Assembly (NCBI RefSeq): GCF_014078525.1
Contig: NZ_MU078694.1
Location: forward strand, 248,001 to 312,000
DNA from: Nitrosopumilus sp. b3
GTDB taxonomy: Archaea; Thermoproteota; Nitrososphaeria; Nitrososphaerales; Nitrosopumilaceae
Direction of reading: 5' to 3'
Length of the DNA: 64,000 bases
The position numbers and the translations under genes were made by a program. Shown here in pieces: positions 1-64,000 of the stretch (positions within the stretch are counted from its first letter, which is position 1; the number at the start of each line of letters is the position of its first letter). The notes beneath the pieces were generated by a model. It had not been told where the DNA came from. It made no database searches and was given only the letters and a program-made list of their open reading frames with translations.

Positions 1-1
1 A

Positions 2-1120
2 ACTTATCTGAGGGGTCATTTACAAAGTCTCAAGGAAACATTACGTGGCTTTGTGAATCTAAATACCCATGTTTACAACATTGAAAATATCAATCATTTG
101 GGAACTACCATCTCAAAGCGATTAAAACATCTTGGATTTAGTGAACATATACACAGGCAGCATGACGTGGGTAATTTTTATTATTTTAAAAATCACTCTG
201 AACCTGAAAATGATGTTTTATTAGTATCCCATCTAGATACACACTATGGTCCAGATGATTTAATCAGTTTCCATGAAGAAAATGATAAAATTGTTGGTTC
301 CGGGATAGCTGAAAGTAAAGGTGGATTGACTGTGATGTTGGGGGCATTACATGCATTAAGATTTGCAAAAAAACTCAAAAAAATCAGATGTGCTGTGTTA
401 CTTACAACTGATGATAGTTTAGGAGGACGGTACAGTAAGAGGTTTGTTAAGGAATACTCTAAAAAATCAAGATATGTCCTTGGATTAAAATCTGCAAGTA
501 AAGATGGTGGAATAATTACGACTTGTTATGGGAGAAGTGATTATCAAATAAGATTTACTAGCACTGCTGAGCAATCAGGTTCTGATATTCATGGGATAAT
601 ACCTGTTTTAGCAAAAAAACTAACTGCAATTGAAAAGCTTTCAAAAGATGAAAAAGATTATCGTTTAAGAACAACATCTGTTATTTCTAAAGGATCTCAT
701 GGGCAAACTCCTAATTTTGCCACATTAACTCTGATATGTAGTTACAAAACAACAAAGTTTGGTGAATTATTGGATACAAAAATCCAAACTATAATGAAAA
801 AAAGAGAAACAGGCTCTCCAAAATTAGATGTTTCAATAAATAAAATTCAAACAAGACCACCAGTAATAGAAGAATCTTCTGATACACAATTTTATGAGTT
901 AGTAGAAGATCTTGCAAAAAAACATGAAATTAAAATTAAAAAACATTCTCAACTAATCTCTTCAGATATTAGCAATGTACCATCTAAACTTCCAGCATTG
1001 GATGGATTTGGACCAGTTGGCCATAACTATCGTTCAACAAAAGAGTATATTGTTCATGACAGCATTGTGGAGAGGGCTGCATTGTTATCTTCAGTATTGT
1101 TCAAATGCGCTGAGAAATAA
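2..1120 (+). CDS. M20-family peptidase/deacetylase-like protein, 5' partial
   Basis: Fold resembles M20 metallopeptidases (CPG2/ArgE/DapE): a first metal motif SHLDTHYG (H60, D62 counted from the GTG at 53), then GSGIAESKGG, a central dimerisation-like region and a C-terminal GPVGHNYRSTKEY segment. A GTG at 53 could start it, but the frame is open back to base 2 and the upstream residues (HLQSLKETLRGFVNLNTH) fit the usual M20 N-terminal helix, so the real start is probably outside the window. Several metal and catalytic positions look replaced: Asp of A-D-M-K-G-G by Glu, the DEE pair by DDS, the C-terminal His by Arg. It may be inactive or may act differently. Substrate unknown. Confidence 0.7.
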   Translation, partial: TYLRGHLQSLKETLRGFVNLNTHVYNIENINHLGTTISKRLKHLGFSEHIHRQHDVGNFYYFKNHSEPENDVLLVSHLDTHYGPDDLISFHEENDKIVGSGIAESKGGLTVMLGALHALRFAKKLKKIRCAVLLTTDDSLGGRYSKRFVKEYSKKSRYVLGLKSASKDGGIITTCYGRSDYQIRFTSTAEQSGSDIHGIIPVLAKKLTAIEKLSKDEKDYRLRTTSVISKGSHGQTPNFATLTLICSYKTTKFGELLDTKIQTIMKKRETGSPKLDVSINKIQTRPPVIEESSDTQFYELVEDLAKKHEIKIKKHSQLISSDISNVPSKLPALDGFGPVGHNYRSTKEYIVHDSIVERAALLSSVLFKCAEK

Positions 1121-1130
1121 TTTTTAATTC

Positions 1131-1268
1131 TTAATTCACTTCACGAATAAACGTATTTTCACCATCTACAAAATTCTTGCAAGTCTCACACAGCCAATAT
1201 GTTGATTTTTCATCCTTCATCCATTTTGGAAGTCTTCTACCTTTACATGTTTTACAAAATAATGACAT
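1131..1268 (-). CDS. Small zinc-ribbon protein (45 aa)
   Basis: Encodes MSLFCKTCKGRRLPKWM... with two CxxC pairs (C5/C8 and C27/C30) spaced like a single zinc ribbon. Convergent with the M20-like gene, whose stop lies 10 nt away. Function unknown; such one-domain zinc ribbons recur throughout this window. Start is ATG. Confidence 0.6.
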   Translation of the reverse strand: MSLFCKTCKGRRLPKWMKDEKSTYWLCETCKNFVDGENTFIREVN

Positions 1269-1322
1269 AATTCCTACTCTTTTTACTTCTATTTGTACCG
1301 GCGTTATTGTCTATTTTGGGAT

Positions 1323-1673
1323 TTATTCATTCCAAATAGATTGAGTCTTGAGCCAAGCAATCAAATCTTTATACAGTTTACTTTTTTGCATGTTTAGAAC
1401 TCCAATTTCTAAATTAGTTGATGATTTGACTGTTTTTGTATACTTTTCATAAACTGCAAAAATTATCTTATCTAGAAACATCTCATTTTGCATCTCTTTT
1501 TTAGCTAATTCCTCGGATTCTGTCATGGCAAAACTTGCAAACAAAACACCATCAACCCAATATGCATTAGCAGCCTCTAGTGATGACATCATTCCAATCA
1601 AATCATCAAGATTTAGTTTGATCATGTCTCGAACGTAAATTCTGTCGTATGGTTTATGCACAAACTCTGTCAT
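1323..1673 (-). CDS. Conserved hypothetical protein, paralogue of the element gene at 10506-10850
   Basis: 116 aa, no recognised domain. Shares an ordered set of motifs with the 114-aa protein at 10506-10850: an N-terminal F-x-x-KPY followed by an (I/V)R segment, a central LE...W-x-(D/N)GVL motif with a nearby TE, and a C-terminal RDF/KDL-(V/I)-x-WLK-x-x-x-(I/F)W. The two are paralogues, one chromosomal and one on the putative integrated element. No signal peptide or membrane segment. Role unknown; a regulatory or nucleic-acid-associated role is only a guess. Confidence 0.75.
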   Translation of the reverse strand: MTEFVHKPYDRIYVRDMIKLNLDDLIGMMSSLEAANAYWVDGVLFASFAMTESEELAKKEMQNEMFLDKIIFAVYEKYTKTVKSSTNLEIGVLNMQKSKLYKDLIAWLKTQSIWNE

Positions 1674-1736
1674 GAAAATTCTCTTTGATAGAGGCTAATG
1701 AGTATTTGGAAATTTTATAACTAGTTTTTCTTTAAT

Positions 1737-1979
1737 ATGATCATGGATGAAAAATCAGAAGATTTACCTGAACATGATCTATTTGTAACAGAGTTCCCAA
1801 AAAAAAATTTTGGAATTGTGGATTATCTTCAGGGTCGTGTGCATTTTGCCCTACTGGATCAAATGAAACTAATGCATACGTCTGGCATGACAAAGATGGA
1901 AATCAAAGAAAAAATCATTTCATCTGTAACTGAAATAATTGATAATTTTGACCCTCAAAAAGAATCAAAAAGTTCTTGA
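1737..1979 (+). CDS. Hypothetical protein (80 aa)
   Basis: Acidic small protein without a recognised domain; the C-terminal half is helical and charged. Two ATG codons (1737 and 1743) could start it. Its 3' end overlaps, tail to tail, the small Cys/His protein on the other strand. No function can be proposed. Confidence 0.55.
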   Translation: MIMDEKSEDLPEHDLFVTEFPKKNFGIVDYLQGRVHFALLDQMKLMHTSGMTKMEIKEKIISSVTEIIDNFDPQKESKSS

Positions 1980-2096
1980 ATCCATTTTGTCTGATTCTGC
2001 CATGATGATTTTGTGGCATTGACAATAGCAATTTGTATGTGGCATATCATGTTCGTTTCTGTATTTGCATTCTTTGGTATGCTCTATCATCGACAT
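1965..2096 (-). CDS. Small Cys/His-rich protein (43 aa)
   Basis: Encodes MSMIEHTKECKYRNEH... followed by a CYCQCH cluster. The four Cys and several His suggest a bound metal. It overlaps the convergent upstream gene by 15 nt. Coding status rests only on ligand spacing and an ATG start. Confidence 0.4.
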   Translation of the reverse strand: MSMIEHTKECKYRNEHDMPHTNCYCQCHKIIMAESDKMDSRTF

Positions 2097-2114
2097 TATT
2101 TGGAATCCTTTAGA

Positions 2115-2507
2115 CTATGCTTTAGTAGGATCACGGCTTAGAATGTTTAGGACGTGCTCTACAATCTGTTTTTGTCCTCCCTGTTGAGTATCAGTTCTTA
2201 CTGAATCTGAACCCATACTGACAAAAATCAGATTCTCATCACCTAATGGAAAAGTCATTCTGGTAATCTTTTCAAATGCTGCAACAGCATATAGTCCATT
2301 ACCAATTTTTGGACTCAATGCTTTTCTTCCCTTCCAAGCAGATGCCGCTCTTTTCAATGAAGATTCTGTCTCTTCTTGAGAAAGATAATTTGTTATTCCC
2401 TCCCTGTGATTTGTAGCAAGTATGTTTCCTTCATTATCTGTAACTATGCTATGTCTGATGTTTGTATCTGAATCCATTATTCTCTTTAAGAGATTTTCAA
2501 AATTCAT
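2115..2507 (-). CDS. Roadblock/profilin-like small protein
   Basis: 130 aa. The N-terminal pattern (FENLLKRIMDSDTNIRHSIV-x-x-x-x-G-N-I-L-A) followed by a helical segment and a beta hairpin (LYAVAAFEKITRM, LIFVSMGSD) resembles the thaumarchaeal roadblock-like or DUF6659-type sensor proteins. The gene at 57037-57423 has the same architecture. These are soluble; partners are unknown, though roadblock proteins commonly modulate small GTPases. Monocistronic on visible spacing. Confidence 0.6.
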   Translation of the reverse strand: MNFENLLKRIMDSDTNIRHSIVTDNEGNILATNHREGITNYLSQEETESSLKRAASAWKGRKALSPKIGNGLYAVAAFEKITRMTFPLGDENLIFVSMGSDSVRTDTQQGGQKQIVEHVLNILSRDPTKA

Positions 2508-2550
2508 GCCAACTATAATGCAAAATATTACTTAAGTAATTCTCAAAACA

Positions 2551-2706
2551 TTATTCCTGATTTTTATATTCAAAATAATCAACAAAGGCATCATTGAGAT
2601 TTTTTAGTAATTTCTCCTCTTTAAATCCTGATTCTTTTAATTCATCCCATGATTTTTCTATCTCTTTTTTCAAAACGTATAATGTTCTTTTATCATCACA
2701 ATGCAT
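2551..2706 (-). CDS. Hypothetical charged protein (51 aa)
   Basis: Starts at ATG (MHCDDKRTLYVLKKEIEK...) and is almost all predicted helix rich in Lys and Glu. No metal motif or membrane segment. Lies between two genes of the same strand with about 36-45 nt gaps. Coding status inferred from codon use and start/stop only. Confidence 0.45.
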   Translation of the reverse strand: MHCDDKRTLYVLKKEIEKSWDELKESGFKEEKLLKNLNDAFVDYFEYKNQE

Positions 2707-2742
2707 ATTGGATTAACCCTAATCTCGAATTTATTGGTGTCT

Positions 2743-3783
2743 CTAAATGACTGATTCTACTGGAATTGAAATTTTCTTTTTTGCAATTTTGACTGAAAGC
2801 CATCCAACTATGGCTCCAGGAATGCTCATCACTCCTAAAATTATACCTAATGTCTCAGAAAACTCTGGAAGTAAATCATAACCTGAAACACCGCTGAATA
2901 CGTAAAACTGGATAAATGCCATGCCGATTAATGGCATACTGAAAATAAGAAAAACAGAACCAACAAGCGCACCTGCAATATTTTCACCATATTTTTTGAT
3001 TTTAATTTTTTTGCAAATAATTGCATCTGCAATTATGGCAAAAATCATCGGCAATACAAACCATGGAAGATACCCCCAAAGAAATTCTGCTGGAATAATA
3101 TTTGATGTTACATTTAGAGTGATGAACACTGCAGTAACTAAAGTTGCACCTCCAAACTTTCTCACTGATTTAGCAGAAGTCCAGAAAATTAATGTGCTAA
3201 AAAACGGCATTGTACTTGCAGCAATTATTATTGCTACATATGGGTCAGGATCTAAATCTAGTGTGTCTCCTGTTGATATTGGTAGTGTAAATTGAAAGAT
3301 AAATCCAATTGTAATGAACCATAAAACTCCATATGCAAAAATTAATGCCGGTTTCACAACTTTGAAATTAAATGGTACTAATCTTGCTAATCCTATGACT
3401 GTTCCAACTGATTGAATTAAAATTCCAGTAATCAATGTCAAATGCGTGGGGCTAAGTAATCCGTCTGTTCCAAACATTTCATGCCAGTAAAAATCTCCGG
3501 GACCTGCAATTATCTGAAATAACCCTCCGATAATCAATAGCTTTAATCCCAGTGCAAAGGATTCTTTTCGAATTTCTTTATTTTTTAACAATGAATATAC
3601 TGCAATGATTGCTGAAATCAATCCTATTCCTACTCCTGAATAGAGTACTCCGTGGGGTGGAGTGAAAAATGATTCTGGCTCTCCTAGTTGATGGCTAGTA
3701 ATGTCCCAACTTCCGCCCCATGTCTGTAAAATCGTCCCAAATAATGCAATAATTAGAATAACTATGATTAGATTATATGACAA
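2743..3783 (-). CDS. Polytopic membrane protein of unknown function
   Basis: 346 aa with about nine hydrophobic segments starting at residue 3. Conserved-looking polar residues lie near membrane borders: W-D-I-T-S-H-Q, FFTPPHGVLYSG, FYWHEMFG and SPTHLTLITG, so His residues cluster on one face as if for metal or haem. I do not recognise the family. No operon partner is evident. The frame on the opposite strand at 2921-3295 is a shadow of the membrane segments. Confidence 0.75.
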   Translation of the reverse strand: MSYNLIIVILIIALFGTILQTWGGSWDITSHQLGEPESFFTPPHGVLYSGVGIGLISAIIAVYSLLKNKEIRKESFALGLKLLIIGGLFQIIAGPGDFYWHEMFGTDGLLSPTHLTLITGILIQSVGTVIGLARLVPFNFKVVKPALIFAYGVLWFITIGFIFQFTLPISTGDTLDLDPDPYVAIIIAASTMPFFSTLIFWTSAKSVRKFGGATLVTAVFITLNVTSNIIPAEFLWGYLPWFVLPMIFAIIADAIICKKIKIKKYGENIAGALVGSVFLIFSMPLIGMAFIQFYVFSGVSGYDLLPEFSETLGIILGVMSIPGAIVGWLSVKIAKKKISIPVESVI

Positions 3784-3849
3784 ATCAACAATTTTCTTAA
3801 AAAATTACTTTATGAATTTTATGAATGAAAAAATTAGGCTTTAGATGTT

Positions 3850-3927
3850 CTAAAGTCCTTCATCAGAGTTTTCTGATTTTTGTTTGCACCAACAGTTAGA
3901 ACTGCATGTGAAATTTAATCCTGACAT
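3850..3927 (-). CDS. Possible Cys-containing microprotein (25 aa)
   Basis: Reads MSGLNFTCSSNCWCKQKSEN... with a C-x3-C-x-C cluster. Its ATG lies just after the TGA of the 23-codon frame at 3929-4000, as in translational coupling. It is very short and could be chance. The surrounding 3784-4163 stretch holds nothing else I can support. Confidence 0.25.
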   Translation of the reverse strand: MSGLNFTCSSNCWCKQKSENSDEGL

Positions 3928-3928
3928 T

Positions 3929-4000
3929 TCAGTCGTCTGAAATGAGCCAAGAGATTCCAATTGCCTCTTCCCATGATGATTGGTTATTGTTATCTTGCAT
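3929..4000 (-). CDS. Possible microprotein (23 aa)
   Basis: ATG-started frame MQDNNNQSSWEEAIGISWL... ending one nucleotide before the next small frame. No domain. Listed only because of the coupled arrangement with the Cys-containing microprotein. Confidence 0.2.
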   Translation of the reverse strand: MQDNNNQSSWEEAIGISWLISDD

Positions 4001-4163
4001 ACTGTAAGTATGGAAATTTTCTATTTAACACAGATGAATGATTTATCAGTATCAATACTATGTACAAATTAGTAGTGATTCTTTATATCTAAAATAGATT
4101 ATTTTTTGTACCCGACCATAAATGGTGAGAAATTCATTTCGATAAAGTTTTGAATCTCACCAT

Positions 4164-4631
4164 TTAATTTTGTAAACTGGCAGTTTTTTCATAAAAATAT
4201 TCTTGCTTTTTCAATTCTTTTTCTGATATTATTCTGCATTTCCTCATGGGGACTAGTCTTGATATTTGCTCATAGGTTTTCATGTCTCGTACATCTGCTG
4301 CATATGCTATTTGAAGTAGTGGTGATTTTTCTTCAATCATGGGCTTTGCTTGCTCATACCCTCCACTTTGCCTCATCCCTGTTCTGAAAAGTCCTACATG
4401 GGTACTGCTTTTTGAAATTTGGGGATCCTCATAGCAGCAAATGGCAAATTCATCATCATCTTTTTCAATAATTGTTAATCTGGTAAATTTGTCACTCCAA
4501 TCTTCTACTTCTTTGGCAATCAAAATGGCTTCTTTTTTATCTTCAAATACTGTTGACACTACTAGTCTGTCTTTTTCATATGCCCATGAAATCCCATAAA
4601 AATTTGTGTGCCAATCAATATCAAAAGACAT
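4164..4631 (-). CDS. Conserved hypothetical protein (155 aa)
   Basis: Soluble, mixed alpha/beta, starts MSFDIDWHTNFYGISWAYE. Several Trp and Tyr in the first 20 residues and a Cys pair (AICCYE) are the only notable features. No recognised motif. Single gene by spacing (flanks of 120 nt or more). Confidence 0.65.
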   Translation of the reverse strand: MSFDIDWHTNFYGISWAYEKDRLVVSTVFEDKKEAILIAKEVEDWSDKFTRLTIIEKDDDEFAICCYEDPQISKSSTHVGLFRTGMRQSGGYEQAKPMIEEKSPLLQIAYAADVRDMKTYEQISRLVPMRKCRIISEKELKKQEYFYEKTASLQN

Positions 4632-4747
4632 GTTTTACATCTAAAAATTATCAAATTAATGCTTTCTAACTTGTCAATTTTATCACATTAGTTACATGAT
4701 GTTGTTATGATCAACAGATTAATCAAATTAGGACTAAAGAGTATGTT

Positions 4748-5152
4748 TTAGGGTTCATCATGCGTAGTTACAGAATGACAATTAGGACATAATCCTTGAC
4801 AATTCCATATTGAATTATTACTTCTATGGCCATCTTTATGATGATATTCCCATCTAGGTGGAACATCACCACATTTTGCACATTTACCATTTTGTCTTCT
4901 TCGTACTTGTCGCTTTTCTTGTTCATTCCAACCACGTCTTTTTCCACTATAACCTCTTTTTTTAATTCTAAATTTGGCAATCCCCATCAACGCAAACACC
5001 ATTACGATTAGTAGGATGGCAGAAGGGTGAGTTTTTGTATTTTCTAATTCTTCAAGATATCCCATAATTGCAATAAGTGGAAGCATAACGCCTGCAACGA
5101 TAATGAATAAGAGTATTCTGGGATTTTTTTTAAATTTAGGTGGAAGTTTCAT
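4748..5152 (-). CDS. HNH endonuclease-like protein with two N-terminal membrane helices
   Basis: 134 aa. Residues about 11-33 and 42-62 are hydrophobic helices; a basic linker follows, then an HNH fold from residue 77: C91-x2-C94, catalytic-type H104-H105-K-D-G, a downstream Asn, and L-C122-P-N-C125-H. The zinc Cys pairs and the HH motif are intact, so nuclease activity is plausible. The membrane anchor is unusual and would hold the nuclease at the cytoplasmic membrane, where it could meet incoming DNA; that role is inference. It sits just outside, or at the edge of, the putative integrated element. Confidence 0.8.
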   Translation of the reverse strand: MKLPPKFKKNPRILLFIIVAGVMLPLIAIMGYLEELENTKTHPSAILLIVMVFALMGIAKFRIKKRGYSGKRRGWNEQEKRQVRRRQNGKCAKCGDVPPRWEYHHKDGHRSNNSIWNCQGLCPNCHSVTTHDEP

Positions 5153-5191
5153 TCAGATACAATTTTTTGTATTATGTATGGACTTAAGCAT

Positions 5192-5578
5192 TTAGAATTT
5201 ATTTTCAGGATTGTAAAAATGAAAAAGATATTCTACCCATCCTATAAAATTATCAAAATGATCTTTTGTTAGCATAGGTTTATCAATTTTTTTGGCTATT
5301 ATGTTGGTAATATGAAACAAGTCGATCTGTGCCATATTTCTATTAGATGCTATCACGCATGCAGTAATCATAAAAATTTCTGCCAATGTAGTGTCACCAC
5401 ATTCTTCTCTAATTGTTTTGGCCAATTTCTCATCATGAAGTGATTTAATGCCTTTCAGAACTCTCCTAGTGAGAATAAATTGATCATCTGTTCCTCTTTT
5501 CATCAAATCAAACGTTATCATCTTCTCAACATAGTCAGTATATTCACTACGAGAAAGTTCAATGGTATTTTTTATCAT
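5192..5578 (-). CDS. Hypothetical protein in ATPase operon (128 aa)
   Basis: Helical soluble protein without a recognised motif. Its ATG overlaps the stop of the 37-aa zinc-finger gene as ATGA, which itself overlaps the P-loop ATPase stop, so the three are translated from one message. Function unknown; probably works with the ATPase. Confidence 0.65.
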   Translation of the reverse strand: MIKNTIELSRSEYTDYVEKMITFDLMKRGTDDQFILTRRVLKGIKSLHDEKLAKTIREECGDTTLAEIFMITACVIASNRNMAQIDLFHITNIIAKKIDKPMLTKDHFDNFIGWVEYLFHFYNPENKF

Positions 5579-5688
5579 TGGATATCCCCTTGTCGTAACA
5601 TTTGTCCATGTCTTTTTTGGATATGCTCTTGAATTACTTCGATATGAAACGAAGCCCTAGGACAGTATGGACATTTATGATAATTCAT
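5575..5688 (-). CDS. C2H2 zinc-finger microprotein (37 aa)
   Basis: Reads MNYHKCPYCPRASFHIEVIQ... with C6-x2-C9 and an H-x4-H pair (H22, H27), the spacing of a single C2H2 finger; single-finger proteins of this type are common in archaeal viruses and plasmids. The start overlaps the upstream ATPase stop (TGATG) and its stop overlaps the downstream start (ATGA), strong support for its being a real gene. Likely DNA-binding. Confidence 0.7.
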   Translation of the reverse strand: MNYHKCPYCPRASFHIEVIQEHIQKRHGQMLRQGDIQ

Positions 5689-6770
5689 CAATTTGATATT
5701 CCCTCGTTAAAGTTTGGCTGTTTGCATGGCAAAAGAATGGTTCTTTGTTCTTTTAATCCGTATTTTTCTGCAAGTTCTTCGAGATTGATGTGTTTTGCAT
5801 CAAAGTATTGTTCAATGTATCTTTCGGCCTGTTGTACTCTTTTTGGTTGAGTGTTGATTCCCTGTCGTAATAATTTTAATTCTATTGCACGTTTGCAAAT
5901 TCCTTTTCCAAATCTCTTTGAAAAATCATATACAAAGTGCTCAAGATTCATTTTAGTTTCTTCTGTCTTTTCAGCCGGATTACATACTTGACAAAGTTTG
6001 TCTTTAAGAATCCATGAAACTTGTGGAGATACAACAAAACGTGTTGTGATTCCATTGTTGTATAACAAAACTCTGAATGGTTCACCATCCTTGTAAGTAA
6101 AGTAATCCCCCCTATTTCCCAATGGAAAAGAAAACTTGTGATACATTCTTGATTGTGCTCTTAGTCTTGCAAATTGATTTATTTTTTGTTGTTGATTCTT
6201 CCCAAGTAATTCTTCCAAATATCTGATTTCTTCTTTTTGGCAATCTGTGTAAAATGTAAAGTTTGAAATTCGTATGAATTTGTCTAGAACTTTCTGTGCA
6301 TGAAAGTTCAAAATCATAATTATTTTTCTGTCTTCGTTGGTTTTACCAATGTGTCTAACTGTTGTAATTTCTGCTTTTAGTCTGTCAAGTGCTGTTTTTC
6401 CAAATTTTGAAACTAATCCACTAAGATCATCAAATACCAATATCTGATTAGATTTTGAGAGTTTTTGGATTGTCGCTGTAAAATCTATCAAGTCCTTATC
6501 CTCAAAAAAATGAACTTCAAAGGTAGGATCTAGAGTATGTAATTGATGAGCCAAAACACCGGCAAGTGTAGATTTTCCAGAACTTGAAGCACCAATCAAA
6601 TTAATTTTCAAAAAACCCATGCTTTTGCTTGATTCGTGAATCTCATTGACACATGCATTGATTGATTGTGATCTTATCATCTCGGCATCTTGCCATTTTA
6701 TAACAACCGGCTTGCCTGTTTTGCTGACTCTGGATTCTTTTCTTTTGATCTGTCTAGTGATTACAGGCAT
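5688..6770 (-). CDS. P-loop ATPase of the integrated element
   Basis: 360 aa. Walker A G60-A-S-S-S-G-K-S-T68 and Walker B I-L-V-F-D-D-L-S (about residues 110-117) are intact; a C-x2-C pair (LCQVCN) sits in the C-terminal third, followed by a helical, possibly winged-helix tail. The spacing of Walker A to B and the following RHIG...MILNFHAQ segment suggest a RecA/AAA-type motor, such as a DNA-packaging, partition or transfer ATPase, but I cannot assign a family. Starts 3 nt after the stop of the zinc-ribbon gene at 6774 and leads the zinc-finger and 128-aa genes. Confidence 0.7.
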   Translation of the reverse strand: MPVITRQIKRKESRVSKTGKPVVIKWQDAEMIRSQSINACVNEIHESSKSMGFLKINLIGASSSGKSTLAGVLAHQLHTLDPTFEVHFFEDKDLIDFTATIQKLSKSNQILVFDDLSGLVSKFGKTALDRLKAEITTVRHIGKTNEDRKIIMILNFHAQKVLDKFIRISNFTFYTDCQKEEIRYLEELLGKNQQQKINQFARLRAQSRMYHKFSFPLGNRGDYFTYKDGEPFRVLLYNNGITTRFVVSPQVSWILKDKLCQVCNPAEKTEETKMNLEHFVYDFSKRFGKGICKRAIELKLLRQGINTQPKRVQQAERYIEQYFDAKHINLEELAEKYGLKEQRTILLPCKQPNFNEGISN

Positions 6771-6773
6771 TTT

Positions 6774-7373
6774 CTAGGAATTTCTATTCTCCTTGAATCC
6801 TAGATCTGCCATGTCTTCACCGTTTTGTGCAATATACTCAATTCTGTAAAGTGCTAATGCGTGTTGTAATTCCTCTAAAAAGTTGTAAAACCATTTATCG
6901 AATTTTGATGAAAAGTTGAGCCTATCTCCTAAACCGATTGAATGTGTTGGACATTCTGGAACAACTCGCCTGTAATATGGTGATTCTAGTTTATCTTTGA
7001 TTATGTTGGTTCTCTGTTGTGATACCCATTTTTCACATTCTGGACATCTCCATTTGTTCGTTGTTTTTTGTTTTGAAATAATTGAATCTGTTGGAGATAA
7101 CAATATCTGACAAACTTGAATATTTGATACTGCTGTTTCTTTCTTACAGAATCCACATTCATAGAATATGTTTTCTTCTGTTTGTTTGTTGTATGCTTCT
7201 GTATCTACTGATACGATGTAATCTTCTGTTAATAATGCATTGATGTTATGAAGTCCAGAAGTTGCACCGTTGTAATCTTTATCTTTTAAACAATTTACCG
7301 CGTATGAACGCCAAAATGTAAAACCCGAAGAAATATCTGGAAGATAACCTGATTTTCCCAAACTACAACACAC
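6774..7373 (-). CDS. Zinc-ribbon protein of unknown function (199 aa)
   Basis: Contains two CxxC knuckles about 45 residues apart (CGFCKKE and RCPECEKW), which together fit one zinc site, then an amphipathic helical C-terminus. Start is a GTG at 7373 inside the motif AAACGGGGTGT; the first residues (MCCSLGKSGYL) are uncertain and a later start is possible. First gene of the ATPase operon. Function unknown. Confidence 0.6.
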   Translation of the reverse strand: MCCSLGKSGYLPDISSGFTFWRSYAVNCLKDKDYNGATSGLHNINALLTEDYIVSVDTEAYNKQTEENIFYECGFCKKETAVSNIQVCQILLSPTDSIISKQKTTNKWRCPECEKWVSQQRTNIIKDKLESPYYRRVVPECPTHSIGLGDRLNFSSKFDKWFYNFLEELQHALALYRIEYIAQNGEDMADLGFKENRNS

Positions 7374-7622
7374 CCCGTTTATGGCGTTTCTTACAATTAC
7401 CTAGTATAGGAATATCCATACGAAATGTATTGAAATCGATATAGATAAGACGGGTACTTACTCATAAAAATAATTATTTTTTTATTTTATTGGATAACTG
7501 TTTGTGCCTAATTCATGCAAATTAGTCAATGCTAATTTGATATGCTGTTACTTATGAAAAAACTTTGAATTAATTGTTTTATTGTCATAAACAAAAGAAA
7601 AAGAGTGTGATTTAGCCTATTA
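7374..7622. other. Intergenic region, no gene seen
   Basis: About 250 nt of AT-rich DNA upstream of the ATPase operon. It should contain that operon's promoter. I see no convincing reading frame or strong hairpin. Confidence 0.4.
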
Positions 7623-7934
7623 TTATGCCAATAGTACCGGTTCTTTCTTTAGATGTTTGGTAAAAGCATCTACTTCTTGGGATGTTGTTTTAGGCTTTGT
7701 TGTTTTTCTATAACCTAGTGCACATTGTATGCAGATAAAACCATCAAGAGATGATTTACTAACAGAATAACATACAGAAACACCATTCCATTTACTATGA
7801 GTTAATGGTATGTCGCATCTGTCACATCTAGCATTTGATTTACTACCTTTGTGAACTATTCCGATAAAACCTCGTTTTCTCATTGGTTTGAAAAGAAGTT
7901 GTAATTTTTTAAAACGGGTTATCGTTAGGATCAA
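7623..7934 (-). CDS. Zinc-binding protein (103 aa)
   Basis: Has CDRCDIPLTH and a later F-I-C-I-Q-C-A pair, giving a four-Cys zinc site, with a basic N-terminus. Sits directly beside the iteron-like array, reading away from it, so it is a candidate array-binding (replication or copy-control) protein; that is inference from position and charge only. No known family recognised. Confidence 0.55.
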   Translation of the reverse strand: MILTITRFKKLQLLFKPMRKRGFIGIVHKGSKSNARCDRCDIPLTHSKWNGVSVCYSVSKSSLDGFICIQCALGYRKTTKPKTTSQEVDAFTKHLKKEPVLLA

Positions 7935-8010
7935 ATGAACCTAACGGATGATGGTTAATTTCTAAATAATGGAAATCAGATCAGACATTTTTAAAATCTC
8001 ATTAAAGATT

Positions 8011-8262
8011 TGACAACATCAAATGCCATTTGACAACATCAAATTAATTTCAATGTTGTCAATTTTCTAGGCGTGGGCTAGGCGTGGTGACAACATGACA
8101 ACATTGACAACCCATATTTGATGAGAAATTCACACAACCTATTTTTTTCCAAAAAACTTTTCATAAAAATGATGTTGTCATGCTTGTCAATGTTGTCATT
8201 AAATACTCTAGGCATAAAATACTGACAACATCAATTTTCATTTCTTGTTGTCAATGTTGTCA
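8011..8262. repeat. Iteron-like array of TGACAACAT repeats in both orientations
   Basis: Within 250 nt of gene-free DNA the 9-mer TGACAACAT or its complement ATGTTGTCA occurs at 8011, 8031, 8053, 8088, 8096, 8172, 8190, 8223 and 8254, with further partial copies (TGACAAC at 8105, TTGTCA at 8184, TTGTTGTCA ending 8252). Two tandem copies of CTAGGCGTGG start at 8067 and 8078, with CTAGGC again at 8208, and an A-tract follows at 8263. Clustered short repeats next to a replication ATPase gene are typical of plasmid or viral origins; an operator array is the main alternative. Confidence 0.75.
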
Positions 8263-8318
8263 AAAAAAAAATAAAAATGTCTGATTTGTAGTATATAAAA
8301 GAAATATGCTAGTTTTTG

Positions 8319-8585
8319 TTATTTCTCGTTATTTTCCAAAATTTGTGATAGTTTGACATAATTTTCATAATCATCAAACGCATCTTGAAAAGTTGTTACT
8401 GCATCATTACAAGCATTGCATTTGATTGTCAAATACCATTCAATATCATATCTTACATCAGTTGATGGGAAATCATAATCATCTTTTACATCTCTTGCCA
8501 AGTCACCATATCTTGTTTGTTCATCTATGAACTGCACCAACCATTGCTTGAATGACTTAACATTACTGTATCTATTCAAACCCAT
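8319..8585 (-). CDS. Hypothetical protein at end of replication operon (88 aa)
   Basis: Starts at ATG 8585, inside the end of the 643-aa ATPase gene (14-nt overlap); a TTG one codon earlier is less likely. Acidic and rich in aromatic residues (DDYDFPSTDVRYDIEWYL) with a C-x2-C. No known domain. The overlap supports cotranslation with the replication protein; the iteron-like array lies just downstream. Confidence 0.6.
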   Translation of the reverse strand: MGLNRYSNVKSFKQWLVQFIDEQTRYGDLARDVKDDYDFPSTDVRYDIEWYLTIKCNACNDAVTTFQDAFDDYENYVKLSQILENNEK

Positions 8586-10503
8586 CAAGACCTACATCAG
8601 AAATTGGTGTTATTGTCACTATCTTAGATCCTCTTGTAAAATCACCATCTCTTTTATCATATCTACTAACTGTTATTTCAAAACCAAATCCTCTAAGCAA
8701 TGGTGTTAGTTGTTTCATTTGTTTACCCAATTCTTTGACATTCTCAGGTAATCCACTATTCTTTTTGATATTACCATGTTCATCTAAACATAGATCATTA
8801 AACATCAAGGTAAGGCTTGTTTGTTTTACTTGTATGACAGGTTTCTTATTTTCATCAAGTTTACAGTTTTTTCTCATCATATCTAACAATAATGGGATTA
8901 GGGGATATTCTTCATTCAGGTTTAGGTTACTATCATCAATCTTTTCCCAATATCGATTAATGAATTTATTATCTTGATTTCCTAAAGCCCTTGAGATTGA
9001 TTCACCCCAAATAGCAAATGTGGCCATTCTCGGTAATGATGAACCATCTAATTCTTTTTCGACTTTATCAACTATTCCCATTGCCTTTTGAATTGTACTG
9101 AATATAAAACCAAGTAGATCAGGTCTTAACTCATCAATTTTTCTACTAAATTTTTCATCTGTCATTCTTTCAGTTTTTTCAATTTTTGGTAATTCATAGA
9201 AGATTGAACGCTCAAGTAAATCAGGTTGATTGATACTTGGATCAATTCCATTTAGGATAATCTTAGACATCAAAGTAAGACTAAATTCATCTGCATTTGT
9301 GTAATGTTTTCTTTTAGGATAGAGCGTACCTGTTACTACTCTACATAGAAATTGTGAAATCTCTTTTGTGAAATTATCAGTATTATCAAAGTTTGACAAA
9401 TCACGTTTTGATAATGCTACTGCCAAATCATCAATCTTTTCAGGTAATGATAAGGCATTTTCACCCTCTGGATCAACAATACTTTTGATTGCACCAGATA
9501 CAGAAGTTTTGGCACTTCCTTGTTCCCCATGTAAAACCTGTATCGGTATTGGAAAACCCTTTAAAAAAAATGCAATAAGATGTGAAACAAATACAATTTT
9601 ATCTTGTTCTTGAATCCTACATAATTTAACAAAATCATCCAATACATTTTGATTGTCAAATGTTGGTTCTTGCTGCATGCTTTGAATAGTTTTGGCACTT
9701 GGTGACTTTAGAAATATTGGTGAACCGTCATCATCATTTTGGGTTTTAGTGATTTCATTTTTTGAAACCCTGTACACATCACCGTTTTGATTTTGTAAAT
9801 CATAATACAAACAATCATCAACAAATGCACTTCTACTAAAAACAGGTTTTGTTTTTGTACCATTCAATAACGCATAAGCATGTAAGTTTGTAATTCCTGC
9901 TTTGTATGTACTTTCTGCATAGATTTCTTCATAGATGTTTTGTGTTTTTACTCTAATCAGTTGTTGAAAGGTAGGTGAAAAAATATCAATCCAATGTGGC
10001 TTTTCATTTAATTCTACTTTGATAACTATTTGTTCAGTATCGTTTTCTGATTTTACCTGTTTTCTGATCAGAGTTTTTCCAACATTGAATACTTTGACAG
10101 TTGATGGTATTTTCTCGTCTTTATCTTTATCAAGTTTGATGATAGGTGATTCGTTTAATGTCTGTGGTTTTTCAAATACGCCTGAAAACCTATCATGATT
10201 TACTATTGTAAATTTAATTCGATTTTCATGAACTAACCCATCAACAGATGAACCAATACTAACTTGTAATACTTCTTTGATTGCCCTGTACAGATTTCTA
10301 TGTACATTATCTTTTCTATAAACTGAAAATATTTTTTTGAGTTCATCATTGAAATCATTGTAATCAATCTCAACAGGTGTATCACTTGCCCTAATACCAT
10401 CTATCAAAACTACATATTTGTACACATTATCCACTTTGAATGAATTGAAAAAGTCTTTGAATAAATCACATATTCTACTTTCTGTATGATCACCTGATTT
10501 CAT
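8572..10503 (-). CDS. Replication-type P-loop ATPase/helicase of the integrated element
   Basis: 643 aa. Walker A G326-E-Q-G-S-A-K-T-S334 is followed by a Walker B-like stretch (LSNFDNTDN, about 369-377), a polar sensor strand (MSKIILNGID) and an arginine motif (PDLLERSIFYELP). The order closely resembles phage/plasmid ATPases found with primases (D5/DUF927-like, helicase superfamily 3-type AAA+). The first 300 residues have no recognised motif and may hold a primase or origin-binding part. It belongs to a minus-strand operon with zinc fingers and an RHH regulator, next to the iteron-like array, so initiation/unwinding of element replication is the likely role. Confidence 0.75.
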   Translation of the reverse strand: MKSGDHTESRICDLFKDFFNSFKVDNVYKYVVLIDGIRASDTPVEIDYNDFNDELKKIFSVYRKDNVHRNLYRAIKEVLQVSIGSSVDGLVHENRIKFTIVNHDRFSGVFEKPQTLNESPIIKLDKDKDEKIPSTVKVFNVGKTLIRKQVKSENDTEQIVIKVELNEKPHWIDIFSPTFQQLIRVKTQNIYEEIYAESTYKAGITNLHAYALLNGTKTKPVFSRSAFVDDCLYYDLQNQNGDVYRVSKNEITKTQNDDDGSPIFLKSPSAKTIQSMQQEPTFDNQNVLDDFVKLCRIQEQDKIVFVSHLIAFFLKGFPIPIQVLHGEQGSAKTSVSGAIKSIVDPEGENALSLPEKIDDLAVALSKRDLSNFDNTDNFTKEISQFLCRVVTGTLYPKRKHYTNADEFSLTLMSKIILNGIDPSINQPDLLERSIFYELPKIEKTERMTDEKFSRKIDELRPDLLGFIFSTIQKAMGIVDKVEKELDGSSLPRMATFAIWGESISRALGNQDNKFINRYWEKIDDSNLNLNEEYPLIPLLLDMMRKNCKLDENKKPVIQVKQTSLTLMFNDLCLDEHGNIKKNSGLPENVKELGKQMKQLTPLLRGFGFEITVSRYDKRDGDFTRGSKIVTITPISDVGLDGFE

Positions 10504-10505
10504 TT

Positions 10506-10850
10506 TTATAATTCATCACCTTGTGATTTTTTCCAAAATTCAGTATGTTTGAGCCATTCCACAAAATCTCTATGAAATCTTGATTCTGATACATCAATTA
10601 CTTCTAATTTGAATCCGTTATGCTCTAGAAATTCAGGTAGTTTTGGACATTCAGCATAATGTACAAACTCAAAATATTTTGTTTTATCTTTCTTAGAACC
10701 TTCAAATTCAGTAAGATGTAACAATACACCATTTGACCATATAACGAAATGTTCTTCTAAATTTAAGAATAGTTTTGTAAAGTTCTCTTTTGAAAGATTT
10801 GCAATTTCTCTAATGATAAAATGATTGTATGGTTTGAAAATAAATTTCAT
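10506..10850 (-). CDS. Hypothetical protein, paralogue of chromosomal gene at 1323-1673
   Basis: 114 aa sharing the N-terminal FKPY...IRE, central LE...W-S-NGVLLHLTEFE and C-terminal RDFVEWLKHTEFW motifs with the 116-aa protein at 1323. Its ATG overlaps the preceding stop as ATGA and its stop lies 2 nt before the replication ATPase start, so it is an operon member. Function unknown. Confidence 0.7.
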   Translation of the reverse strand: MKFIFKPYNHFIIREIANLSKENFTKLFLNLEEHFVIWSNGVLLHLTEFEGSKKDKTKYFEFVHYAECPKLPEFLEHNGFKLEVIDVSESRFHRDFVEWLKHTEFWKKSQGDEL

Positions 10851-11098
10851 TCTTTATTTCTCATTAAATTTTGAAGTAACTTTTCTTGAACGTCAATAAA
10901 GCATAAATCGGTAAACATATTGTAAATTGTCCATTTTGAAAACAGGTTCAAGTTTGGCACAATATAATATAACTGTAAAATTTCAATTAGTTTTTCTTTT
11001 TGTTTTTTCTTTACGTGAATATATGCTTCACTTCGTGAAACATTACGTTCTATTACTTCACTTTTCCAACAATTAGGATCAAGACATCTGAATGGCAA
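10847..11098 (-). CDS. Small Cys-containing protein (83 aa)
   Basis: Starts at TTG 11098 (MPFRCLDPNCWKSEVIER...), 1 nt after the preceding stop. One CxxxxC near the N-terminus; the rest is helical and basic. No family recognised. Coding status is supported by the closely packed operon. Confidence 0.55.
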   Translation of the reverse strand: MPFRCLDPNCWKSEVIERNVSRSEAYIHVKKKQKEKLIEILQLYYIVPNLNLFSKWTIYNMFTDLCFIDVQEKLLQNLMRNKE

Positions 11099-11099
11099 A

Positions 11100-11261
11100 T
11101 TAATCTAACACCTCTTCTATTTTCAAAATGTTTTTTCTAAATACTTCATCACAGTTGTAATGAAAATCACAGATTAACAATTCCTGTTTTTGTTGGTTTC
11201 CTGCATCATATACGATTGAAAATTTTGAAGGTTGATTACAACACTTACGTAAATCTGCCAT
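11100..11261 (-). CDS. Small Cys/His protein (53 aa)
   Basis: Reads MADLRKCCNQPSKFSIVYD... with C7-C8 and a C-D-F-H-Y-N-C cluster (residues 31-37), suggesting a zinc site. The ATG overlaps the upstream stop as TAATG. Very short but held in place by overlaps on the 5' side and a 1-nt gap on the 3' side. Confidence 0.6.
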   Translation of the reverse strand: MADLRKCCNQPSKFSIVYDAGNQQKQELLICDFHYNCDEVFRKNILKIEEVLD

Positions 11262-11473
11262 TAACAATCATCTCCTAACAAAGATTTTTGATTGTGGTTG
11301 TAACAAATGTGATTATAAAGACTCCAAAGATGACGAAATCCTTTTGGCCTTCCCGAATTGGAACAGAAGGGGCAAGTAAATTTTTTACCTGTTTCTGGAA
11401 TTTTCAAATATACTGCATCATTAGGAGTATGCTTGTTTTGCACCCGTCTTTTAAAATCAGGATTCCTAAGCAT
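11261..11473 (-). CDS. C2H2-type zinc-finger protein (70 aa)
   Basis: Basic N-terminus, then FTCPFCSNSG...LWSLYNHICYNH: a C-x2-C pair and an H-x4-H pair, the pattern of a C2H2 finger. Overlaps the RHH gene by 8 nt at its start and the next gene by 1 nt at its stop. Likely DNA-binding. Confidence 0.65.
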   Translation of the reverse strand: MLRNPDFKRRVQNKHTPNDAVYLKIPETGKKFTCPFCSNSGRPKGFRHLWSLYNHICYNHNQKSLLGDDC

Positions 11474-11663
11474 TGTTAGAACCTCTCTTAATTCGGGTGG
11501 TTGTGGGATTCTTTCCTTTTGGGTGGGAAAATCCCTCTCCTTTTTTATCTAAAAATTCTAATACACATTCTTCGATAAAGCGTGAAACTGTAATCAGACG
11601 ACGGTTTTTTTCTATTGATTCAAGTGTCTGTATGTCTAATGAAATTGAGATATTTTGTCGCAT
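11466..11663 (-). CDS. Ribbon-helix-helix transcription regulator (CopG/Arc type)
   Basis: 65 aa. N-terminal strand RQNISISLDIQTLESIE followed by two helices (VSRFIEECVLEFLDK) matches the RHH fold; the C-terminal tail is basic. First gene of the replication operon, leaderless by TATA spacing. RHH proteins in this position usually repress their own operon; the symmetric promoter at 11664-11715 would be its natural target. Confidence 0.75.
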   Translation of the reverse strand: MRQNISISLDIQTLESIEKNRRLITVSRFIEECVLEFLDKKGEGFSHPKGKNPTTTRIKRGSNNA

Positions 11664-11715
11664 AATACGTTATATTACAACTTAATATATAGGGAAAGTG
11701 TAGTAAATATTAAGA
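11664..11715. promoter_or_regulatory. Bidirectional leaderless promoter with one shared TATATA box
   Basis: The 52-nt gap between divergent start codons has a single strong TATA element, CTTAATATATAG (TATATA at 11686-11691). It is palindromic and lies about 26 nt from the minus-strand ATG and about 27 nt from the plus-strand ATG, the right distance for leaderless transcription both ways. No separate second box is evident. Confidence 0.6.
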
Positions 11716-12786
11716 ATGCCTATACATTACTGGGATGGTAAAACACCAGAATTACAATTCAAAATTTTGGATCTATTGATTACAACCGGATATGTTTCTA
11801 GACCAATGATTTTAAAAAATGGGATTAGTCAAAACAAGGCCGATATTCACAATGCTATCAAATCATTGATTGGTTATGGAATTATTCAAGAATACAATAG
11901 AAAGTTCAAGAAAGAAAAAAAGAGTGGAATACAAGAAACATTCTACATTTTTACAGATGAGGGAATTTACACAGTAATTGGAAAAGGTGATGATAATGAT
12001 ATAAAAATTCCAATAATATGTGATAATGAAAATTTATCAATAGAAAATTTTTGGAAACTAGTGCTTTTTTATTTCAATAAAGAAAACAAAATCAAAACAA
12101 CATTATCCTTTGAATCTGTATTGAGCAAATACATAGAAGTTTTGGGAATTGATAAAAAATTAATTTTATATGATTTAACTGATGATTGGGATACGCCTTT
12201 TTTAGTATGGTATAATGAAGTAGGAGATTCAAGTCCGGAAGATTGTAAAAACTTTCTTGAAAACCATAAGAAACTATTTTCAAAAATAAAATGGAATAGT
12301 CTATCAAAAGATTTTGATAAAAATAGATTGTGTAGTTGTTTAACTAATGCTATTGAGGGATTTATAGGACAATATGAAACCGAAACATATGCTGGCGAAT
12401 ATCAATTAATTAGAATTTTAAATGATCTAAAATCATTAGAAAAAAGACATCATGAAAAATATTACAAATTGTATAACATAGGAAAAGAAATAGATGAAAA
12501 TATCAATATCAAACAAATTAAGCATGGATTAAATAAAGAATTTTTCATCATAAATGAGATTGAAAATTATGAATTTAATTCTGATATAAATAATATAGAA
12601 GAAAATTATGCAGATTATGTTTCATTTTTATTTTATGTAGAATTAATAATATCATTTCAAAATTATGAATGGAGTAAGTTCTTTGAACGAACAAATCTTA
12701 CAGAATGGTTTGAATTGTGGAAGAACAAAATACTTGATTATAGGCGTGAATCAGTAAAAGAAATAGAGAGTATTTTAACAATTTAG
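11716..12786 (+). CDS. Winged-helix-like protein of unknown function (356 aa)
   Basis: Residues about 10-95 look like a winged helix (LQFKILDLLITTGYVSRPMI, helix, then a TFYIFTDEGIYTVIG wing). The remaining 260 residues are helical, rich in Asn, Lys and Glu, with no recognised motif. Base composition is visibly more AT-rich than its neighbours. It shares its TATA box with the replication operon. It could be a regulator or part of the cargo; no enzyme motif was seen. Confidence 0.6.
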   Translation: MPIHYWDGKTPELQFKILDLLITTGYVSRPMILKNGISQNKADIHNAIKSLIGYGIIQEYNRKFKKEKKSGIQETFYIFTDEGIYTVIGKGDDNDIKIPIICDNENLSIENFWKLVLFYFNKENKIKTTLSFESVLSKYIEVLGIDKKLILYDLTDDWDTPFLVWYNEVGDSSPEDCKNFLENHKKLFSKIKWNSLSKDFDKNRLCSCLTNAIEGFIGQYETETYAGEYQLIRILNDLKSLEKRHHEKYYKLYNIGKEIDENINIKQIKHGLNKEFFIINEIENYEFNSDINNIEENYADYVSFLFYVELIISFQNYEWSKFFERTNLTEWFELWKNKILDYRRESVKEIESILTI

Positions 12787-12795
12787 ATTACATAT

Positions 12796-12819
12796 CGATA
12801 GGATCAATCGATCCTATCG
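12796..12819. terminator. Perfect 10-bp inverted repeat between convergent genes
   Basis: CGATAGGATC, 4-nt loop, GATCCTATCG, located 10 nt after one stop and about 37 nt from the other. Position and symmetry suit a bidirectional terminator, although no long T-run follows. It could also be a protein-binding site. Confidence 0.5.
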
Positions 12820-12855
12820 GTTAAAATCTGGTAATATGGGCATGAATATACTATT

Positions 12856-13788
12856 TTATTCAAAGAAATCAGTAATTTCAGTTCGTTTGTTTGTAACTAC
12901 CTTTAACCCACCATCGATCATTTTTGTTTGCACCTGAGTAATTTTTCTTGCAGATTCAACTATATTTCGTGCACCATCACTATTTGTTGCAATAATTATG
13001 TGGTATGCAATCTGGTTCCCAGATTGAAAAACAGGTATATCGTAAACATGTTTCTTGATGGTCTGAATTTTATTTCGATAAATCTTCATTAATTCTTCTC
13101 CTTTTGTAGATTCTTCCCAACTTTCATCTCCATAAAATTCTGTTAATGATTTCCCATAACTATTATCTAATGTACAGTTTGAACGATGTCTAGCAATTAC
13201 ATGAGTCATAAAAGTAAAGATAACATCAGCAGTATCTACATTCAATAATTGTTCCATTAAATTCCATTTGATTTCTCTAAACCCTATAGGATCTACAACT
13301 ACTAAAAATGCGATTCCACGATTGTTCAATTCTTGTATTTTAGTAATAGAATCTGAAAATTCTTTCTTTTCTGCAATAATGGATTTTGATCCTATTGAAT
13401 CAGAAAGTGTTGAAATTCTTTTTGTAAGTGCATTAATTGATTCTTCTTCATCATCAAACAAGAAATATTTTGTAAATGATTTTTCATCTGGTTTGAAAAG
13501 ACTCACTAATGCACTTCCGGGAAAACGTTCATCTTCTAATTCTCGTTCCTTAAATTTGATAATTCCTGAACCACAATGTGTATCTACATAATAAAATTGT
13601 CTAAACCATTTCTTGAAAATAGGAACAAATCCACCAATACAATAATCAATCACAAAAAATTTCTTGATAGACCAAACATCACCCGGTGATGTTTTTAGAC
13701 CATCTTTTTTTATGGTTTCAATTTTAGAAATTAATTTTTCAAGTCTTTCTTTTGCCCATTCATAAGGGTCAAATCCTTTAGAACTCAT
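12856..13788 (-). CDS. tcmP: Three-Cys-motif partner protein TcmP
   Basis: 310 aa. The start SSKGFDPYEWAKERLEKL, a Rossmann-like first motif FYYVDTHCGSGII (about residues 66-77) and a later LVVVDPIGF (about 162-170) match the TcmP family (TIGR04474), whose members are found beside three-Cys-motif (Gp37/Gp68) genes. Here it is divergent from exactly such a gene. The two motifs resemble SAM-methyltransferase motifs I and IV, so a nucleotide- or nucleic-acid-modifying enzyme is likely; the true reaction is unknown to me. Leaderless by TATA spacing (TAATATAATA about 28 nt upstream). Confidence 0.8.
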   Translation of the reverse strand: MSSKGFDPYEWAKERLEKLISKIETIKKDGLKTSPGDVWSIKKFFVIDYCIGGFVPIFKKWFRQFYYVDTHCGSGIIKFKERELEDERFPGSALVSLFKPDEKSFTKYFLFDDEEESINALTKRISTLSDSIGSKSIIAEKKEFSDSITKIQELNNRGIAFLVVVDPIGFREIKWNLMEQLLNVDTADVIFTFMTHVIARHRSNCTLDNSYGKSLTEFYGDESWEESTKGEELMKIYRNKIQTIKKHVYDIPVFQSGNQIAYHIIIATNSDGARNIVESARKITQVQTKMIDGGLKVVTNKRTEITDFFE

Positions 13789-13901
13789 TATTGTTCATAA
13801 TTTAAGATTCTATTATATTAAAGAAATTGTAAAAAAGTTAATCCTTTGTAAACAATTCATTACCTAGGAAGGTTTATGGGTAGCCGTGATAATAAATTGT
13901 A
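13789..13901. promoter_or_regulatory. Divergent promoter region of the TcmP/three-Cys pair
   Basis: 113 nt between the two start codons. A TAATATAATA-like box sits about 28 nt before the TcmP start and GGTTTATGGG about 28 nt before the TTG of the three-Cys gene. Both transcripts would be leaderless. No strong palindrome was found. Confidence 0.45.
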
Positions 13902-14738
13902 TTGTCTAATTCATCTTCAATCGAATGGACAGAAGCAACATGGAATCCTACAACAGGTTGTACAAAAATTTCTACTGGATGTAAAAATTGTTATGCAGAA
14001 AAATTATCAAATCGATTAAACTTAATGGGTGTCAAAAAATACAAAAATAATTTTAAATTTACTGAGCAACCTCAAGATTTAGAACTTCCTTTAACATGGA
14101 AGAAATCAAAAAAAGTCTTTGTCAATAGTATGTCTGATCTTTTTCATGAAGATGCAAGAATGGAATACATAGGTAGTTGTTTTAATGTAATGTTGAAGGG
14201 AAATCATCATGTGTATCAAGTTCTAACAAAACGTCCTGATACTATGAGTGAATTTTCTAAATTCTTTGAAAATTATTTTGGCGATGTTATTCCTTCTCAT
14301 ATTTGGATGGGCACAAGTGTTGAAAATGGAGATTCTAAATGGCGAATAGATGCGTTAAGACAGGTAAGATGTCATACTAGATTTCTAAGTATAGAACCTC
14401 TGTTAGGTTCAATGGGTAAATTAGATTTAACTGATATTGATTGGGTGATTGTTGGTGGTGAGAGTGGTGCTAAGTTTAGACCTGTCAAGAAGGAATGGAT
14501 TGTAGATATTATCAAACAATGTAAAAAACAAAAAGTTGCTGTTTTCTTCAAACAATGGGGTGGATTTAGACCTAAATCTGGTGGCAGAACACTAAATGGT
14601 AGAACTTATGATCAATATCCTAAGATAATAGACGTTGAAAATATTTTGAAAGAAGTTGAATATGATGAAAAAGAATTTGCAAAGTTTTGTCATTTAAAAA
14701 TTAAATCAAAACAAAAATCTCATCTTGTGAATATTTAA
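13902..14738 (+). CDS. Three-Cys-motif protein, phage Gp37/Gp68 (DUF5131) family
   Basis: 278 aa starting at TTG. The hallmark W-N-P-T-T-G-C20-x6-C27-x2-C30-Y-A-E is intact, followed by conserved MSDLFHED, VLTKRP, WMGTSVEN, LSIEPLLG, WVIVGGESG and FFKQWGG blocks. The family is thought to be a radical-SAM-like iron-sulphur protein; the spacing CX6CX2C differs from the classic CX3CX2C. It occurs in phages and mobile elements with TcmP, suggesting a joint modification or defence-related role, not established here. Same element as the integrase downstream. Confidence 0.85.
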   Translation: MSNSSSIEWTEATWNPTTGCTKISTGCKNCYAEKLSNRLNLMGVKKYKNNFKFTEQPQDLELPLTWKKSKKVFVNSMSDLFHEDARMEYIGSCFNVMLKGNHHVYQVLTKRPDTMSEFSKFFENYFGDVIPSHIWMGTSVENGDSKWRIDALRQVRCHTRFLSIEPLLGSMGKLDLTDIDWVIVGGESGAKFRPVKKEWIVDIIKQCKKQKVAVFFKQWGGFRPKSGGRTLNGRTYDQYPKIIDVENILKEVEYDEKEFAKFCHLKIKSKQKSHLVNI

Positions 14739-14855
14739 TCATAAATTCTATTGGATTGTTACTCTATAATCCTTTTACCATTATTTTCCTTAGTATCAAA
14801 TGATGCTAAGGTTTTAGTTGATTTCGAAAATAAAAAATAAAGTTATTGTGCTACT

Positions 14856-15986
14856 TCAATCCTGTTTGACATTTCCAGATTCATTTAGAATATTTGCTCT
14901 GATCATGGCATCTTGCATTTTGGACATCTCTTTTTGCAGATCCTCTATGATTTTGTCTTTCTTCTTTTCTGATTCTAATTGTATTGATTCTACAAATAAC
15001 TCGGATTCTAATTCCTTGTATTTTTTGGCTCTGTCTTCTTCTGATAATCTATAATACTGTTTTAGATAACCACTATGACCATCTAGTGCATTTGCATAAT
15101 CTGAACCATGCTTTTGGCTTGCTTTAGTGTGGAAATATGCTCTAAAGGCATGAATATTTACAATAAACCTAGTGCTGTTTGGATATTTTTCTGTTAATCC
15201 TAGTTTTTCTCTAAGATGAAGAAAGTAGGCTTCTTCTGTATTAATTGCCTGTCTAGGAATTTCTGTGTTTGAAAATACTAGATCATTATCTTGCTTTTTT
15301 TCAAGAATTGACTTTAATTTCTCTAATGCTTCATTTGAGATGTAGGTTTCACGACTTTCTTTAGTCTTGGTAATTTCTGCTTCTAGTGTGATTCTTACAG
15401 GGTTTTCATTTAGATGAAAGTCTTTTTTCCTTAATGCTAGACATTCCCCTATCCTCATACCACTAGAAATTAGTGTATAATACAATGCTTTTCTTGCTGG
15501 ACTAGCATAATTCATGATTTTTTTGACAGTTTTTAGTTCAAGTGGCCTTCTCTGTTCTCGTCTTTGTTTTGGAAATTGAATGTAATCTTTAACATCATCT
15601 GTTGTAATTCTAATTCCATGACATTGTCTTAGATATGACTTCAAAAACGAAAAATAGGTTTTAATCGTCTTAGGACTTTTTTTCTTGAATAGTTTTTGAC
15701 CAATCTTGTTTAGGATTATTTCATCATGATCTTCATTTAGAAATTGTATGAAATTGTCTAAAGACAGGCAAATTCTTCTAATATCAGGCTTATTTTGGTT
15801 GAATAATTCTTGATAGTATTGTATCATTTTGATTTTTGTAGTCTTTTTTGTTGTGCAGAAATACTCAAACATGGTCAAAGAAGTTTTTGCACAAGTTCTA
15901 GTGTTATCTGATTCTGATTTCCTATACATTCTGTCTAGCCAATCTTCATCTTCAAAAACGGATAAACTCATGTCATTTGTGCCCAT
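14856..15986 (-). CDS. Tyrosine recombinase/integrase
   Basis: 376 aa. N-terminal SAM-like DNA-binding domain (about 1-140), catalytic domain with R178 (SSGMRIGE), Lys in the ITKTKESR strand, H279-x2-R282 (NIHAFR), H304 (DGHSG) and Tyr at 311/312 (LKQYYRLS). After the tyrosine comes a coiled coil (about 320-365), an unusual C-terminal extension. All catalytic residues are present, so it is probably active. Sits at the right edge of the accessory block; an undisrupted integrase fits an element that does not split its integrase gene on insertion. Confidence 0.9.
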   Translation of the reverse strand: MGTNDMSLSVFEDEDWLDRMYRKSESDNTRTCAKTSLTMFEYFCTTKKTTKIKMIQYYQELFNQNKPDIRRICLSLDNFIQFLNEDHDEIILNKIGQKLFKKKSPKTIKTYFSFLKSYLRQCHGIRITTDDVKDYIQFPKQRREQRRPLELKTVKKIMNYASPARKALYYTLISSGMRIGECLALRKKDFHLNENPVRITLEAEITKTKESRETYISNEALEKLKSILEKKQDNDLVFSNTEIPRQAINTEEAYFLHLREKLGLTEKYPNSTRFIVNIHAFRAYFHTKASQKHGSDYANALDGHSGYLKQYYRLSEEDRAKKYKELESELFVESIQLESEKKKDKIIEDLQKEMSKMQDAMIRANILNESGNVKQD

Positions 15987-15997
15987 TTTAATTTAAT

Positions 15998-16009
15998 AAA
16001 ACGGGGTGT
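15998..16009. repeat. AAAACGGGGTGT motif near integrase, inverted copy at 7370-7380
   Basis: The G-rich motif stands out in AT-rich DNA. An inverted 11-nt copy (ACACCCCGTTT) lies at 7370-7380, overlapping the start of the ATPase operon. Inverted orientation argues against simple attachment sites; a shared protein-binding site is possible. Confidence 0.3.
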
Positions 16010-16113
16010 TAATATGACAATGTTGGTCAAATGGTGCTTTCTAATTCTAACCTGAGAAAAATATTTGTACTAAAATTTGATTGTGGTTGACTGAAATATT
16101 AAAAAAAATCCAA

Positions 16114-16347
16114 CTAGCACATTTTTTCACATTCACATTGTCTGCTAGTAAACAAATTTTTGAATGCCTGATACTTTGACTGGCCTACTGTTGGTTTCTT
16201 TTTTCCGACAATTTTGAATAGGTTGATTCCAGTCTCTGCGCTAGTTCCTTTGAGTGCCCATGAGCCATTCTTCATTAGATATGGTTGTGGGTTTTTCATT
16301 GACACTTTTTTTCGTGCCTTGATATCATATGCCTCTATTATTGACAT
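16114..16347 (-). CDS. DUF5679-like protein that has lost its zinc ligands
   Basis: 77 aa. The pattern AYDIKARKKVSMKNPQ...KNGSWALKGTSAETG...LFKIVG follows the DUF5679 zinc-ribbon layout (usually CxxC at the start and CPxCG in the middle), but the Cys positions are Asp/Ala and Ser/Glu. Two Cys pairs appear at the very C-terminus (RQCECEKMC). Looks like a core chromosomal gene, so it probably marks the right flank of the integrated block. Confidence 0.6.
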   Translation of the reverse strand: MSIIEAYDIKARKKVSMKNPQPYLMKNGSWALKGTSAETGINLFKIVGKKKPTVGQSKYQAFKNLFTSRQCECEKMC

Positions 16348-16472
16348 GCTCCATACTGCAATAATGCCTATTACAGATTTAGAGTAAAATTTTTCACAGT
16401 TTTTAGTTTAAAATCCGTATTCAGTTAAGCATGATGTTAACTCAAAATTTTTAAAATAATATTGGATGTGAG

Positions 16473-16598
16473 TTATAATGTCTTTATCTCGCACTCACAT
16501 TCTTCACGCTTTCCACAAAAAGGACAATTACAATCACAAAAAATCAAGGCTTGATTGCATGTTGGACAATTTGTGTATTCTGCAAAATCCTCTCTCAA
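16473..16598 (-). CDS. Double-knuckle Cys-rich protein (41 aa)
   Basis: Starts at TTG with a strong GGAGGT Shine-Dalgarno 8 nt upstream. Contains CPTC, CDCNCPFC and CECE: eight or nine Cys in 41 residues, enough for two zinc sites. Function unknown. Confidence 0.55.
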   Translation of the reverse strand: MREDFAEYTNCPTCNQALIFCDCNCPFCGKREECECEIKTL

Positions 16599-16750
16599 AA
16601 TAATCGACCTCCCATGATAAATTATTGTTTTTTAAATTGATAAATGACTCTATTAGATTTGTGAAAATTAGTTTCTTTTTTTGCTTTTAATTAAACACAT
16701 GTTAGCTAACTAACTCAAATTTCTTTTATATCTTGAGCCTGTAATCATAC

Positions 16751-16810
16751 TGACGCCTTCGTGTAGTGGTTTAGGCATGCTATAAACGATCACTATTCCA
16801 AGACGTCATC
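16751..16810 (+). ncRNA. Candidate structured RNA or tRNA-like remnant
   Basis: A strong TATA box (CTTTTATATC near 16728) lies about 24 nt upstream. The predicted transcript begins GACGCCTTCGTGTAGTGG, a sequence like the 5' half of a tRNA with its D-arm, but no T-arm follows. It can instead fold as TGACG...CGTCA enclosing TAGTG-GTTTA, a 9-nt loop, then TAAAC-GAT-CACTA. A T6 run follows at 16818. It could be a small RNA, a split-tRNA 5' half, or a tRNA pseudogene; the evidence does not decide. Confidence 0.35.
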
Positions 16811-16811
16811 T

Positions 16812-16958
16812 CTATCGTTTTTTCAGTAATGCGTTTTCGGGTGATTTCTCTTTATTGGCTTCCCAATGCCAGTTATGATGTTTCTTCCAATGATTGGATA
16901 ATTCTTCGGTAGTGGGTTCTTTTCCCAGGGGGGTTCCACATAGTTTACACTGCTTCAT
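16812..16958 (-). CDS. Small zinc-finger-like protein (48 aa)
   Basis: Reads MKQCKLCGTPLGKEPTTEEL... with C4-x2-C7 and several His (SNHWKKHHNWHWE), a C2H2-like ligand set. The ATG lies inside the end of the 29-aa frame upstream. The 3' end faces the structured RNA candidate. Confidence 0.5.
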   Translation of the reverse strand: MKQCKLCGTPLGKEPTTEELSNHWKKHHNWHWEANKEKSPENALLKKR

Positions 16959-17034
16959 CTTTAATCTCAATTTTCTTCTTTTTTGATTTGACTAATGGGT
17001 GACATTGTGCAGGAAGATTTTCATCGTTGTCCAT
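16945..17034 (-). CDS. Possible microprotein (29 aa)
   Basis: Short basic frame MDNDENLPAQCHPLVKSKKK... overlapping the start of the 48-aa zinc protein. No domain; supported only by the overlap. Confidence 0.25.
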   Translation of the reverse strand: MDNDENLPAQCHPLVKSKKKKIEIKDEAV

Positions 17035-17090
17035 GGTATTATGTTTCTATATGAATAAAATTAAGAGTTTGGATGTGATGCCGTTTATTG

Positions 17091-17429
17091 TTACTTTTTT
17101 TTTGAAATAGGTTTTTTCCTTTTTCCTGAATTGTATTTTTCTCTTTTACGTTTTTTTTCTAAATCCATGATCATGTATGTTTTCCCAGTTTCACATAATT
17201 TCATTTCACCTGTAAATTCATCATGAATTGATTCTATGGTTCCACTTGATAGTAATTGACCCACAATGTTCCATGCGGTATCTTCTGAAATCTCAAATTT
17301 GTAATGAATGGTTGAGACTTTGGTAAAATAGCCGTTTTTTGAATTTCTTAAAATGAATTGTTCTATTTTTTGCTCAGTTGTTAACGAAGGTTCTTTTTTG
17401 AATCTTCTAAATGACCTTCTCTCAGACAA
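17091..17429 (-). CDS. Winged-helix-like DNA-binding protein (112 aa)
   Basis: Basic ends with a central helix-turn-helix-like region (KIEQFILRNSKNGYFTKVS, ISEDTAWNIVGQLLSSG) followed by a short wing. The C-terminal 25 residues are almost all Lys/Arg, suggesting tight nucleic-acid contact. No family assigned. Confidence 0.55.
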   Translation of the reverse strand: MSERRSFRRFKKEPSLTTEQKIEQFILRNSKNGYFTKVSTIHYKFEISEDTAWNIVGQLLSSGTIESIHDEFTGEMKLCETGKTYMIMDLEKKRKREKYNSGKRKKPISKKK

Positions 17430-17462
17430 TATTTTTCCCGGTATTTCCTAGTATTTTAGTAA

Positions 17463-18053
17463 TCATTTGGCACTAATGGTGTCAGGATCATTATTTCCTG
17501 GCAAATATTTATCGCCTAACCGTTCTTTCATTTTTTCATCAAATTCCTCTTGCAGTCGTGTTAGGTAGATTTCTGCCTCTGTTTCATCATCTGGAATTCC
17601 TGTGTCTGTATCATAATTGAAACCTGTTGCTAAATGATAAAACCCCTCAAAGAATTCTTTGCAATCTATAACGTCTGCATTGGAATCAATTGCCACTGCC
17701 AAATAGCCCTCTTCTAATCTAAAATTGAGGCAAATTTCCTCCTCGATCATTATATCTGCCATTACAGCCATGAGGTATGGTATGTGTTGGTTGTCAAGTT
17801 TATCTTGTCCTTTGGATGCTATCCACAATTCATTTCCGTCTATGAGATTATCAAAAGTTCTTACAGTCACATCTCTAATTTCGGAATCAGTAAATGCCAA
17901 TTTTGATTTCCATGACTGCTTGTTATATTCTCCTGGTTTGGCATAAACGATATCGAATCTCAGTTCTTCATTAATTTGTTCAAATTCCCAAATTTGTTTA
18001 TTGGTCCACATTGGTGAAAATTTATCAATTAATTTCCTTGTACTCTGATCCAA
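17463..18053 (-). CDS. Hypothetical protein (196 aa)
   Basis: Soluble, acidic, mixed alpha/beta (WIASKGQDKLDNQ, YLMAVMADIMIEEEICLNF). No recognised motif. Read in the same direction as the winged-helix gene 33 nt downstream, so they may be cotranscribed. Confidence 0.6.
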   Translation of the reverse strand: MDQSTRKLIDKFSPMWTNKQIWEFEQINEELRFDIVYAKPGEYNKQSWKSKLAFTDSEIRDVTVRTFDNLIDGNELWIASKGQDKLDNQHIPYLMAVMADIMIEEEICLNFRLEEGYLAVAIDSNADVIDCKEFFEGFYHLATGFNYDTDTGIPDDETEAEIYLTRLQEEFDEKMKERLGDKYLPGNNDPDTISAK

Positions 18054-18094
18054 TACAAATTTTTCATCATTCCAATGTTTAATCCTATCTTATT

Positions 18095-18298
18095 CTAGTT
18101 AATTCCTGATTTGAGATATTCTAGAGTACATTCAGCAAGTTCCTTGTCGTTGTGCTTTTTTATGTCATGTTTACAATTAGGGCATTTTCCTGATTGCTCT
18201 TCTTCAAATTCTTCTCCAACTTGTTTCATACAGCATTCCATCAATTCTGATGTGGAGTGAGATTCCATTAAGAGTTTGCATGTTGGGCATTCAGTCAA
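18095..18298 (-). CDS. Duplicated zinc-knuckle protein (67 aa)
   Basis: Two similar halves: CPTCKLLMESHSTSELMECC and CPNCKHDIKKHNDKELAEC, each giving CxxC, a His and a Cys (C-x2-C-x6-H-x8-C-like). Reads as an internal duplication of a small zinc unit. Function unknown. Confidence 0.65.
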   Translation of the reverse strand: MTECPTCKLLMESHSTSELMECCMKQVGEEFEEEQSGKCPNCKHDIKKHNDKELAECTLEYLKSGIN

Positions 18299-18361
18299 TT
18301 GTAAATTTTATCTTTAATTGATTATTAATAAATTATATTTGAATTTTTTAATACATTCTAC

Positions 18362-18616
18362 ATGAATCTGAATGATAAATTCAAAAATAAATTGAGATGT
18401 ACTTGCAATGATGTTGTCTCTTTTGAAATGATTGATGAAATTGAATGTGACTGGGGAAATCATGTGGTAATCCAATGTCCAATTTGTGAGGAACTTTTTT
18501 GCATAGACAATCAATGTCCTGCATTTCAAGATGTGAGAAAATTAGCAAATATTAACACTGGATTATATTCAAAAGTTGAGCTTGAAAACTATCTTTCAAA
18601 CTCTCATCCTAATTGA
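18362..18616 (+). CDS. Cys-rich zinc protein (84 aa)
   Basis: Four Cys groups: RCTC, IQCPICEE, LFCIDNQC. Probably a zinc-ribbon-type protein. ATG start is close to a TATA-like stretch. Divergent from the duplicated zinc-knuckle gene. Function unknown. Confidence 0.55.
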   Translation: MNLNDKFKNKLRCTCNDVVSFEMIDEIECDWGNHVVIQCPICEELFCIDNQCPAFQDVRKLANINTGLYSKVELENYLSNSHPN

Positions 18617-18825
18617 AATCTTTTGGCCACAGATGAATTGGTAATCAATGTCGTATCGGATCACCAACATCCCAGCTTATCTATGGCAATACCTTATTTT
18701 TGATAATATCTTTAAAATAAAAAAAGTATGCAAATATTGATTCATACCGTCAAATTATTCAATCATTGGATTTACTGATTTTTCCATAGAAAGTTTTAGG
18801 TATTGATGTGATTCTTGCCTAGGTA

Positions 18826-19728
18826 TTGAAAGGATTTTTTGTAATTTTTTTAATTATTGGCATAATTGGATATGCATGGTATGCAGATTTGCTTCCATTT
18901 GGAACTGAAAATAATTCTGTAAAACTAACCCCTTCAATTGAAAATATCCAACAAATATCAAATGTCTTAGTTTCACAAGAAGAACAAATAATTTATTATT
19001 CATACGAAGACCCTCCTGAAATCCCAAACAAGGAAATTCCAGTATCTGCTTTGGAAAAGGCAATTGCCACTTGGGAATACAACAATCCTCAATTGAAATT
19101 TGTTGAATCAAAAAATCCTAACATCGAGATAAAGTGGCAGGAATTTTCAACTCCTACACATACAGGACTTGCAACATGTAATTCAGTTTTATTTGGAATA
19201 CTAAGTCACTGCGTATTGAATATCTCAGTTGGATCTCTTGATTGTAATGAAAATTTTATTCAGAATGATGAGAATATGGTTACAAATATTTTGATGCATG
19301 AAATTGGTCATGCATTAAAACTTGGTCATACCAATGAAACCGGTCACTTGATGTATTCTCATGAATCTCCTCAAGAATCATTTGATAATTTGGGATATGT
19401 AGTACCTCAAAGATTCGATGAATTGTATGTTGGTCAGAAAATCTTAGTTGAAGAGCAAAAAGAGATAAAGAAAGAAATTGAATCACTGGAAAAAAAATTA
19501 TCCGATGAGAAATTACTTTATGATAAACTTCTCAAAGATTATCAGTATTATGAAGACCGATCTTTATCATCAGATGAATACCGTGATGCTACTGAGTTAT
19601 TTAATAATCTAAAAGATAAAACTGAGAAAATTAATCAAATTATTCAAAAACAAAATATTCTGATTGACAAAATTAATGAAATCGTTAACCAATTGGGTTG
19701 TAACCCTAACTTTGAAATTTTACAATAA
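18826..19728 (+). CDS. Secreted or membrane-anchored matrixin-like metalloprotease
   Basis: 300 aa with a TTG start. N-terminal hydrophobic anchor (residues 2-20), a matrixin-like domain with the zinc motif M-H-E-I-G-H-A-L-K-L-G-H and a following LMYS Met-turn, then a long C-terminal coiled coil (about 205-295). All three zinc His are present, so catalysis outside the cytoplasm is likely. Substrate unknown. Confidence 0.8.
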   Translation: MKGFFVIFLIIGIIGYAWYADLLPFGTENNSVKLTPSIENIQQISNVLVSQEEQIIYYSYEDPPEIPNKEIPVSALEKAIATWEYNNPQLKFVESKNPNIEIKWQEFSTPTHTGLATCNSVLFGILSHCVLNISVGSLDCNENFIQNDENMVTNILMHEIGHALKLGHTNETGHLMYSHESPQESFDNLGYVVPQRFDELYVGQKILVEEQKEIKKEIESLEKKLSDEKLLYDKLLKDYQYYEDRSLSSDEYRDATELFNNLKDKTEKINQIIQKQNILIDKINEIVNQLGCNPNFEILQ

Positions 19729-19806
19729 TTATCCGAATAATAAAATAAATCCTACTGCCAATGCTGCTACTGATATTCCCATGGTAATGTAGAATCTAGT
19801 GTTCAT
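19729..19806 (-). CDS. Single-span membrane microprotein (25 aa)
   Basis: MNTRFYITMGISVAALAVGF... is essentially one transmembrane helix. It ends directly against the stop of the metalloprotease gene on the other strand. Similar micro-membrane proteins appear at 21510 and 21903. Confidence 0.4.
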   Translation of the reverse strand: MNTRFYITMGISVAALAVGFILLFG

Positions 19807-19853
19807 AGATTATGCTAAATTCTTCCAAAATTAATAGATTCACTATTGTTATT

Positions 19854-21374
19854 CTACTTCCAACTTATTTTCGGCTTAACTTTTAGCCTCATTTTTGGAT
19901 CATACTTTACCTGAGAAGCCGTTTTTACTATTCCCTCTACCAAATTTGTATTTTTTAAAATATCTTTTTTCAATTTTTTTCGTAAATCCTGGATATTCGT
20001 TTTTCTGTTTTTAGCTATAATGCTTGCAAATCCGTCTTCGTTTGTAAATAACATATCTTGTATTAGTGCCACTCTGAACCCTTCTTCGTTTTTTGACTTT
20101 TTCAGAATTTGCAAAGTATTTTTTGAGAACTGTAAAATCTTTCCCTTTCCTGTCTGACGATATGCATGTTTTAATAAAAGAATGCACTCTTTTTTACTAA
20201 GATTTGTAACTATAATTTTTCCAGCATCCGTCATTACAAATGTATGATACAAATCAGACATTCTTAATTTTTCTAAAAATAATCTGTCTCCTCGAAAGTG
20301 TCCCGAATTTATCAGCGCAATATCTGCATTGGTATGATACTTTAGACAATCGGTTATGAAATTACCTAGATTTGTTGTTCCCTTTCTCAGTGATAGTTCT
20401 GTACCATCTAAAATTACCTTGTGCGGAAATTTTTTAATTATTTTATTTGATGGAAGCTTATTTTGTTTTTTTAATTTACTATACAAAGATTCAATATTAT
20501 TTTCTATATTTCTTGATGCTGGAATTTCTTGATATTGCTTTGAGTGTAAAACATATAATTTCTTTTTCAAATTTTGTTTTTTCTTTGAAATTGGAGTTTC
20601 ATCAAAAACCATCATCTGAATTGTTCTGGCATTTGACTGTCCTTTTACTATCATACACTTGTCTGATTTTGGGCGGTATGAAATTATTTGGCTATGATCA
20701 TGACCTCCAAATACTATGGAGTTTCCCGACCACATATTATTGAGATTTTTCTTTAGATCAACATCTTCAGAATCTCCCATATGAGATAAGACTGCAAGTA
20801 AATTAATTTCTGGGAATTTCTTTTTGATTTCATTTAATGTGCTGTGAAGTGATTTTTTCATGTCCTTTATTTTAAATCCATTTTCAGCAGCCTTGGTTGC
20901 AGTCATTTTACCTGAAATCCCAACTATTGCAATCTGTGGATTTTTCTTTGGCCATACATCATACTGCAAAATTTTTTTTGAGATATTTTTTGGGGGAATT
21001 AAATTGGTTATTAAATACTTGAATTTTGATTCATGGATTCTCTTTTCTAAAATCATTGATCCTCCATCATAGTCATGATTTCCTAATGTGCAGTAGTCCA
21101 ATCGGCACTGATTTAGAATGTCTATCATCTGTTTTCCTTTATAGTGATTGCTTAGAAAAGATGGAAAAAGAAAGTCACCTCCGTGCAAAAATAGGATGTT
21201 TTCTTCTCCAAATTTTTTAGACAATAGTTCTAAAACTCCATAAATCCTTGCAAATCCAGGCAAATCAATTTTATTTCCAATTTTTGATTCTTTTAGAAAA
21301 TATGTATCAGTAATATGAACAATAACCAGACTATTTTTTGATTTTGATGTGATTTTTTTTAGAATTCTATCCAC
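19854..21374 (-). CDS. 5'-nucleotidase/UshA-like metallophosphoesterase
   Basis: 506 aa. Calcineurin-like motifs: ITDTYF, HGGDFLF, LGNHDYDGG, LSHMGD and GGHDHS; then a 5'-nucleotidase C-terminal domain (GTTNLGNFITDCLKYH, ALINSGHFRG). The His of the usual D-x-H first motif is Tyr here, which may alter metal binding. No signal peptide, so it is probably cytoplasmic, unlike many UshA proteins. Likely hydrolyses nucleotides or another phosphoester. Confidence 0.8.
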   Translation of the reverse strand: MDRILKKITSKSKNSLVIVHITDTYFLKESKIGNKIDLPGFARIYGVLELLSKKFGEENILFLHGGDFLFPSFLSNHYKGKQMIDILNQCRLDYCTLGNHDYDGGSMILEKRIHESKFKYLITNLIPPKNISKKILQYDVWPKKNPQIAIVGISGKMTATKAAENGFKIKDMKKSLHSTLNEIKKKFPEINLLAVLSHMGDSEDVDLKKNLNNMWSGNSIVFGGHDHSQIISYRPKSDKCMIVKGQSNARTIQMMVFDETPISKKKQNLKKKLYVLHSKQYQEIPASRNIENNIESLYSKLKKQNKLPSNKIIKKFPHKVILDGTELSLRKGTTNLGNFITDCLKYHTNADIALINSGHFRGDRLFLEKLRMSDLYHTFVMTDAGKIIVTNLSKKECILLLKHAYRQTGKGKILQFSKNTLQILKKSKNEEGFRVALIQDMLFTNEDGFASIIAKNRKTNIQDLRKKLKKDILKNTNLVEGIVKTASQVKYDPKMRLKVKPKISWK

Positions 21375-21509
21375 ATCTTTGTTCTCAAATAGTTCTATTT
21401 AGTGTCAATGAATTTTTAAAGGATTGTTCTGATTGAGAATGATTATGAATTTGATGTTTTAGGATTAAAATGACGTTTGTAAATTATACTCATCAATAAT
21501 GCTGTAGAA

Positions 21510-21638
21510 TTAACAAATTACATTCTTGCAATCAGGCATTAGAAATGTAGTAAGGATAAATCCTCCAAGTATTGTAATTGCAAGTGTAATCAAGAATCCT
21601 GCTATCAATGTTTTCTTTTCATCAAGTTTCATTACCAT
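21510..21638 (-). CDS. Small membrane protein (42 aa)
   Basis: Short charged head (MVMKLDEKKT) then one transmembrane helix (LIAGFLITLAITILGGFIL). No partner identified. ATG start. Confidence 0.45.
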   Translation of the reverse strand: MVMKLDEKKTLIAGFLITLAITILGGFILTTFLMPDCKNVIC

Positions 21639-21753
21639 GATTATTTTTTATAGATGTGGTATATCAATTAATTCTCAAAAAATGGCTAGTGGTAATGACT
21701 TTGTAAATTCTAAACTTTAATACTCTAAAACTCGTATATATTACAGAAAACTA

Positions 21754-21894
21754 ATGACTAAGATTTGTAAAAAATGTGATGTTGAAATGGAAATTACATC
21801 TCAGAAAATCAAAAGGCGAGGAAATGAAACCCAGAACATTCCAACTGAATGCTATTGCCCAAAATGTGATCACGCAGAATACGAAATTGATTAG
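21754..21894 (+). CDS. Zinc-ribbon protein (46 aa)
   Basis: CKKC near the start and CYCPKC near the end form a complete four-Cys ribbon (MTKICKKCDVEME...). A TATA-like CGTATATATT lies about 25 nt upstream, consistent with leaderless expression. Function unknown. Confidence 0.6.
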   Translation: MTKICKKCDVEMEITSQKIKRRGNETQNIPTECYCPKCDHAEYEID

Positions 21895-21902
21895 ATTCTA
21901 AA

Positions 21903-21986
21903 ATGTTGAACTCTATACTGATCAGATTTATTGCTCTTACATTGCTTGTAAGTTTTCTAGTTTTAATTGGAACATTCTTACCTTAG
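21903..21986 (+). CDS. Single-span membrane microprotein (27 aa)
   Basis: MLNSILIRFIALTLLVSFLV... is one hydrophobic helix. Starts 8 nt after the zinc-ribbon stop, so may be cotranscribed. Coding status uncertain because of its length. Confidence 0.35.
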   Translation: MLNSILIRFIALTLLVSFLVLIGTFLP

Positions 21987-22071
21987 ATTTTGGCATCCAT
22001 TCTCTTTAATTAATTGGAAATTTGAGTTAAATTTACAATAAAATTAATGCCTGAATTTTTTAGTTTAGAAG

Positions 22072-22158
22072 ATGAAAGCAAGCATGTTTGAACTCCTTTT
22101 GCATCGGCTCTTTGGGAGTTACGGTTGGATTTCAAACAAGCAATCATCTTGCTTTCAT
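22072..22158 (+). ncRNA. Candidate structured RNA with a long nested hairpin
   Basis: ATGAAAGCAAG (22072-22082) pairs perfectly with CTTGCTTTCAT (22148-22158). Inside, TGTTTGAA (22085-22092) pairs with TTCAAACA (22131-22138), and ACTCC with GGAGT around 22092-22119 closes a terminal loop. Three consecutive nested stems in an intergenic region without a supported protein are hard to explain by chance. Strand is not determined by the pairing alone. Confidence 0.45.
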
Positions 22159-22340
22159 TATTTCTATTGATTTGAATATTCAAAAATTCTTAAAATAAAA
22201 CATGTCTTGAATTTTGATCAAAATGGGTTGAAAAAACGATCCAATTCCAATTTTTTGACAAATTGAGCCTAGTTTTAGGATGTTCAAACTGCACACACAG
22301 TTTCTTTTAGACATCTACACATATTGTATATTGAGTCATC

Positions 22341-22416
22341 CGTTTGACGGTATTCCTACGTTTGCCTTAACCGACCATACCCCTAGAATTCGTTTGCCGT
22401 CAAACATTTTTCTTTT
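22341..22416 (+). ncRNA. Second hairpin element with T-rich end
   Basis: GTTTGACGG (22342-22350) pairs with CCGTCAAAC (22397-22405) and is followed by ATTTTTCTTTT. CGTTTGCC occurs twice in the element (22359, 22391). It could be a small RNA with a terminator or a terminator-like structure. On the opposite strand a 23-codon frame (MFDGKRILGVWSVKANV...) crosses the same bases and is an alternative explanation. Confidence 0.3.
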
Positions 22417-22456
22417 ACAATAAATTTTTCTGTGATGGAAACTAACCTATTATCTG

Positions 22457-22660
22457 TTGATCATTAAATGTAAGGGTGCCATAATTCATCAAAAATCTGA
22501 AAATTGTGAGTTTATTCACGCGGGAAATTGGGGGGATTCAGAACTAATCGAACATCAAAAATTCCACAAATCATTAGAAAATAATGACTACAATTGGCTT
22601 GGATTTGACGCATCTCAACCATTTGGAAAATTCAGTGGACGTGATGGGAAGCGTTTTTGA
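22457..22660 (+). CDS. Hypothetical protein (67 aa)
   Basis: Starts at TTG (MIIKCKGAIIHQK...), with two Cys and several aromatic residues (NWGDSELIEH, YNWLGFDASQPFG). Not recognised. It could begin earlier or be noncoding; the 300 nt upstream are occupied by hairpins. Confidence 0.4.
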   Translation: MIIKCKGAIIHQKSENCEFIHAGNWGDSELIEHQKFHKSLENNDYNWLGFDASQPFGKFSGRDGKRF

Positions 22661-22702
22661 TATTAATTGTGATGTAATTTCAACGATGACTGTATAATCT
22701 GT

Positions 22703-23278
22703 GTGAATCTCAATAATTTTATCCTCCCAAAAATGCAGTATGATATGAGTGAAAATGAAGTAATAGTTTGGACAAAGCAGACATTTCTTAAATGGTCTGA
22801 TTTTAAGGCAGAATCAAATCCTGCAACATTTGAGGATTCTCATAGCGTGATAAAATATCGATTTACCTGGACGGTAAATTCTGAAAAAATAGGCAATGAT
22901 ATTTTTTTTATAATTGAGAATATTCTTCTGTCTGTAGAATTTTTTCCACATTTGTCATGGTTTAGGATTTCACAAGATACTGATGATTTATTAAAACACG
23001 AGCAGGGTCATTTTGATCTAGCTGAACTGGTAAAACGTGAAAATCTGCAAAGTTTACAAAATGCGTTTTATGGTAAACGATTTCCTACTAGAGGTCAAAA
23101 CGAGGAGCAGCAAAAACAATTTGCAAAAGAAGATTCAGGAAGAATAATTGCAGAAAAAGTTGAAGAGTTAGAGCATATTTTAGATAAACGGCGTGAAGAG
23201 TATGACTCTGAAACAGAGTTTGGACAAAATATTGCAAAACAATCAGAATACAATTCAATATTTGAAAAATTAAGATAA
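22703..23278 (+). CDS. DUF922-like Zn-dependent protease
   Basis: 191 aa with a GTG start. The motif L-L-K-H-E-Q-G-H-F-D-L-A-E supplies an HExxH zinc site, and the preceding WSDFKAESNP...Y-x-F-T-W layout fits DUF922 (predicted Zn proteases, COG5661). No clear signal peptide is visible with this start, although most relatives are secreted. C-terminal half is helical. Confidence 0.65.
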   Translation: MNLNNFILPKMQYDMSENEVIVWTKQTFLKWSDFKAESNPATFEDSHSVIKYRFTWTVNSEKIGNDIFFIIENILLSVEFFPHLSWFRISQDTDDLLKHEQGHFDLAELVKRENLQSLQNAFYGKRFPTRGQNEEQQKQFAKEDSGRIIAEKVEELEHILDKRREEYDSETEFGQNIAKQSEYNSIFEKLR

Positions 23279-23317
23279 CATTTTGTAAACTAAATGTTCT
23301 CTATTTTGACATGTATT

Positions 23318-23581
23318 TTATGACTGCTCAAGAATTTTATTTTCAGGGACAGAATTAATGTAATTTACCAAACTTCTATAATATTTTAAATGAAAATCCA
23401 AGTCCCTGATTTCTGTTTGCTTTAACTCTTCAAGTTCTGGACCGAAATCCCTCGTATCTTTCTGAATGTGGTTTAATGTGTTCTCATTTACTTCAATCAT
23501 ATGAAATAGACTATGCAGAACTTCTTTTTTTGTCAATGTTCGGTCGCATGATTTCTGAAGTATCCTTTCAACCCAATCCAT
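23318..23581 (-). CDS. Hypothetical helical protein (87 aa)
   Basis: Entirely helical, charged, with a His-rich beginning of the second helix (LHSLFHMIEVNENTLNHIQ). No domain recognised. ATG start. Confidence 0.55.
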   Translation of the reverse strand: MDWVERILQKSCDRTLTKKEVLHSLFHMIEVNENTLNHIQKDTRDFGPELEELKQTEIRDLDFHLKYYRSLVNYINSVPENKILEQS

Positions 23582-23636
23582 AGTAATTAAAAATAAAATT
23601 ATTATATCTGCTCCTAAATTGGATAAATTCTAACCT

Positions 23637-23807
23637 TTACTCTACTTTTTTTACTTTAGGCTTGACTGATTCATTTTGATTTGCCTTCTTTTTTCTATTC
23701 ATAATTTCCTTATTTCGCTCAATATCTGAATGAACCTCTACGTGCTCGTAAAGCTGTTCTTTTGATTCAAATAATTGTTCACAATAATAACACTGGTGCA
23801 TCTCCAT
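23637..23807 (-). CDS. C2H2 zinc-finger protein (56 aa)
   Basis: One finger: C6-x2-C9 followed by L-F-x5-Q-L-Y-x-H-x4-H, the classic C2H2 core, then a basic tail (NRKKKANQNE...). Probably nucleic-acid binding. ATG start; a second in-frame ATG follows two codons later. Confidence 0.65.
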   Translation of the reverse strand: MEMHQCYYCEQLFESKEQLYEHVEVHSDIERNKEIMNRKKKANQNESVKPKVKKVE

Positions 23808-23901
23808 ATTATGCCGATCTTAAATTAATAATTTACTCTAATTGCCCCTCATAGATGATATTTTTTCATATTTGAGACCAATTGATATGTTGAAATTCTC
23901 T

Positions 23902-24219
23902 TTATGGTGTTTCTACTTGAATTTCAGAATTACATGAAGGGAATTTACCTGTCTCATTTTTGAAGTCTTCAATTAACTTTAATTGGAATTCTTTGGGATT
24001 TTCTGTAAATACTCTTTGATATGATTGCGTTTTTTGTTTACATTCATTTCCATCAAAATCAGTGTCTACATATTTTGTAAATGTTTTCTCAAGATTATCT
24101 GTCTGTCCGATGTATATTGGGTCTTTACTTCTATTATAGAGAACATACACCCCTGGATTTGGTTTTACAAATTTTGCACTTTCAAGCCAAACTCTCATTT
24201 TGTCATCTAATAATTCCAT
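23902..24219 (-). CDS. GIY-YIG domain protein (105 aa)
   Basis: P-G-V-Y-V-L-Y-N and D-P-I-Y-I-G-Q-T-D-N give the GIY and YIG strands (GIY reads GVY, YIG intact); a helix with F-T-K-Y-V follows in place of the usual Arg helix. A single-domain protein resembling excision-type or UvrC-like nucleases. Divergent from the XPD-like helicase gene 90 nt away, so a DNA-repair context is possible. Confidence 0.65.
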   Translation of the reverse strand: MELLDDKMRVWLESAKFVKPNPGVYVLYNRSKDPIYIGQTDNLEKTFTKYVDTDFDGNECKQKTQSYQRVFTENPKEFQLKLIEDFKNETGKFPSCNSEIQVETP

Positions 24220-24308
24220 GATATGAGTTAGCTGTACTAGATATTAAAGTAGATTATTGTATGATATCAGTAGAACCTTCATGCTTTTAATATTGAGAAA
24301 AATTAGAT

Positions 24309-25994
24309 TTGATCCTGTCTCTTTTAGAAAAATTCCCTACTCAATTTAACCCACGTCAAATTCAAAAAGAGATCATTTCAAAAATTGAGGAGAATCTAAA
24401 ATCTGGTTTTAAAAAAATTATCTTGTGTGCACCAACAGGAGTTGGAAAATCACTTGTAGGAGCCACAGTTTCAAGTTATTTTGATAGTTCTTTTACCGTT
24501 ACGGCATCAAAGCATTTGCAAGATCAATACATCAAAGATATTCCGTTTTTAAAACCTGTTAAGGGTAAACAAAACTTTCCATGTATGAAATTAATGGAGA
24601 CAGAAAAAGTAGAGAATGATAGACGAGCAATGCGATGGGGCCTGACATGTGATAAAGGTGTATGTCAAGAGAGAATAAGTAAAAACGGAAAAGAAGTAGT
24701 TGAGGTCTGTAAATTTAAGCCAACAATAAAGCAGGTGGAGGAAAAAACTCAGGATTCTCAATCCTGTCACTATTATTTACAAAAATATGATGCACTGACG
24801 TCAAATCACTCTCTTTGGAATTACCACGCATTTTTCACAATAATGAAATTTAACAAAAAACTTTTTGAAGATTATCTTGATAGAAAGGTAACTGTATTTG
24901 ATGAGGCACATAAAATTGAGGATCAAATTATACAGTTTGTTGGATTTGATATTTTCAGTGGTCAGGTAGACGAATGTAATTTAAATTCTGAAAAATATGA
25001 TTTTACTGATTTAGATTCTGTCATAAAATTAACTGATGACATGGCATATTCTTATGCGAAAAAAATTAAAGATATCAAAGAAAATTCTGCATTTCAAAAA
25101 GAACCTGATTATGAGTTGATTAGTGGTCTTGAAAGAAGGTATAATCGCTCTGCACAGGCTAAAATTGATATTATGACAGATAAAGAAAATTTTGTTGTAA
25201 ATGACCCTGTTAAAGATTTCAATGGGAATTTCAGAACCATCTCTGTAAGGCCTATTGATGTTTCAAAATTTGCTAATGAATTTTTTGAAACCGATTATCA
25301 ATTATTCATGTCTGCAACAATTGATAAATCAAGTTTTTGTGAAAACATGGGCTTAGAAAAAGATGATGTTGCATTTGTTGATACAGAAAAATCACCATTC
25401 CCAATTGAAAATAGAACAATAGATCTACTAAATGTCAGAAGACTAAGTTATGGCTCTACAAATGAAGATGAGCTTGAAGTCATCAAAACTATTGATAGAA
25501 TTTTAGATGAGCATTCAGATGAACGAGGATTAATTCTAACATCATCCATTCCTAGATGCCAAAAAATTCTTCAATCCCTTTCTCCAAAAAATGCATCTCG
25601 AATTAGAATTTGTCATAGTAGAAACAAGGATGGAAAATCACAAGATGATGTAATTTCCGAACACGCATCTGATCCAAATGGTGTTTTATTGTCTTCATCT
25701 TTATGGGAGGGTGTTGACCTGAAGGATGAACTATCACGATTTCAAATAATTGCTAAAGTTCCATACCCGAATTATACTGAAAAGAGAACCCGTGCAAAGA
25801 TGAATAAATTTCCGTTATGGTACACTGCCCAAACACTGACTAAAATTTTGCAAGGATTTGGTCGTTCTATTCGTAGTGATGATGACTGGGCAAAGACATA
25901 TGTTTTGGACACTGCTGTAAACAATGTACTTTTCAAGGGTCAACAAATGATTCCAAAGGCATACTATGATGTCTTGGGTATTGAAAACCAATAA
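24309..25994 (+). CDS. XPD/DinG-type Fe-S DNA helicase
   Basis: 561 aa, TTG start. Walker A A-P-T-G-V-G-K-S (about 41-48), DEAH box VFDEAHKIED (about 197), and C-terminal motifs SSLWEGVDL, KVPYPNY and GFGRSIRS. Between motifs Ia and II are Cys residues (FPCMK, CDKGVC, EVCKF, SCHYY) of the kind that bind the 4Fe-4S cluster in XPD-family helicases. Likely a 5'-3' SF2 helicase in DNA repair. Smaller than some XPD proteins. Confidence 0.85.
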   Translation: MILSLLEKFPTQFNPRQIQKEIISKIEENLKSGFKKIILCAPTGVGKSLVGATVSSYFDSSFTVTASKHLQDQYIKDIPFLKPVKGKQNFPCMKLMETEKVENDRRAMRWGLTCDKGVCQERISKNGKEVVEVCKFKPTIKQVEEKTQDSQSCHYYLQKYDALTSNHSLWNYHAFFTIMKFNKKLFEDYLDRKVTVFDEAHKIEDQIIQFVGFDIFSGQVDECNLNSEKYDFTDLDSVIKLTDDMAYSYAKKIKDIKENSAFQKEPDYELISGLERRYNRSAQAKIDIMTDKENFVVNDPVKDFNGNFRTISVRPIDVSKFANEFFETDYQLFMSATIDKSSFCENMGLEKDDVAFVDTEKSPFPIENRTIDLLNVRRLSYGSTNEDELEVIKTIDRILDEHSDERGLILTSSIPRCQKILQSLSPKNASRIRICHSRNKDGKSQDDVISEHASDPNGVLLSSSLWEGVDLKDELSRFQIIAKVPYPNYTEKRTRAKMNKFPLWYTAQTLTKILQGFGRSIRSDDDWAKTYVLDTAVNNVLFKGQQMIPKAYYDVLGIENQ

Positions 25995-26031
25995 TAGATG
26001 ATGATATTTTTTAGATTAAAAAAACTATATT

Positions 26032-26115
26032 CTATTTTATCTTGTCATCAAAGTCATAATCTGCACTATCATCATAACCTTCAATGATGTCAAAATCAAG
26101 ATCACTTAATTTCAT
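26032..26115 (-). CDS. Possible acidic microprotein (27 aa)
   Basis: MKLSDLDFDIIEGYDDSADY... is strikingly acidic (about one third Asp/Glu). Lies 37 nt past the helicase stop on the opposite strand. It may be a real microprotein or chance. Confidence 0.3.
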   Translation of the reverse strand: MKLSDLDFDIIEGYDDSADYDFDDKIK

Positions 26116-26302
26116 GATGTTATTTTATAGTTAATGCTATTATCTACATGGACAATAAATTATGATAATTCTATAATCTATATAGTTTGACTGGAACCAA
26201 GATTTTGTCTCTTATCTATGGATGAATGTTGAAAAATTCTCAAAGACAAAAAATAGACGTATTTTAGAACATTCTTAAATTAATTATTCATTAAAATAAT
26301 TC

Positions 26303-26500
26303 ATGGAAGGGGCTGATATAGCAAAACGTGACCATCAGAGAAACAAGTCTGAGATTGTAAAATTAGTAAAAGAGATGTTTGCACTAAAAAAATGGGGCAA
26401 TGAGGAGTATAAGAAAAAACTTTATGATTTGGTTGTAAAAGACGAAGAACTAGTTCAAGAAGTTATTCGAAAAATAAAATTAGAAAAAGGATTGGAATAA
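26303..26500 (+). CDS. Hypothetical helical protein (65 aa)
   Basis: Highly charged two-helix protein (KSEIVKLVKEMFALKKWG...). No motif. ATG start with an AATTATTCATT AT-rich region upstream. A 13-nt palindrome TGCTAATTTAGCA lies downstream at 26545-26557. Confidence 0.5.
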   Translation: MEGADIAKRDHQRNKSEIVKLVKEMFALKKWGNEEYKKKLYDLVVKDEELVQEVIRKIKLEKGLE

Positions 26501-26618
26501 GAAGGATTTTTAAAAATGGTTTATATCTGTGCGATTTATTGTCATGCTAATTTAGCACGGATAGATTTTTGGATTCCTAGAGAACAAAATAAATTTGTCA
26601 TATAGAGTTAAAAAATTA

Positions 26619-26750
26619 TCAGATAGTGTAATGATAAATCTTACATGATACATCTAACATCTCACATTTAATTGAACAATATTGGCTATGCCTATCATGA
26701 AATTCTTTTTTACAAGTTATGCACTTGTTTGCAACTTTAAACTTCATCAT
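26619..26750 (-). CDS. Zinc-finger-like protein (43 aa)
   Basis: MMKFKVANKCITCKKEFHD... with C10-x2-C13 and a later Y-C-S-I-K-C pair, giving a four-Cys zinc site typical of FCS-like fingers. Function unknown. Confidence 0.55.
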   Translation of the reverse strand: MMKFKVANKCITCKKEFHDRHSQYCSIKCEMLDVSCKIYHYTI

Positions 26751-26855
26751 AATTAACTATCCTTGTTTAGATATACAGTCGTACTGAAAAATTAAATTTT
26801 AGCACTAGTTAGAAATCTTATCACTAGTTATATAACATTTTGAGGAATAATTGAT

Positions 26856-27032
26856 ATGAATTTACAGTACATAGCCAAAAAAGAACTGGTCGCAGATTGT
26901 CCTAATTGCAGAAGACCATCGCTTGTATTAGTGACAACAGTAAAATCCAAAAACAAGGATTGGCTTGGATGTAAAAGTTGTAAAATGTCAATCTTGGTTC
27001 GTGATCTCAAAAAGCAACTGTTTACAGAATAA
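26856..27032 (+). CDS. Zinc-ribbon protein (58 aa)
   Basis: CPNC at 15-18 and CKSC at 39-42 (MNLQYIAKKELVADCPNCRR) form a ribbon. A GAGG Shine-Dalgarno lies 9 nt before the ATG. Possibly nucleic-acid binding; no partner known. Confidence 0.6.
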   Translation: MNLQYIAKKELVADCPNCRRPSLVLVTTVKSKNKDWLGCKSCKMSILVRDLKKQLFTE

Positions 27033-27033
27033 T

Positions 27034-27054
27034 CCGTTTACATTCTCAAAACGG
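27034..27054 (+). terminator. Hairpin directly after zinc-ribbon stop
   Basis: CCGTTT pairs with AAACGG across a 9-nt loop, starting 2 nt after the stop codon. No T-run follows. It is a weak terminator candidate. The 27055-27290 stretch has no gene I can support. Confidence 0.3.
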
Positions 27055-27290
27055 TTGCCAAATCTCCGATGAGTTGGATTTTTCTAGACCCTACTTTTCG
27101 GCCTAGTCTGGTTGGATTGATAACATGTTATTGCTATGAAAGTAAATTATTGACATGTGGCGACAAACTTGAGTTCATCAGCCTGTAGTAGACAACAGTA
27201 ATTTTATAGCAAAATGTTATTTTTCTTTCCTGTTATCTCTAAAAATAATCCATGTTCGCGATCTATAAAGCTTGTGGATAAATTGTTCAT

Positions 27291-28964
27291 CTAGGGATTT
27301 GCTGTAGTAATTGCACCCTGAGCTGCTGAGCCTACAAGTGTTGCATACTTTGCTAGTGCACCATGTGTATAGTTTGGTGCAGGTTTTGACCACTGTTTTC
27401 TTCTATCTTCCATCTCTTCTTCTGACACATGAAGATCAATTATGTTAGTTTCAGTGTCTATTGTGATTTCATCATCGTCTTTTACAAGAGCTATTGGGCC
27501 GCCTACATATGCTTCTGGTGCAACATGTCCTACCATGAATCCTCGAGTTCCTCCTGAAAATCTGCCATCGGTTACCATTGCAACCTTTTTGCCTAATCCC
27601 TGTCCAACTAATGCTGCAGTTGTTGCTAACATCTCTCTCATCCCTGGACCTCCTTTTGGACCTTCATATCTGATTACCACTACATGTCCCTCGTCTATTT
27701 CTCCTTTTGAGACTGCATCAAATGCATATTCTTCTCTATCAAATACACGTGCCTTTCCGGTAAATTTAGTCATCTCTACTCCTGCAGTTTTGATTACTGC
27801 TCCTTCGGGAGCGAGACTCCCTTTGAGAATTACTGCAGTGCCAACTTGATGAATTGGATTTTCAACGGATCTTACTATGTGCTGCTCTGTATCTGGTATC
27901 TTTATTGCATTGAGATTTTCCTTGATTGTTTTTCCTGTTACTGTGACACAGTTTTCATTTAGTAATCCTTTGTCAAGAAGTTTTTTTAACACAAAAGGAA
28001 TTCCGCCAATTTTATCTAGGGAATTCATCACATAATTTCCTCCTGGTTTCATATCCGCTAAATGCGGTGTTTTCTTTCGAATTCTTTCAAAATCATCATA
28101 TGTCAAATCAATACTAACCTCATTTGCAAGTGCAAGTAAATGTAAAATCCCATTAGTTGATCCTCCAACAGAGTTTAGCATGGTGATTGCATTTTCAAAT
28201 GCTTCAAAACTCAAAATTTCTTTTGGTCTAATATTCATCTCTAATAATTTTGCACATGCAACTCCTGTGTCATATACCATCTTGTCTCGTCTGTCGTCTT
28301 CTGCTGGTGGGCTGGCGCTTCCTGGCAGTGCAAGACCTATGGCTTCTGAAATTGAGGCCATTGTGTTTGCAGTAAACATTCCGCCACAAGAACCCGAATT
28401 AGGACACGCTGTGTTTTCAATATTTTTTAAAGACTCTAGTGATAGTTGCCCAGAATCATATGCTCCTACAGCCTCATACACATCAACTATTGTTAGCTCT
28501 TGCCCATCTAGCATACCTGGCATGATTGTTCCGCCATAGACAAATACTGATGGAATGTTTAGTCTGGCCATCGCCATCATGGTGCCAGGTAAACTTTTGT
28601 CACACCCTGCTATGCCTACAAGGGCATCATACTGATGTGCTCTGACCATTAGTTCAATTGAGTCTGCAATGACTTCACGAGAAATTAATGATGATTTCAT
28701 ACCTTCATGGCCCATTGCAATTCCATCACTTACTGCAATGGTTGAAAACTCTCTAGGAGTTGCACCAGTATCTGATACTCCCTCCTTAGCTTTGAGAGCT
28801 AATCTTGGAAGATGAATGTTACATGGCGTTGCTTCATTGCCAGTATGGCAGACGCCGATAAATTGTTTAGATAAATCATCATCATTTAGTCCCATAGCTT
28901 TGTACATTGCTCTTTGTGGAGCACGTGATGTCCCTTCTACCACATTTTTGCTAGAAATCTCCAT
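27291..28964 (-). CDS. ilvD: Dihydroxy-acid dehydratase
   Basis: 557 aa, usual length for IlvD. Conserved Fe-S Cys and substrate motifs: [44 protein letters not shown] and [10 protein letters not shown]. Catalyses dehydration of 2,3-dihydroxy acids in valine/isoleucine/leucine biosynthesis. Cytoplasmic. Monocistronic by spacing; the threonine ammonia-lyase gene of the same pathway is at 60 kb. Confidence 0.95.
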
Positions 28965-29062
28965 GATATTTGAATTCTAAATCGCTATAATTTAGACTTT
29001 ATTGAAAATATCATTTGAAAAATTTTCATTGAGTTTAAATTGTAAATGGCTTTGAGAAAATT

Positions 29063-29272
29063 GTGGAACAAAAAGCTCTAGAATGCCCTGTTTGCAAAAG
29101 TAACAAAGCAACAATTGCGGGAGAAAATGTGAAGCTTAGCGGAAGATTTGAAGACAAAGAATTCCTTACAACCGAACTAACTGTTTTGCGATGTACAAAA
29201 TGTGGATATTACATGTTCTTTGACAAAATGGCTCAATTTACAACAAAGGACGAATCAGAAAGTTCTACTTGA
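29063..29272 (+). CDS. Zinc-ribbon protein (69 aa)
   Basis: GTG start. CPVCKSNKATI and RCTKCGYYM form a ribbon with a beta hairpin between. Convergent with the gene at 29265, overlapping it by 8 nt at the stops. Function unknown. Confidence 0.6.
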   Translation: MEQKALECPVCKSNKATIAGENVKLSGRFEDKEFLTTELTVLRCTKCGYYMFFDKMAQFTTKDESESST

Positions 29273-29861
29273 TTAATTCCCTGCTTTCTAATTTTAACAA
29301 TAATGCATCAATCTCTTCAGGAGTTTCTCCACCATATACGATTAGAATTTTATCATCTTCTTGGATTTCTAGTTCTCTGATATCAGGCAACTGCTCTCCG
29401 TTCACATAAAATGATAGTTTGTAATCCTCATTAGTACAGAAACTTCTTCCATCTTGGAAAACAAAGCATTGATCATCTAATCCCAAAGATAATGTTTCAA
29501 AGAGATATCCTAGAGTTACACCTGTTGCATGCTTGTGAATTGTCGTGCCATCTCTTCCTTCAAAATGAATCCAACTTGATTTAATTTGGTAGGCAGGTGC
29601 TGAAAAATCAAATTCATCACCAAAAATTGAAACTAGAATTCCTGCGTGTGCGTGTTCACTACCCAAAGCACCTGCATTCTCAGGACCTCCAGGAACATTA
29701 TCTGTCATGTTGACAAATATCCATCCTGCATATCCCACAATTACTGCAATTACAGCTAATACTCCTACGGCAATAAGAGTCTGTTTTCTTTTTTCTGCTG
29801 AATGTCTTGTAGCGTAATTATCACGTTTTTGTTCACGCTCTCTTCTTTCTTTTCGACCCAT
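29265..29861 (-). CDS. Membrane-anchored extracytoplasmic protein with His motifs
   Basis: 198 aa. Very basic N-terminus (GRKERREREQKRDNY), one transmembrane helix (about 29-51), then an exposed domain with SEHAHAG and TIHKHATG His clusters and two Cys (QCFVF, SFCTN). The His clusters suggest copper or another metal but this is inference. Common in ammonia-oxidising archaea as far as I recall, without an assigned role. Confidence 0.6.
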   Translation of the reverse strand: MGRKERREREQKRDNYATRHSAEKRKQTLIAVGVLAVIAVIVGYAGWIFVNMTDNVPGGPENAGALGSEHAHAGILVSIFGDEFDFSAPAYQIKSSWIHFEGRDGTTIHKHATGVTLGYLFETLSLGLDDQCFVFQDGRSFCTNEDYKLSFYVNGEQLPDIRELEIQEDDKILIVYGGETPEEIDALLLKLESRELIK

Positions 29862-29940
29862 AGGATGTTCTGCGTTTGAAATTTGCCCTAATTAACCATT
29901 CGATAAAAACAATAAATAAAATCAGAAAACGCTGATCAAT

Positions 29941-30348
29941 ATGGGTTGTATTTTTTGTGAAATTTTAGATGGAAAAAGAGACGGGCATTTGTTATATGAA
30001 GATAAATCTCATATTTCATTTTTAGATAAATATCCAATTGATGTGGGTCATAGTCTAATTATTCCTAGAGAACACCATGAAAGAATCACAGATATGGATT
30101 CAGAAGATGTTGGAAAAATTTTTTCACTGGTACCAAAAATTGCTAGTGCGATTTTAAAGGCAACTGGTGCTGATGCATTTAGTCTCGGCCAAAATAACGG
30201 GAGAGCTGCAAAACAAATCATTCCACATGTTCACATACACATTATTCCAAGATACAATAGCAAGGGAACAATCTGGACTAAACGACAAATTTCAACAGAG
30301 GATGAACTTGTTGAGCTATCAAAAAATATTCGCAGTTTTATTGTTTAG
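29941..30348 (+). CDS. HIT family hydrolase
   Basis: 135 aa. The histidine triad H-V-H-I-H-I-I-P (H-x-H-x-H) is intact, preceded by an N-terminal CIFCEILDG zinc-type motif and GHSLIIPREH. Hint-like nucleotide hydrolase or transferase acting on nucleotide conjugates. Overlaps the convergent aRF1 gene by 4 nt at the 3' end. Confidence 0.9.
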   Translation: MGCIFCEILDGKRDGHLLYEDKSHISFLDKYPIDVGHSLIIPREHHERITDMDSEDVGKIFSLVPKIASAILKATGADAFSLGQNNGRAAKQIIPHVHIHIIPRYNSKGTIWTKRQISTEDELVELSKNIRSFIV

Positions 30349-31622
30349 CCGTGCCCTGGATTGTATCTCAAAATAGCACCAATTTTTCCTAAGCTTGCAA
30401 GCATATTCCCATGTTCGGCACTACCAGAAATTACTTCTAATTGAGAACCCGTTTTAGCAGCTAACAATTCCAGATAATCTACAATATCTTGTTCATTTAC
30501 TTCGACTTCCATAGATTTGCATTCTGGGCAAGGGTTGTTTGCAAATTCTGTTTTTTTAGGAATGACTTGAGGTCTTTCTACAATTTCTTCCTGAAGGTGG
30601 TTACACCTTTTACATTTGCCTTCTACTCTATGCAAATTTGTATTATCTGTAATTAGTAGAACTTTGACAACATTATTTTTTAAAAATTCTATTACCTCTT
30701 GTAATCCATATGATCCTTTTCCTGAATTTGTGTTTACTTCTCTGAACAAGTCTTCAACTAATTTTTTCTCTTCGACCATCCTAAAGTCTCCTAGAATATC
30801 AGCTGATTTTGCAAAAGCTTCTCTGATACCTTCTGCTCCGGAATATGAAGCATCAATTGTATTGATGATCATGTTTTGTAATCTGTATTCAAGATAGTTA
30901 CCATTAATGAAATCCTCTTTAGTTGGACCCGGTCCCGAAATTACTAATCCTTTGATTGGATAGATATCAATAAAATACTCTCTGGTGGTTTCTGCAACTC
31001 TATTAAAATAATATGTCAACTCCATTTCTCTGAGTTTTTGAAATCTTTTTGCTGACTGTCCTCCTTGCCTATGTTTTCCTGCAACACCCGAGCCTGTTTG
31101 AGCTAAAACTTCTATTTTGTCTCCGTGCAACAATCCCCATCCTGCATCCTTTGCATCAATTGCTAAAAATCCGATGAGATTGTCATCTTTTAGCATGTCT
31201 TTTAGAATGTCTACATGAAAATGGTCATCACATCTATACAAATACTGATTTAGATCTTTTGGTGGTTCAATCTCCCAGACAGTTACAACTTCACTTCCTA
31301 GTGGGCCTCCTCCTTCTGGTGGTAATGCCCCGCAAAAAACTACTAGTCCTTTGTCTGGTGTTTTTTTGTACATTTTTAATCTCTGAACGACTTTACCTAG
31401 TGAATCTACTACGTGTGATCTAGTTAGATCTGATTTGATGTTATCTGCAGTTCCTTGCTCTTGTTGTAGGGAACCGATAATTTCATGAAGTTGCTTTCCT
31501 TTGGGAATGTATACTGTAATTAGTTCAGTTCCGCGTCCAGATTTTTTTGATAATTCTTCTAATGTCTTTCTTATTTTATAGAGTTTAACTGAATCTTGCT
31601 TTTCTACATCTATTTTCTTCAT
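30345..31622 (-). CDS. prf1: Peptide chain release factor aRF1
   Basis: 425 aa, standard length. N-terminal NIKS motif (TADNIKSD) reads stop codons, KHRQGGQSAKRF provides the GGQ of the peptidyl-transferase centre, and the C-terminal part has Cys pairs (CKRCNH, NPCPEC) as in archaeal aRF1. Catalyses peptide release at the ribosome. Single gene. Confidence 0.95.
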   Translation of the reverse strand: MKKIDVEKQDSVKLYKIRKTLEELSKKSGRGTELITVYIPKGKQLHEIIGSLQQEQGTADNIKSDLTRSHVVDSLGKVVQRLKMYKKTPDKGLVVFCGALPPEGGGPLGSEVVTVWEIEPPKDLNQYLYRCDDHFHVDILKDMLKDDNLIGFLAIDAKDAGWGLLHGDKIEVLAQTGSGVAGKHRQGGQSAKRFQKLREMELTYYFNRVAETTREYFIDIYPIKGLVISGPGPTKEDFINGNYLEYRLQNMIINTIDASYSGAEGIREAFAKSADILGDFRMVEEKKLVEDLFREVNTNSGKGSYGLQEVIEFLKNNVVKVLLITDNTNLHRVEGKCKRCNHLQEEIVERPQVIPKKTEFANNPCPECKSMEVEVNEQDIVDYLELLAAKTGSQLEVISGSAEHGNMLASLGKIGAILRYNPGHG

Positions 31623-31687
31623 TTGTGCTTACTCCAGATCATGCGAATATTAATTTTGATTGAATCCATTATGATCTTTTTCCAAGA

Positions 31688-32332
31688 TTATAATTCATCA
31701 AATGTTTTTAGAAACACTTCGAGTGGCTGATTCCCTCTAATTTTGATAATCTTTTGATCATTGAAGACCAAAAATGACGGTGTCGCATCGATTCCAATCT
31801 CTTTGCCAAATTCATGTAGTGTGATTACTTTGTCTTGGTATTTTTTATCATCTAGACATTTGTTGAAATTATTAATGTCTAAATTAGTTGAAACTGCAAA
31901 TTTCTCAAGGGATTCTCTCGTAATCCAGCCTGTTCGCTCACCGCCCCAATTTTTGTATATTTCATCGTGGTATTCCCAATATTTTTCTTGATCATTTGCA
32001 CAATATGCTGCCTCAGCAGCTAATAATGAGTCTGGACCATTCAGTGGAAAATCTTTGAAAACAAGTTTTACTTTTCCTGTTTTGATAAAATCTTCATAAA
32101 TGATATCTAGAGTATTTTGATGAAATTTGTAACAAAAAGTACATTGGTAATCTCCCCATTCTAAAATTGTTATTGGCGCATTTGATTCTCCCATGATTGG
32201 TGAGCCATTTTTGATTAATTTTGTAGTTGTGAGTAATTTTGAATCATTTTCAGTTTCAGGAAAAAATACCATGAACATTCCTGTGATAATTCCAATAATT
32301 ACGGGAACAGCTAAAAGGTATAGTTTTGTCAT
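31688..32332 (-). CDS. DsbA-like thiol oxidoreductase, membrane-anchored
   Basis: The chosen start is ATG 32332 (MTKLYLLAVPVIIGIITG), directly followed by a signal anchor; an upstream in-frame ATG at 32389 would add 19 residues and overlap the upstream gene. The active site is E-W-G-D-Y-Q-C-T-F-C-Y, CxxC intact, with a cis-Pro loop at GIDATPSFLVF. Likely introduces or isomerises disulphides in the pseudo-periplasm. 214 aa. Confidence 0.85.
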   Translation of the reverse strand: MTKLYLLAVPVIIGIITGMFMVFFPETENDSKLLTTTKLIKNGSPIMGESNAPITILEWGDYQCTFCYKFHQNTLDIIYEDFIKTGKVKLVFKDFPLNGPDSLLAAEAAYCANDQEKYWEYHDEIYKNWGGERTGWITRESLEKFAVSTNLDINNFNKCLDDKKYQDKVITLHEFGKEIGIDATPSFLVFNDQKIIKIRGNQPLEVFLKTFDEL

Positions 32333-32367
32333 ATTTTTAGAAAAATTATTACAACTAAATATCTTCG

Positions 32368-32997
32368 CTAATTTGTAGCCAAAGTCCACAATGCAGAATT
32401 CTTTGCTGAAATTTCTGCAACAAAAGGATCATCTGATGATGAAATTATTATCACGTCTCCTTCTTTAGGAGATAAATTTTCTAAAATGTATTTTTTTGTT
32501 TTTTTGTCTTCTTTAAAACAATCTTTAGTATCTCCAGGAAAAACAAATTTGTTATCTTTGTACAAAATAGTGGTACATCCTGATGATCCATACAAAATAG
32601 CATAATCCCTTTGCTCTAATCCTGACTTTATTGCAGAACTATAATTTTTTAAAATAATTGCAAAATTATTTTTTCCAGTAACTACGGCACATTTTTTAAT
32701 TTTACACTCATTTGGGATAATCTGCTGAATTTGTTTTGAAATCTTTTCTCCTTTTTCTGTAAGGAAACTTCCTGATTTTGTCGTCTCAATCATCTTTGCT
32801 TCTTTAAGGTGAGAGATCAGTGTTTTTACAGCCCCTTCTCCTAACTGGATCTCTTTTCCAAATGTTGCCCTGCTGACAAATTTTTCTTTTGACAATAATT
32901 GGAGGGCCTTGAAAACATGAGGTATGCTAAATGTTAGGACTTTACTGGATCCTTTCCTTGATACAATATTTTGTAAAATTTGAATAGTTTTTTTCAG
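32368..32997 (-). CDS. DUF4443-type winged-helix protein; start unusual
   Basis: A short frame starts at TTG 32895, but the in-frame upstream sequence continues as ...SSKVLTFSIPHVFKALQLL, which matches the usual N-terminus of DUF4443 proteins before RATFGKEIQLGEGAV (winged helix). The only plausible upstream codon is CTG at 32997, about 40 nt after a TATA-like TTTATAAAAG. C-terminal 100 residues are a separate alpha/beta domain (AILYGSSGCTTILY). Function unknown; regulator suspected. Confidence 0.6.
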   Translation of the reverse strand: MKKTIQILQNIVSRKGSSKVLTFSIPHVFKALQLLSKEKFVSRATFGKEIQLGEGAVKTLISHLKEAKMIETTKSGSFLTEKGEKISKQIQQIIPNECKIKKCAVVTGKNNFAIILKNYSSAIKSGLEQRDYAILYGSSGCTTILYKDNKFVFPGDTKDCFKEDKKTKKYILENLSPKEGDVIIISSSDDPFVAEISAKNSALWTLATN

Positions 32998-33087
32998 ATC
33001 TTTTCTGAATGAATTGTAGTTCTAAATCTTTTATAAATTGGACAAATTATCCAAGTGCTTAAATATATTCAGATATTGCCTTCAGTT

Positions 33088-33303
33088 ATGTCTGAATTAA
33101 GACAAATTAATGTGTCTAAGACTGGTGTTTCAAAACTAGCAATAGTTGCACTAGCTATAATCTTTGCAGCAGGATTATTTGTTGTAGGATTTGATCAAGG
33201 ACATATCTTTAGTTTAGTTTATGGAGAACAAGCATTTACTGATCTTTACATCCATGAACTCACTCATGATATGAGACATGCAGCAGGCTTTCCCTGTCAC
33301 TAG
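33088..33303 (+). CDS. cbtB: CbtB cobalt transporter subunit
   Basis: 71 aa from ATG 33088 (MSELRQINVS); an upstream TTG would add 11 residues but the TATA-like TTAAATATA near 33060 favours the ATG as a leaderless start. One transmembrane helix followed by the signature H-D-x-R-H-A-A-G-F-P-C-H. Precedes CbtA by 12 nt; the pair is linked to cobalt uptake for cobalamin synthesis. Confidence 0.85.
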   Translation: MSELRQINVSKTGVSKLAIVALAIIFAAGLFVVGFDQGHIFSLVYGEQAFTDLYIHELTHDMRHAAGFPCH

Positions 33304-33315
33304 GAGTTCTTTTTC

Positions 33316-34047
33316 ATGAAAACATCTATTTTTATTATAATAGTCCTAGTCTCAGGGGCGTTTGCAGGATTCATTCATGGTACTGTGAATTTTGCATTTG
33401 TAGAACCATATCTTGATCAGGCAATAGGAATTGAGAATCAAAATCTATTTGCCTCTGGTGAGGAAGAAGATACTCCTGAATTTTGGGTAGAGTATGAGGG
33501 GTATCGAGTATGGCAAAAAAGTGGACAGATACTAGCTGGGGTAATCCTTGGAATGTCAGTTGGTTCATTGTTTGGTATTGTGTTTGCTTTTTCTAAAAAT
33601 GCATTACCTGGGAATAACATTGTAAAAAAATCTATTATTTTATCTGGAATAATGTGGGTAACTCTTTACATAATTCCATTCCTGAAATATCCTGCAAATC
33701 CTCCCACTGTGGGTGATGGTGAAACTGTGGTGTTAAGAACAATTCTGTATCTTTCATTTATTGCAATTTCTGGATTGGGCGCTATTGCTTTTTACAAATT
33801 GTCAAAGAAATTCCAAAACAAGAAAAAACTTGTATCTTTACTAGGTTATGCAATTTTCATTTCTGTAGTATTTCTTGTCATGCCAGAAAACCCTGATGAA
33901 ATTACAGCCCCGATGAATCTGGTTAATGAGTTTAGAATAATGTCTGTACTTGGTGTTACATCATTTTGGGTGTCAATGGGGTTAATTCTTGGATTATTTT
34001 GGAATAGATTTGAATCTCATAAAGAGACGACTCCCCATTACAATTAA
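33316..34047 (+). CDS. cbtA: CbtA cobalt transporter subunit
   Basis: 243 aa with about five transmembrane segments beginning at residue 3. GFIHGTVNFAFVEPYLDQAI and the acidic ASGEEED linker fit CbtA. Works with CbtB; cobalt supply fits the cobalamin adenosyltransferase at 54.6 kb. No clear cobalamin riboswitch was seen upstream. Confidence 0.8.
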   Translation: MKTSIFIIIVLVSGAFAGFIHGTVNFAFVEPYLDQAIGIENQNLFASGEEEDTPEFWVEYEGYRVWQKSGQILAGVILGMSVGSLFGIVFAFSKNALPGNNIVKKSIILSGIMWVTLYIIPFLKYPANPPTVGDGETVVLRTILYLSFIAISGLGAIAFYKLSKKFQNKKKLVSLLGYAIFISVVFLVMPENPDEITAPMNLVNEFRIMSVLGVTSFWVSMGLILGLFWNRFESHKETTPHYN

Positions 34048-34093
34048 TTGTTCTAATTCTTTAGAATCAGAATAATATCATCTCGTTTAAATA

Positions 34094-34112
34094 TCCCAAA
34101 GTATTTTTGGGA
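34094..34112 (+). promoter_or_regulatory. Inverted repeat between TATA box and HTH gene start
   Basis: TCCCAAA, 5 nt, TTTGGGA, lying just after a TTTAAATAT TATA box and 6 nt before ATG 34119. Position suits an autoregulatory operator for the HTH protein or a hairpin at the transcript start. Confidence 0.5.
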
Positions 34113-34118
34113 ATTTAC

Positions 34119-34448
34119 ATGTCACGAAGAATTACTTTGCCACAACTAAAAAAATACGATATAACTCAAAAAGTAATAGAGGCATTAGCTGATTCGGAAT
34201 CACGGGCAATTTTATTCTCAATAATTAAAAAGGGCAATACAGCTGCTGAACTTTCAGTTAAACTAAAAATTCCTCTCAGTTCAGTATACAAAAAATTAGG
34301 AGATCTTGAAGAACTAACACTAATTGAAGTTGAAAAATGGTTACTATCGGACAAGGGAAGAAAATACAAGGTATATCGTAGTAGAATCAGCAAGGCAGAT
34401 ATTTCCATTAGAAAACCAGAACCCACTCTTACACTAGTAGCAAATTGA
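34119..34448 (+). CDS. Winged-helix transcription regulator
   Basis: 109 aa from ATG 34119 (a TTG at 34107 is less likely). AELSVKLKIPLSSVYKKLGDLEEL is a typical recognition-helix region, followed by a wing (LSDKGRKYKVYRS). Closely related to the next gene (34458), from which it is 9 nt apart: a tandem duplication. Located between cbtAB and the PhnDCE transporter, so either could be regulated. Confidence 0.75.
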   Translation: MSRRITLPQLKKYDITQKVIEALADSESRAILFSIIKKGNTAAELSVKLKIPLSSVYKKLGDLEELTLIEVEKWLLSDKGRKYKVYRSRISKADISIRKPEPTLTLVAN

Positions 34449-34457
34449 GGAGTTTTA

Positions 34458-34808
34458 ATGTCAAAATCCAACATCATCCAATTATCAGAGTTTGATATTA
34501 CTCAAAAAATTATTGAATCTCTAACAAATGTATGTACTCGTGCAGTTTTATTTTCCGTAAAAAGCAAATCAAAAGATGCAACACAAATCGCAGATGAATT
34601 AAAAATATCCCTTTCTACAGTTTACAAAACATTATCGGTATTAGAGGATCTTGCACTAGCTGAAGTAGACAAATATGTTATTTCTCCAGAGGGTAAAAAA
34701 ATAAAATTATACCGTAGCAGAATTGGCAAAGTAGAAATCACATTGGATAATTTAGAGCCAAGTTTGAATTTATATCCCAATACTGAAAACCCAAAATCTA
34801 ATTCTTAA
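34458..34808 (+). CDS. Winged-helix transcription regulator, tandem paralogue
   Basis: 116 aa. Same layout as the preceding gene: FDITQKIIESL, IADELKISLSSTVYKTL-type helix, and K-x-K-L-Y-R-S-R-I wing. The pair shares the SRI-x-K-x-(D/E)-I C-terminal motif. Cotranscribed with it. A TATA box and gap separate it from phnD. Confidence 0.75.
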   Translation: MSKSNIIQLSEFDITQKIIESLTNVCTRAVLFSVKSKSKDATQIADELKISLSTVYKTLSVLEDLALAEVDKYVISPEGKKIKLYRSRIGKVEITLDNLEPSLNLYPNTENPKSNS

Positions 34809-34904
34809 AACAAATTAACATTCTCATTCTATAGATTTGGAATGAAAATCTGGAATGAAAACCTACTTTAAATAACTTAGCTCTTCCTAAGATTTTTGTA
34901 AATC

Positions 34905-35999
34905 ATGAAACGACAAATACTATTGACATTGATTGCTGCAATTGCAGTGATTGGTGTTGCAACTGTTCCCTTGGCCCAAAACGTTCAGGCTGAAAGTTTA
35001 GTCCCAGATTGGATTAAAACAAACGCTGGTTGGTGGGCTGATGGTACTGTAGATGATGCAACTTTTCTGAATGGAATAAAATTCCTTTTGGAAAATGATG
35101 TCATCAACGTTTCATCTGAATCAAATGGGATTGACGTGGATACCTTGACTATTGGTTTTATTCCAGTTGAAAAAGCTGATGAACTAACACCAAAAGCACA
35201 AGCCCTGGAAAAATTTTTAGAGGCTGAACTTGGTATTGATGTCGAAGTAGTAGTTCCAACAAATTATGAAACCATTATTGAGGGAATGAGATTTGGTCAT
35301 ATTGATGCTGCCTTTATGGATACAGGACCTGGATGGATTACACATCAAAGAACTGGTGCTGAAGCAGTATTGGCAGAGCTTGTTGCAGGAAAAGTAAATT
35401 ATCAAGCAACAGTATGGGCTTTAGCTGATAATGACTCTATTAATTCAATAGAAGATACAGTAGGTAAACGTGTAGCGTTTACCAGTATTACTGGCTCATC
35501 TGGTTTCGTTAGACCTATGGGAACTCTCGTCACTGACGGCCATATTGCCATTGAGGGTGATGATATAGTCGCATTGGAATCTGCTCTTGCAAATAACTTT
35601 GAAAGTTATACCTTTGCCGGAGGATACAAAGCTGCTTTACAATTACTCTTAAATGAAAATGTGGATGTTGCATTTGGATCAGATATTGCTCCGCAAAAAT
35701 ATCTTGAATTAGAAGATCAAATGAAATTGCGACCAGTTACCACAATTGGACCGGTCCCATCACATGTCTTTATGGTGAGTGCTGATATGTCAGAATCCAC
35801 CAAAGATGCACTCGTTGATGCACTAGTTGAACTCAATTATGATGAGAATAACTATATTTTGAAGGACTTGTACGGTGCTGAAGCATTAGTTCCAACCACC
35901 ACTACTATGCATATTGGTGAATTTGGTACATATATTGATTCATTGACAGGTCTTGATCAACTCATTCTAGATAAATCTAATTATGACAAGAGCAAATAA
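34905..35999 (+). CDS. phnD: Phosphate/phosphonate ABC transporter substrate-binding protein (PhnD-like)
   Basis: 364 aa. Signal peptide (1-29), then a short module VPDWIKTNAGWWADG...FLNGIKFLLEN of the kind repeated in secreted proteins of ammonia-oxidising archaea, then a PhnD-type periplasmic-binding domain (LTIGFIPVEKADEL, GHIDAAFMDTGP, SSGFVRPMG, NVDVAFGSDIAP). Binds phosphonate, phosphate or phosphite. Heads an operon with PhnC and PhnE; TATA box near 34870. Confidence 0.85.
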   Translation: MKRQILLTLIAAIAVIGVATVPLAQNVQAESLVPDWIKTNAGWWADGTVDDATFLNGIKFLLENDVINVSSESNGIDVDTLTIGFIPVEKADELTPKAQALEKFLEAELGIDVEVVVPTNYETIIEGMRFGHIDAAFMDTGPGWITHQRTGAEAVLAELVAGKVNYQATVWALADNDSINSIEDTVGKRVAFTSITGSSGFVRPMGTLVTDGHIAIEGDDIVALESALANNFESYTFAGGYKAALQLLLNENVDVAFGSDIAPQKYLELEDQMKLRPVTTIGPVPSHVFMVSADMSESTKDALVDALVELNYDENNYILKDLYGAEALVPTTTTMHIGEFGTYIDSLTGLDQLILDKSNYDKSK

Positions 36000-36016
36000 A
36001 AACTGGAAATCTTGAA

Positions 36017-36847
36017 ATGAAACAAATTCAGATGACCAAAAACCCTTCTTTTTCATTAATTTCTACAAAAAAAATCATTCAAATGAATGATGTCTCCACG
36101 TCTTATGATTCTAAAAATTTTGCACTTGAAAAAATCAATCTCTCAATTGATAGGGGTACAAATTATTCAATTGTTGGCCAATCCGGTTCTGGAAAATCCA
36201 CATTGCTCAAACTAATGAATGGAATGATGATTCCAAGTAAGGGTACTATCAAAATTGATTATGTGTCTCCTAACATCAATAACAAAAAATTCAAAAAAAT
36301 GATGCATACTATAGGGTATATTCCTCAGAGTCTAGGATTGGTGAAAAATAGTACTGTCCTTGAAAATATTTTACTTGGAGCACTTCCACGATTAAACAAA
36401 ATACAATCATTATTCAATAAATTCCCTGAGCATGAAATTAAAGAAGCAATGAGAATTATTGCTCAAGTTGGATTATCAGGAAAAGAAAACCGTAAGGCAT
36501 ACATGTTAAGTGGGGGTGAAAAAAGACGAGTAGCAATTGCCAGAGCACTGATGCAAAAACCAACTATTTTGTTGGCTGATGAGATTGTTTCAGAATTAGA
36601 TCATGTCACTTCGCGTGAAATAATGGATTTGATTGCAGAAGCACAAAAAAGAATGAATCTTACTGCAATTATGGTTCATCACGATATACAACTTGCTTTA
36701 GAATATGCAAATAGAGTAGCAGTTATCAAAGAAGGACAAAAAATTCTAGAGATTGGTGTGGAGGGGGACACCATAGTTGATTTTCAATCTGGTGATATGA
36801 ATAACGATGAAATTATGGAGATGTATGCAGATGACTCCAAAAAATAA
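36017..36847 (+). CDS. phnC: Phosphonate-type ABC transporter ATP-binding protein (PhnC-like)
   Basis: 276 aa. Walker A G-Q-S-G-S-G-K-S-T, Q-loop at YIPQSLG, ABC signature L-S-G-G-E-K-R-R-V-A, Walker B ILLADEIVS and switch His in MVHHD. Provides energy for the PhnD/PhnE transporter. Starts 17 nt after phnD stop and overlaps phnE. Confidence 0.9.
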   Translation: MKQIQMTKNPSFSLISTKKIIQMNDVSTSYDSKNFALEKINLSIDRGTNYSIVGQSGSGKSTLLKLMNGMMIPSKGTIKIDYVSPNINNKKFKKMMHTIGYIPQSLGLVKNSTVLENILLGALPRLNKIQSLFNKFPEHEIKEAMRIIAQVGLSGKENRKAYMLSGGEKRRVAIARALMQKPTILLADEIVSELDHVTSREIMDLIAEAQKRMNLTAIMVHHDIQLALEYANRVAVIKEGQKILEIGVEGDTIVDFQSGDMNNDEIMEMYADDSKK

Positions 36848-37616
36848 CATTATCATTGGAATAATCATTGCACTGGTAGTTATCGCATCATACAATGTAG
36901 ATGCAAATCCAATTGAGTTTGTAGAGGGATTGCCAAATCTTGCAATAGTTGTTGATGAAATGCTTCAAGTTGAGCCGAAATACATTCCAACTGCACTTTG
37001 GGCAATGTTCGAAACAATTCAGATGGCTTTTATCGGAACTATCATTGGTGTTGCAATTGCTTTGCCTCTTAGCTTGTTGGCATCACGAAATCTAAACAGT
37101 AAGTATGTCTATGCCCCAACACGCGCATTACTAGCTGCCACTAGAACATTCCCATCAATACTTTGGGCACTTTTGTTTGTAATAATGGTTGGATTAGGTC
37201 CGTTTGCAGGTGTTTTAGCTATTATCATGTATACCATTGGATTTATTGCAAAATTACAGTATGAGGTAATTGAGACCATCGATTCTGATCCAATGGATGC
37301 AATCAATTCTATAGGAGTCTCAAAATTCCAATTAATTCGCTATGTTGTAATACCTGAATCTGCATCCCATCTTCTTGGTCAAATGCTATACATGTTTGAT
37401 TACAACGTTCGTCAAACAAGCATTTTGGGACTTGTTGGAGCAGGCGGTATAGGATTCTACATTATTAATTATATCAAATTTTTCGAATATGGCAAAGCTG
37501 CTGTCTTTATGCTTGTTGTATTGGTTACAGTATTAATCATTGATTGGGTTAGTGTGAAGATCCGAGACAAGTACATCATCAAATCCCAACATGGGATGGA
37601 AGTGTCTACAAAATAA
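36831..37616 (+). CDS. phnE: Phosphonate-type ABC transporter permease (PhnE-like)
   Basis: The likely start is ATG 36831 (MTPKNNIIIGIIIA), inside the end of phnC; an earlier in-frame ATG at 36807 would add 8 residues but is buried in phnC. About six transmembrane segments and an EAA-like loop (VIPESASHLLGQMLY). Transports the ligand delivered by PhnD. Last gene of the operon. Confidence 0.85.
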   Translation: MTPKNNIIIGIIIALVVIASYNVDANPIEFVEGLPNLAIVVDEMLQVEPKYIPTALWAMFETIQMAFIGTIIGVAIALPLSLLASRNLNSKYVYAPTRALLAATRTFPSILWALLFVIMVGLGPFAGVLAIIMYTIGFIAKLQYEVIETIDSDPMDAINSIGVSKFQLIRYVVIPESASHLLGQMLYMFDYNVRQTSILGLVGAGGIGFYIINYIKFFEYGKAAVFMLVVLVTVLIIDWVSVKIRDKYIIKSQHGMEVSTK

Positions 37617-37635
37617 TTTTTATAAAAAATATTTT

Positions 37636-38661
37636 TTATGTGGTGATTTTATCTAGTTGATTTACTTCAACTGCCATCTTTACCTCTCTTGCAATTCTTT
37701 TACCCATACTCATTGATTCGTTAAACAAAAGTGAATAGTATGGAGAACCGTCCATGTAGATGTTTGTTCCTGCAACAATCCTTGCTGAAAACTCAAACGA
37801 TGTGAATTTTGCATTTTCATCATATACTCCTTCTATGCAAAAGGGACCATTCATTCCCGGCGATACCATTCTCCTTGATGCTTCCACAAAATTTTCTCCC
37901 ATGTCATAAACATCCTGTAGGAGGGATTCTCTTAAAACAAGTGGACTGTTTCCAATTACATTGAAGGATGGAACTTTGGTTGATTTGAGTTGTTGTTCTG
38001 AAGGAATTCTTGCAAGACCTTCTATATCTGATTCATGTCTTTGATCAACACCAAAAAATTCTAATTCATCTTTTAGTGGCGAATAAAAGAATTGTAAATA
38101 TGCCAGCACACCTGCTGCATATTCTTGAATGTAAAGGGTCTCATCTTTTGAGATTATTCCATCTGCAATCAATTGATTTCTTTTTGTATTGTAATCTTCT
38201 TCATTTGCTGCCATAAAGTACCCTTTACCTCCTGCAGCTCCTTGTCTTTTGACAATAACTAATTTCTTAATGTCTTTAGGCTCTGTGACTGGTTTTGGCA
38301 TTGGGAGTTTTGCCTCTCTCATCAGTTTTTCTTTCATCTCTCTATCTGACTCCCATCTCAGAATCCATTTGTTACCAAATACTGGAATTTTGATGGATTC
38401 AATCTCCTCGGAACTCATTTGAGCAATTAATGTACCATGTGGGATTAGAACAGCTTGATTTTCTTTTAATATTGATTGACATTTTTCTTCTAAAATTTCT
38501 TTAAAAGAGTCTACTAGAATTAATTCGTCAATAAATGGAAATCTTCGATAAAGTTTTTCACGTTTCTTTTCACAAACTAGTATAGTTTTGAGGCCTTCAT
38601 CTTTTGCACCTTTTAGCACTTGCAATGCACAATGAGATCCCAGTGTTGCTATGGCTACCAT
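37636..38661 (-). CDS. purP: Formate-dependent FAICAR synthetase PurP (ATP-grasp)
   Basis: 341 aa. N-terminal LGSHCALQVLKGAKDEG, central VKRQGAAGGKGYF (ATP-grasp nucleotide loop) and C-terminal FEFSARIVAGTNIYMDGSPY are typical of archaeal PurP, which converts AICAR plus formate to FAICAR in purine synthesis. Some archaea have PurP paralogues of uncertain role; only one is visible here. Convergent with phnE. Confidence 0.9.
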   Translation of the reverse strand: MVAIATLGSHCALQVLKGAKDEGLKTILVCEKKREKLYRRFPFIDELILVDSFKEILEEKCQSILKENQAVLIPHGTLIAQMSSEEIESIKIPVFGNKWILRWESDREMKEKLMREAKLPMPKPVTEPKDIKKLVIVKRQGAAGGKGYFMAANEEDYNTKRNQLIADGIISKDETLYIQEYAAGVLAYLQFFYSPLKDELEFFGVDQRHESDIEGLARIPSEQQLKSTKVPSFNVIGNSPLVLRESLLQDVYDMGENFVEASRRMVSPGMNGPFCIEGVYDENAKFTSFEFSARIVAGTNIYMDGSPYYSLLFNESMSMGKRIAREVKMAVEVNQLDKITT

Positions 38662-38689
38662 TATGATGTTTTTGTTTAGATTTTGTACC

Positions 38690-38899
38690 TTATGAACTAT
38701 GTGTGGATATTACGTATTGAAATATCTCGTCAATCAAATCCACATTCAGTTCTGATTTGATATCTTCTGGGACTACTTTTAGGATAAAATCATACATTGT
38801 AGTATTTTTTGGTAATTCGTCTCTTTCTTGCAAAAGTGAAAATACCGCTATTCCATTTGAAATAATTGCAATCATTTTTTCCTTATCGTTCAATGGCAT
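38690..38899 (-). CDS. Hypothetical protein (69 aa)
   Basis: Helical soluble protein (MPLNDKEKMIAIISNGIAVF) without motif. Lies 28 nt upstream of purP on the same strand, so it may be cotranscribed. Confidence 0.5.
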   Translation of the reverse strand: MPLNDKEKMIAIISNGIAVFSLLQERDELPKNTTMYDFILKVVPEDIKSELNVDLIDEIFQYVISTHSS

Positions 38900-38949
38900 A
38901 AAATTCTAGGAATACCATGGTAATTTAATGTAAATAAATTTTGAAAAAA

Positions 38950-39135
38950 TCAAATGACTGCTTTGAATAACATAGTGTTATGGAGTGATTGAATTATTCC
39001 TGTATTCTCATTTAGTAATCCTATTTCGATATTATGCCCGTCTCCCTCTTCTTCAGGATGCTGCATTGCGTGATATCCGACATATACTGCTGTAATGATA
39101 AACATTGCAATAACAAGCCCCATTAGGATATTCAT
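38950..39135 (-). CDS. Small membrane protein with His-rich tail (61 aa)
   Basis: One transmembrane helix (MNILMGLVIAMFIITAVYV) followed by GYHAMQHPEEEGDGHN, four His near an acidic stretch. Function unknown. Divergent from aspS. Confidence 0.5.
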   Translation of the reverse strand: MNILMGLVIAMFIITAVYVGYHAMQHPEEEGDGHNIEIGLLNENTGIIQSLHNTMLFKAVI

Positions 39136-39237
39136 CTTATTTTGATGTGGAATTCCTGCTGGCTATAAGCATTATGAAAATTATTCATTTTTTCGTGTAA
39201 AAATTAATTATACCAACAAAATGCATTAAAGTAAATT

Positions 39238-40548
39238 ATGGTTGAAACTGAATTGGGAAATTTGCGTAGATCTCATTACTCTGATGAGATTACTCCATCA
39301 ATGGATGGTGAGCAGGTCACCGTTATGGGATGGGTTTTAACTATACGTGGGCATGGAAATATCAGTTTTGCAACAATTCGTGATAAAAATGGGGAGATTT
39401 CAGTCGTAGCGAAAAAAGGAGATTGTCCTGATGATATACGTGAAACTATCTCATCACTAAAATCACATTCATCCATTGCTGTAACTGGAAAGGTAAAATC
39501 TTCAGAAAAAGCACCTAGCGGATTTGAGATCATCCCTTCAGAGTTGAGAGTATTTTCAAATGTTGAGAAAATCCCTCCATTTGAGCCAACAGCAAAAACG
39601 GTCAAAAATATTGATACTAGGTTAGAAGTAAGACCAATTGATCTTAGACGAACAATATTACAACACATTTTCAAAACAAGGAGTTTAGTTTTAGAAAGTA
39701 TTAGAGATTATTTTTCAAATCAAAAGTTTATTGAAATCAATACCCCAAAAATGATTGCGACTGCTACTGAAGGCGGGGCTGCATTATTTCCAATATTTTA
39801 TTACAACAAAGAAGCATTTTTAGCTCAGAGTCCCCAATTGTATAAGGAACAGTTAACGATGAGTTTTGAAAAAGTTTTTGAGATTGCCCCAATTTTTAGG
39901 GCAGAACCATCAAGGACAAATCGACATCTTGCAGAAGCTATATCCATTGACTTGGAAGAAGCGTTTGTTGATTACAATGATATCATGAATAGAATTGAAG
40001 AGATAATAAAAATTTCAATACAGACTGTAAATGGCTATGTTAAAAATAATCCAAATGCTGAATTCTCAGTTCCTGAAATTCCTGAAACCATTCCGAGATA
40101 TTCATATGATGATCTAGTTGATAAAATGCAAAAAGCCGGAGCAAAAACAGAATGGGGTGATGATCTTTATCCATCCAATCTAAAAAAAATTGGACTTGAA
40201 GGGTTCTATTTCATTAAAGACTGGCCTCTTGCACCAAAACCATTCTATGTAAAGGATAGTAAATCAAATCCCAAAGTTTCTGAATCTTTTGATTTAATGT
40301 ATGGTGATTTGGAATTATCATCTGGAAGTACAAGAATTGAAAAACGAGATGAGCTTTCTGAGAGAATGAAAAATAAAGGTATGAAAACAGATGCATTTGA
40401 ATACCATTTAGGTGCGTTTGATTATGGCGTTCCTCCCCACGCAGGTTGTGGAATTGGTCTTGAACGCCTAATTATGGCACTCACAGGCACAGAAAATATT
40501 CGAGATGTAACATTTTATCCAAGAGATGTTGACAGATTAACACCGTAG
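39238..40548 (+). CDS. aspS: Aspartyl-tRNA synthetase, archaeal type (AspRS)
   Basis: 436 aa, matches archaeal length. OB-fold anticodon domain (MGWVLTIRGHGNISFATIRD), class II motif 2 (FEIAPIFRAEPSRTNRHLAE) and motif 3 (GCGIGLERLIMALTG). Because the next genes encode GatCAB, this AspRS is probably non-discriminating and charges tRNA-Asn with Asp. Lies 9 nt upstream of gatC. Confidence 0.95.
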   Translation: MVETELGNLRRSHYSDEITPSMDGEQVTVMGWVLTIRGHGNISFATIRDKNGEISVVAKKGDCPDDIRETISSLKSHSSIAVTGKVKSSEKAPSGFEIIPSELRVFSNVEKIPPFEPTAKTVKNIDTRLEVRPIDLRRTILQHIFKTRSLVLESIRDYFSNQKFIEINTPKMIATATEGGAALFPIFYYNKEAFLAQSPQLYKEQLTMSFEKVFEIAPIFRAEPSRTNRHLAEAISIDLEEAFVDYNDIMNRIEEIIKISIQTVNGYVKNNPNAEFSVPEIPETIPRYSYDDLVDKMQKAGAKTEWGDDLYPSNLKKIGLEGFYFIKDWPLAPKPFYVKDSKSNPKVSESFDLMYGDLELSSGSTRIEKRDELSERMKNKGMKTDAFEYHLGAFDYGVPPHAGCGIGLERLIMALTGTENIRDVTFYPRDVDRLTP

Positions 40549-40557
40549 GTGTATTGA

Positions 40558-40827
40558 ATGGTTACAGAAGAAGAAATAGAACATGTTTCAAAATTAATGA
40601 AAATTTCTATCGATGATCATAGAGAATATGTCGACAAAGTACATGCAATGATTAATTATTTTGACATTTTAGATTCTGCAGGTGTTGAATCTGAAGAAAT
40701 TTCAACCCAAGAAATGTCCATTTCAAATTTACGTGATGATGAATACATTCCATTTCCTGAAAAACTAATTGAAAAATTAAACCACTATAAAGGAACATAC
40801 GTTCGAGCACCAAAGATGTCTTCATGA
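40558..40827 (+). CDS. gatC: Asp/Glu-tRNA amidotransferase subunit C
   Basis: 89 aa, start ATG. VSKLMKISIDDHREYVDKVH and LRDDEYIPFPEK fit GatC, the small subunit that links GatA and GatB. Overlaps gatA by 4 nt (ATGA). Confidence 0.9.
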   Translation: MVTEEEIEHVSKLMKISIDDHREYVDKVHAMINYFDILDSAGVESEEISTQEMSISNLRDDEYIPFPEKLIEKLNHYKGTYVRAPKMSS

Positions 40828-42269
40828 ATCTAAAAATTTCTGCTCTTGAATATGTTCAAGAAGTAAAAAATGGAAATATCTCTGCAGAAGATTTTGTTGC
40901 TAGTACTATTGATCAAATTAAAAAAATTGATGACAAAGTACATGCATTCTTATCTGTTAATGATGATGCAGTTCAACAAGCACAAAATATTGATAAAAAA
41001 ATAAAATCCGGTGAAAATGTTGGGGATTGTTTTGGAATGCCAATATCAATTAAAGATAATTTGTGCATCAAGGGAAGTAAAACTACATGTGCATCTAAAA
41101 TGTTGGAAAATTTTGTTGCGCCCTATGATGCCACAGTTATTACAAAATTAAAACAGCAAGATGCAATATTTATTGGAAAAGTAAACATGGATGAATTTGC
41201 CATGGGTCTTACAACAGAATTTAGTGCGTTTGGTCCTAGTAAAAATCCATGGAATATAGATTATGTTCCAGGGGGTTCATCAGGTGGTAGTGCAGTATCA
41301 GTTAGTGCTTTTGAATGTATGGCATCTATTGGTTCTGATACAGGAGGGTCTGTTAGAAATCCTGCAAGTTTTTGTTCTACAGTTGGATACAAACCAACAT
41401 ACGGACTGATTAGCAGATTTGGTTTAATTTCCTATGCTAACAGTATCGAGCAAATTGGTCCGCTCACTAGAACCGTAAAAGATACAGCGTTTCTCCTAAA
41501 TCTAATTTCTGGAATAGATCCTAATGATAACACAACAATAGATAACCAAAATGAGGATTACCTTTCAGACATAGATTCGGGTATAGAGGGGAAGAAAATT
41601 GGGATCATCAAAGAGATGATAGGGGAAGGGATAGATCCTGCAGTTTTGAATGCAACCAAAGAGGCAATATCAAAACTTGAGAAGTTAGGGGCAATATGTG
41701 AAGAAGTATCACTTGATATGGTAAAATATTCTGTAGCTGCATATTATACAATTACTGCAACAGAAGCTGGAAGTAATCTTGCAAGATATGATAATCTCAG
41801 ATATGGTTATGATTTTCCAGTCGAAGGTTATGAATTTAATTCTTACATTTCAAAAGCAAGAAGAAAATTCGGTCCTGAAGTTACAAGAAGAATGATCCTT
41901 GGAGGATTTGTTCCATCAGCAGGTCATGCAGGAAAATATTTCCTCAAGGCATTAAAAGTAAAGAATAAACTTACAAAGGAAGTTAATGAGGCATTTAAGA
42001 AATTTGATCTTTTAATTTCACCTACTGTCCCAGTTCTTCCATTTAAAATTGGTGAAAAAATTGATGATCCGATATCTCTATTTCTAGTTGACATTAACAC
42101 TGTAACTGCAAATCTTACAGGAAAACCTGCGATCTCAATACCTTTCGCACATTCAAATGGATTGCCAATCGGTATTCAATTGTTTGCTGATTCAAATCAT
42201 GACAAACTATTACTTCAAGCTGCCTATGCACTAGAACAAACTGTTACTCTACCAGAGGTTCCAATATGA
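40824..42269 (+). CDS. gatA: Asp/Glu-tRNA amidotransferase subunit A
   Basis: 481 aa. Amidase-signature Ser cluster with GGSSGGSAVS and SIGSDTGGSVR; catalytic Lys near SIKDNL and the Ser-cis-Ser-Lys triad present. Hydrolyses glutamine to supply ammonia for amidation of misacylated Asp-tRNA. Overlaps gatB by 4 nt. Confidence 0.95.
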   Translation: MNLKISALEYVQEVKNGNISAEDFVASTIDQIKKIDDKVHAFLSVNDDAVQQAQNIDKKIKSGENVGDCFGMPISIKDNLCIKGSKTTCASKMLENFVAPYDATVITKLKQQDAIFIGKVNMDEFAMGLTTEFSAFGPSKNPWNIDYVPGGSSGGSAVSVSAFECMASIGSDTGGSVRNPASFCSTVGYKPTYGLISRFGLISYANSIEQIGPLTRTVKDTAFLLNLISGIDPNDNTTIDNQNEDYLSDIDSGIEGKKIGIIKEMIGEGIDPAVLNATKEAISKLEKLGAICEEVSLDMVKYSVAAYYTITATEAGSNLARYDNLRYGYDFPVEGYEFNSYISKARRKFGPEVTRRMILGGFVPSAGHAGKYFLKALKVKNKLTKEVNEAFKKFDLLISPTVPVLPFKIGEKIDDPISLFLVDINTVTANLTGKPAISIPFAHSNGLPIGIQLFADSNHDKLLLQAAYALEQTVTLPEVPI

Positions 42270-43675
42270 CCATGATAGGTTTAGAAATTCACTGTCAATT
42301 AACGAATTTACAAAGTAAATTATTTTGTTCATGTAAAGCAAACTATAGGGAATTTGAAATCAATGAAAACATTTGTCCTATTTGTATGGGGCTCCCAGGA
42401 AGTTTGCCTAGATTAAACAAAGAAGCAGTGAAAAAAGCAACGATTATTGCCATGGCATTAAATTGCTCTACTCCAGAAAAAATTGCTTTTTTTAGAAAAA
42501 ATTATTTTTATCCTGATCTTCCAAAAAACTTCCAAATTACTCAGCTCAACATTTATGGCGATACAAGTGTTGGAGGAACTGGTTCCATTATGGTTGGTGA
42601 TAAAAAAATTAGAATTACCAGGATACAGTTAGAGGAAGACCCTGGGAGGCTAATTTACGAGGGAAGTTCATCAAAAAATCAAATCACACTTGTAGATTAT
42701 AATAGAGCAGGAACTCCCCTAGTTGAAATTGTTACCGAGCCTGATTTTGAGACTCCAAAGGAAGTAAGAGATTTTTTAAATATTTTGTCTGATTTATTGG
42801 AAAACTTGGGTGTTGCAGATCCTAGTCTAGAGGGGGCAATGCGAGCAGATGCAAATGTTTCTATCAAAGGTGGCAAAAAAGTTGAAATAAAAAATATTGG
42901 CTCTTTCCATGATTTAGAAAAAGCTGTCCATTTTGAAATTACCCGACAAGAGAGCTTGAGTTCTCGCGATATTCCAATAATCCAAGAAACACGTCATTGG
43001 GACGATAAACGAAAGATAACTGTATCTTCACGTTCTAAAGAAGAAGAACTTGATTATCGTTATTTCTTGGAAGGGGACATTCCGTGGATAACGATTGATC
43101 CTCAAATTCAGCAACAATTAAAATCAGAAATGCCTGAAAGCATAAGCTCCAAAAAAGAGAGATATGTTTCAAAATACAACATACCACCTCAAGTTGCTGA
43201 TGTGTTATCTTCTGACAAATTTTATTCTGATTTATTTGAACAGTCACATACAGAAAAGACCGCAAAAGAAATCGCAAATATCATCACAACAGATCTAATG
43301 GGGCTAGTTGATACAAGAGAAAAACGTGATTCATCAAAACTTACTGCAAACCATTTAAAGGAATTAGCAGAATCAATTCAATCAGGACAGATTTCTAAAA
43401 ATTCTTCTAAAAATGCATTGTATGAAATTGTCAAAACTGGAAAAGATCTATCTGTAATTATTTCTGAATTAGATTTGGGAAATGTTTCGGATGCTTCAGA
43501 ACTATCAGGTATCATCCAGCAATTGATTTCTGAAGAGTCTCAAGCTGTGGAACAGGCAAAAAGCAATCCTCGAACAATCAACTATTTGGTAGGCAAAGTT
43601 ATGCAAAAAACAAAAGGAAAGGCAGATCCTGCACTAACTTTGAATTTGCTAAAAAAAGCAATCGGAATCCAATGA
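42266..43675 (+). CDS. gatB: Asp/Glu-tRNA amidotransferase subunit B
   Basis: 469 aa. IGLEIHCQLTNLQSKLFCSC zinc-site start, ICPICMGLPGSLP, DYNRAGTPLVEIVTEPD and a C-terminal YqeY-like tail (NYLVGKVMQKTKGKADPALT). Kinase-type activation and transamidation of misacylated tRNA. Together with GatA and GatC forms the full complex. Confidence 0.95.
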   Translation: MTMIGLEIHCQLTNLQSKLFCSCKANYREFEINENICPICMGLPGSLPRLNKEAVKKATIIAMALNCSTPEKIAFFRKNYFYPDLPKNFQITQLNIYGDTSVGGTGSIMVGDKKIRITRIQLEEDPGRLIYEGSSSKNQITLVDYNRAGTPLVEIVTEPDFETPKEVRDFLNILSDLLENLGVADPSLEGAMRADANVSIKGGKKVEIKNIGSFHDLEKAVHFEITRQESLSSRDIPIIQETRHWDDKRKITVSSRSKEEELDYRYFLEGDIPWITIDPQIQQQLKSEMPESISSKKERYVSKYNIPPQVADVLSSDKFYSDLFEQSHTEKTAKEIANIITTDLMGLVDTREKRDSSKLTANHLKELAESIQSGQISKNSSKNALYEIVKTGKDLSVIISELDLGNVSDASELSGIIQQLISEESQAVEQAKSNPRTINYLVGKVMQKTKGKADPALTLNLLKKAIGIQ

Positions 43676-43935
43676 CTAAACTATCGTTAGAAGATATAGA
43701 ATTTATCAAGATTCTTGCCAATTCCGATGCATCTATTCTTCAGCAAGGCATGAATGATGCCACAAGACTAAGATTAGAACGACAAGTAGGCGTGATTTTA
43801 AGAGAATATTACCACGAAAACACTATGGATACCCAAACCCATTGGAATGAGATATTTCTTAAAGCAGGAATTAGTGAAGATGATGGAAAATCAGCAATTG
43901 CTTGTGCCAGACGTTTGGGAATAGACATATCATAA
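43672..43935 (+). CDS. Hypothetical protein translationally coupled to gatB (87 aa)
   Basis: Overlaps gatB by 4 nt (ATGA), so expressed with GatCAB. Helical, without motif (SLEDIEFIKILANSDAS). Possibly a subunit or partner unknown to me; the overlap is its main support. Confidence 0.65.
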   Translation: MTKLSLEDIEFIKILANSDASILQQGMNDATRLRLERQVGVILREYYHENTMDTQTHWNEIFLKAGISEDDGKSAIACARRLGIDIS

Positions 43936-43980
43936 ATCTAAAAATCTTTTTACACTCTTTAGGTTTCTAAAGATTGAATC

Positions 43981-45906
43981 TTGTCGAATTTTGAATTCAT
44001 TCCAAATGAAAAACAAATCAAAGAATCCAACATCTTTCAATTTATGAATAAACATGGTGTGTCTACACTAGAAGAGTTGTCCCAAAAGGCAAAAACAGAT
44101 TTAGAATGGTTTTGGGAATCCGTTGATAAAGATATAGGAATAGTTTGGGATAAGCCATATACAAAAACATTGGATGTTTCAAAAGGCATTGCATGGTCAA
44201 AATGGTTTATCGATGGCAAGACAAACATTTACAAGTCTTCTGTAGAAAAATTTGCAAAAATAAACCCCCAAAAAATTGCGTATTATTTTGTATCTGAAGA
44301 TGGCTCTACATCTAAAATATCATACTCTGAATTAAATTCCAAAGTTACAAAACTTGCAAATGCCCTCAAATCTCTTGGTGTTAAAAAAGGAGATGTGATT
44401 GCAATCTATCTTCCGATGATTGAACAGGCAATTTTGGCAATTCTTGCTGCAGCTAAGATTGGCGCAATTCAAACTACAATTTTTTCAGGGTATAGCTCAC
44501 AATCATTGCATGTTAGACTGCAAGATTGTAAGGCAAAGATTCTATTCATTTCTGATGGGTTTTATCGTAAAGGAAAACCTGTCTCTCAAAAAGAGATTAT
44601 GGAAACTGCGATAAAAAATACCAATATTGAAAAAACAATACTTGTATCATACAAAGGAATCGACACTTTTTCAGAATCTAAAGATATAATCCCATTTGAA
44701 AAAATCATGTCCTTCCATGATGATTCTTGTGTTACTGAAATAATGGATTCCGAGGATCCTTTGTTTATTTTATATACTTCAGGAACTACGGGTAACCCCA
44801 AGGGAGTAATTCATAGTCATGGAGGATTTTCCGTTTTTGCAGGACATCAATCTGCATACCTCATAGATATGAATGAAAATGACATCTTATTCTGGCCTGC
44901 AGATATTGGTTGGATTACAGGCCAAGTTTGGAATGTTTATGGTCTTTTGATTATGGGGGCTAGTGCAGTAATTTATGATGGTGCTATTGATTATCCGACA
45001 CCTAATAGAATCTGGCAAATGCTGTCAGAGTATGATGCAACAATTTTTGGCATATCTCCTACGGCAGTACGGTTATTCAAAAAAAATAATGCAGAACCTA
45101 GAAAATTATTCTCATTAGATAAAATAAAAAACATCCCTACAACTGGCGAACCTCTTGATGAGGATTCTTGGTGGTGGTTGTTTGATAAAGTTGGTAACAA
45201 AAAAATTCCTATAATGAATTTATCAGGTGGAACTGAAATTGGTGGTGCAATGTTGTCAGTTTTTCCTGGAATGAAATTAAAACCATCATGTGTGGGGATT
45301 CCTGTTCCAGGAATGAATCTAGATGTCTTTGATGATGATGGTAATCCAGTAAGAAATGAAAATGGGTATTTAGTTATAAAATCCCCATGGCCTGCAATGA
45401 CTCGTGGATTGTTAAATAATGATACACGGTATATTGAAACTTATTGGTCAAGATTTGAAAATGTTTGGTTTCATGGCGACTATGTCTTTGTTGATAAAGA
45501 TAACTTATGGTATATGCGTGGTAGGGCAGATGATGTAATCAACATATCTGGACATAGAATGAGTACTGCTGAAATTGAACAAACTGTTATTTCTCATGAA
45601 AAAATTTCTGATGCCGCATCTATTTCAATTCCTGATGATATAACTGGTGAAGCAATTGTGATCTTTTTTGTTACAGATGATAAATCCGATACAGGTTTAG
45701 AAACAGAGATATCAAATTACGTGTCTGAAAAAATTGGGAAGGTTGCAAAACCTAAATTTGTTTTTCAAATGACTGATTTACCAAAAACTAGAACTGGAAA
45801 AATAATGCGTCGTGTATTAAAATCAAAATTATTGGGAATGGATATGGGTGATTTATCATCTCTGGAAAATACAAAGGTTTTAGACGAAATTACAAAAATA
45901 GGTTGA
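43981..45906 (+). CDS. AMP-forming acyl-CoA synthetase (acetyl-CoA synthetase-like)
   Basis: 641 aa, TTG start. AMP-binding motif L-Y-T-S-G-T-T-G-N-P-K-G-V, GGTEIGGAM, Y-x-x-G-D-like FHGDYVFVD, RADDVINISGHRMS and the C-terminal PKTRTGKIMRR Lys. WPADIGWITGQVWNVYG resembles acetyl/propionyl-CoA synthetases. It could activate acetate, propionate or 3-hydroxypropionate; substrate cannot be decided from motifs. Confidence 0.9.
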   Translation: MSNFEFIPNEKQIKESNIFQFMNKHGVSTLEELSQKAKTDLEWFWESVDKDIGIVWDKPYTKTLDVSKGIAWSKWFIDGKTNIYKSSVEKFAKINPQKIAYYFVSEDGSTSKISYSELNSKVTKLANALKSLGVKKGDVIAIYLPMIEQAILAILAAAKIGAIQTTIFSGYSSQSLHVRLQDCKAKILFISDGFYRKGKPVSQKEIMETAIKNTNIEKTILVSYKGIDTFSESKDIIPFEKIMSFHDDSCVTEIMDSEDPLFILYTSGTTGNPKGVIHSHGGFSVFAGHQSAYLIDMNENDILFWPADIGWITGQVWNVYGLLIMGASAVIYDGAIDYPTPNRIWQMLSEYDATIFGISPTAVRLFKKNNAEPRKLFSLDKIKNIPTTGEPLDEDSWWWLFDKVGNKKIPIMNLSGGTEIGGAMLSVFPGMKLKPSCVGIPVPGMNLDVFDDDGNPVRNENGYLVIKSPWPAMTRGLLNNDTRYIETYWSRFENVWFHGDYVFVDKDNLWYMRGRADDVINISGHRMSTAEIEQTVISHEKISDAASISIPDDITGEAIVIFFVTDDKSDTGLETEISNYVSEKIGKVAKPKFVFQMTDLPKTRTGKIMRRVLKSKLLGMDMGDLSSLENTKVLDEITKIG

Positions 45907-45976
45907 TAAAATCTCACTGTTTGATATTCACTATTTCACGCTTGGTATCTAAATCTAATTCCTAGTAGATAAATTA

Positions 45977-47335
45977 TTGAAATTTGTAGTTGATCAGCAA
46001 GTAGAAGACATTGAGATGCCTGAAAATCTCAAATTAAACACCTTTTTGCAGGAATTTCATTCAGATTGCCCTCATCCTGAATGTGGTTTTGGATTTTATG
46101 GCTTTGCATTTGGCCAATCCCCTTTTCCAGTTCCAAAAGCAATCCAAGAGGCATTAGTAAAAAATGCTGACAAGGGGGCTTATGCACCGATTTCTGGAAT
46201 TCCAGAACTACGAAATGCCATATCCAAATACAATAAACATTATTTTGGAATGGATGTTCCACCTGAAAGAATCCATGTTGGTCCTGGAACCAAAGAGTTG
46301 ATTTTTAATCTTTTAGAAATTTTACATGGGACGGTGATTTTACCAACCCCTGCTTGGTTAGGATATCTTCCTCAAATTAGATTTTTAAAGAAAAATTATC
46401 ATATGCTGCCAACTAGATCAAACAAAAAAATATCTCCAAATAATTTAAGAAGACTTGCGTTGCGATTACACGATAGACAAAAAATACTGATCCTTAACAA
46501 TCCGAATAACCCTACGGGGCTACTTTATGACAAATTAGAGTTAGAAGAAATATCTGATGTATGTAGAGAACAAAATATCACAGTTATTTCAGATGAAATT
46601 TATGCCCAGACAACATATGATTTTTCAAAATTTGTCAGTATGGGTAAAATTTACCCTGAAGGCACATTTGTAACAAACGGTTTATCAAAATCACATGCAG
46701 CAGGCGGATATCGTTTAGGCTATGTAGTTTTTCCACAACATGCTATAGATCTGAAAACACAATTCAAAAAAATTTTGGCAACTGAATATACTGCAGTTTC
46801 AACTCCAATTCAACATGCAGCAGTAGCTGGGTTTGAAATCAGTAAAGATATGGATGAATATTTCCAAATTACCAGAAACATTCATCAAATTATGGGTGAT
46901 TATACATACAAGGCATTATCCTCAATTGAAGGTGTAGTTGCCACGAAGCCTGATGCTACATTTTACCTTTTGGCTGATTTTAATTATTATGCTACAGATT
47001 TGCAAAAAGCTAAAATTTTCACATCTCAGAAATTATCTGAATCACTAATAGTTCATCCATATCACACTGCAATTGTAGGTGGGGATAGCTTGGTTTTAGA
47101 ACGAACTGACTTCAGTGCAAGAATTGCTTATGTAGACTATGACGGTGCCAAGGTTTATCAAAATTATCTAGATAAGAAACCTGAAACAGATTCTGAAAAA
47201 GAAGAATTTGTAAAAAATAATGCTCCAAAAGTTGTTGCAGGAATAGATATGATCACCAAATTTTTTGAAACTATCAAAAAAACATCTTTGAATAATTCGC
47301 TTAATCAAAAGAATTCCCTGATTAATACCAACTAA
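45977..47335 (+). CDS. PLP-dependent aminotransferase, class I/II
   Basis: 452 aa. LNNPNNPTG, ISDEIYAQTTYDF and the Schiff-base segment GLSKSHAAGGYRLGYVV are intact. Fold type I aminotransferase, possibly aspartate- or aromatic-specific. The TTG start chosen gives an N-terminal extension (KFVVDQQVEDIEMP); a start at the later ATG is possible. Overlaps the convergent gene by 4 nt. Confidence 0.85.
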   Translation: MKFVVDQQVEDIEMPENLKLNTFLQEFHSDCPHPECGFGFYGFAFGQSPFPVPKAIQEALVKNADKGAYAPISGIPELRNAISKYNKHYFGMDVPPERIHVGPGTKELIFNLLEILHGTVILPTPAWLGYLPQIRFLKKNYHMLPTRSNKKISPNNLRRLALRLHDRQKILILNNPNNPTGLLYDKLELEEISDVCREQNITVISDEIYAQTTYDFSKFVSMGKIYPEGTFVTNGLSKSHAAGGYRLGYVVFPQHAIDLKTQFKKILATEYTAVSTPIQHAAVAGFEISKDMDEYFQITRNIHQIMGDYTYKALSSIEGVVATKPDATFYLLADFNYYATDLQKAKIFTSQKLSESLIVHPYHTAIVGGDSLVLERTDFSARIAYVDYDGAKVYQNYLDKKPETDSEKEEFVKNNAPKVVAGIDMITKFFETIKKTSLNNSLNQKNSLINTN

Positions 47336-48474
47336 TCTAATTTTGATTTTAATTCATCATATTCTTCTAAATTAATTTCCCCTTTGGCCAATCTTATTTG
47401 TATAATTTCTTTTGGATTGCTTCTAATAATTGGCTGAATTAATTTTTTTCTGATCACCTCTTTGTTAATTGAAATTTGTTTTGAATTTGTATCAACTTTT
47501 TTCTTTATTCCAATCACTGCGCCAAACAATATCCCTATGCCTGCAATAGCAAGAGATATCTCTGCAATCTCGGAATTACTTTCAGTTATTTTCTTTTCTT
47601 CAGCGATAGATGATGCTTCGGCTTCAGGAATGATTTCTTTGTCAATTAATTCGTGGACCACAGTATTGATGTTATCATTGTGATTTACTGCTTCCTCTAT
47701 AGTTAATCCTGGATAGTTCCTGTCAAACCATGACTTGTATGCTACCTCATTATAGTATCTATCAATATAGTATTGAGGATCTTTGTTTGGGTCAACAAAA
47801 TCAGCAGGTTTTGAGTGTCCATTCCATTCATCCACAGGTTCCTCATGGGTTAAATTTTGTATCGAATTATTCTCATAATTTACTGCTTCCTCTATAGTTA
47901 ATCCTGGATAGTTCCTGTCAAACCATGACTTGTATGCTACCTCATTATAGTATCTATCAATATAGTATTGAGGATCTTTGTTTGGGTCAACAAAATCAAC
48001 AGATGTGGAGATTGGTTTTTCTTCTATTGTCTGAACATTGTTCACTTTTTCATTATCTTGTTTTCCCTTTTTGCTCCCATCTGAAATTTCTAAATTAACT
48101 GGAATCCCATTTAATGAAACTCCGAAACTTGTTGTTACACCTTCAGTCATATTTAGAATAAATCCTGTTGCATTATACACACCATGTTCCGAAAAATCAT
48201 CGTTGATTTTAACAATTTTTTTAAATGATTCATCATGATTGATTATTGCTTGTGTCAATTGGACAAATTCATTTTTGTGATCCCTGATGACTATAGTTAC
48301 TAAACCTACAGAATCTTTCTCAACTAAACCTGAAAATTCTATTTGATCACCTTTGTAAAATGAATCGGAATTAACTTGAAGATCTGTAACCTCTCCAAAC
48401 ACAGGAGTTGAATTGATTATGATTAGTAAAGAGAACAATGCAATTGTATACTGAGAAAGTTTTTTTCTCATCAT
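47332..48474 (-). CDS. Secreted/membrane protein with duplicated 40-residue unit and SHOCT-like tail
   Basis: 380 aa. Signal peptide (about 1-28), an Ig-like beta domain (30-130), two copies of a unit containing DFVDPNKDPQYYIDRYYN and WFDRNYPGLTIEEAV, a transmembrane helix (about 300-322) and a C-terminal RLAKGEINLEEYDELKSKL segment like SHOCT. The two units are identical at the DNA level over 121 bp (see repeats). Possibly a cell-surface structural or sensing protein. Confidence 0.7.
   Translation of the reverse strand: MMRKKLSQYTIALFSLLIIINSTPVFGEVTDLQVNSDSFYKGDQIEFSGLVEKDSVGLVTIVIRDHKNEFVQLTQAIINHDESFKKIVKINDDFSEHGVYNATGFILNMTEGVTTSFGVSLNGIPVNLEISDGSKKGKQDNEKVNNVQTIEEKPISTSVDFVDPNKDPQYYIDRYYNEVAYKSWFDRNYPGLTIEEAVNYENNSIQNLTHEEPVDEWNGHSKPADFVDPNKDPQYYIDRYYNEVAYKSWFDRNYPGLTIEEAVNHNDNINTVVHELIDKEIIPEAEASSIAEEKKITESNSEIAEISLAIAGIGILFGAVIGIKKKVDTNSKQISINKEVIRKKLIQPIIRSNPKEIIQIRLAKGEINLEEYDELKSKLD
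47683..47803 (-). repeat. Copy 1 of 121-bp perfect direct repeat inside coding sequence
   Basis: Identical to 47878-47998 over all 121 bp; period 195 bp, a multiple of 3, so the frame is kept and adds one 65-residue unit. Perfect identity implies a recent duplication or ongoing gene conversion. Confidence 0.9.
47878..47998 (-). repeat. Copy 2 of 121-bp perfect direct repeat
   Basis: Matches 47683-47803 exactly. The intervening 74 bp encodes a variable linker (NNSIQNLTHEEPVDEWNGHS) between the two units. Confidence 0.9.
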
Positions 48475-48567
48475 ACAAAAAATATCTCACTTTTTGATTT
48501 AAAATGAGCGTATAATTCATTCAGTTTTTTTCTAAGTAATAGTTAAATGCACAAAATAATTTTTCCG

Positions 48568-48945
48568 CTATTCCCATCTGTTGTTTATTGTCAAATGATT
48601 CTTTCTGGTTTCTGCTTCCAGTTGACTGATTTTTGTTCTAATTTTATTTGATAAAATCTCTAACACTTCATCAATGCCAACTGCACTAAATTTTGTAGGT
48701 TTACCAAATGATGAAAAAACTACTCCTTTTCGTTGTAATGATGATAATAATCGATATGTTTCGGTTCTTGGAATATTCATGGCTTTTGATATTTCTGAGG
48801 CAGTCTCAACACTGTTTTTGTTTAAAAATAGATAGATTTTTGTTTCATCTGTAGAAAAATAGTAATCTATTATCATAAGATTTAGTTTACTAATTGTATT
48901 TTCTACTGTTTCAGTAAACGTTTTTTCGTGATTATCCCCATCCAT
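48568..48945 (-). CDS. TrmB-like HTH regulator (125 aa)
   Basis: ETASEISKAMNIPRTETYRLL is the winged-helix core; PRTETY-x-LLS-x-LQ-x-KG is shared with the larger TrmB-like protein at 50070. No C-terminal effector domain. Upstream of (and reading away from) the prepilin peptidase gene. Confidence 0.75.
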   Translation of the reverse strand: MDGDNHEKTFTETVENTISKLNLMIIDYYFSTDETKIYLFLNKNSVETASEISKAMNIPRTETYRLLSSLQRKGVVFSSFGKPTKFSAVGIDEVLEILSNKIRTKISQLEAETRKNHLTINNRWE

Positions 48946-49024
48946 TAAGAAAGTATGAATTTAATTTTTACATTAACAGATGTATGTAATTCAATATTAC
49001 ATCGTATTTTTTCATTCTATTTAG

Positions 49025-49717
49025 CTACAATCCTAGAAACTGACCTAAGAGAATATCACCATAAACTAATTGAATCAAAAAACCACCTGTAATTAGTAAA
49101 AGATATGGAATTCCAGGAGTAATCCAAGTATCGGGTTTTGTACAAAAGTCTTGATTTTCAGCATGATGTAATTTCAAATTTAATTTCTTTTTTCCTTTCT
49201 TAGTTTTTTCTATAGAGAAACCAAATTTTGGGTTTTTAGCTCTATATCCCATTAATATTGCAATTATTTTTCTTCCAGTAGTCTCTTCAAAACCCTCAAA
49301 GATGTTTTCGCCTTTAATCTGTGCTATCACATTTCTTAATACATTTACAATAAATGGAATTACAAATAGTATCACGGCATTAGACAATGTTGTAAATGGT
49401 GTTATTGGAGTTTCACTAAATGTAGCCATAGGTGCAATAACTGCTAATGCAATAAGTGCAAAGGCATCTGCCCCCCCAAAAAACCCTATTCTCCACATAA
49501 TAATCACAATTGGTACAATAATTAATGAAAATCCTAAAGTGAATAAATCAGAAATTAGATCAGGGCTTAAAAATATCAATAAAAATCCGATTACTCCAAA
49601 TACAATCCAAAAATAATCATGAATTTCTCTTTTCCATACATCGATTACTGACGCAACTCCTAGCATAACTAATGCCAAGCCTATTCCAATAATGTGATGA
49701 TCTAGAAATAATTCCAT
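49025..49717 (-). CDS. Archaeal prepilin/preflagellin-type peptidase (A24)
   Basis: 230 aa, about six transmembrane segments. Catalytic Asp candidates lie in SVIDVWKREIHDYFW (first) and GFFGGADAFALIAL (G-x-x-D second motif, as G-G-A-D), matching FlaK/PibD-like aspartic peptidases. Processes class III signal peptides of pilins or archaellins. Nearby pilin genes are not visible. Confidence 0.8.
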   Translation of the reverse strand: MELFLDHHIIGIGLALVMLGVASVIDVWKREIHDYFWIVFGVIGFLLIFLSPDLISDLFTLGFSLIIVPIVIIMWRIGFFGGADAFALIALAVIAPMATFSETPITPFTTLSNAVILFVIPFIVNVLRNVIAQIKGENIFEGFEETTGRKIIAILMGYRAKNPKFGFSIEKTKKGKKKLNLKLHHAENQDFCTKPDTWITPGIPYLLLITGGFLIQLVYGDILLGQFLGL

Positions 49718-50069
49718 CTAGTAGTTTCTGTTTTATCGAACTATATTTGAAATGAAATGAAAAAGACTTTTCTTTTAGTCATATTTTTTAATTATTCATC
49801 TAACTTGTACAAAAATGAGGGGTCGATGTTTTACTAGGTATGATCATCCAAAATGAAACAACAGTATTTGCAAATTCTGTTGAGTGTGGATCATAGAAAA
49901 ACCATCATTTTGGTCAAAAAAAATTAAAATTTAGGAATAATTGGCATATTTACGCCTAATTTGATCCATTTTTATCGGTAAAATGGATAAAAACGATCAA
50001 GTCGATCTAACAAATTTAGCTTTACTACAATATAGTTCAGTGATTTCTTAATGATGATCCTGAATAAAG
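49718..50069. promoter_or_regulatory. Palindrome-rich intergenic region upstream of TrmB-like gene
   Basis: 352 nt without a supported gene. It holds a 24-nt palindrome with one mismatch pair (CAACAGTATTTG/CAAATTCTGTTG, 49859-49882) nested inside CCAAAATGA (49848) and TCATTTTGG (49905), and separately ATCCATTTT (49964-49972) / AAAATGGAT (49980-49988), a perfect 9-bp hairpin about 80 nt before the TrmB gene. Either operators for the regulator or a structured transcript. Confidence 0.55.
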
Positions 50070-50921
50070 ATGCCAAAAGAAAACGCCCAAGAATCAGTAT
50101 TTGACTCATCACCTGATTCGAAAATGTATGAGTACAAACTTTCAGTGGAAAAAGTTCAAACGAAATTATCGGAATTTGGATTAACATCAAATCAAAGCAA
50201 GGTATTCATTTATCTTGGAAAATATGGCTCAAAGACTGCTCCCGAAGTTTGCAAATCATTGAAATTACCCCGTACTGAAACCTATCATTTATTGTCTGCA
50301 TTACAAAATAAAGGAATTGTATCTGCTACATTTCAACACCCAATACAGTTTATAGCATTACCTTTAGAGAAAGCTATTTGGATATTAGTAAATTCTGAAA
50401 AAGAACGTGTAAAATCTCTTGAAAGAATGGAACAAGGGTTATCAAAGTTATGGGACAATATCCCAACATTTGATTCTATGCATCCAGAAGTTGAAGAAAA
50501 ATTCCAGATGCTACAAGGTTCGAATCAAATTCATTCAAAAATAACTGAAATGACTGACAGTCATAATGATGAATTTTTAATTCTAGGTTCTGAAAAAGAT
50601 TATCTTAAACTATATCATGGAGATTTCCTCGAATCTTTTGTAAAATCAAAACAAAAATTCAGATTGTTAAGTGGATGTACTGATAAAACAACATACATCT
50701 TTGATGATTTAGAAAGAAAAAATATTAAAAAACTACATACTGATGTAGAAAATCATCTGTGTTTTATTTTAAAAGATAATAGCGAGATGCTGTTTTTTAC
50801 TAAAAATGCCGTATCTCTAGATGAACCTTATGCAATGTGGACAAATTCAAATTCAATGGTGTATGCAATGAAATTATTATTTGAATCAATGTGGACTAAT
50901 TCAAAGAATATTCATCTGTAA
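50070..50921 (+). CDS. TrmB family transcription regulator
   Basis: 283 aa. Winged helix (LTSNQSKVFIYLGKYGSK, LPRTETYHLLSALQNKG) then a coiled linker and a C-terminal PLD-like/sugar-sensor-type domain (EFLILGSEKDYLKLYHGD). Related to the shorter regulator at 48568. Its own upstream region has palindromes. Ligand unknown. Confidence 0.8.
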   Translation: MPKENAQESVFDSSPDSKMYEYKLSVEKVQTKLSEFGLTSNQSKVFIYLGKYGSKTAPEVCKSLKLPRTETYHLLSALQNKGIVSATFQHPIQFIALPLEKAIWILVNSEKERVKSLERMEQGLSKLWDNIPTFDSMHPEVEEKFQMLQGSNQIHSKITEMTDSHNDEFLILGSEKDYLKLYHGDFLESFVKSKQKFRLLSGCTDKTTYIFDDLERKNIKKLHTDVENHLCFILKDNSEMLFFTKNAVSLDEPYAMWTNSNSMVYAMKLLFESMWTNSKNIHL

Positions 50922-50999
50922 TCTTATGGAAATATTTTTGTCAGATTCAAACTAGTACCCCTCTTTATATAGAAAATTTACCTTATCCTTGTTATAGAT

Positions 51000-51737
51000 A
51001 TGGAATCTACATATTCTAAAGTGAAGACAGGAATACCCGGATTGGATACGGTTATTTCAGGAGGAATGAAAGCAGGGCGTTCTGTTACAGTTTCAGGACC
51101 GCCTGGAAGTGGAAAGACTACTTTTGGGTTACAATATCTCTACGCAGGTGCCAAAGATTTTGATGAACCCGGTGTTTATGTAACAATGTCTCAAAACATC
51201 CAGGAGATCAAAAACGACTGCATTTCATACGGATGGGATTTTGATAATTTGATATCTGATGATAAGATTTTGATGGTTGACGCAAGACCATTTAAGATAC
51301 AGGATGAATTAATTGGAAAAGATGATTCTCTTTACAGAGGAGAAAATTTACCATTTGAGCATTTAACTAAATTAATTCTCAGCAGCATAAAAAGAATAGA
51401 AGCCAAAAGAGTTGTAATTGATTCTGTCACAATTTTATCTTTACAATATTCAGATAAATTCAGTATGAGACAGGGATTGCAAGCAATGGTTCAAGCTTTG
51501 GAAAATTTTGGGGTAACCAGTTTAATCTTATCTGAAGATTCTAAAAATGATGAAATGCCTTTAGAATGGTTTGTGACTTCTGGGATTGTTCAACTTCGAC
51601 ATAATAGAACAGGTGATACTATGGAGAGAACAATTCAGGTTACTAAAATGCGAGGAGTCAAACATAGTGAGCAAATACATCCTGTTGAATTTGATTCAGA
51701 TGGTATGCATTTACTGCATCCTAGACTTTTACCTTGA
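51000..51737 (+). CDS. KaiC/RAD55-like RecA ATPase
   Basis: 245 aa. GIPGLDTVISGGMKAG, Walker A G-P-P-G-S-G-K-T-T, and Walker B RVVIDSVTIL are intact; IQVTKMRGVKHSEQIHPVEF is typical of single-domain KaiC-like proteins. These often act in signalling or DNA-linked regulation in archaea. Read in the same direction as the TrmB gene 80 nt upstream, with its own TATA-like TTTATATAG. Overlaps the next gene at the stops by 9 nt. Confidence 0.85.
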   Translation: MESTYSKVKTGIPGLDTVISGGMKAGRSVTVSGPPGSGKTTFGLQYLYAGAKDFDEPGVYVTMSQNIQEIKNDCISYGWDFDNLISDDKILMVDARPFKIQDELIGKDDSLYRGENLPFEHLTKLILSSIKRIEAKRVVIDSVTILSLQYSDKFSMRQGLQAMVQALENFGVTSLILSEDSKNDEMPLEWFVTSGIVQLRHNRTGDTMERTIQVTKMRGVKHSEQIHPVEFDSDGMHLLHPRLLP

Positions 51738-52961
51738 TGATTTCTTTTTTCTGAGTTGAGCTACAACTAATGGTAAAAATGCTCCCACATCTGAAACAAT
51801 TCCCAAAGCTTGCCAGGTCCCACGATCCATAAGTTTTGTAACCGTTGGTTGATTGATATCCACTACTATAACTTTGACATTTGCAGGTAGCATATTGCCT
51901 GTTGCAATGGAATGAAGCATTGTTGAAATCATAATTACCATGCTAGCATCTTTTAAAATTTTTTTATACTCCCTTTGTGCTTGAGCTACATCTGTAATGA
52001 CATCAGGTAGTGGACCATCGTCTCTAATAGATCCTGCCAACACAAATGGAACTTTATTTTTTATACACTCATACATTATTCCTTTTTTGAGTTTCTTGGT
52101 TTTTACCATGTTTGCAATGGAACCTGCTTTGAATACTGCATTAATCGTATCCATGTGATTTCTATGACCGTGATATGCAAGAGTTGCATCATGAACATTC
52201 ATTCCCAGTGATGTTCCCAGAGTAGCATATTCTATATCGTGGACTGCAAGTGCATTTCCAGCTAGGACTCCATCGATATACCCTGCTCTAATTAATTCTG
52301 ATACTGCATCATCTGCACCAGTATGTACAATTGCAGGACCTCCAACGATGACAATCTTACCGCCATTCTTTTTGGTATTGTATATGTCGTCTGCAACTTG
52401 TTTTGCAATATGTTGTGTTGGACGTTCACTAGAACTTGAACTTCCCATAAACTCAAATACATTAACTCCTTCTCTTGGACGCTCAGGGGGTGTGATTTTA
52501 ATTCCTTTTTCTCCAACAATTATCATGTCTCCTTTTTTAATATCTCTAACAGGTACGCAAAACGCTCTGTTTTGCTTTACGACGATACACTTGTCCATCA
52601 TCATATTTTCAACCTGTATCCATTGTTCTTTATAGAAAACTTGAGTGTGATTGTTTGTTGTACTGTAAAAATTATCTGGCATAACGCAATTTTTTGGAGA
52701 TTTTTTTAATGTTATTTCTTGCTGTATTTTTGATACTGCTCCCTCTCTATACACAGTTTCTAAAATCTCGTCTAGATGCTTCTGATTTTTCCCCTTTACA
52801 AGCAGCCTTGCAAAAGACTGATCTTTTTTTCGTTTACCAATATTGATCTCCTCCACTTGGAATTCTCCATGTAGATCCATAATTTTATCAAAGATCTTAG
52901 TCAGAATGGACGAATCAATTAAATGACCGCTAACTTGTATTTCTTGTGAAAATTTACTCAT
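51729..52961 (-). CDS. Archaeal ornithine cyclodeaminase-type protein (LOR/SDH, TIGR00300)
   Basis: 410 aa. N-terminal LOR-type domain (GHLIDSSILTKIFDKIMDLH) and C-terminal NAD-binding domain with IVIVGGPAIVHTGA. The TIGR00300 family includes an archaeal ornithine cyclodeaminase that makes proline; I assign this by recollection of the family, so treat as probable. Related to the arginine dihydrolase group. Cytoplasmic. Confidence 0.8.
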   Translation of the reverse strand: MSKFSQEIQVSGHLIDSSILTKIFDKIMDLHGEFQVEEINIGKRKKDQSFARLLVKGKNQKHLDEILETVYREGAVSKIQQEITLKKSPKNCVMPDNFYSTTNNHTQVFYKEQWIQVENMMMDKCIVVKQNRAFCVPVRDIKKGDMIIVGEKGIKITPPERPREGVNVFEFMGSSSSSERPTQHIAKQVADDIYNTKKNGGKIVIVGGPAIVHTGADDAVSELIRAGYIDGVLAGNALAVHDIEYATLGTSLGMNVHDATLAYHGHRNHMDTINAVFKAGSIANMVKTKKLKKGIMYECIKNKVPFVLAGSIRDDGPLPDVITDVAQAQREYKKILKDASMVIMISTMLHSIATGNMLPANVKVIVVDINQPTVTKLMDRGTWQALGIVSDVGAFLPLVVAQLRKKKSSR

Positions 52962-53017
52962 TTTATTTCACTCTGCATTATGATAACTAAAGGTTACGTT
53001 TTTCTTTAAGGCTATGA

Positions 53018-53365
53018 TCATACGGGGAGAATTACTTTGCCCTCGAACTTTGAAATGTTGTCTTCTTTGAATGTTTTTTCTAAGATTTCTTTTTGTTGTT
53101 GTGTTACTCCTTGCACAATAGTTTTCGATGCCCCGGTTTTATCCACTAGTGCTAGTATGTATCCGCTATTATCAGTCAATACAAATCCTGCTGATTCGTC
53201 TACAAAGGCATACAAATTTTCCTCTCCTACAGGTTGCCATACATTTGATTTTGTATCGGATAATGCCAATGCAGGCATGGCTCTACCATCAGTTAATTTG
53301 TTAAGATACTCTCTTGCTTCAGCAACTCGTTTTTGTCCTAATTTTAGAGCCTGAAAATATTGCAT
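53018..53365 (-). CDS. Hypothetical protein (115 aa)
   Basis: Soluble; contains an apparent sensor-like strand pattern (LYAFVDESAGFVLTDNSGYIL). No known motif. Not linked to neighbours by overlap. Confidence 0.55.
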   Translation of the reverse strand: MQYFQALKLGQKRVAEAREYLNKLTDGRAMPALALSDTKSNVWQPVGEENLYAFVDESAGFVLTDNSGYILALVDKTGASKTIVQGVTQQQKEILEKTFKEDNISKFEGKVILPV

Positions 53366-53442
53366 GTTCTCAAGTTATTGATTTGTTATAAAAACAATAT
53401 CTCTTCAAAAGATAGTTATAGAATCCTGTCTTTTTTGACAGT

Positions 53443-53742
53443 ATGCCTTTGACCAATAATGTGATCATTAAATTAAATGAGATCACAACCATGGTAGAAG
53501 ACAAATCAAAATTAACTGAATCTGACGTTGATGAGATTAAATCAATTTTTCAGAAACTTGTTGAAAATAATGAACGGTATGATGTTGATGAGATTGAATT
53601 TTGGTTTGAAAACGAAGGTAGTTGGTCTAGCAGGGACTCTAGAATCAGAATAGTTAATCTTTCAAACTATGTTCAAGACAAGTATCAGCAAACAGCCCAT
53701 TTGAGAATAATTTCTGATGATGATTGTAGTTGTGGAAATTAA
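53443..53742 (+). CDS. Hypothetical protein (99 aa)
   Basis: Acidic, helical, ending in DDDCSCGN (two Cys). No recognised domain. Overlaps the convergent gene by 4 nt at the stops. Confidence 0.5.
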   Translation: MPLTNNVIIKLNEITTMVEDKSKLTESDVDEIKSIFQKLVENNERYDVDEIEFWFENEGSWSSRDSRIRIVNLSNYVQDKYQQTAHLRIISDDDCSCGN

Positions 53743-53963
53743 ACTTCCAACTGCTCCAATAATCTTCCGGCAATTTTTGCGTTTTCGGTTCTCTCATTAA
53801 TAATTTCATTAAGACGAGTTTCATTTTTGATATCCTCGGAAATTATTTTAAAATATTCTTCATCAAGATCATTGTTTGCCTGTAATCTTTTAATTACTTC
53901 AAATAATACACCTATGACTTGCTTCTGCGCATCAATTAGATCATCTTTACTTCTTTCAGACAT
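53739..53963 (-). CDS. Hypothetical helical protein (74 aa)
   Basis: Highly charged helical protein (SERSKDDLIDAQKQVIGVL). Lies 6 nt downstream of the HD hydrolase gene on the same strand, so cotranscribed. Function unknown. Confidence 0.5.
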   Translation of the reverse strand: MSERSKDDLIDAQKQVIGVLFEVIKRLQANNDLDEEYFKIISEDIKNETRLNEIINERTENAKIAGRLLEQLEV

Positions 53964-53969
53964 TTTTAA

Positions 53970-54575
53970 TTATTTGTCATCAATAATCTGCATAAATAAT
54001 TCTTTTAATCTTTTATCAACAATGTCTTTTTCTGCAGATTCAAAAAATGATTGTAACTTTTCTTTTGGATGACCTGCCTTTTGATATATTTTAGCCTGCA
54101 GTATCATCTCTAATCTATCAAATTGATGAACCAGTTTTGATTCGGGTGAAATATGTTCTTGATACTCGTTCCAAATTTCAGAGTATTTTATTTGTAAATT
54201 ATCAGGCAAATCTTGAATTATTTTAGTAAATGCATTATTTTCTAATTGTTTCTTTTTTTCTTTATCTAATTGATTTGGTGTAAAATCACCAATTTCAGAT
54301 TCAGCCAAATCATGAAGTAATATCATCTTGAGAATTTTTTCCGAATTATAATTATTCATATCAGAAATCACCATACCAATAAGTGCCATAGAATACGAAT
54401 GATCTGCAACGGATTCAGGGTCATCTATGGAAAGTTTGTCAACCCATCCTTGCCTTACTACATTTTTTAGATTTGCCACATTTTTAAAAAAATTCAATAT
54501 CATTGATTTAAAATATTGTGATTCTACTAATGAATTTTCATATTTTTCGAATAACATAATAGTTAATTCGGACAT
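53970..54575 (-). CDS. HD-domain hydrolase, YfbR/HDDC2-like
   Basis: 201 aa. ESVADHSYSMALIG supplies the H-D...H metal motif start and MILLHDLAESEIGDFTP the HD pair; the layout matches 5'-deoxynucleotidases. Likely hydrolyses nucleoside monophosphates. Divergent from the cobalamin adenosyltransferase gene with only 6 nt between starts. Confidence 0.85.
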   Translation of the reverse strand: MSELTIMLFEKYENSLVESQYFKSMILNFFKNVANLKNVVRQGWVDKLSIDDPESVADHSYSMALIGMVISDMNNYNSEKILKMILLHDLAESEIGDFTPNQLDKEKKKQLENNAFTKIIQDLPDNLQIKYSEIWNEYQEHISPESKLVHQFDRLEMILQAKIYQKAGHPKEKLQSFFESAEKDIVDKRLKELFMQIIDDK

Positions 54576-54581
54576 GAAAGG

Positions 54582-55121
54582 TTGTTGAAAATATATACAA
54601 AAACAGGCGATGACGGAAACACTGGAGTTCAGGGAAATTTACGAATATCCAAATCTCACCCTCGAATTATTGCATATGGAACAGTGGATGAAGCTAACGC
54701 AGCATTAGGTGTTGTTTTGACAAATTCATTAGATGAAGATATTACTAATCTTTTGACACTTTTACAAAATGAGTTATTTTTGGTAGGGGCTGATCTTTCA
54801 AATCCAAATCTAAATGATATTAAAAATAGAGTTTCATTGAAAATGATTCAAAACTTGGAATCTACTATTGACAAATTTGAATCAGAATTACCACCATTGA
54901 CTAATTTTATCTTACCTGGAGGAGATATTGCAGCAGCCCAATTGCACTATGTGCGAACAATTGTTAGAAGAGCAGAAACACACGTAGTTCATTTGACTGA
55001 AAAAAATGAAATTAATTCAAATTGCATTATCTACCTAAATAGATTATCTGATTTGCTTTTTGTAGTTAGCCGCTTAATCAATAAGAGAAAAAACAAAGAT
55101 GACATTCTATGGAAGATCTAA
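54582..55121 (+). CDS. ATP:cob(I)alamin adenosyltransferase (PduO type)
   Basis: 179 aa. KIYTKTGDDGNTGVQGN and YGTVDEANAALG are the PduO motifs; IVRRAETHVV and NRLSDLLFVVSR follow. Attaches the adenosyl group to reduced cobalamin. TTG 54582 (or TTG 54585) is the start. Fits with CbtAB. Confidence 0.9.
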   Translation: MLKIYTKTGDDGNTGVQGNLRISKSHPRIIAYGTVDEANAALGVVLTNSLDEDITNLLTLLQNELFLVGADLSNPNLNDIKNRVSLKMIQNLESTIDKFESELPPLTNFILPGGDIAAAQLHYVRTIVRRAETHVVHLTEKNEINSNCIIYLNRLSDLLFVVSRLINKRKNKDDILWKI

Positions 55122-55164
55122 AAAGACAAACTTTAATTCCTCAACTGATTGCATTTTTCTAAGT

Positions 55165-55238
55165 GCCAGGGTAGCTCAGCCTGGGAGAGCACTCGGCTGA
55201 AGACCGGGCTGTCGCGCGTTCAAATCCCGCCCCTGGCA
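55165..55238 (+). tRNA. tRNA-Phe (GAA)
   Basis: 74 nt with a perfect acceptor stem (GCCAGGG / CCCTGGC), D-arm, anticodon loop CTGAAGA giving GAA, T-arm GTTCAAATC, discriminator A and no encoded CCA. No intron. Confidence 0.95.
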
Positions 55239-55350
55239 TCTTTTCAAAATCATAGGAAAATTTTCATTAGATTGAAAATGGAAATTACGAAAAATCATAA
55301 AAATGACTTTAGGTAAATTTTTGAAATAAGTTTAATCATGCAAAATCTTT

Positions 55351-55375
55351 AAAAACAAGGCAAACTCTTGTTTTT
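55351..55375 (+). promoter_or_regulatory. 9-bp inverted repeat at the promoter of the Lys-rich gene
   Basis: AAAAACAAG, 7 nt, CTTGTTTTT, ending 9 nt before the ATG at 55384. It overlaps the likely TATA region and start of transcription, so a bound repressor or an RNA hairpin at the 5' end would be expected to control expression. Confidence 0.55.
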
Positions 55376-55383
55376 CGACATTC

Positions 55384-55671
55384 ATGGCTGAAAAAAAGGC
55401 AGTAAAAAAAGATGTAAAAAAAGCATCGGCTAAGAAAAAAACGACTAAAGCAAAAACTACAAAATCAAAAGCAAAAACTAGCAAGACTGGAAAAACTTCT
55501 AAATCAAAAGCAAAAACTACAAAATCAAAGGGTAAAAAAGCAAAAGAAGAGCCAATTGGTGACATGGGGATTGTAATAGTTGATGATGATATAGAAATTG
55601 ATCAAGAAAAGGTAAATGAGGAAAGACGCGCATATCTTGAAGAAGCAAGATCTCAAGAAGCCTTTGACTAG
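55384..55671 (+). CDS. Histone-H1-like Lys-rich protein (95 aa)
   Basis: Residues 1-57 are almost only Lys, Ala, Thr and Ser in near-repeats (AKTTKSKAKTSK), like bacterial/eukaryotic H1 tails; the C-terminal 38 residues are acidic (VIVDDDIEIDQ). Likely binds DNA or RNA with the basic half. I do not recognise the C-terminal domain. Has its own inverted-repeat promoter. Confidence 0.7.
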   Translation: MAEKKAVKKDVKKASAKKKTTKAKTTKSKAKTSKTGKTSKSKAKTTKSKGKKAKEEPIGDMGIVIVDDDIEIDQEKVNEERRAYLEEARSQEAFD

Positions 55672-55705
55672 GAATCTTTATCCGATCCTTTAACATATAC
55701 TTTGT

Positions 55706-55945
55706 ATGCGTGCATTATGTCTGATTACAGTGAAACCTGGGAAGGTAGATTCTGTTGTTGAAATATTAAAGAAAAAAAGGAAGATTGTTAAGCAAATCAT
55801 GGTGGTCACAGGTAGGGCAGACATCAGTGTAATTTTACAGGGAAATATTGATGAAATTAATGGGATGGTGATTGATTTTAAAAAAATAAAAGATATTGTA
55901 ACTACTGAGACTCTAATTGAGGTGGAGGTGAATCTTGGTTGGTGA
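55706..55945 (+). CDS. Stand-alone Lrp/AsnC effector domain protein
   Basis: 79 aa. RALCLITVKPGKVDSVVEIL...VVTGRADISVILQG is the ligand-binding RAM/AsnC fold without a DNA-binding part. May partner with an Lrp regulator elsewhere. Next gene overlaps it by 7 nt and encodes a similar domain. Confidence 0.7.
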   Translation: MRALCLITVKPGKVDSVVEILKKKRKIVKQIMVVTGRADISVILQGNIDEINGMVIDFKKIKDIVTTETLIEVEVNLGW

Positions 55946-56157
55946 GAGCAATAATTTTGGTAAAATCACCAAAAAAACTCATAGCTGCAAGACTCAGAAA
56001 AATATCTTCTATATCCGATTCATTTCCAACAAGCGGACAATTTGACGCAGTTGCAATAGTTGATGTCAAAGAACTGAGTCAGATTAAGGAAGTTGCCACA
56101 ATTATTCAAAAAATCAGTGGGGTCGAGAGGACTGAAACCATGGTAGAAGTTCAATGA
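55939..56157 (+). CDS. Second stand-alone Lrp/AsnC-type domain protein
   Basis: 72 aa, TTG or GTG start. VRAIILVKSPKKLIAARL and SGQFDAVAIVDVKE match the same RAM-type fold but diverged. Coupled to the previous gene, so the two may form a heteromer. Confidence 0.65.
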   Translation: MVRAIILVKSPKKLIAARLRKISSISDSFPTSGQFDAVAIVDVKELSQIKEVATIIQKISGVERTETMVEVQ

Positions 56158-56191
56158 CAATGGATTTAAACAACTTTGAGGTAGACTATTT

Positions 56192-56605
56192 GTGAATATC
56201 AAAAAAGTTGGAAATGTCATATTGGCTGTAAAAGACATAGACAAGTCTATACAATTCTATCACGAATTAATAGGACTACCAATCAAAAATCAAAGAAGAT
56301 CTTGGGTTGACCTAGGTACTTCTGGAGCCATGTTGAGTTTACATCCAGCATCATTGACTGCACAGCATGTTGGAAGTTCCATTGATAATGGGATTACAAT
56401 AGGATTCCTTGTAGGCGATGTTCAGTCCGCAGTTGAAGAATTAAAAGAAAAAGGGGTTAGAATTCATCGCGATATTGTTGAACGCGAAGCAGGAAAAAAT
56501 GCAGTAATTTTAGATCCTGATGACTATCTAATCTCATTGTTTGAACCAAACTTTGCAGATAAGGAGCAACAAACTGGCGGATACCATGGATTTACACCGT
56601 CTTAG
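56192..56605 (+). CDS. Glyoxalase/VOC superfamily protein
   Basis: 137 aa, GTG start. Paired betaalphabeta modules (NVILAVKDIDKSIQFYHELI, TIGFLVGDVQSAVEELKE) and the final ILDPDDYLISLFEP Glu as metal ligand. Substrate unknown. Confidence 0.85.
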   Translation: MNIKKVGNVILAVKDIDKSIQFYHELIGLPIKNQRRSWVDLGTSGAMLSLHPASLTAQHVGSSIDNGITIGFLVGDVQSAVEELKEKGVRIHRDIVEREAGKNAVILDPDDYLISLFEPNFADKEQQTGGYHGFTPS

Positions 56606-56681
56606 ATTATCTTTTTTAGATAAAGATTAATCTGAATCTCTTATTTTTCAAATCCTTTTTGATTAAATTTATTTTATGATA

Positions 56682-56999
56682 TTAGCGTCCAGGTCTTTTA
56701 AAACCTTGTTTGATTTTACAATTATTTGCAGATGATTTTTGAAATTTTTTATTCAAACTATTTTCACATTTTAATTTCTCTACATTCTCTTGATTAATTT
56801 TGAAAACTTTTTCCACTTTCAAATTTTGTTGTGGTTTCTCACCATAAATGATGTTGGTAGGCAAAGATTTTTTACTTAAACTACTTTTTTTACTTTTAAA
56901 TTTTTCAGGTTCTTGTAAATTTTTTGTTGTCCACACAATATTTCTCACATTTATTGAGGATGACTTTGCTACGTTGTAATCCCCTAAAGATTTATTCAT
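56682..56999 (-). CDS. Basic hypothetical protein (105 aa)
   Basis: Lys/Ser-rich, low complexity with few hydrophobics (KFKSKKSSLSKKSLPTN). Likely disordered and nucleic-acid binding, but without known motif. Coding status moderate. Confidence 0.45.
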   Translation of the reverse strand: MNKSLGDYNVAKSSSINVRNIVWTTKNLQEPEKFKSKKSSLSKKSLPTNIIYGEKPQQNLKVEKVFKINQENVEKLKCENSLNKKFQKSSANNCKIKQGFKRPGR

Positions 57000-57036
57000 A
57001 ATTATACAGAATTTGATTCTTATTAAAATACAACTA

Positions 57037-57423
57037 CTAGATTACTTTTTTAATGGATGACAGAATTTTATCCAATCCTTTTTCTTTTCTATCAATAGAA
57101 ACATAAAATGTCACATTATTTTTTTGCAATATTACAATTGTAACTTTTTGATGCTGCAAAATCACATGCTCTAGTTTTCCAACAGTACTAACAGTCTCTT
57201 TTCTTAATGACATTAGTGTTGAAATGATGAAGAATTCATTCTTCACTTGTTCAGATTTTAGTAAAGGTTTAAGATTAGGTTTAACCATTCCAGTTAGCGT
57301 TCTACCATACGCATTAACAACCCCTGCATATCGGATATTTTTAGATATTTTTAGAATACTTTGACATTGTTTTCTATATTTCACTATGGTATCTTTCCAT
57401 TTGTCAGCTGGAGTTTTTACCAT
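57037..57423 (-). CDS. Roadblock-like/DUF6659-type protein
   Basis: 128 aa. ISKNIRYAGVVNAYGRTLTG and the following LLKSEQVKNEFFIISTLM helix fit the thaumarchaeal DUF6659 pattern; same family style as 2115-2507. Partners unknown. Confidence 0.65.
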   Translation of the reverse strand: MVKTPADKWKDTIVKYRKQCQSILKISKNIRYAGVVNAYGRTLTGMVKPNLKPLLKSEQVKNEFFIISTLMSLRKETVSTVGKLEHVILQHQKVTIVILQKNNVTFYVSIDRKEKGLDKILSSIKKVI

Positions 57424-57485
57424 AAAGCGATTTGATTTATGAAACTAATAAGGATTCTCACTCAAGTTTTGAATTGAAAATTTAT

Positions 57486-57863
57486 TCAATGATTTTTGGG
57501 TTTTGATTCTTTATCTAATTTTTTCTTTAATTCCAAATTTTCTTTTAATAATTTGTCATTTTCATTTTGAAGTGTTTCTACAGAATTTTGTCTTGTATAT
57601 AGTGGGTGACCTGGCGGAACTATTCCAGAATTCATGGTAAGCAATCCTGCAGCATGTTGTTGATACATTTGTTGGAATCCTTGAAGTTTTTGGTTTATTG
57701 TCCCTGCGTTCTTTAGAAATTGCTCTTTCATAGGATTTTGATAAATTTTGAACATAGGGTTTGTAAGACCAGGAGGTAGTCTTGGGAATAAAAATGCCAT
57801 ATGCGGAATATTTGGATTTAATCCGTAAAGGTCTTGTAAGTGCTTTATTGCTATATCATCCAC
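57486..57863 (-). CDS. Hypothetical protein with C-terminal coiled coil (125 aa)
   Basis: Pro/Met-rich first half (FPRLPPGLTNPMFKIYQNP) and a coiled coil at the end (LQNENDKLLKENLELKKKL). Unknown function. Single gene. Confidence 0.6.
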   Translation of the reverse strand: MDDIAIKHLQDLYGLNPNIPHMAFLFPRLPPGLTNPMFKIYQNPMKEQFLKNAGTINQKLQGFQQMYQQHAAGLLTMNSGIVPPGHPLYTRQNSVETLQNENDKLLKENLELKKKLDKESKPKNH

Positions 57864-58000
57864 ACAAATTCATTGAATTTGCCATATTTCTGCATTACTT
57901 TAGGCGTTTGATATACTGTTTTGTAAAACCTCAGGCGTTTTTGCTCAAATTGAGCTGATCGCTGATCCTTATAGATTCGGTATTTTGATCGCTATTACGC

Positions 58001-58147
58001 ATGATTGATTTGAAAAAGACATGTCTAAAATGCAAAAAAGACATCAAAGAAAAAGATCTTCACAAAATTGTAATTTATGTAGTTCAAGAAAAATTTACAG
58101 AACATCACTATGAACATGTTGAATGTCCAGATAAATTCACTGTGTAA
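58001..58147 (+). CDS. Small zinc-type protein (48 aa)
   Basis: CLKC at 8-11, an EHHYEHVEC cluster near the end: Cys and His sufficient for a zinc site (MIDLKKTCLKCKKDIKE). Function unknown. Confidence 0.5.
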   Translation: MIDLKKTCLKCKKDIKEKDLHKIVIYVVQEKFTEHHYEHVECPDKFTV

Positions 58148-58161
58148 GATTTTTTAAAAAA

Positions 58162-58962
58162 TTATCCTTTTAACTCGTATACTTTGTAAATTTCTCCAGT
58201 TACTCTGGATCTAAATCGCCATTCATTATTTTTCCAAATGATTTCAAGGAATTTTTTTTGAGTTGTAGGATGTAGTTTTTGATAGACATCACTACCAATT
58301 AAAATCTGATTAGGTTTTGCCATTCCTTGAATTTTAGCTGCAATGTTCATAGCAGGCCCCATTAAATCCACATGTGAGTTTTCAGCATCAGCCCCATACC
58401 TTACAACAATGTTTTGACCAAAATCGATTCCAATCTTAACCATCAAATCTGGGTAATCATATTGATTTAGAATAGGATTAATTCCTTTTTGAATTACAGA
58501 AATCATTGATTTTGCACAATTTACAGCATTGTCAGCTGCCAATAACGAATTACCTTCAGCAACAAAATACCCAATTACAGCATCACCTACAAATTTCAAC
58601 ACATAACCTTGATGCTGTCTAATGACTGACGCCATCTCTTGGGAAAACGAACTAACAATAATGGCAATTTTTTCAGCAGGCATTTCCAATGTCATCGTAG
58701 TTGAACCAACCAAATCTACATACAAAACAACCATATCTAATTTTAAAAAGACATTTTTTCTTAGAAATTTCTCTGATTCATCTGCCATTCCAGAATACTC
58801 ATAGCCTTTTTTGAGAGATCCCCAAACACGTTTTTGGGTTTCTAGAATCATTGTTTCAAAATCAACTACGCTATCTTCATTTTTGCTTAGAAGCATATCT
58901 ACTACATCACTATTGTGAGATGACTTGTCAAATTCTTGGTTTTTATCATTTTTTTCAGTCAT
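58162..58962 (-). CDS. Class III adenylate/guanylate cyclase-like protein
   Basis: 266 aa. Catalytic domain from about residue 75: VVLYVDLVGST (metal Asp), LKFVGDAVIGY (Lys and second metal Asp), and GPAMNIAAKIQ where the transition-state Arg of N-x-A-A-R appears as Lys. N-terminal 70 residues lack a known sensor. It may make cAMP/cGMP at low rate or be a pseudocyclase. Preceded by a small zinc ribbon gene (8-nt gap) that is probably cotranscribed. Confidence 0.8.
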   Translation of the reverse strand: MTEKNDKNQEFDKSSHNSDVVDMLLSKNEDSVVDFETMILETQKRVWGSLKKGYEYSGMADESEKFLRKNVFLKLDMVVLYVDLVGSTTMTLEMPAEKIAIIVSSFSQEMASVIRQHQGYVLKFVGDAVIGYFVAEGNSLLAADNAVNCAKSMISVIQKGINPILNQYDYPDLMVKIGIDFGQNIVVRYGADAENSHVDLMGPAMNIAAKIQGMAKPNQILIGSDVYQKLHPTTQKKFLEIIWKNNEWRFRSRVTGEIYKVYELKG

Positions 58963-58970
58963 CTATATCC

Positions 58971-59108
58971 TCATTCTAATGGAAAATCTACCTCACAGAA
59001 AATGCATTTTCCTCTTACCCCCTTATAGGTCTCATCATAATATTCAGAAATTTCTTCATTACAATGAATGCATTGAATAGGGATTTTAGCCATGCCTGAA
59101 ATACCCAT
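58971..59108 (-). CDS. Zinc-ribbon protein upstream of cyclase (45 aa)
   Basis: CIHC at 13-16 and CIFC at 35-38; ATG at 59108 or 59093. Ends 8 nt before the cyclase ATG, so it may regulate or interact with it. MGISGMAKIPIQCIHCNEEI is the N-terminus. Confidence 0.6.
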   Translation of the reverse strand: MGISGMAKIPIQCIHCNEEISEYYDETYKGVRGKCIFCEVDFPLE

Positions 59109-59152
59109 TTTGAATATTTAGAGATTGATGAAGGTTTAAGGAGAGCAATATT

Positions 59153-60001
59153 TTGTTTATTTTTGTGCGATTAGGAACACGATCCCCCAATGATTTCATA
59201 CAATTGCTGAATCAAAAAAACGAAGTCATACAAAAAAAATGCCTAGAAAAGATCTCCCAACTTACACAAATGATAGACATAAAAGTAATGTTAGGTGATT
59301 CAACAATTACTGAACAAAAAACATTTGATCCTAAACTAATTACAGATTACTTTCAAAAAATTAATGACTCTCTTAAAGATTGGTCTGTGCATGATGTGTC
59401 GATTTCAAATAATGAAGATTTGAGGAGAATTTTTACAAAATTTGAGATTATGGAAGGGAGTTATTTGATCTCAGGCCACATATCATTACAGTTTCATGTT
59501 TTATTATATTACAAACCAGATCAAAGGGTAATTGACACTCAAAAGGAATTAGCCCAGATTGTAGATTTGACTAAAAATAAAGAACAAGAACTTTCAGATA
59601 ACAGCGATCAATTTGTGTTGAATAAACTAAAAGAAATGGGATACAAAGATTTTGATCATCAAAAATTATTCGAAGTATTTTACGAAAATGATGAGTTTAG
59701 AGAAAAAGTGTATGCAGAAATTGAAAAAGATGCGGGAGTAGATTTTAAAAAATTATCTGAAAAAAAATCTTTGCTGTTTAACGAATTAGACTCTCTCTTA
59801 GTTGAAACATACCAAACAAGTCCTGTAATGATTGACGACTCCAGATTAGTATCGGGTGAGGAAGGTTGTTTATGTACAATTGATTTAGAATTTGTCAAAA
59901 ACGAAATGAAAGAGGGATTGTTTGATGCTAGAAAAATGTCAAGCTCGGTTAAAGAAAGTATTCTGAAACGTTTAGATGAATTAGAACGTGTTTTGAATTA
60001 A
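59153..60001 (+). CDS. Hypothetical protein (282 aa)
   Basis: TTG start preceded by GGAGAG. Helical, no recognised domain (TDYFQKINDSLKDWSVHDVS). Ends next to a hairpin-rich stretch before ilvA. Function unknown. Confidence 0.6.
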   Translation: MFIFVRLGTRSPNDFIQLLNQKNEVIQKKCLEKISQLTQMIDIKVMLGDSTITEQKTFDPKLITDYFQKINDSLKDWSVHDVSISNNEDLRRIFTKFEIMEGSYLISGHISLQFHVLLYYKPDQRVIDTQKELAQIVDLTKNKEQELSDNSDQFVLNKLKEMGYKDFDHQKLFEVFYENDEFREKVYAEIEKDAGVDFKKLSEKKSLLFNELDSLLVETYQTSPVMIDDSRLVSGEEGCLCTIDLEFVKNEMKEGLFDARKMSSSVKESILKRLDELERVLN

Positions 60002-60002
60002 G

Positions 60003-60056
60003 ATCAAGGAACCGGAAAATGAGAATTTTCTCAAAGGGGAGTTCCGATCCCTTGAT
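60003..60056 (+). other. Compact hairpin region after 282-aa gene
   Basis: ATCAAGG (60003-60009) pairs with CCTTGAT (60050-60056); inside, GGAAC/GTTCC and GAGAATTTTCTC form further stems. Starts 2 nt after the stop codon. A terminator or structured leader for ilvA is possible; no known riboswitch recognised. Confidence 0.4.
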
Positions 60057-60179
60057 ATGATTTGAACACAAATTTAGAACTATTTAGGCATTCCTGCAAA
60101 TTTCAGCACAAAATTTGACTAAAATTGTAATTTTTCTATAGAAGAAGTCAAATACGGCTTATCAATAGCAACATTTCCA

Positions 60180-61388
60180 ATGAATCCATCATATGATGAA
60201 ATTGTAAAGGCAAATTCATTACGAGGTAATGAAATTAGGAAGACCCCGTTAATACATTCCAGCACATTTAGTGAATTAACTGAATCAGATGTATATCTAA
60301 AAGCAGAATTTAGACAAAAAACAGGTTCATTTAAAATTCGTGGAGCATATTACAAAATCCAATCACTTTCAGATGAAGAAAAAAAATACGGTGTTGTTGC
60401 AGCATCAGCAGGAAACCATGCACAAGGTGTTGCGTTTGCATCATCATTGGAAAAAATACCTTGCACCATAGTAATGCCAAAAAATGCATCTCCTGCAAAA
60501 GTAGCAGCAACTAAAGGATATGGTGCAAAAGTAATCCTTGAAGGAATAAACTATGATGAATCTTCAGCTAAAGCCCATGAGATTGCTAATGAGACTAAAG
60601 CAACTATGATTCATGCTTTTGATGATCCTCAAATAATTGCAGCACAAGGAGTGATAGGATTAGAAATTCTTGAAGATTTACCTGATGCAGATGAAGTGTA
60701 TGTACCGATAGGTGGTGGTGGATTAGCAGCGGGAACTCTAATTGCAATAAAAGAAAAAAATCCAGACATTAAAGTTGTAGGCGTTCAATCAAGATCATTT
60801 CCTTCAATGTATGATTCGTTAAAACAGGGTTCTATCACATCAAGTGGAGGGGCACGTACTATTGCTGATGGTATTTCAGTAAAAGTTCCTGGGCAATTAA
60901 CATTTGGAATAATCAAAGAGTTGATTGATGAAATTGTTCTAGTAGATGACACTGAAATTACAAAAGCAATGTTTCTATTGATGGAACGCATGAAATTTGT
61001 AGTAGAGCCTGCTGGAGCAGTAAGCTTGGCATATCTTATTTCAAAAAAACCGTCACCTGGAAAAAAAGTTGTAGCTGTTTTGGCAGGAGGTAATGTTGAC
61101 ATGTATCTTTTAGGCCAAATTGTAGACAAAGGTCTTGCAGCAATGGGCAGATTGTTGAAATTATCAATACTACTTCCAGATAGACCTGGAGCATTCAAAG
61201 AAATTGTAGATGAGATAACACTTGCAAATGCAAATATTGTAGAGGTTGTCCATGACAGACTTAGTTCACATATCAATGCAGGTTCTGCTGGTGTAACTCT
61301 AAGTCTAGAAACACAGGGTCAGGCACAAGCTGATCTATTAATTGAATCTCTAAAGAAGAAAAATATTCAATTCAAATTAATGACTTGA
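60180..61388 (+). CDS. ilvA: Threonine ammonia-lyase (biosynthetic-type), ACT domain
   Basis: 402 aa. PLP Lys in RQKTGSFKIRGAYYK, SAGNHAQGVAF, GGGGLAAGT and a C-terminal ACT domain (LLKLSILLPDRPGAFKEIV). Deaminates threonine to 2-oxobutanoate, first step to isoleucine. Length suits the single-ACT form. Convergent with purE. Confidence 0.9.
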   Translation: MNPSYDEIVKANSLRGNEIRKTPLIHSSTFSELTESDVYLKAEFRQKTGSFKIRGAYYKIQSLSDEEKKYGVVAASAGNHAQGVAFASSLEKIPCTIVMPKNASPAKVAATKGYGAKVILEGINYDESSAKAHEIANETKATMIHAFDDPQIIAAQGVIGLEILEDLPDADEVYVPIGGGGLAAGTLIAIKEKNPDIKVVGVQSRSFPSMYDSLKQGSITSSGGARTIADGISVKVPGQLTFGIIKELIDEIVLVDDTEITKAMFLLMERMKFVVEPAGAVSLAYLISKKPSPGKKVVAVLAGGNVDMYLLGQIVDKGLAAMGRLLKLSILLPDRPGAFKEIVDEITLANANIVEVVHDRLSSHINAGSAGVTLSLETQGQAQADLLIESLKKKNIQFKLMT

Positions 61389-61390
61389 TA

Positions 61391-61966
61391 TTATTTGAAT
61401 TTCTTTTTGGCAAATTTAGAAAGGCCTTCTTTCTTTAATTGTTCAGATTCTTTAATTACAGAATTATGCTGTGTAGATTTGTGCAGTTTTAGCTTCTTTT
61501 TTAGCTCTGGAAATTGATTTGCAAGAATTTTCATTGCATAAATTCCAGCATTTCCTGCTTTGTTTATTCCAACAGCCACAACTGGAGAACCTGATGGCAT
61601 TTCAGTGATTGATAACAATGAATCCAACCCACCAAATGCTGAAAATTTTGATGCGTCATTTTTTTTTGGATGTTTGTCATTATAGACTAGTATGGGAACA
61701 CCAATTACTGGGATTACAGTATGTGACGCAATCATTCCAGGTAAATGTGCAGCGCCACCAGCTCCTGCAATAATTACACTAAATCCCATTTTTTCTGCAT
61801 GTTGTGCATATTCTGCTAATCTGGAAGGTGTACGATGGGCCGAAACAATTTGATCTTCATGTTTGATTTTAAATTGATCTAATATTTCAGATGCGCCTTG
61901 CATGACTCTACTATCTGAACTAGAACCCATGATTATTCCAACTAATGGTTTTTTGGAATATGTCAT
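61391..61966 (-). CDS. purE: N5-CAIR mutase PurE
   Basis: 191 aa. GSSSDSRVMQGASEIL, VSAHRTPSRL and GAGGAAHLPGMIA are PurE signatures (class I). Has a short C-terminal tail rich in Lys. Divergent from purK (109 nt between starts), its usual partner. Confidence 0.95.
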   Translation of the reverse strand: MTYSKKPLVGIIMGSSSDSRVMQGASEILDQFKIKHEDQIVSAHRTPSRLAEYAQHAEKMGFSVIIAGAGGAAHLPGMIASHTVIPVIGVPILVYNDKHPKKNDASKFSAFGGLDSLLSITEMPSGSPVVAVGINKAGNAGIYAMKILANQFPELKKKLKLHKSTQHNSVIKESEQLKKEGLSKFAKKKFK

Positions 61967-62074
61967 AATAATAGAAAAAACATGAGACTAATTATCTATA
62001 ACTATTAGAAAAAATCCGACAAAGTTGTTCAAATCAACATTACCTATTTTTAATCGATATTTGATGTGGTTGTA

Positions 62075-63217
62075 ATGGCAAAAGTTCTAGGCATTATTGG
62101 TGGGGGACAACTTGGAATGATGATCACTGAGGCAGCAAAAAAAATGCCAGAACATATATCAAAAATTATTGTCTTAGATCCTACAAAGAACTGTCCTGCA
62201 TCACAAGTAGGTGCAGAGCAGATCATATCTGACTTTAAAGATAAAAATGCCATAATTGATTTAGCCAATAAATCAGATATCATAACTTATGAAATTGAAT
62301 CAGGAGATAGTGACGTCTTAAAGTCTGTTGAAAATAAAGCTGAAATAAACCCATCACCTGAAACATTAAAAATTATCCAAGACAAATTCTTACAAAAATC
62401 ATTTTTATTAAAAAACAATATTCCAGTCCCCGATTTTCTTGAAATAAATAATATTGATGATGTGAAAGAAGGATTGAAAAAATTTGGATATCCTGCAATG
62501 CTAAAAGCACGTCGGGATGCCTATGATGGCAGAGGCAATTATAAAATTAATTCAGAAGAGGAAATACAAGCAGCATATGATTATTTCAAAGGACAATCAT
62601 TACTCTTGGAAAAATTTGTATCATTTAAAATGGAAGTTTCAGTAATTGCATCAAGAAACACTAAAGGTCAAATTAAGACATACCCATTAGTAGAAAACAT
62701 ACATGAAACAAGTATTTTGAGAGAAACGATTGCTCCTGCTAGAGTTTCAGAAAATATTTCAAAAAAAGCAGAACAAATAGCAGAAAAAACAATGGCTGTA
62801 CTAAAAGGTGCAGGAACATTTGGTATTGAAATGTTTGTTACAACAAATGATGATGTCATAATTAATGAAATAGCTCCACGAGTTCATAATTCAGGACACC
62901 ATACTTTACAATCTAGTGAAACATCGCAATTTGAACAGCATCTTAGGGCAATTTTAGGATTGGAGTTAGGCAGCACCAAATTACTTCATAACACCATCAT
63001 GTACAATATTCTAGGATCTAAAGAATTTCAAGGAGAATACAAACCACTTAAAATTTCAGAGGACAATTTGTTTTTGAAAATGTATGGCAAGAAAATTTCA
63101 AAACCGCTAAGAAAACTAGGTCATTTAAATCTGGTTGGAAGTAAAGGTGAATCTATTGATGAATTAATTAAAAAACTTGAGACTCTCAAAGATAGGGCAG
63201 TAGTGCAATCAATCTGA
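62075..63217 (+). CDS. purK: N5-carboxyaminoimidazole ribonucleotide synthase PurK
   Basis: 380 aa from ATG 62075; a GTG at 62066 would add 3 residues. ATP-grasp: IIGGGQLGMMITEAAKKMP, KARRDAYDGRGNY and NEIAPRVHNSGHHT. Makes N5-CAIR from AIR, bicarbonate and ATP. Together with PurE covers two purine steps. Confidence 0.95.
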   Translation: MAKVLGIIGGGQLGMMITEAAKKMPEHISKIIVLDPTKNCPASQVGAEQIISDFKDKNAIIDLANKSDIITYEIESGDSDVLKSVENKAEINPSPETLKIIQDKFLQKSFLLKNNIPVPDFLEINNIDDVKEGLKKFGYPAMLKARRDAYDGRGNYKINSEEEIQAAYDYFKGQSLLLEKFVSFKMEVSVIASRNTKGQIKTYPLVENIHETSILRETIAPARVSENISKKAEQIAEKTMAVLKGAGTFGIEMFVTTNDDVIINEIAPRVHNSGHHTLQSSETSQFEQHLRAILGLELGSTKLLHNTIMYNILGSKEFQGEYKPLKISEDNLFLKMYGKKISKPLRKLGHLNLVGSKGESIDELIKKLETLKDRAVVQSI

Positions 63218-63251
63218 TTAAGTTTATTAATTGTGAAGAAAAAAATCCTAT

Positions 63252-63641
63252 ATGGCACTAACTATTTCATTAATCCTTACTGGAATTGCAATAGGATTGC
63301 TTGTACTTTATGCTGCAGATGTAGCAGTTGCAATGTCATCAGATAGTGATCATGGATTTTTACCCTTAGATCACATGCAAAGGGGAATGGGTCTTGGAGG
63401 GCCTGCACTAATATTGCCAATAATTGCATTTTTCATTTCTAGAAAAGAACCATCAAAGGGATTGGGAGTCATGATAATTATCTCAGGCATCTTAATCGTT
63501 ATTGGTGGAATAGTAGTTTTAGTAAACCCAGCACCTGCAGCTGAATCTTCAGACAGAGATCCAATTTCATCGATGGTAATGATGTTTATTCCAGCAGCAA
63601 TTCAATTAGCTTTAGGCGCCATCAAAATCTCAAAATCCTAA
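63252..63641 (+). CDS. Small polytopic membrane protein (129 aa)
   Basis: Four transmembrane segments; residues 30-47 are polar with SDHGFLPLDHMQRG. No known family. Starts 34 nt after purK, so may be cotranscribed. Confidence 0.6.
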   Translation: MALTISLILTGIAIGLLVLYAADVAVAMSSDSDHGFLPLDHMQRGMGLGGPALILPIIAFFISRKEPSKGLGVMIIISGILIVIGGIVVLVNPAPAAESSDRDPISSMVMMFIPAAIQLALGAIKISKS

Positions 63642-63652
63642 TTGAAAATACC

Positions 63653-63778
63653 ATGCCTACATGTGCAAAATGTGAAAATGATGTCAAAAAAGTATATGAT
63701 TGTGATCATACAGATTTTCAAGAATATTGCGTAGAATGTTATACTGAACTACATTACTATCTAACAGAAAATGACTAA
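63653..63778 (+). CDS. Small zinc protein (41 aa)
   Basis: MPTCAKCENDVKKVYDCDH... with CAKC and CVEC pairs plus a Cys/His near the middle, enough for a zinc site. Starts 11 nt after the membrane-protein stop. Confidence 0.55.
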   Translation: MPTCAKCENDVKKVYDCDHTDFQEYCVECYTELHYYLTEND

Positions 63779-63782
63779 AATA

Positions 63783-64000
63783 ATGCCAACAGACAGAGAA
63801 ATTGCAATTTATGCATTAGGGAAAACAGAAGGAGTACACTCCATTGCTGAAACACTTGGAAAAGGATTAGATGATGAAAAATACATTGAATCATGGAAGA
63901 AAACAATCAAAATGCTTGGAATAGATATGCCTCTAAAAGATCTTGAAAAAATTTACAATGAATTTGCAATGAAAATGGAAGAGGTTGTAAAAAAAGATGA
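63783..64000 (+). CDS. Hypothetical protein, 3' partial
   Basis: Frame from ATG 63783 (MPTDREIAIYALGKTEGVH) open to the window end, 72 codons visible, helical and charged. Starts 4 nt after the zinc-protein stop. Cut by the window edge, so its family cannot be judged. Confidence 0.6.
   Translation, partial: MPTDREIAIYALGKTEGVHSIAETLGKGLDDEKYIESWKKTIKMLGIDMPLKDLEKIYNEFAMKMEEVVKKD

Follow-up and report, generated by a model that had tools for sequence, protein, structure and literature searches.

The window, a stretch of 64,000 nucleotides from Nitrosopumilus sp. b3, harbours two adjacent genes encoding TcmP and DUF5131, the latter being the current name of the Gp37/Gp68 family PF07505 (Table 1). 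The initial annotation had described a pair of TcmP and a three-cysteine protein here, and both open reading frames were found, intact and divergent, with a gap of 113 bp between them. DUF5131 reaches 299.7 bits against PF07505 (gathering cut-off 28.9; profile positions 2-243 of 243), and TcmP 103.2 bits against TIGR04474 (curated cut-off 53). On these profile scores, both assignments are far above chance. The DUF5131 start codon is TTG, which was accepted because homologues keep the N-terminus M(A/S)xxSxIEWT. By inspection, a TATA-like box TTTATGG (13873-13879) precedes DUF5131 and another, TATATT near 13815, precedes TcmP. Both lie approximately 26-28 nt upstream of the respective starts, a spacing compatible with leaderless genes.

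Table 1. Features of the TcmP-DUF5131 locus, in positions of the window
Feature	Position	Strand	Evidence or conservation
Integrated mobile element carrying the pair	4660-16034		Same site empty in G051, G013 and G035
attL-like direct repeat TGCTTTCTAA	4660-4669	+	10-bp border repeat
TcmP, 310 aa, class-I SAM-methyltransferase-like partner	12856-13788	-	TIGR04474 2.2e-29; PDC-M41A 1.1e-16
TcmP motif IV, D166-P-I-G (family DPxG)	13282-13293	-	D 54/54, P 52/54, G 47/54
TcmP motif I, YVDTHCGSG, residues 67-75, predicted SAM-binding loop	13564-13590	-	D69 53/54, G73 54/54, G75 51/54
Divergent intergenic region with a TATA-like box for each gene	13789-13901		Inspection of sequence
DUF5131 (Gp37/Gp68), 278 aa, putative radical-SAM relative	13902-14738	+	PF07505 2e-89; PDC-M41B 1.3e-105
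CX6CX2C cysteine triad C20-C27-C30 of DUF5131	13959-13991	+	Conserved 54/54
Tyrosine recombinase / integrase of the element	14856-15986	-	PF00589 6e-13; phrog_1 9.7e-25
attR-like direct repeat TGCTTTCTAA	16035-16044	+	10-bp border repeat

The mobile element around the pair

The pair was expected to lie on a mobile element, and this holds: the flanks of an 11.4 kb segment with an integrase gene at its right border are 71-89% identical to those of the three relatives listed in Table 1, which lack the segment. In both size and gene content it is consistent with the 'cryptic integrated elements' described from Thaumarchaeota (PMC6563490); that survey of mobile elements does not mention the TcmP-DUF5131 pair.

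In the element, TGACAACAT also occurs nine times, counting both strands, in a stretch of about 250 bp (8003-8262), against 0.8 copies expected in the whole window after shuffling. This cluster adjoins the gene of a 643-aa P-loop protein (8572-10503) and is a probable iteron-type origin of the element. Directly downstream of TcmP is an open reading frame of 356 aa (11716-12786), whose N-terminus looks winged-helix-like. It has no match in Pfam, PHROG or PADLOC, and no counterpart was found at the other pair loci compared.

In other thaumarchaea, the two genes of the pair form a cassette with different genes on either side, and no further gene of the window element accompanies them. A second pair is present in the window genome outside this element (locus L003, 10520-12538; G000:C6:50642-52231), with a DUF5131 59% and a TcmP 20% identical to those of the window. 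The second pair and the two-gene cassettes indicate that the pair is mobile by itself and travels as cargo in the window element. The alternative, with the element rather than the pair as the mobile unit, was rejected since no other element gene occurs at the thaumarchaeal pair loci compared.

Relatedness of the two proteins

DUF5131 is a well conserved protein, with a mean column identity of 55% in an alignment of 54 sequences. Besides the cysteine triad, the blocks IEWTxATWNP, FVNSMSD, LTKR, GGESG and FKQWGG are kept. The CX6CX2C motif, reported as intact in the initial annotation, is invariant in all 54 homologues, and the canonical CX3CX2C was not found in any of them. A Pfam search with the window protein itself gave no match to the radical SAM family PF04055. 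Nonetheless, a bridging protein of B. uniformis annotated as 'radical SAM mobile pair A' matches both PF07505 (2.8e-33) and PF04055 (7.5e-8, with a score over the cut-off), and its cysteines are spaced CX3CX2C. Because this protein matches both families, DUF5131 can be placed in the radical-SAM superfamily, in which noncanonical cysteine spacings occur. From its sequence it looks like a radical-SAM relative with a cysteine loop three residues longer.

The window DUF5131 also matches TIGR04471 (3e-25), the radical SAM mobile pair protein A of Bacteroides plasmids, to which it is homologous. The TIGR04471 protein has CX3CX2C and a second radical-SAM protein as its partner, whereas the partner of DUF5131 is TcmP. 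Such a 'radical SAM mobile pair A/B' was observed in a Bacteroides plasmid (L120, 2965-4505) as a parallel mobile pair lacking TcmP, where A is related to DUF5131 and has CX3CX2C, and B is a second radical-SAM protein with the motif CTKSDLVLRD.

The AlphaFold model of the window DUF5131 has a pLDDT of 89.6. Spore photoproduct lyase, a radical SAM enzyme reversing a thymine photoproduct, ranked first in Foldseek, as a modest match (E 5e-3, TM 0.45). The two proteins have T-G-C-xn-C-xx-C-Y around the cysteines in common, but the spacing is CX3CX2C in the lyase and CX6CX2C in DUF5131. Comparison by hhalign with 30 spore photoproduct lyases (domain model PF20903) gave a probability of 2.7%, with no detectable similarity between these narrow profiles. 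As this comparison failed, membership of DUF5131 in the lyase family is not claimed. Searches of PDB sequences with the single proteins returned nothing useful; one gave weak matches to the ribosomal protein eS1 (E 0.01 or worse).

TcmP is far more variable. The mean column identity of 54 sequences, all matching TIGR04474, is 16%, and the positions kept are YxDxFAGxG, lysine 43, an acidic residue at 112 (D/E112 in 52 of 54) and DPxG. The methyltransferase-like motifs are intact, as had been stated earlier, with G73 and D166 invariant and D69 replaced in a single sequence. The AlphaFold model (pLDDT 92.9) retrieved RlmJ-type methyltransferases (3.6e-7 and 5.8e-7) and Trm1 (2.1e-6) in Foldseek, and a profile search detected RlmJ with an HMM E of 1.8e-5. 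RlmJ is the 23S rRNA A2030 N6-methyltransferase with a DPPY motif, and Trm1 modifies tRNA. Motif I of RlmJ, YLDTHAGAG, aligns to motif I of TcmP. TcmP is thus predicted from its model to have an RlmJ/Trm1-like class-I SAM-methyltransferase fold. However, the DPPY catalytic motif of RlmJ was not found in the 54 TcmP sequences, where motif IV is mostly DPxG (DPFG in 15, DPYG in 13, DPIG in the window copy); DPFG occurs in Trm1. With DPxG and not DPPY as motif IV, any assignment of the atom methylated by TcmP is tentative. Many TcmP proteins also differ from RlmJ in having extra C-terminal parts, including a GMT-wHTH domain in 11 of the 54.

One reading of these relationships, which we consider improbable, is that DUF5131 makes a small molecule, such as a derivative of SAM or of a nucleotide, in the manner of viperin or CmoA, for TcmP to transfer or use. 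A small, almost invariant DUF5131 would suit a universal small substrate, and TcmP shows weak profile similarity to cmo5U34 methyltransferases. However, this similarity is not significant (E 0.14-0.33), and the enzyme ranking first among the structural matches of DUF5131 acts on DNA.

Linkage, distribution and exchange of the partner

Loss of the motifs in relatives, or a lack of conserved linkage, had been named as observations that would speak against the pair. The cysteines and methyltransferase motifs are kept among the 54 homologues, and in 64 of 80 scanned loci TcmP adjoins DUF5131, with gene order and orientation varying among the loci. In the remaining 16 no TcmP is present, and in two of these a contig end falls close to DUF5131. 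Among 100 thaumarchaeal relatives, DUF5131 is over the cut-off in ten and TcmP in seven; all eight TcmP copies, two of them in the window genome, adjoin DUF5131. In 148 genomes from the order of a Streptomyces, TcmP is over the cut-off in nine and adjoins DUF5131 in eight. Seven of the nine are intact and adjacent, one is interrupted but adjacent (G115) and one is a lone fragment (G213). DUF5131 lacks a TcmP in five of the 13 full-length copies of these genomes. As every intact TcmP in these two unbiased samples adjoins DUF5131, and DUF5131 is also found alone, TcmP appears to depend on DUF5131 and not vice versa. The initial annotation spoke of an archaeal element, which is true of the window; the pair itself is widespread and also common in bacteria, plasmids and phages. 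Plasmid copies of the pair have an integrase nearby.

Several incomplete or solitary copies were observed. In another Nitrosopumilus locus (L004, 6001-6834), a DUF5131 83% identical to that of the window is broken into two open reading frames at about residue 56. No TcmP lies within 6 kb, and judging by the sequence this DUF5131 is apparently a decaying copy. In the Streptomyces-order genome G115 (C1:6889947-6893037), an interruption of about 1.4 kb divides TcmP, whose DUF5131 neighbour is intact, and the same part of TcmP occurs again elsewhere in the genome (3612828-3613478). Gordonia and Mycobacterium phages possess DUF5131 without TcmP in replication/recombination modules. Four phage DUF5131 proteins in such modules carry loop insertions (L153, 4001-4978; L154, 4001-4975; L122, 4001-4876; L086, 4001-4906). 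DNA methylase genes are near three of the four, and no TcmP was found at L086 and L122.

Unexpectedly, the two members of the pair have not diverged in step. The Spearman correlation of their scores is 0.13 across 66 paired loci. Where two loci have DUF5131 proteins of at least 70% identity (96 locus pairs), TcmP scores below 0.25 of the self score in 63. Between the window and L005, DUF5131 is 82% and TcmP 28% identical, and the nucleotide match is confined to the DUF5131 gene.

The exchange is clearest in temperate Gordonia phages, whose lysogeny locus has the order integrase region, metalloprotease, DUF5131, TcmP and immunity repressor, with other genes intervening in Jablanski. The metalloprotease is 90-99% and DUF5131 92-100% identical among these phages. 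TcmP, in contrast, comprises four types, which mostly share 18-27% identity with one another; Jablanski and Fairfaxidum are 51% identical, and identity within the other types is 88-100%. The edges of the swap are sharp: nucleotide similarity is lost some 22 bp short of the stop codon of DUF5131 and returns where the repressor gene ends. The TcmP type does not track the repressor type, as Bosnia and Easley have repressors 85% identical and TcmP proteins 21% identical. TcmP is directly downstream of the repressor on the same strand and overlaps it in several phages, and is therefore probably expressed in the lysogen.

Sequence comparison thus shows a near-constant DUF5131 beside a TcmP that is repeatedly swapped for very different alleles. 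Cassette exchange of the variable member in prophages is what one sees for a component facing a changing opponent or target. Because very different TcmPs are tolerated, DUF5131 probably contacts a feature common to all of them, which may be a chemical product, a cofactor or the conserved core. That the two do not diverge jointly argues against DUF5131 as a protein-binding antitoxin. A constant enzyme beside a hypervariable gene that is exchanged in cassette form is also the arrangement of restriction-modification systems with exchangeable specificity. These possess an endonuclease, whereas none was found here, where the partner is DUF5131, and the pair is not a member of these systems.

The same pattern bears on a DarTG-style addiction or abortive infection system, a rather unlikely explanation, in which TcmP would be a toxic modifier, DUF5131 its enzymatic antidote, and the solo phage DUF5131 a counter-defence. 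A constant antidote with a variable effector suits chemical reversal and not binding, and the best structural match of DUF5131 is an enzyme that reverses DNA damage. TcmP is never intact without DUF5131, yet DUF5131 is often alone; G115 keeps an intact DUF5131 beside a broken TcmP, and the solo copies of Gordonia and Mycobacterium phages are in replication/recombination modules. However, no toxicity is known, and the divergent or convergent gene orders that are common here differ from those of a typical operonic antitoxin. The solo phage DUF5131 may also have an unrelated role, and we know of no precedent for the removal of an N-methyl group by a radical-SAM enzyme.

Possible roles of the pair

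The two window genes, which are adjacent, match the PADLOC defence candidates PDC-M41 and PDC-M30, each made up of a TcmP-like component A and a DUF5131 component B (A 1.1e-16, B 1.3e-105). The PDC candidates were derived by 'guilt-by-embedding', and 22 of 32 P. aeruginosa strains with PDC-M30 (68.8%) were phage resistant, which is a correlation only (PMC10855318). No report of antiphage activity of PDC-M41/PDC-M30 was found in the literature searched, and full-text searches gave no biochemical study of TcmP, DUF5131, Gp37/Gp68 or PDC-M41, in agreement with the earlier view that the role of the pair is not settled. The window pair is a full member of both TIGR04474 and PF07505, which are annotated without function, and is an ordinary member of a widespread, already catalogued and uncharacterised family.

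The closest two neighbours of the pair at 55 bacterial loci (111 proteins, no control set) are mostly ordinary genes, and the commonest neighbour families reach two to three of the 111 proteins. Evidence from defence islands is not claimed, as the immediate chromosomal neighbours are without evident defence enrichment (no matched control set). No shared third gene was seen at the thaumarchaeal or phage pair loci, and no nuclease or recognised effector was found attached to the pair. The points for defence are the position in lysogeny loci, the mobile contexts, the patchiness (10 of 100 relatives) and the PADLOC listing. As a separate observation, a TcmP gene of S. meliloti is near the gene of the phage-defence helicase Hna (SMa2243/SMa2245), and both are upregulated in the nolR+ strain (PMC12445080). 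Of the suggestion that the pair is a defence or DNA/RNA modification system, nucleic-acid modification is plausible, whereas defence is not backed by the neighbouring genes and is, given PADLOC, not a new idea. Partner exchange is the part worth following.

The ordinary neighbours also suit an unlikely alternative, in which the pair modifies tRNA or rRNA to aid the host or the element (stability, translation, protection from RNases or antibiotics) with no role in defence. Among relatives with a solved structure, those nearest to TcmP act on 23S rRNA (RlmJ) or tRNA (Trm1) as modifying enzymes, and some phage DUF5131 proteins are annotated as 'RNA methyltransferase'. However, if the RNA target were fixed, TcmP should tend to be conserved, and it is the variable member. 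The patchy presence among relatives and the position of TcmP behind a phage repressor also stand against it.

The reading that we favour, tentatively and at somewhat less than even confidence, is that the pair is a mobile two-gene module for nucleic-acid modification used in conflict between genetic elements. TcmP would methylate an exocyclic amine, in RNA or DNA, and would set the variable target. DUF5131 would carry out one constant radical reaction on the modification made by TcmP, either by elaboration or by reversal, since an enzyme recognising the TcmP surface would have had to change too. Resident elements would express the pair to exclude competitors. On the sequence evidence, a constant enzyme with a swapped partner fits a system of chemical defence or competition. 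Against a strict two-step pathway are the DUF5131 genes without TcmP, in 16 of 80 loci and 5 of 13 full-length copies of the Streptomyces-order genomes. A more specific form of this proposal, which we regard as doubtful, is a distinct class of conflict system in which a near-invariant radical-SAM enzyme reverses or elaborates the modifications made by exchangeable TcmPs, is expressed from prophages with the repressor, and has solo phage copies as an antidote. The antidote role of the solo copies is a guess.

Partner exchange is the most informative feature of the family, and is not visible from the window sequence alone. The pattern of a constant enzyme and a swapped partner separates the roles of TcmP and DUF5131, and makes the question of their function testable. 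The Gordonia phages, with a near-identical DUF5131 and four TcmP types, are a natural experiment for both target and chemistry. Viperin is the known radical-SAM example in immunity; should the pair prove to be a defence system, immunity would gain radical-SAM chemistry directed at nucleic acid.
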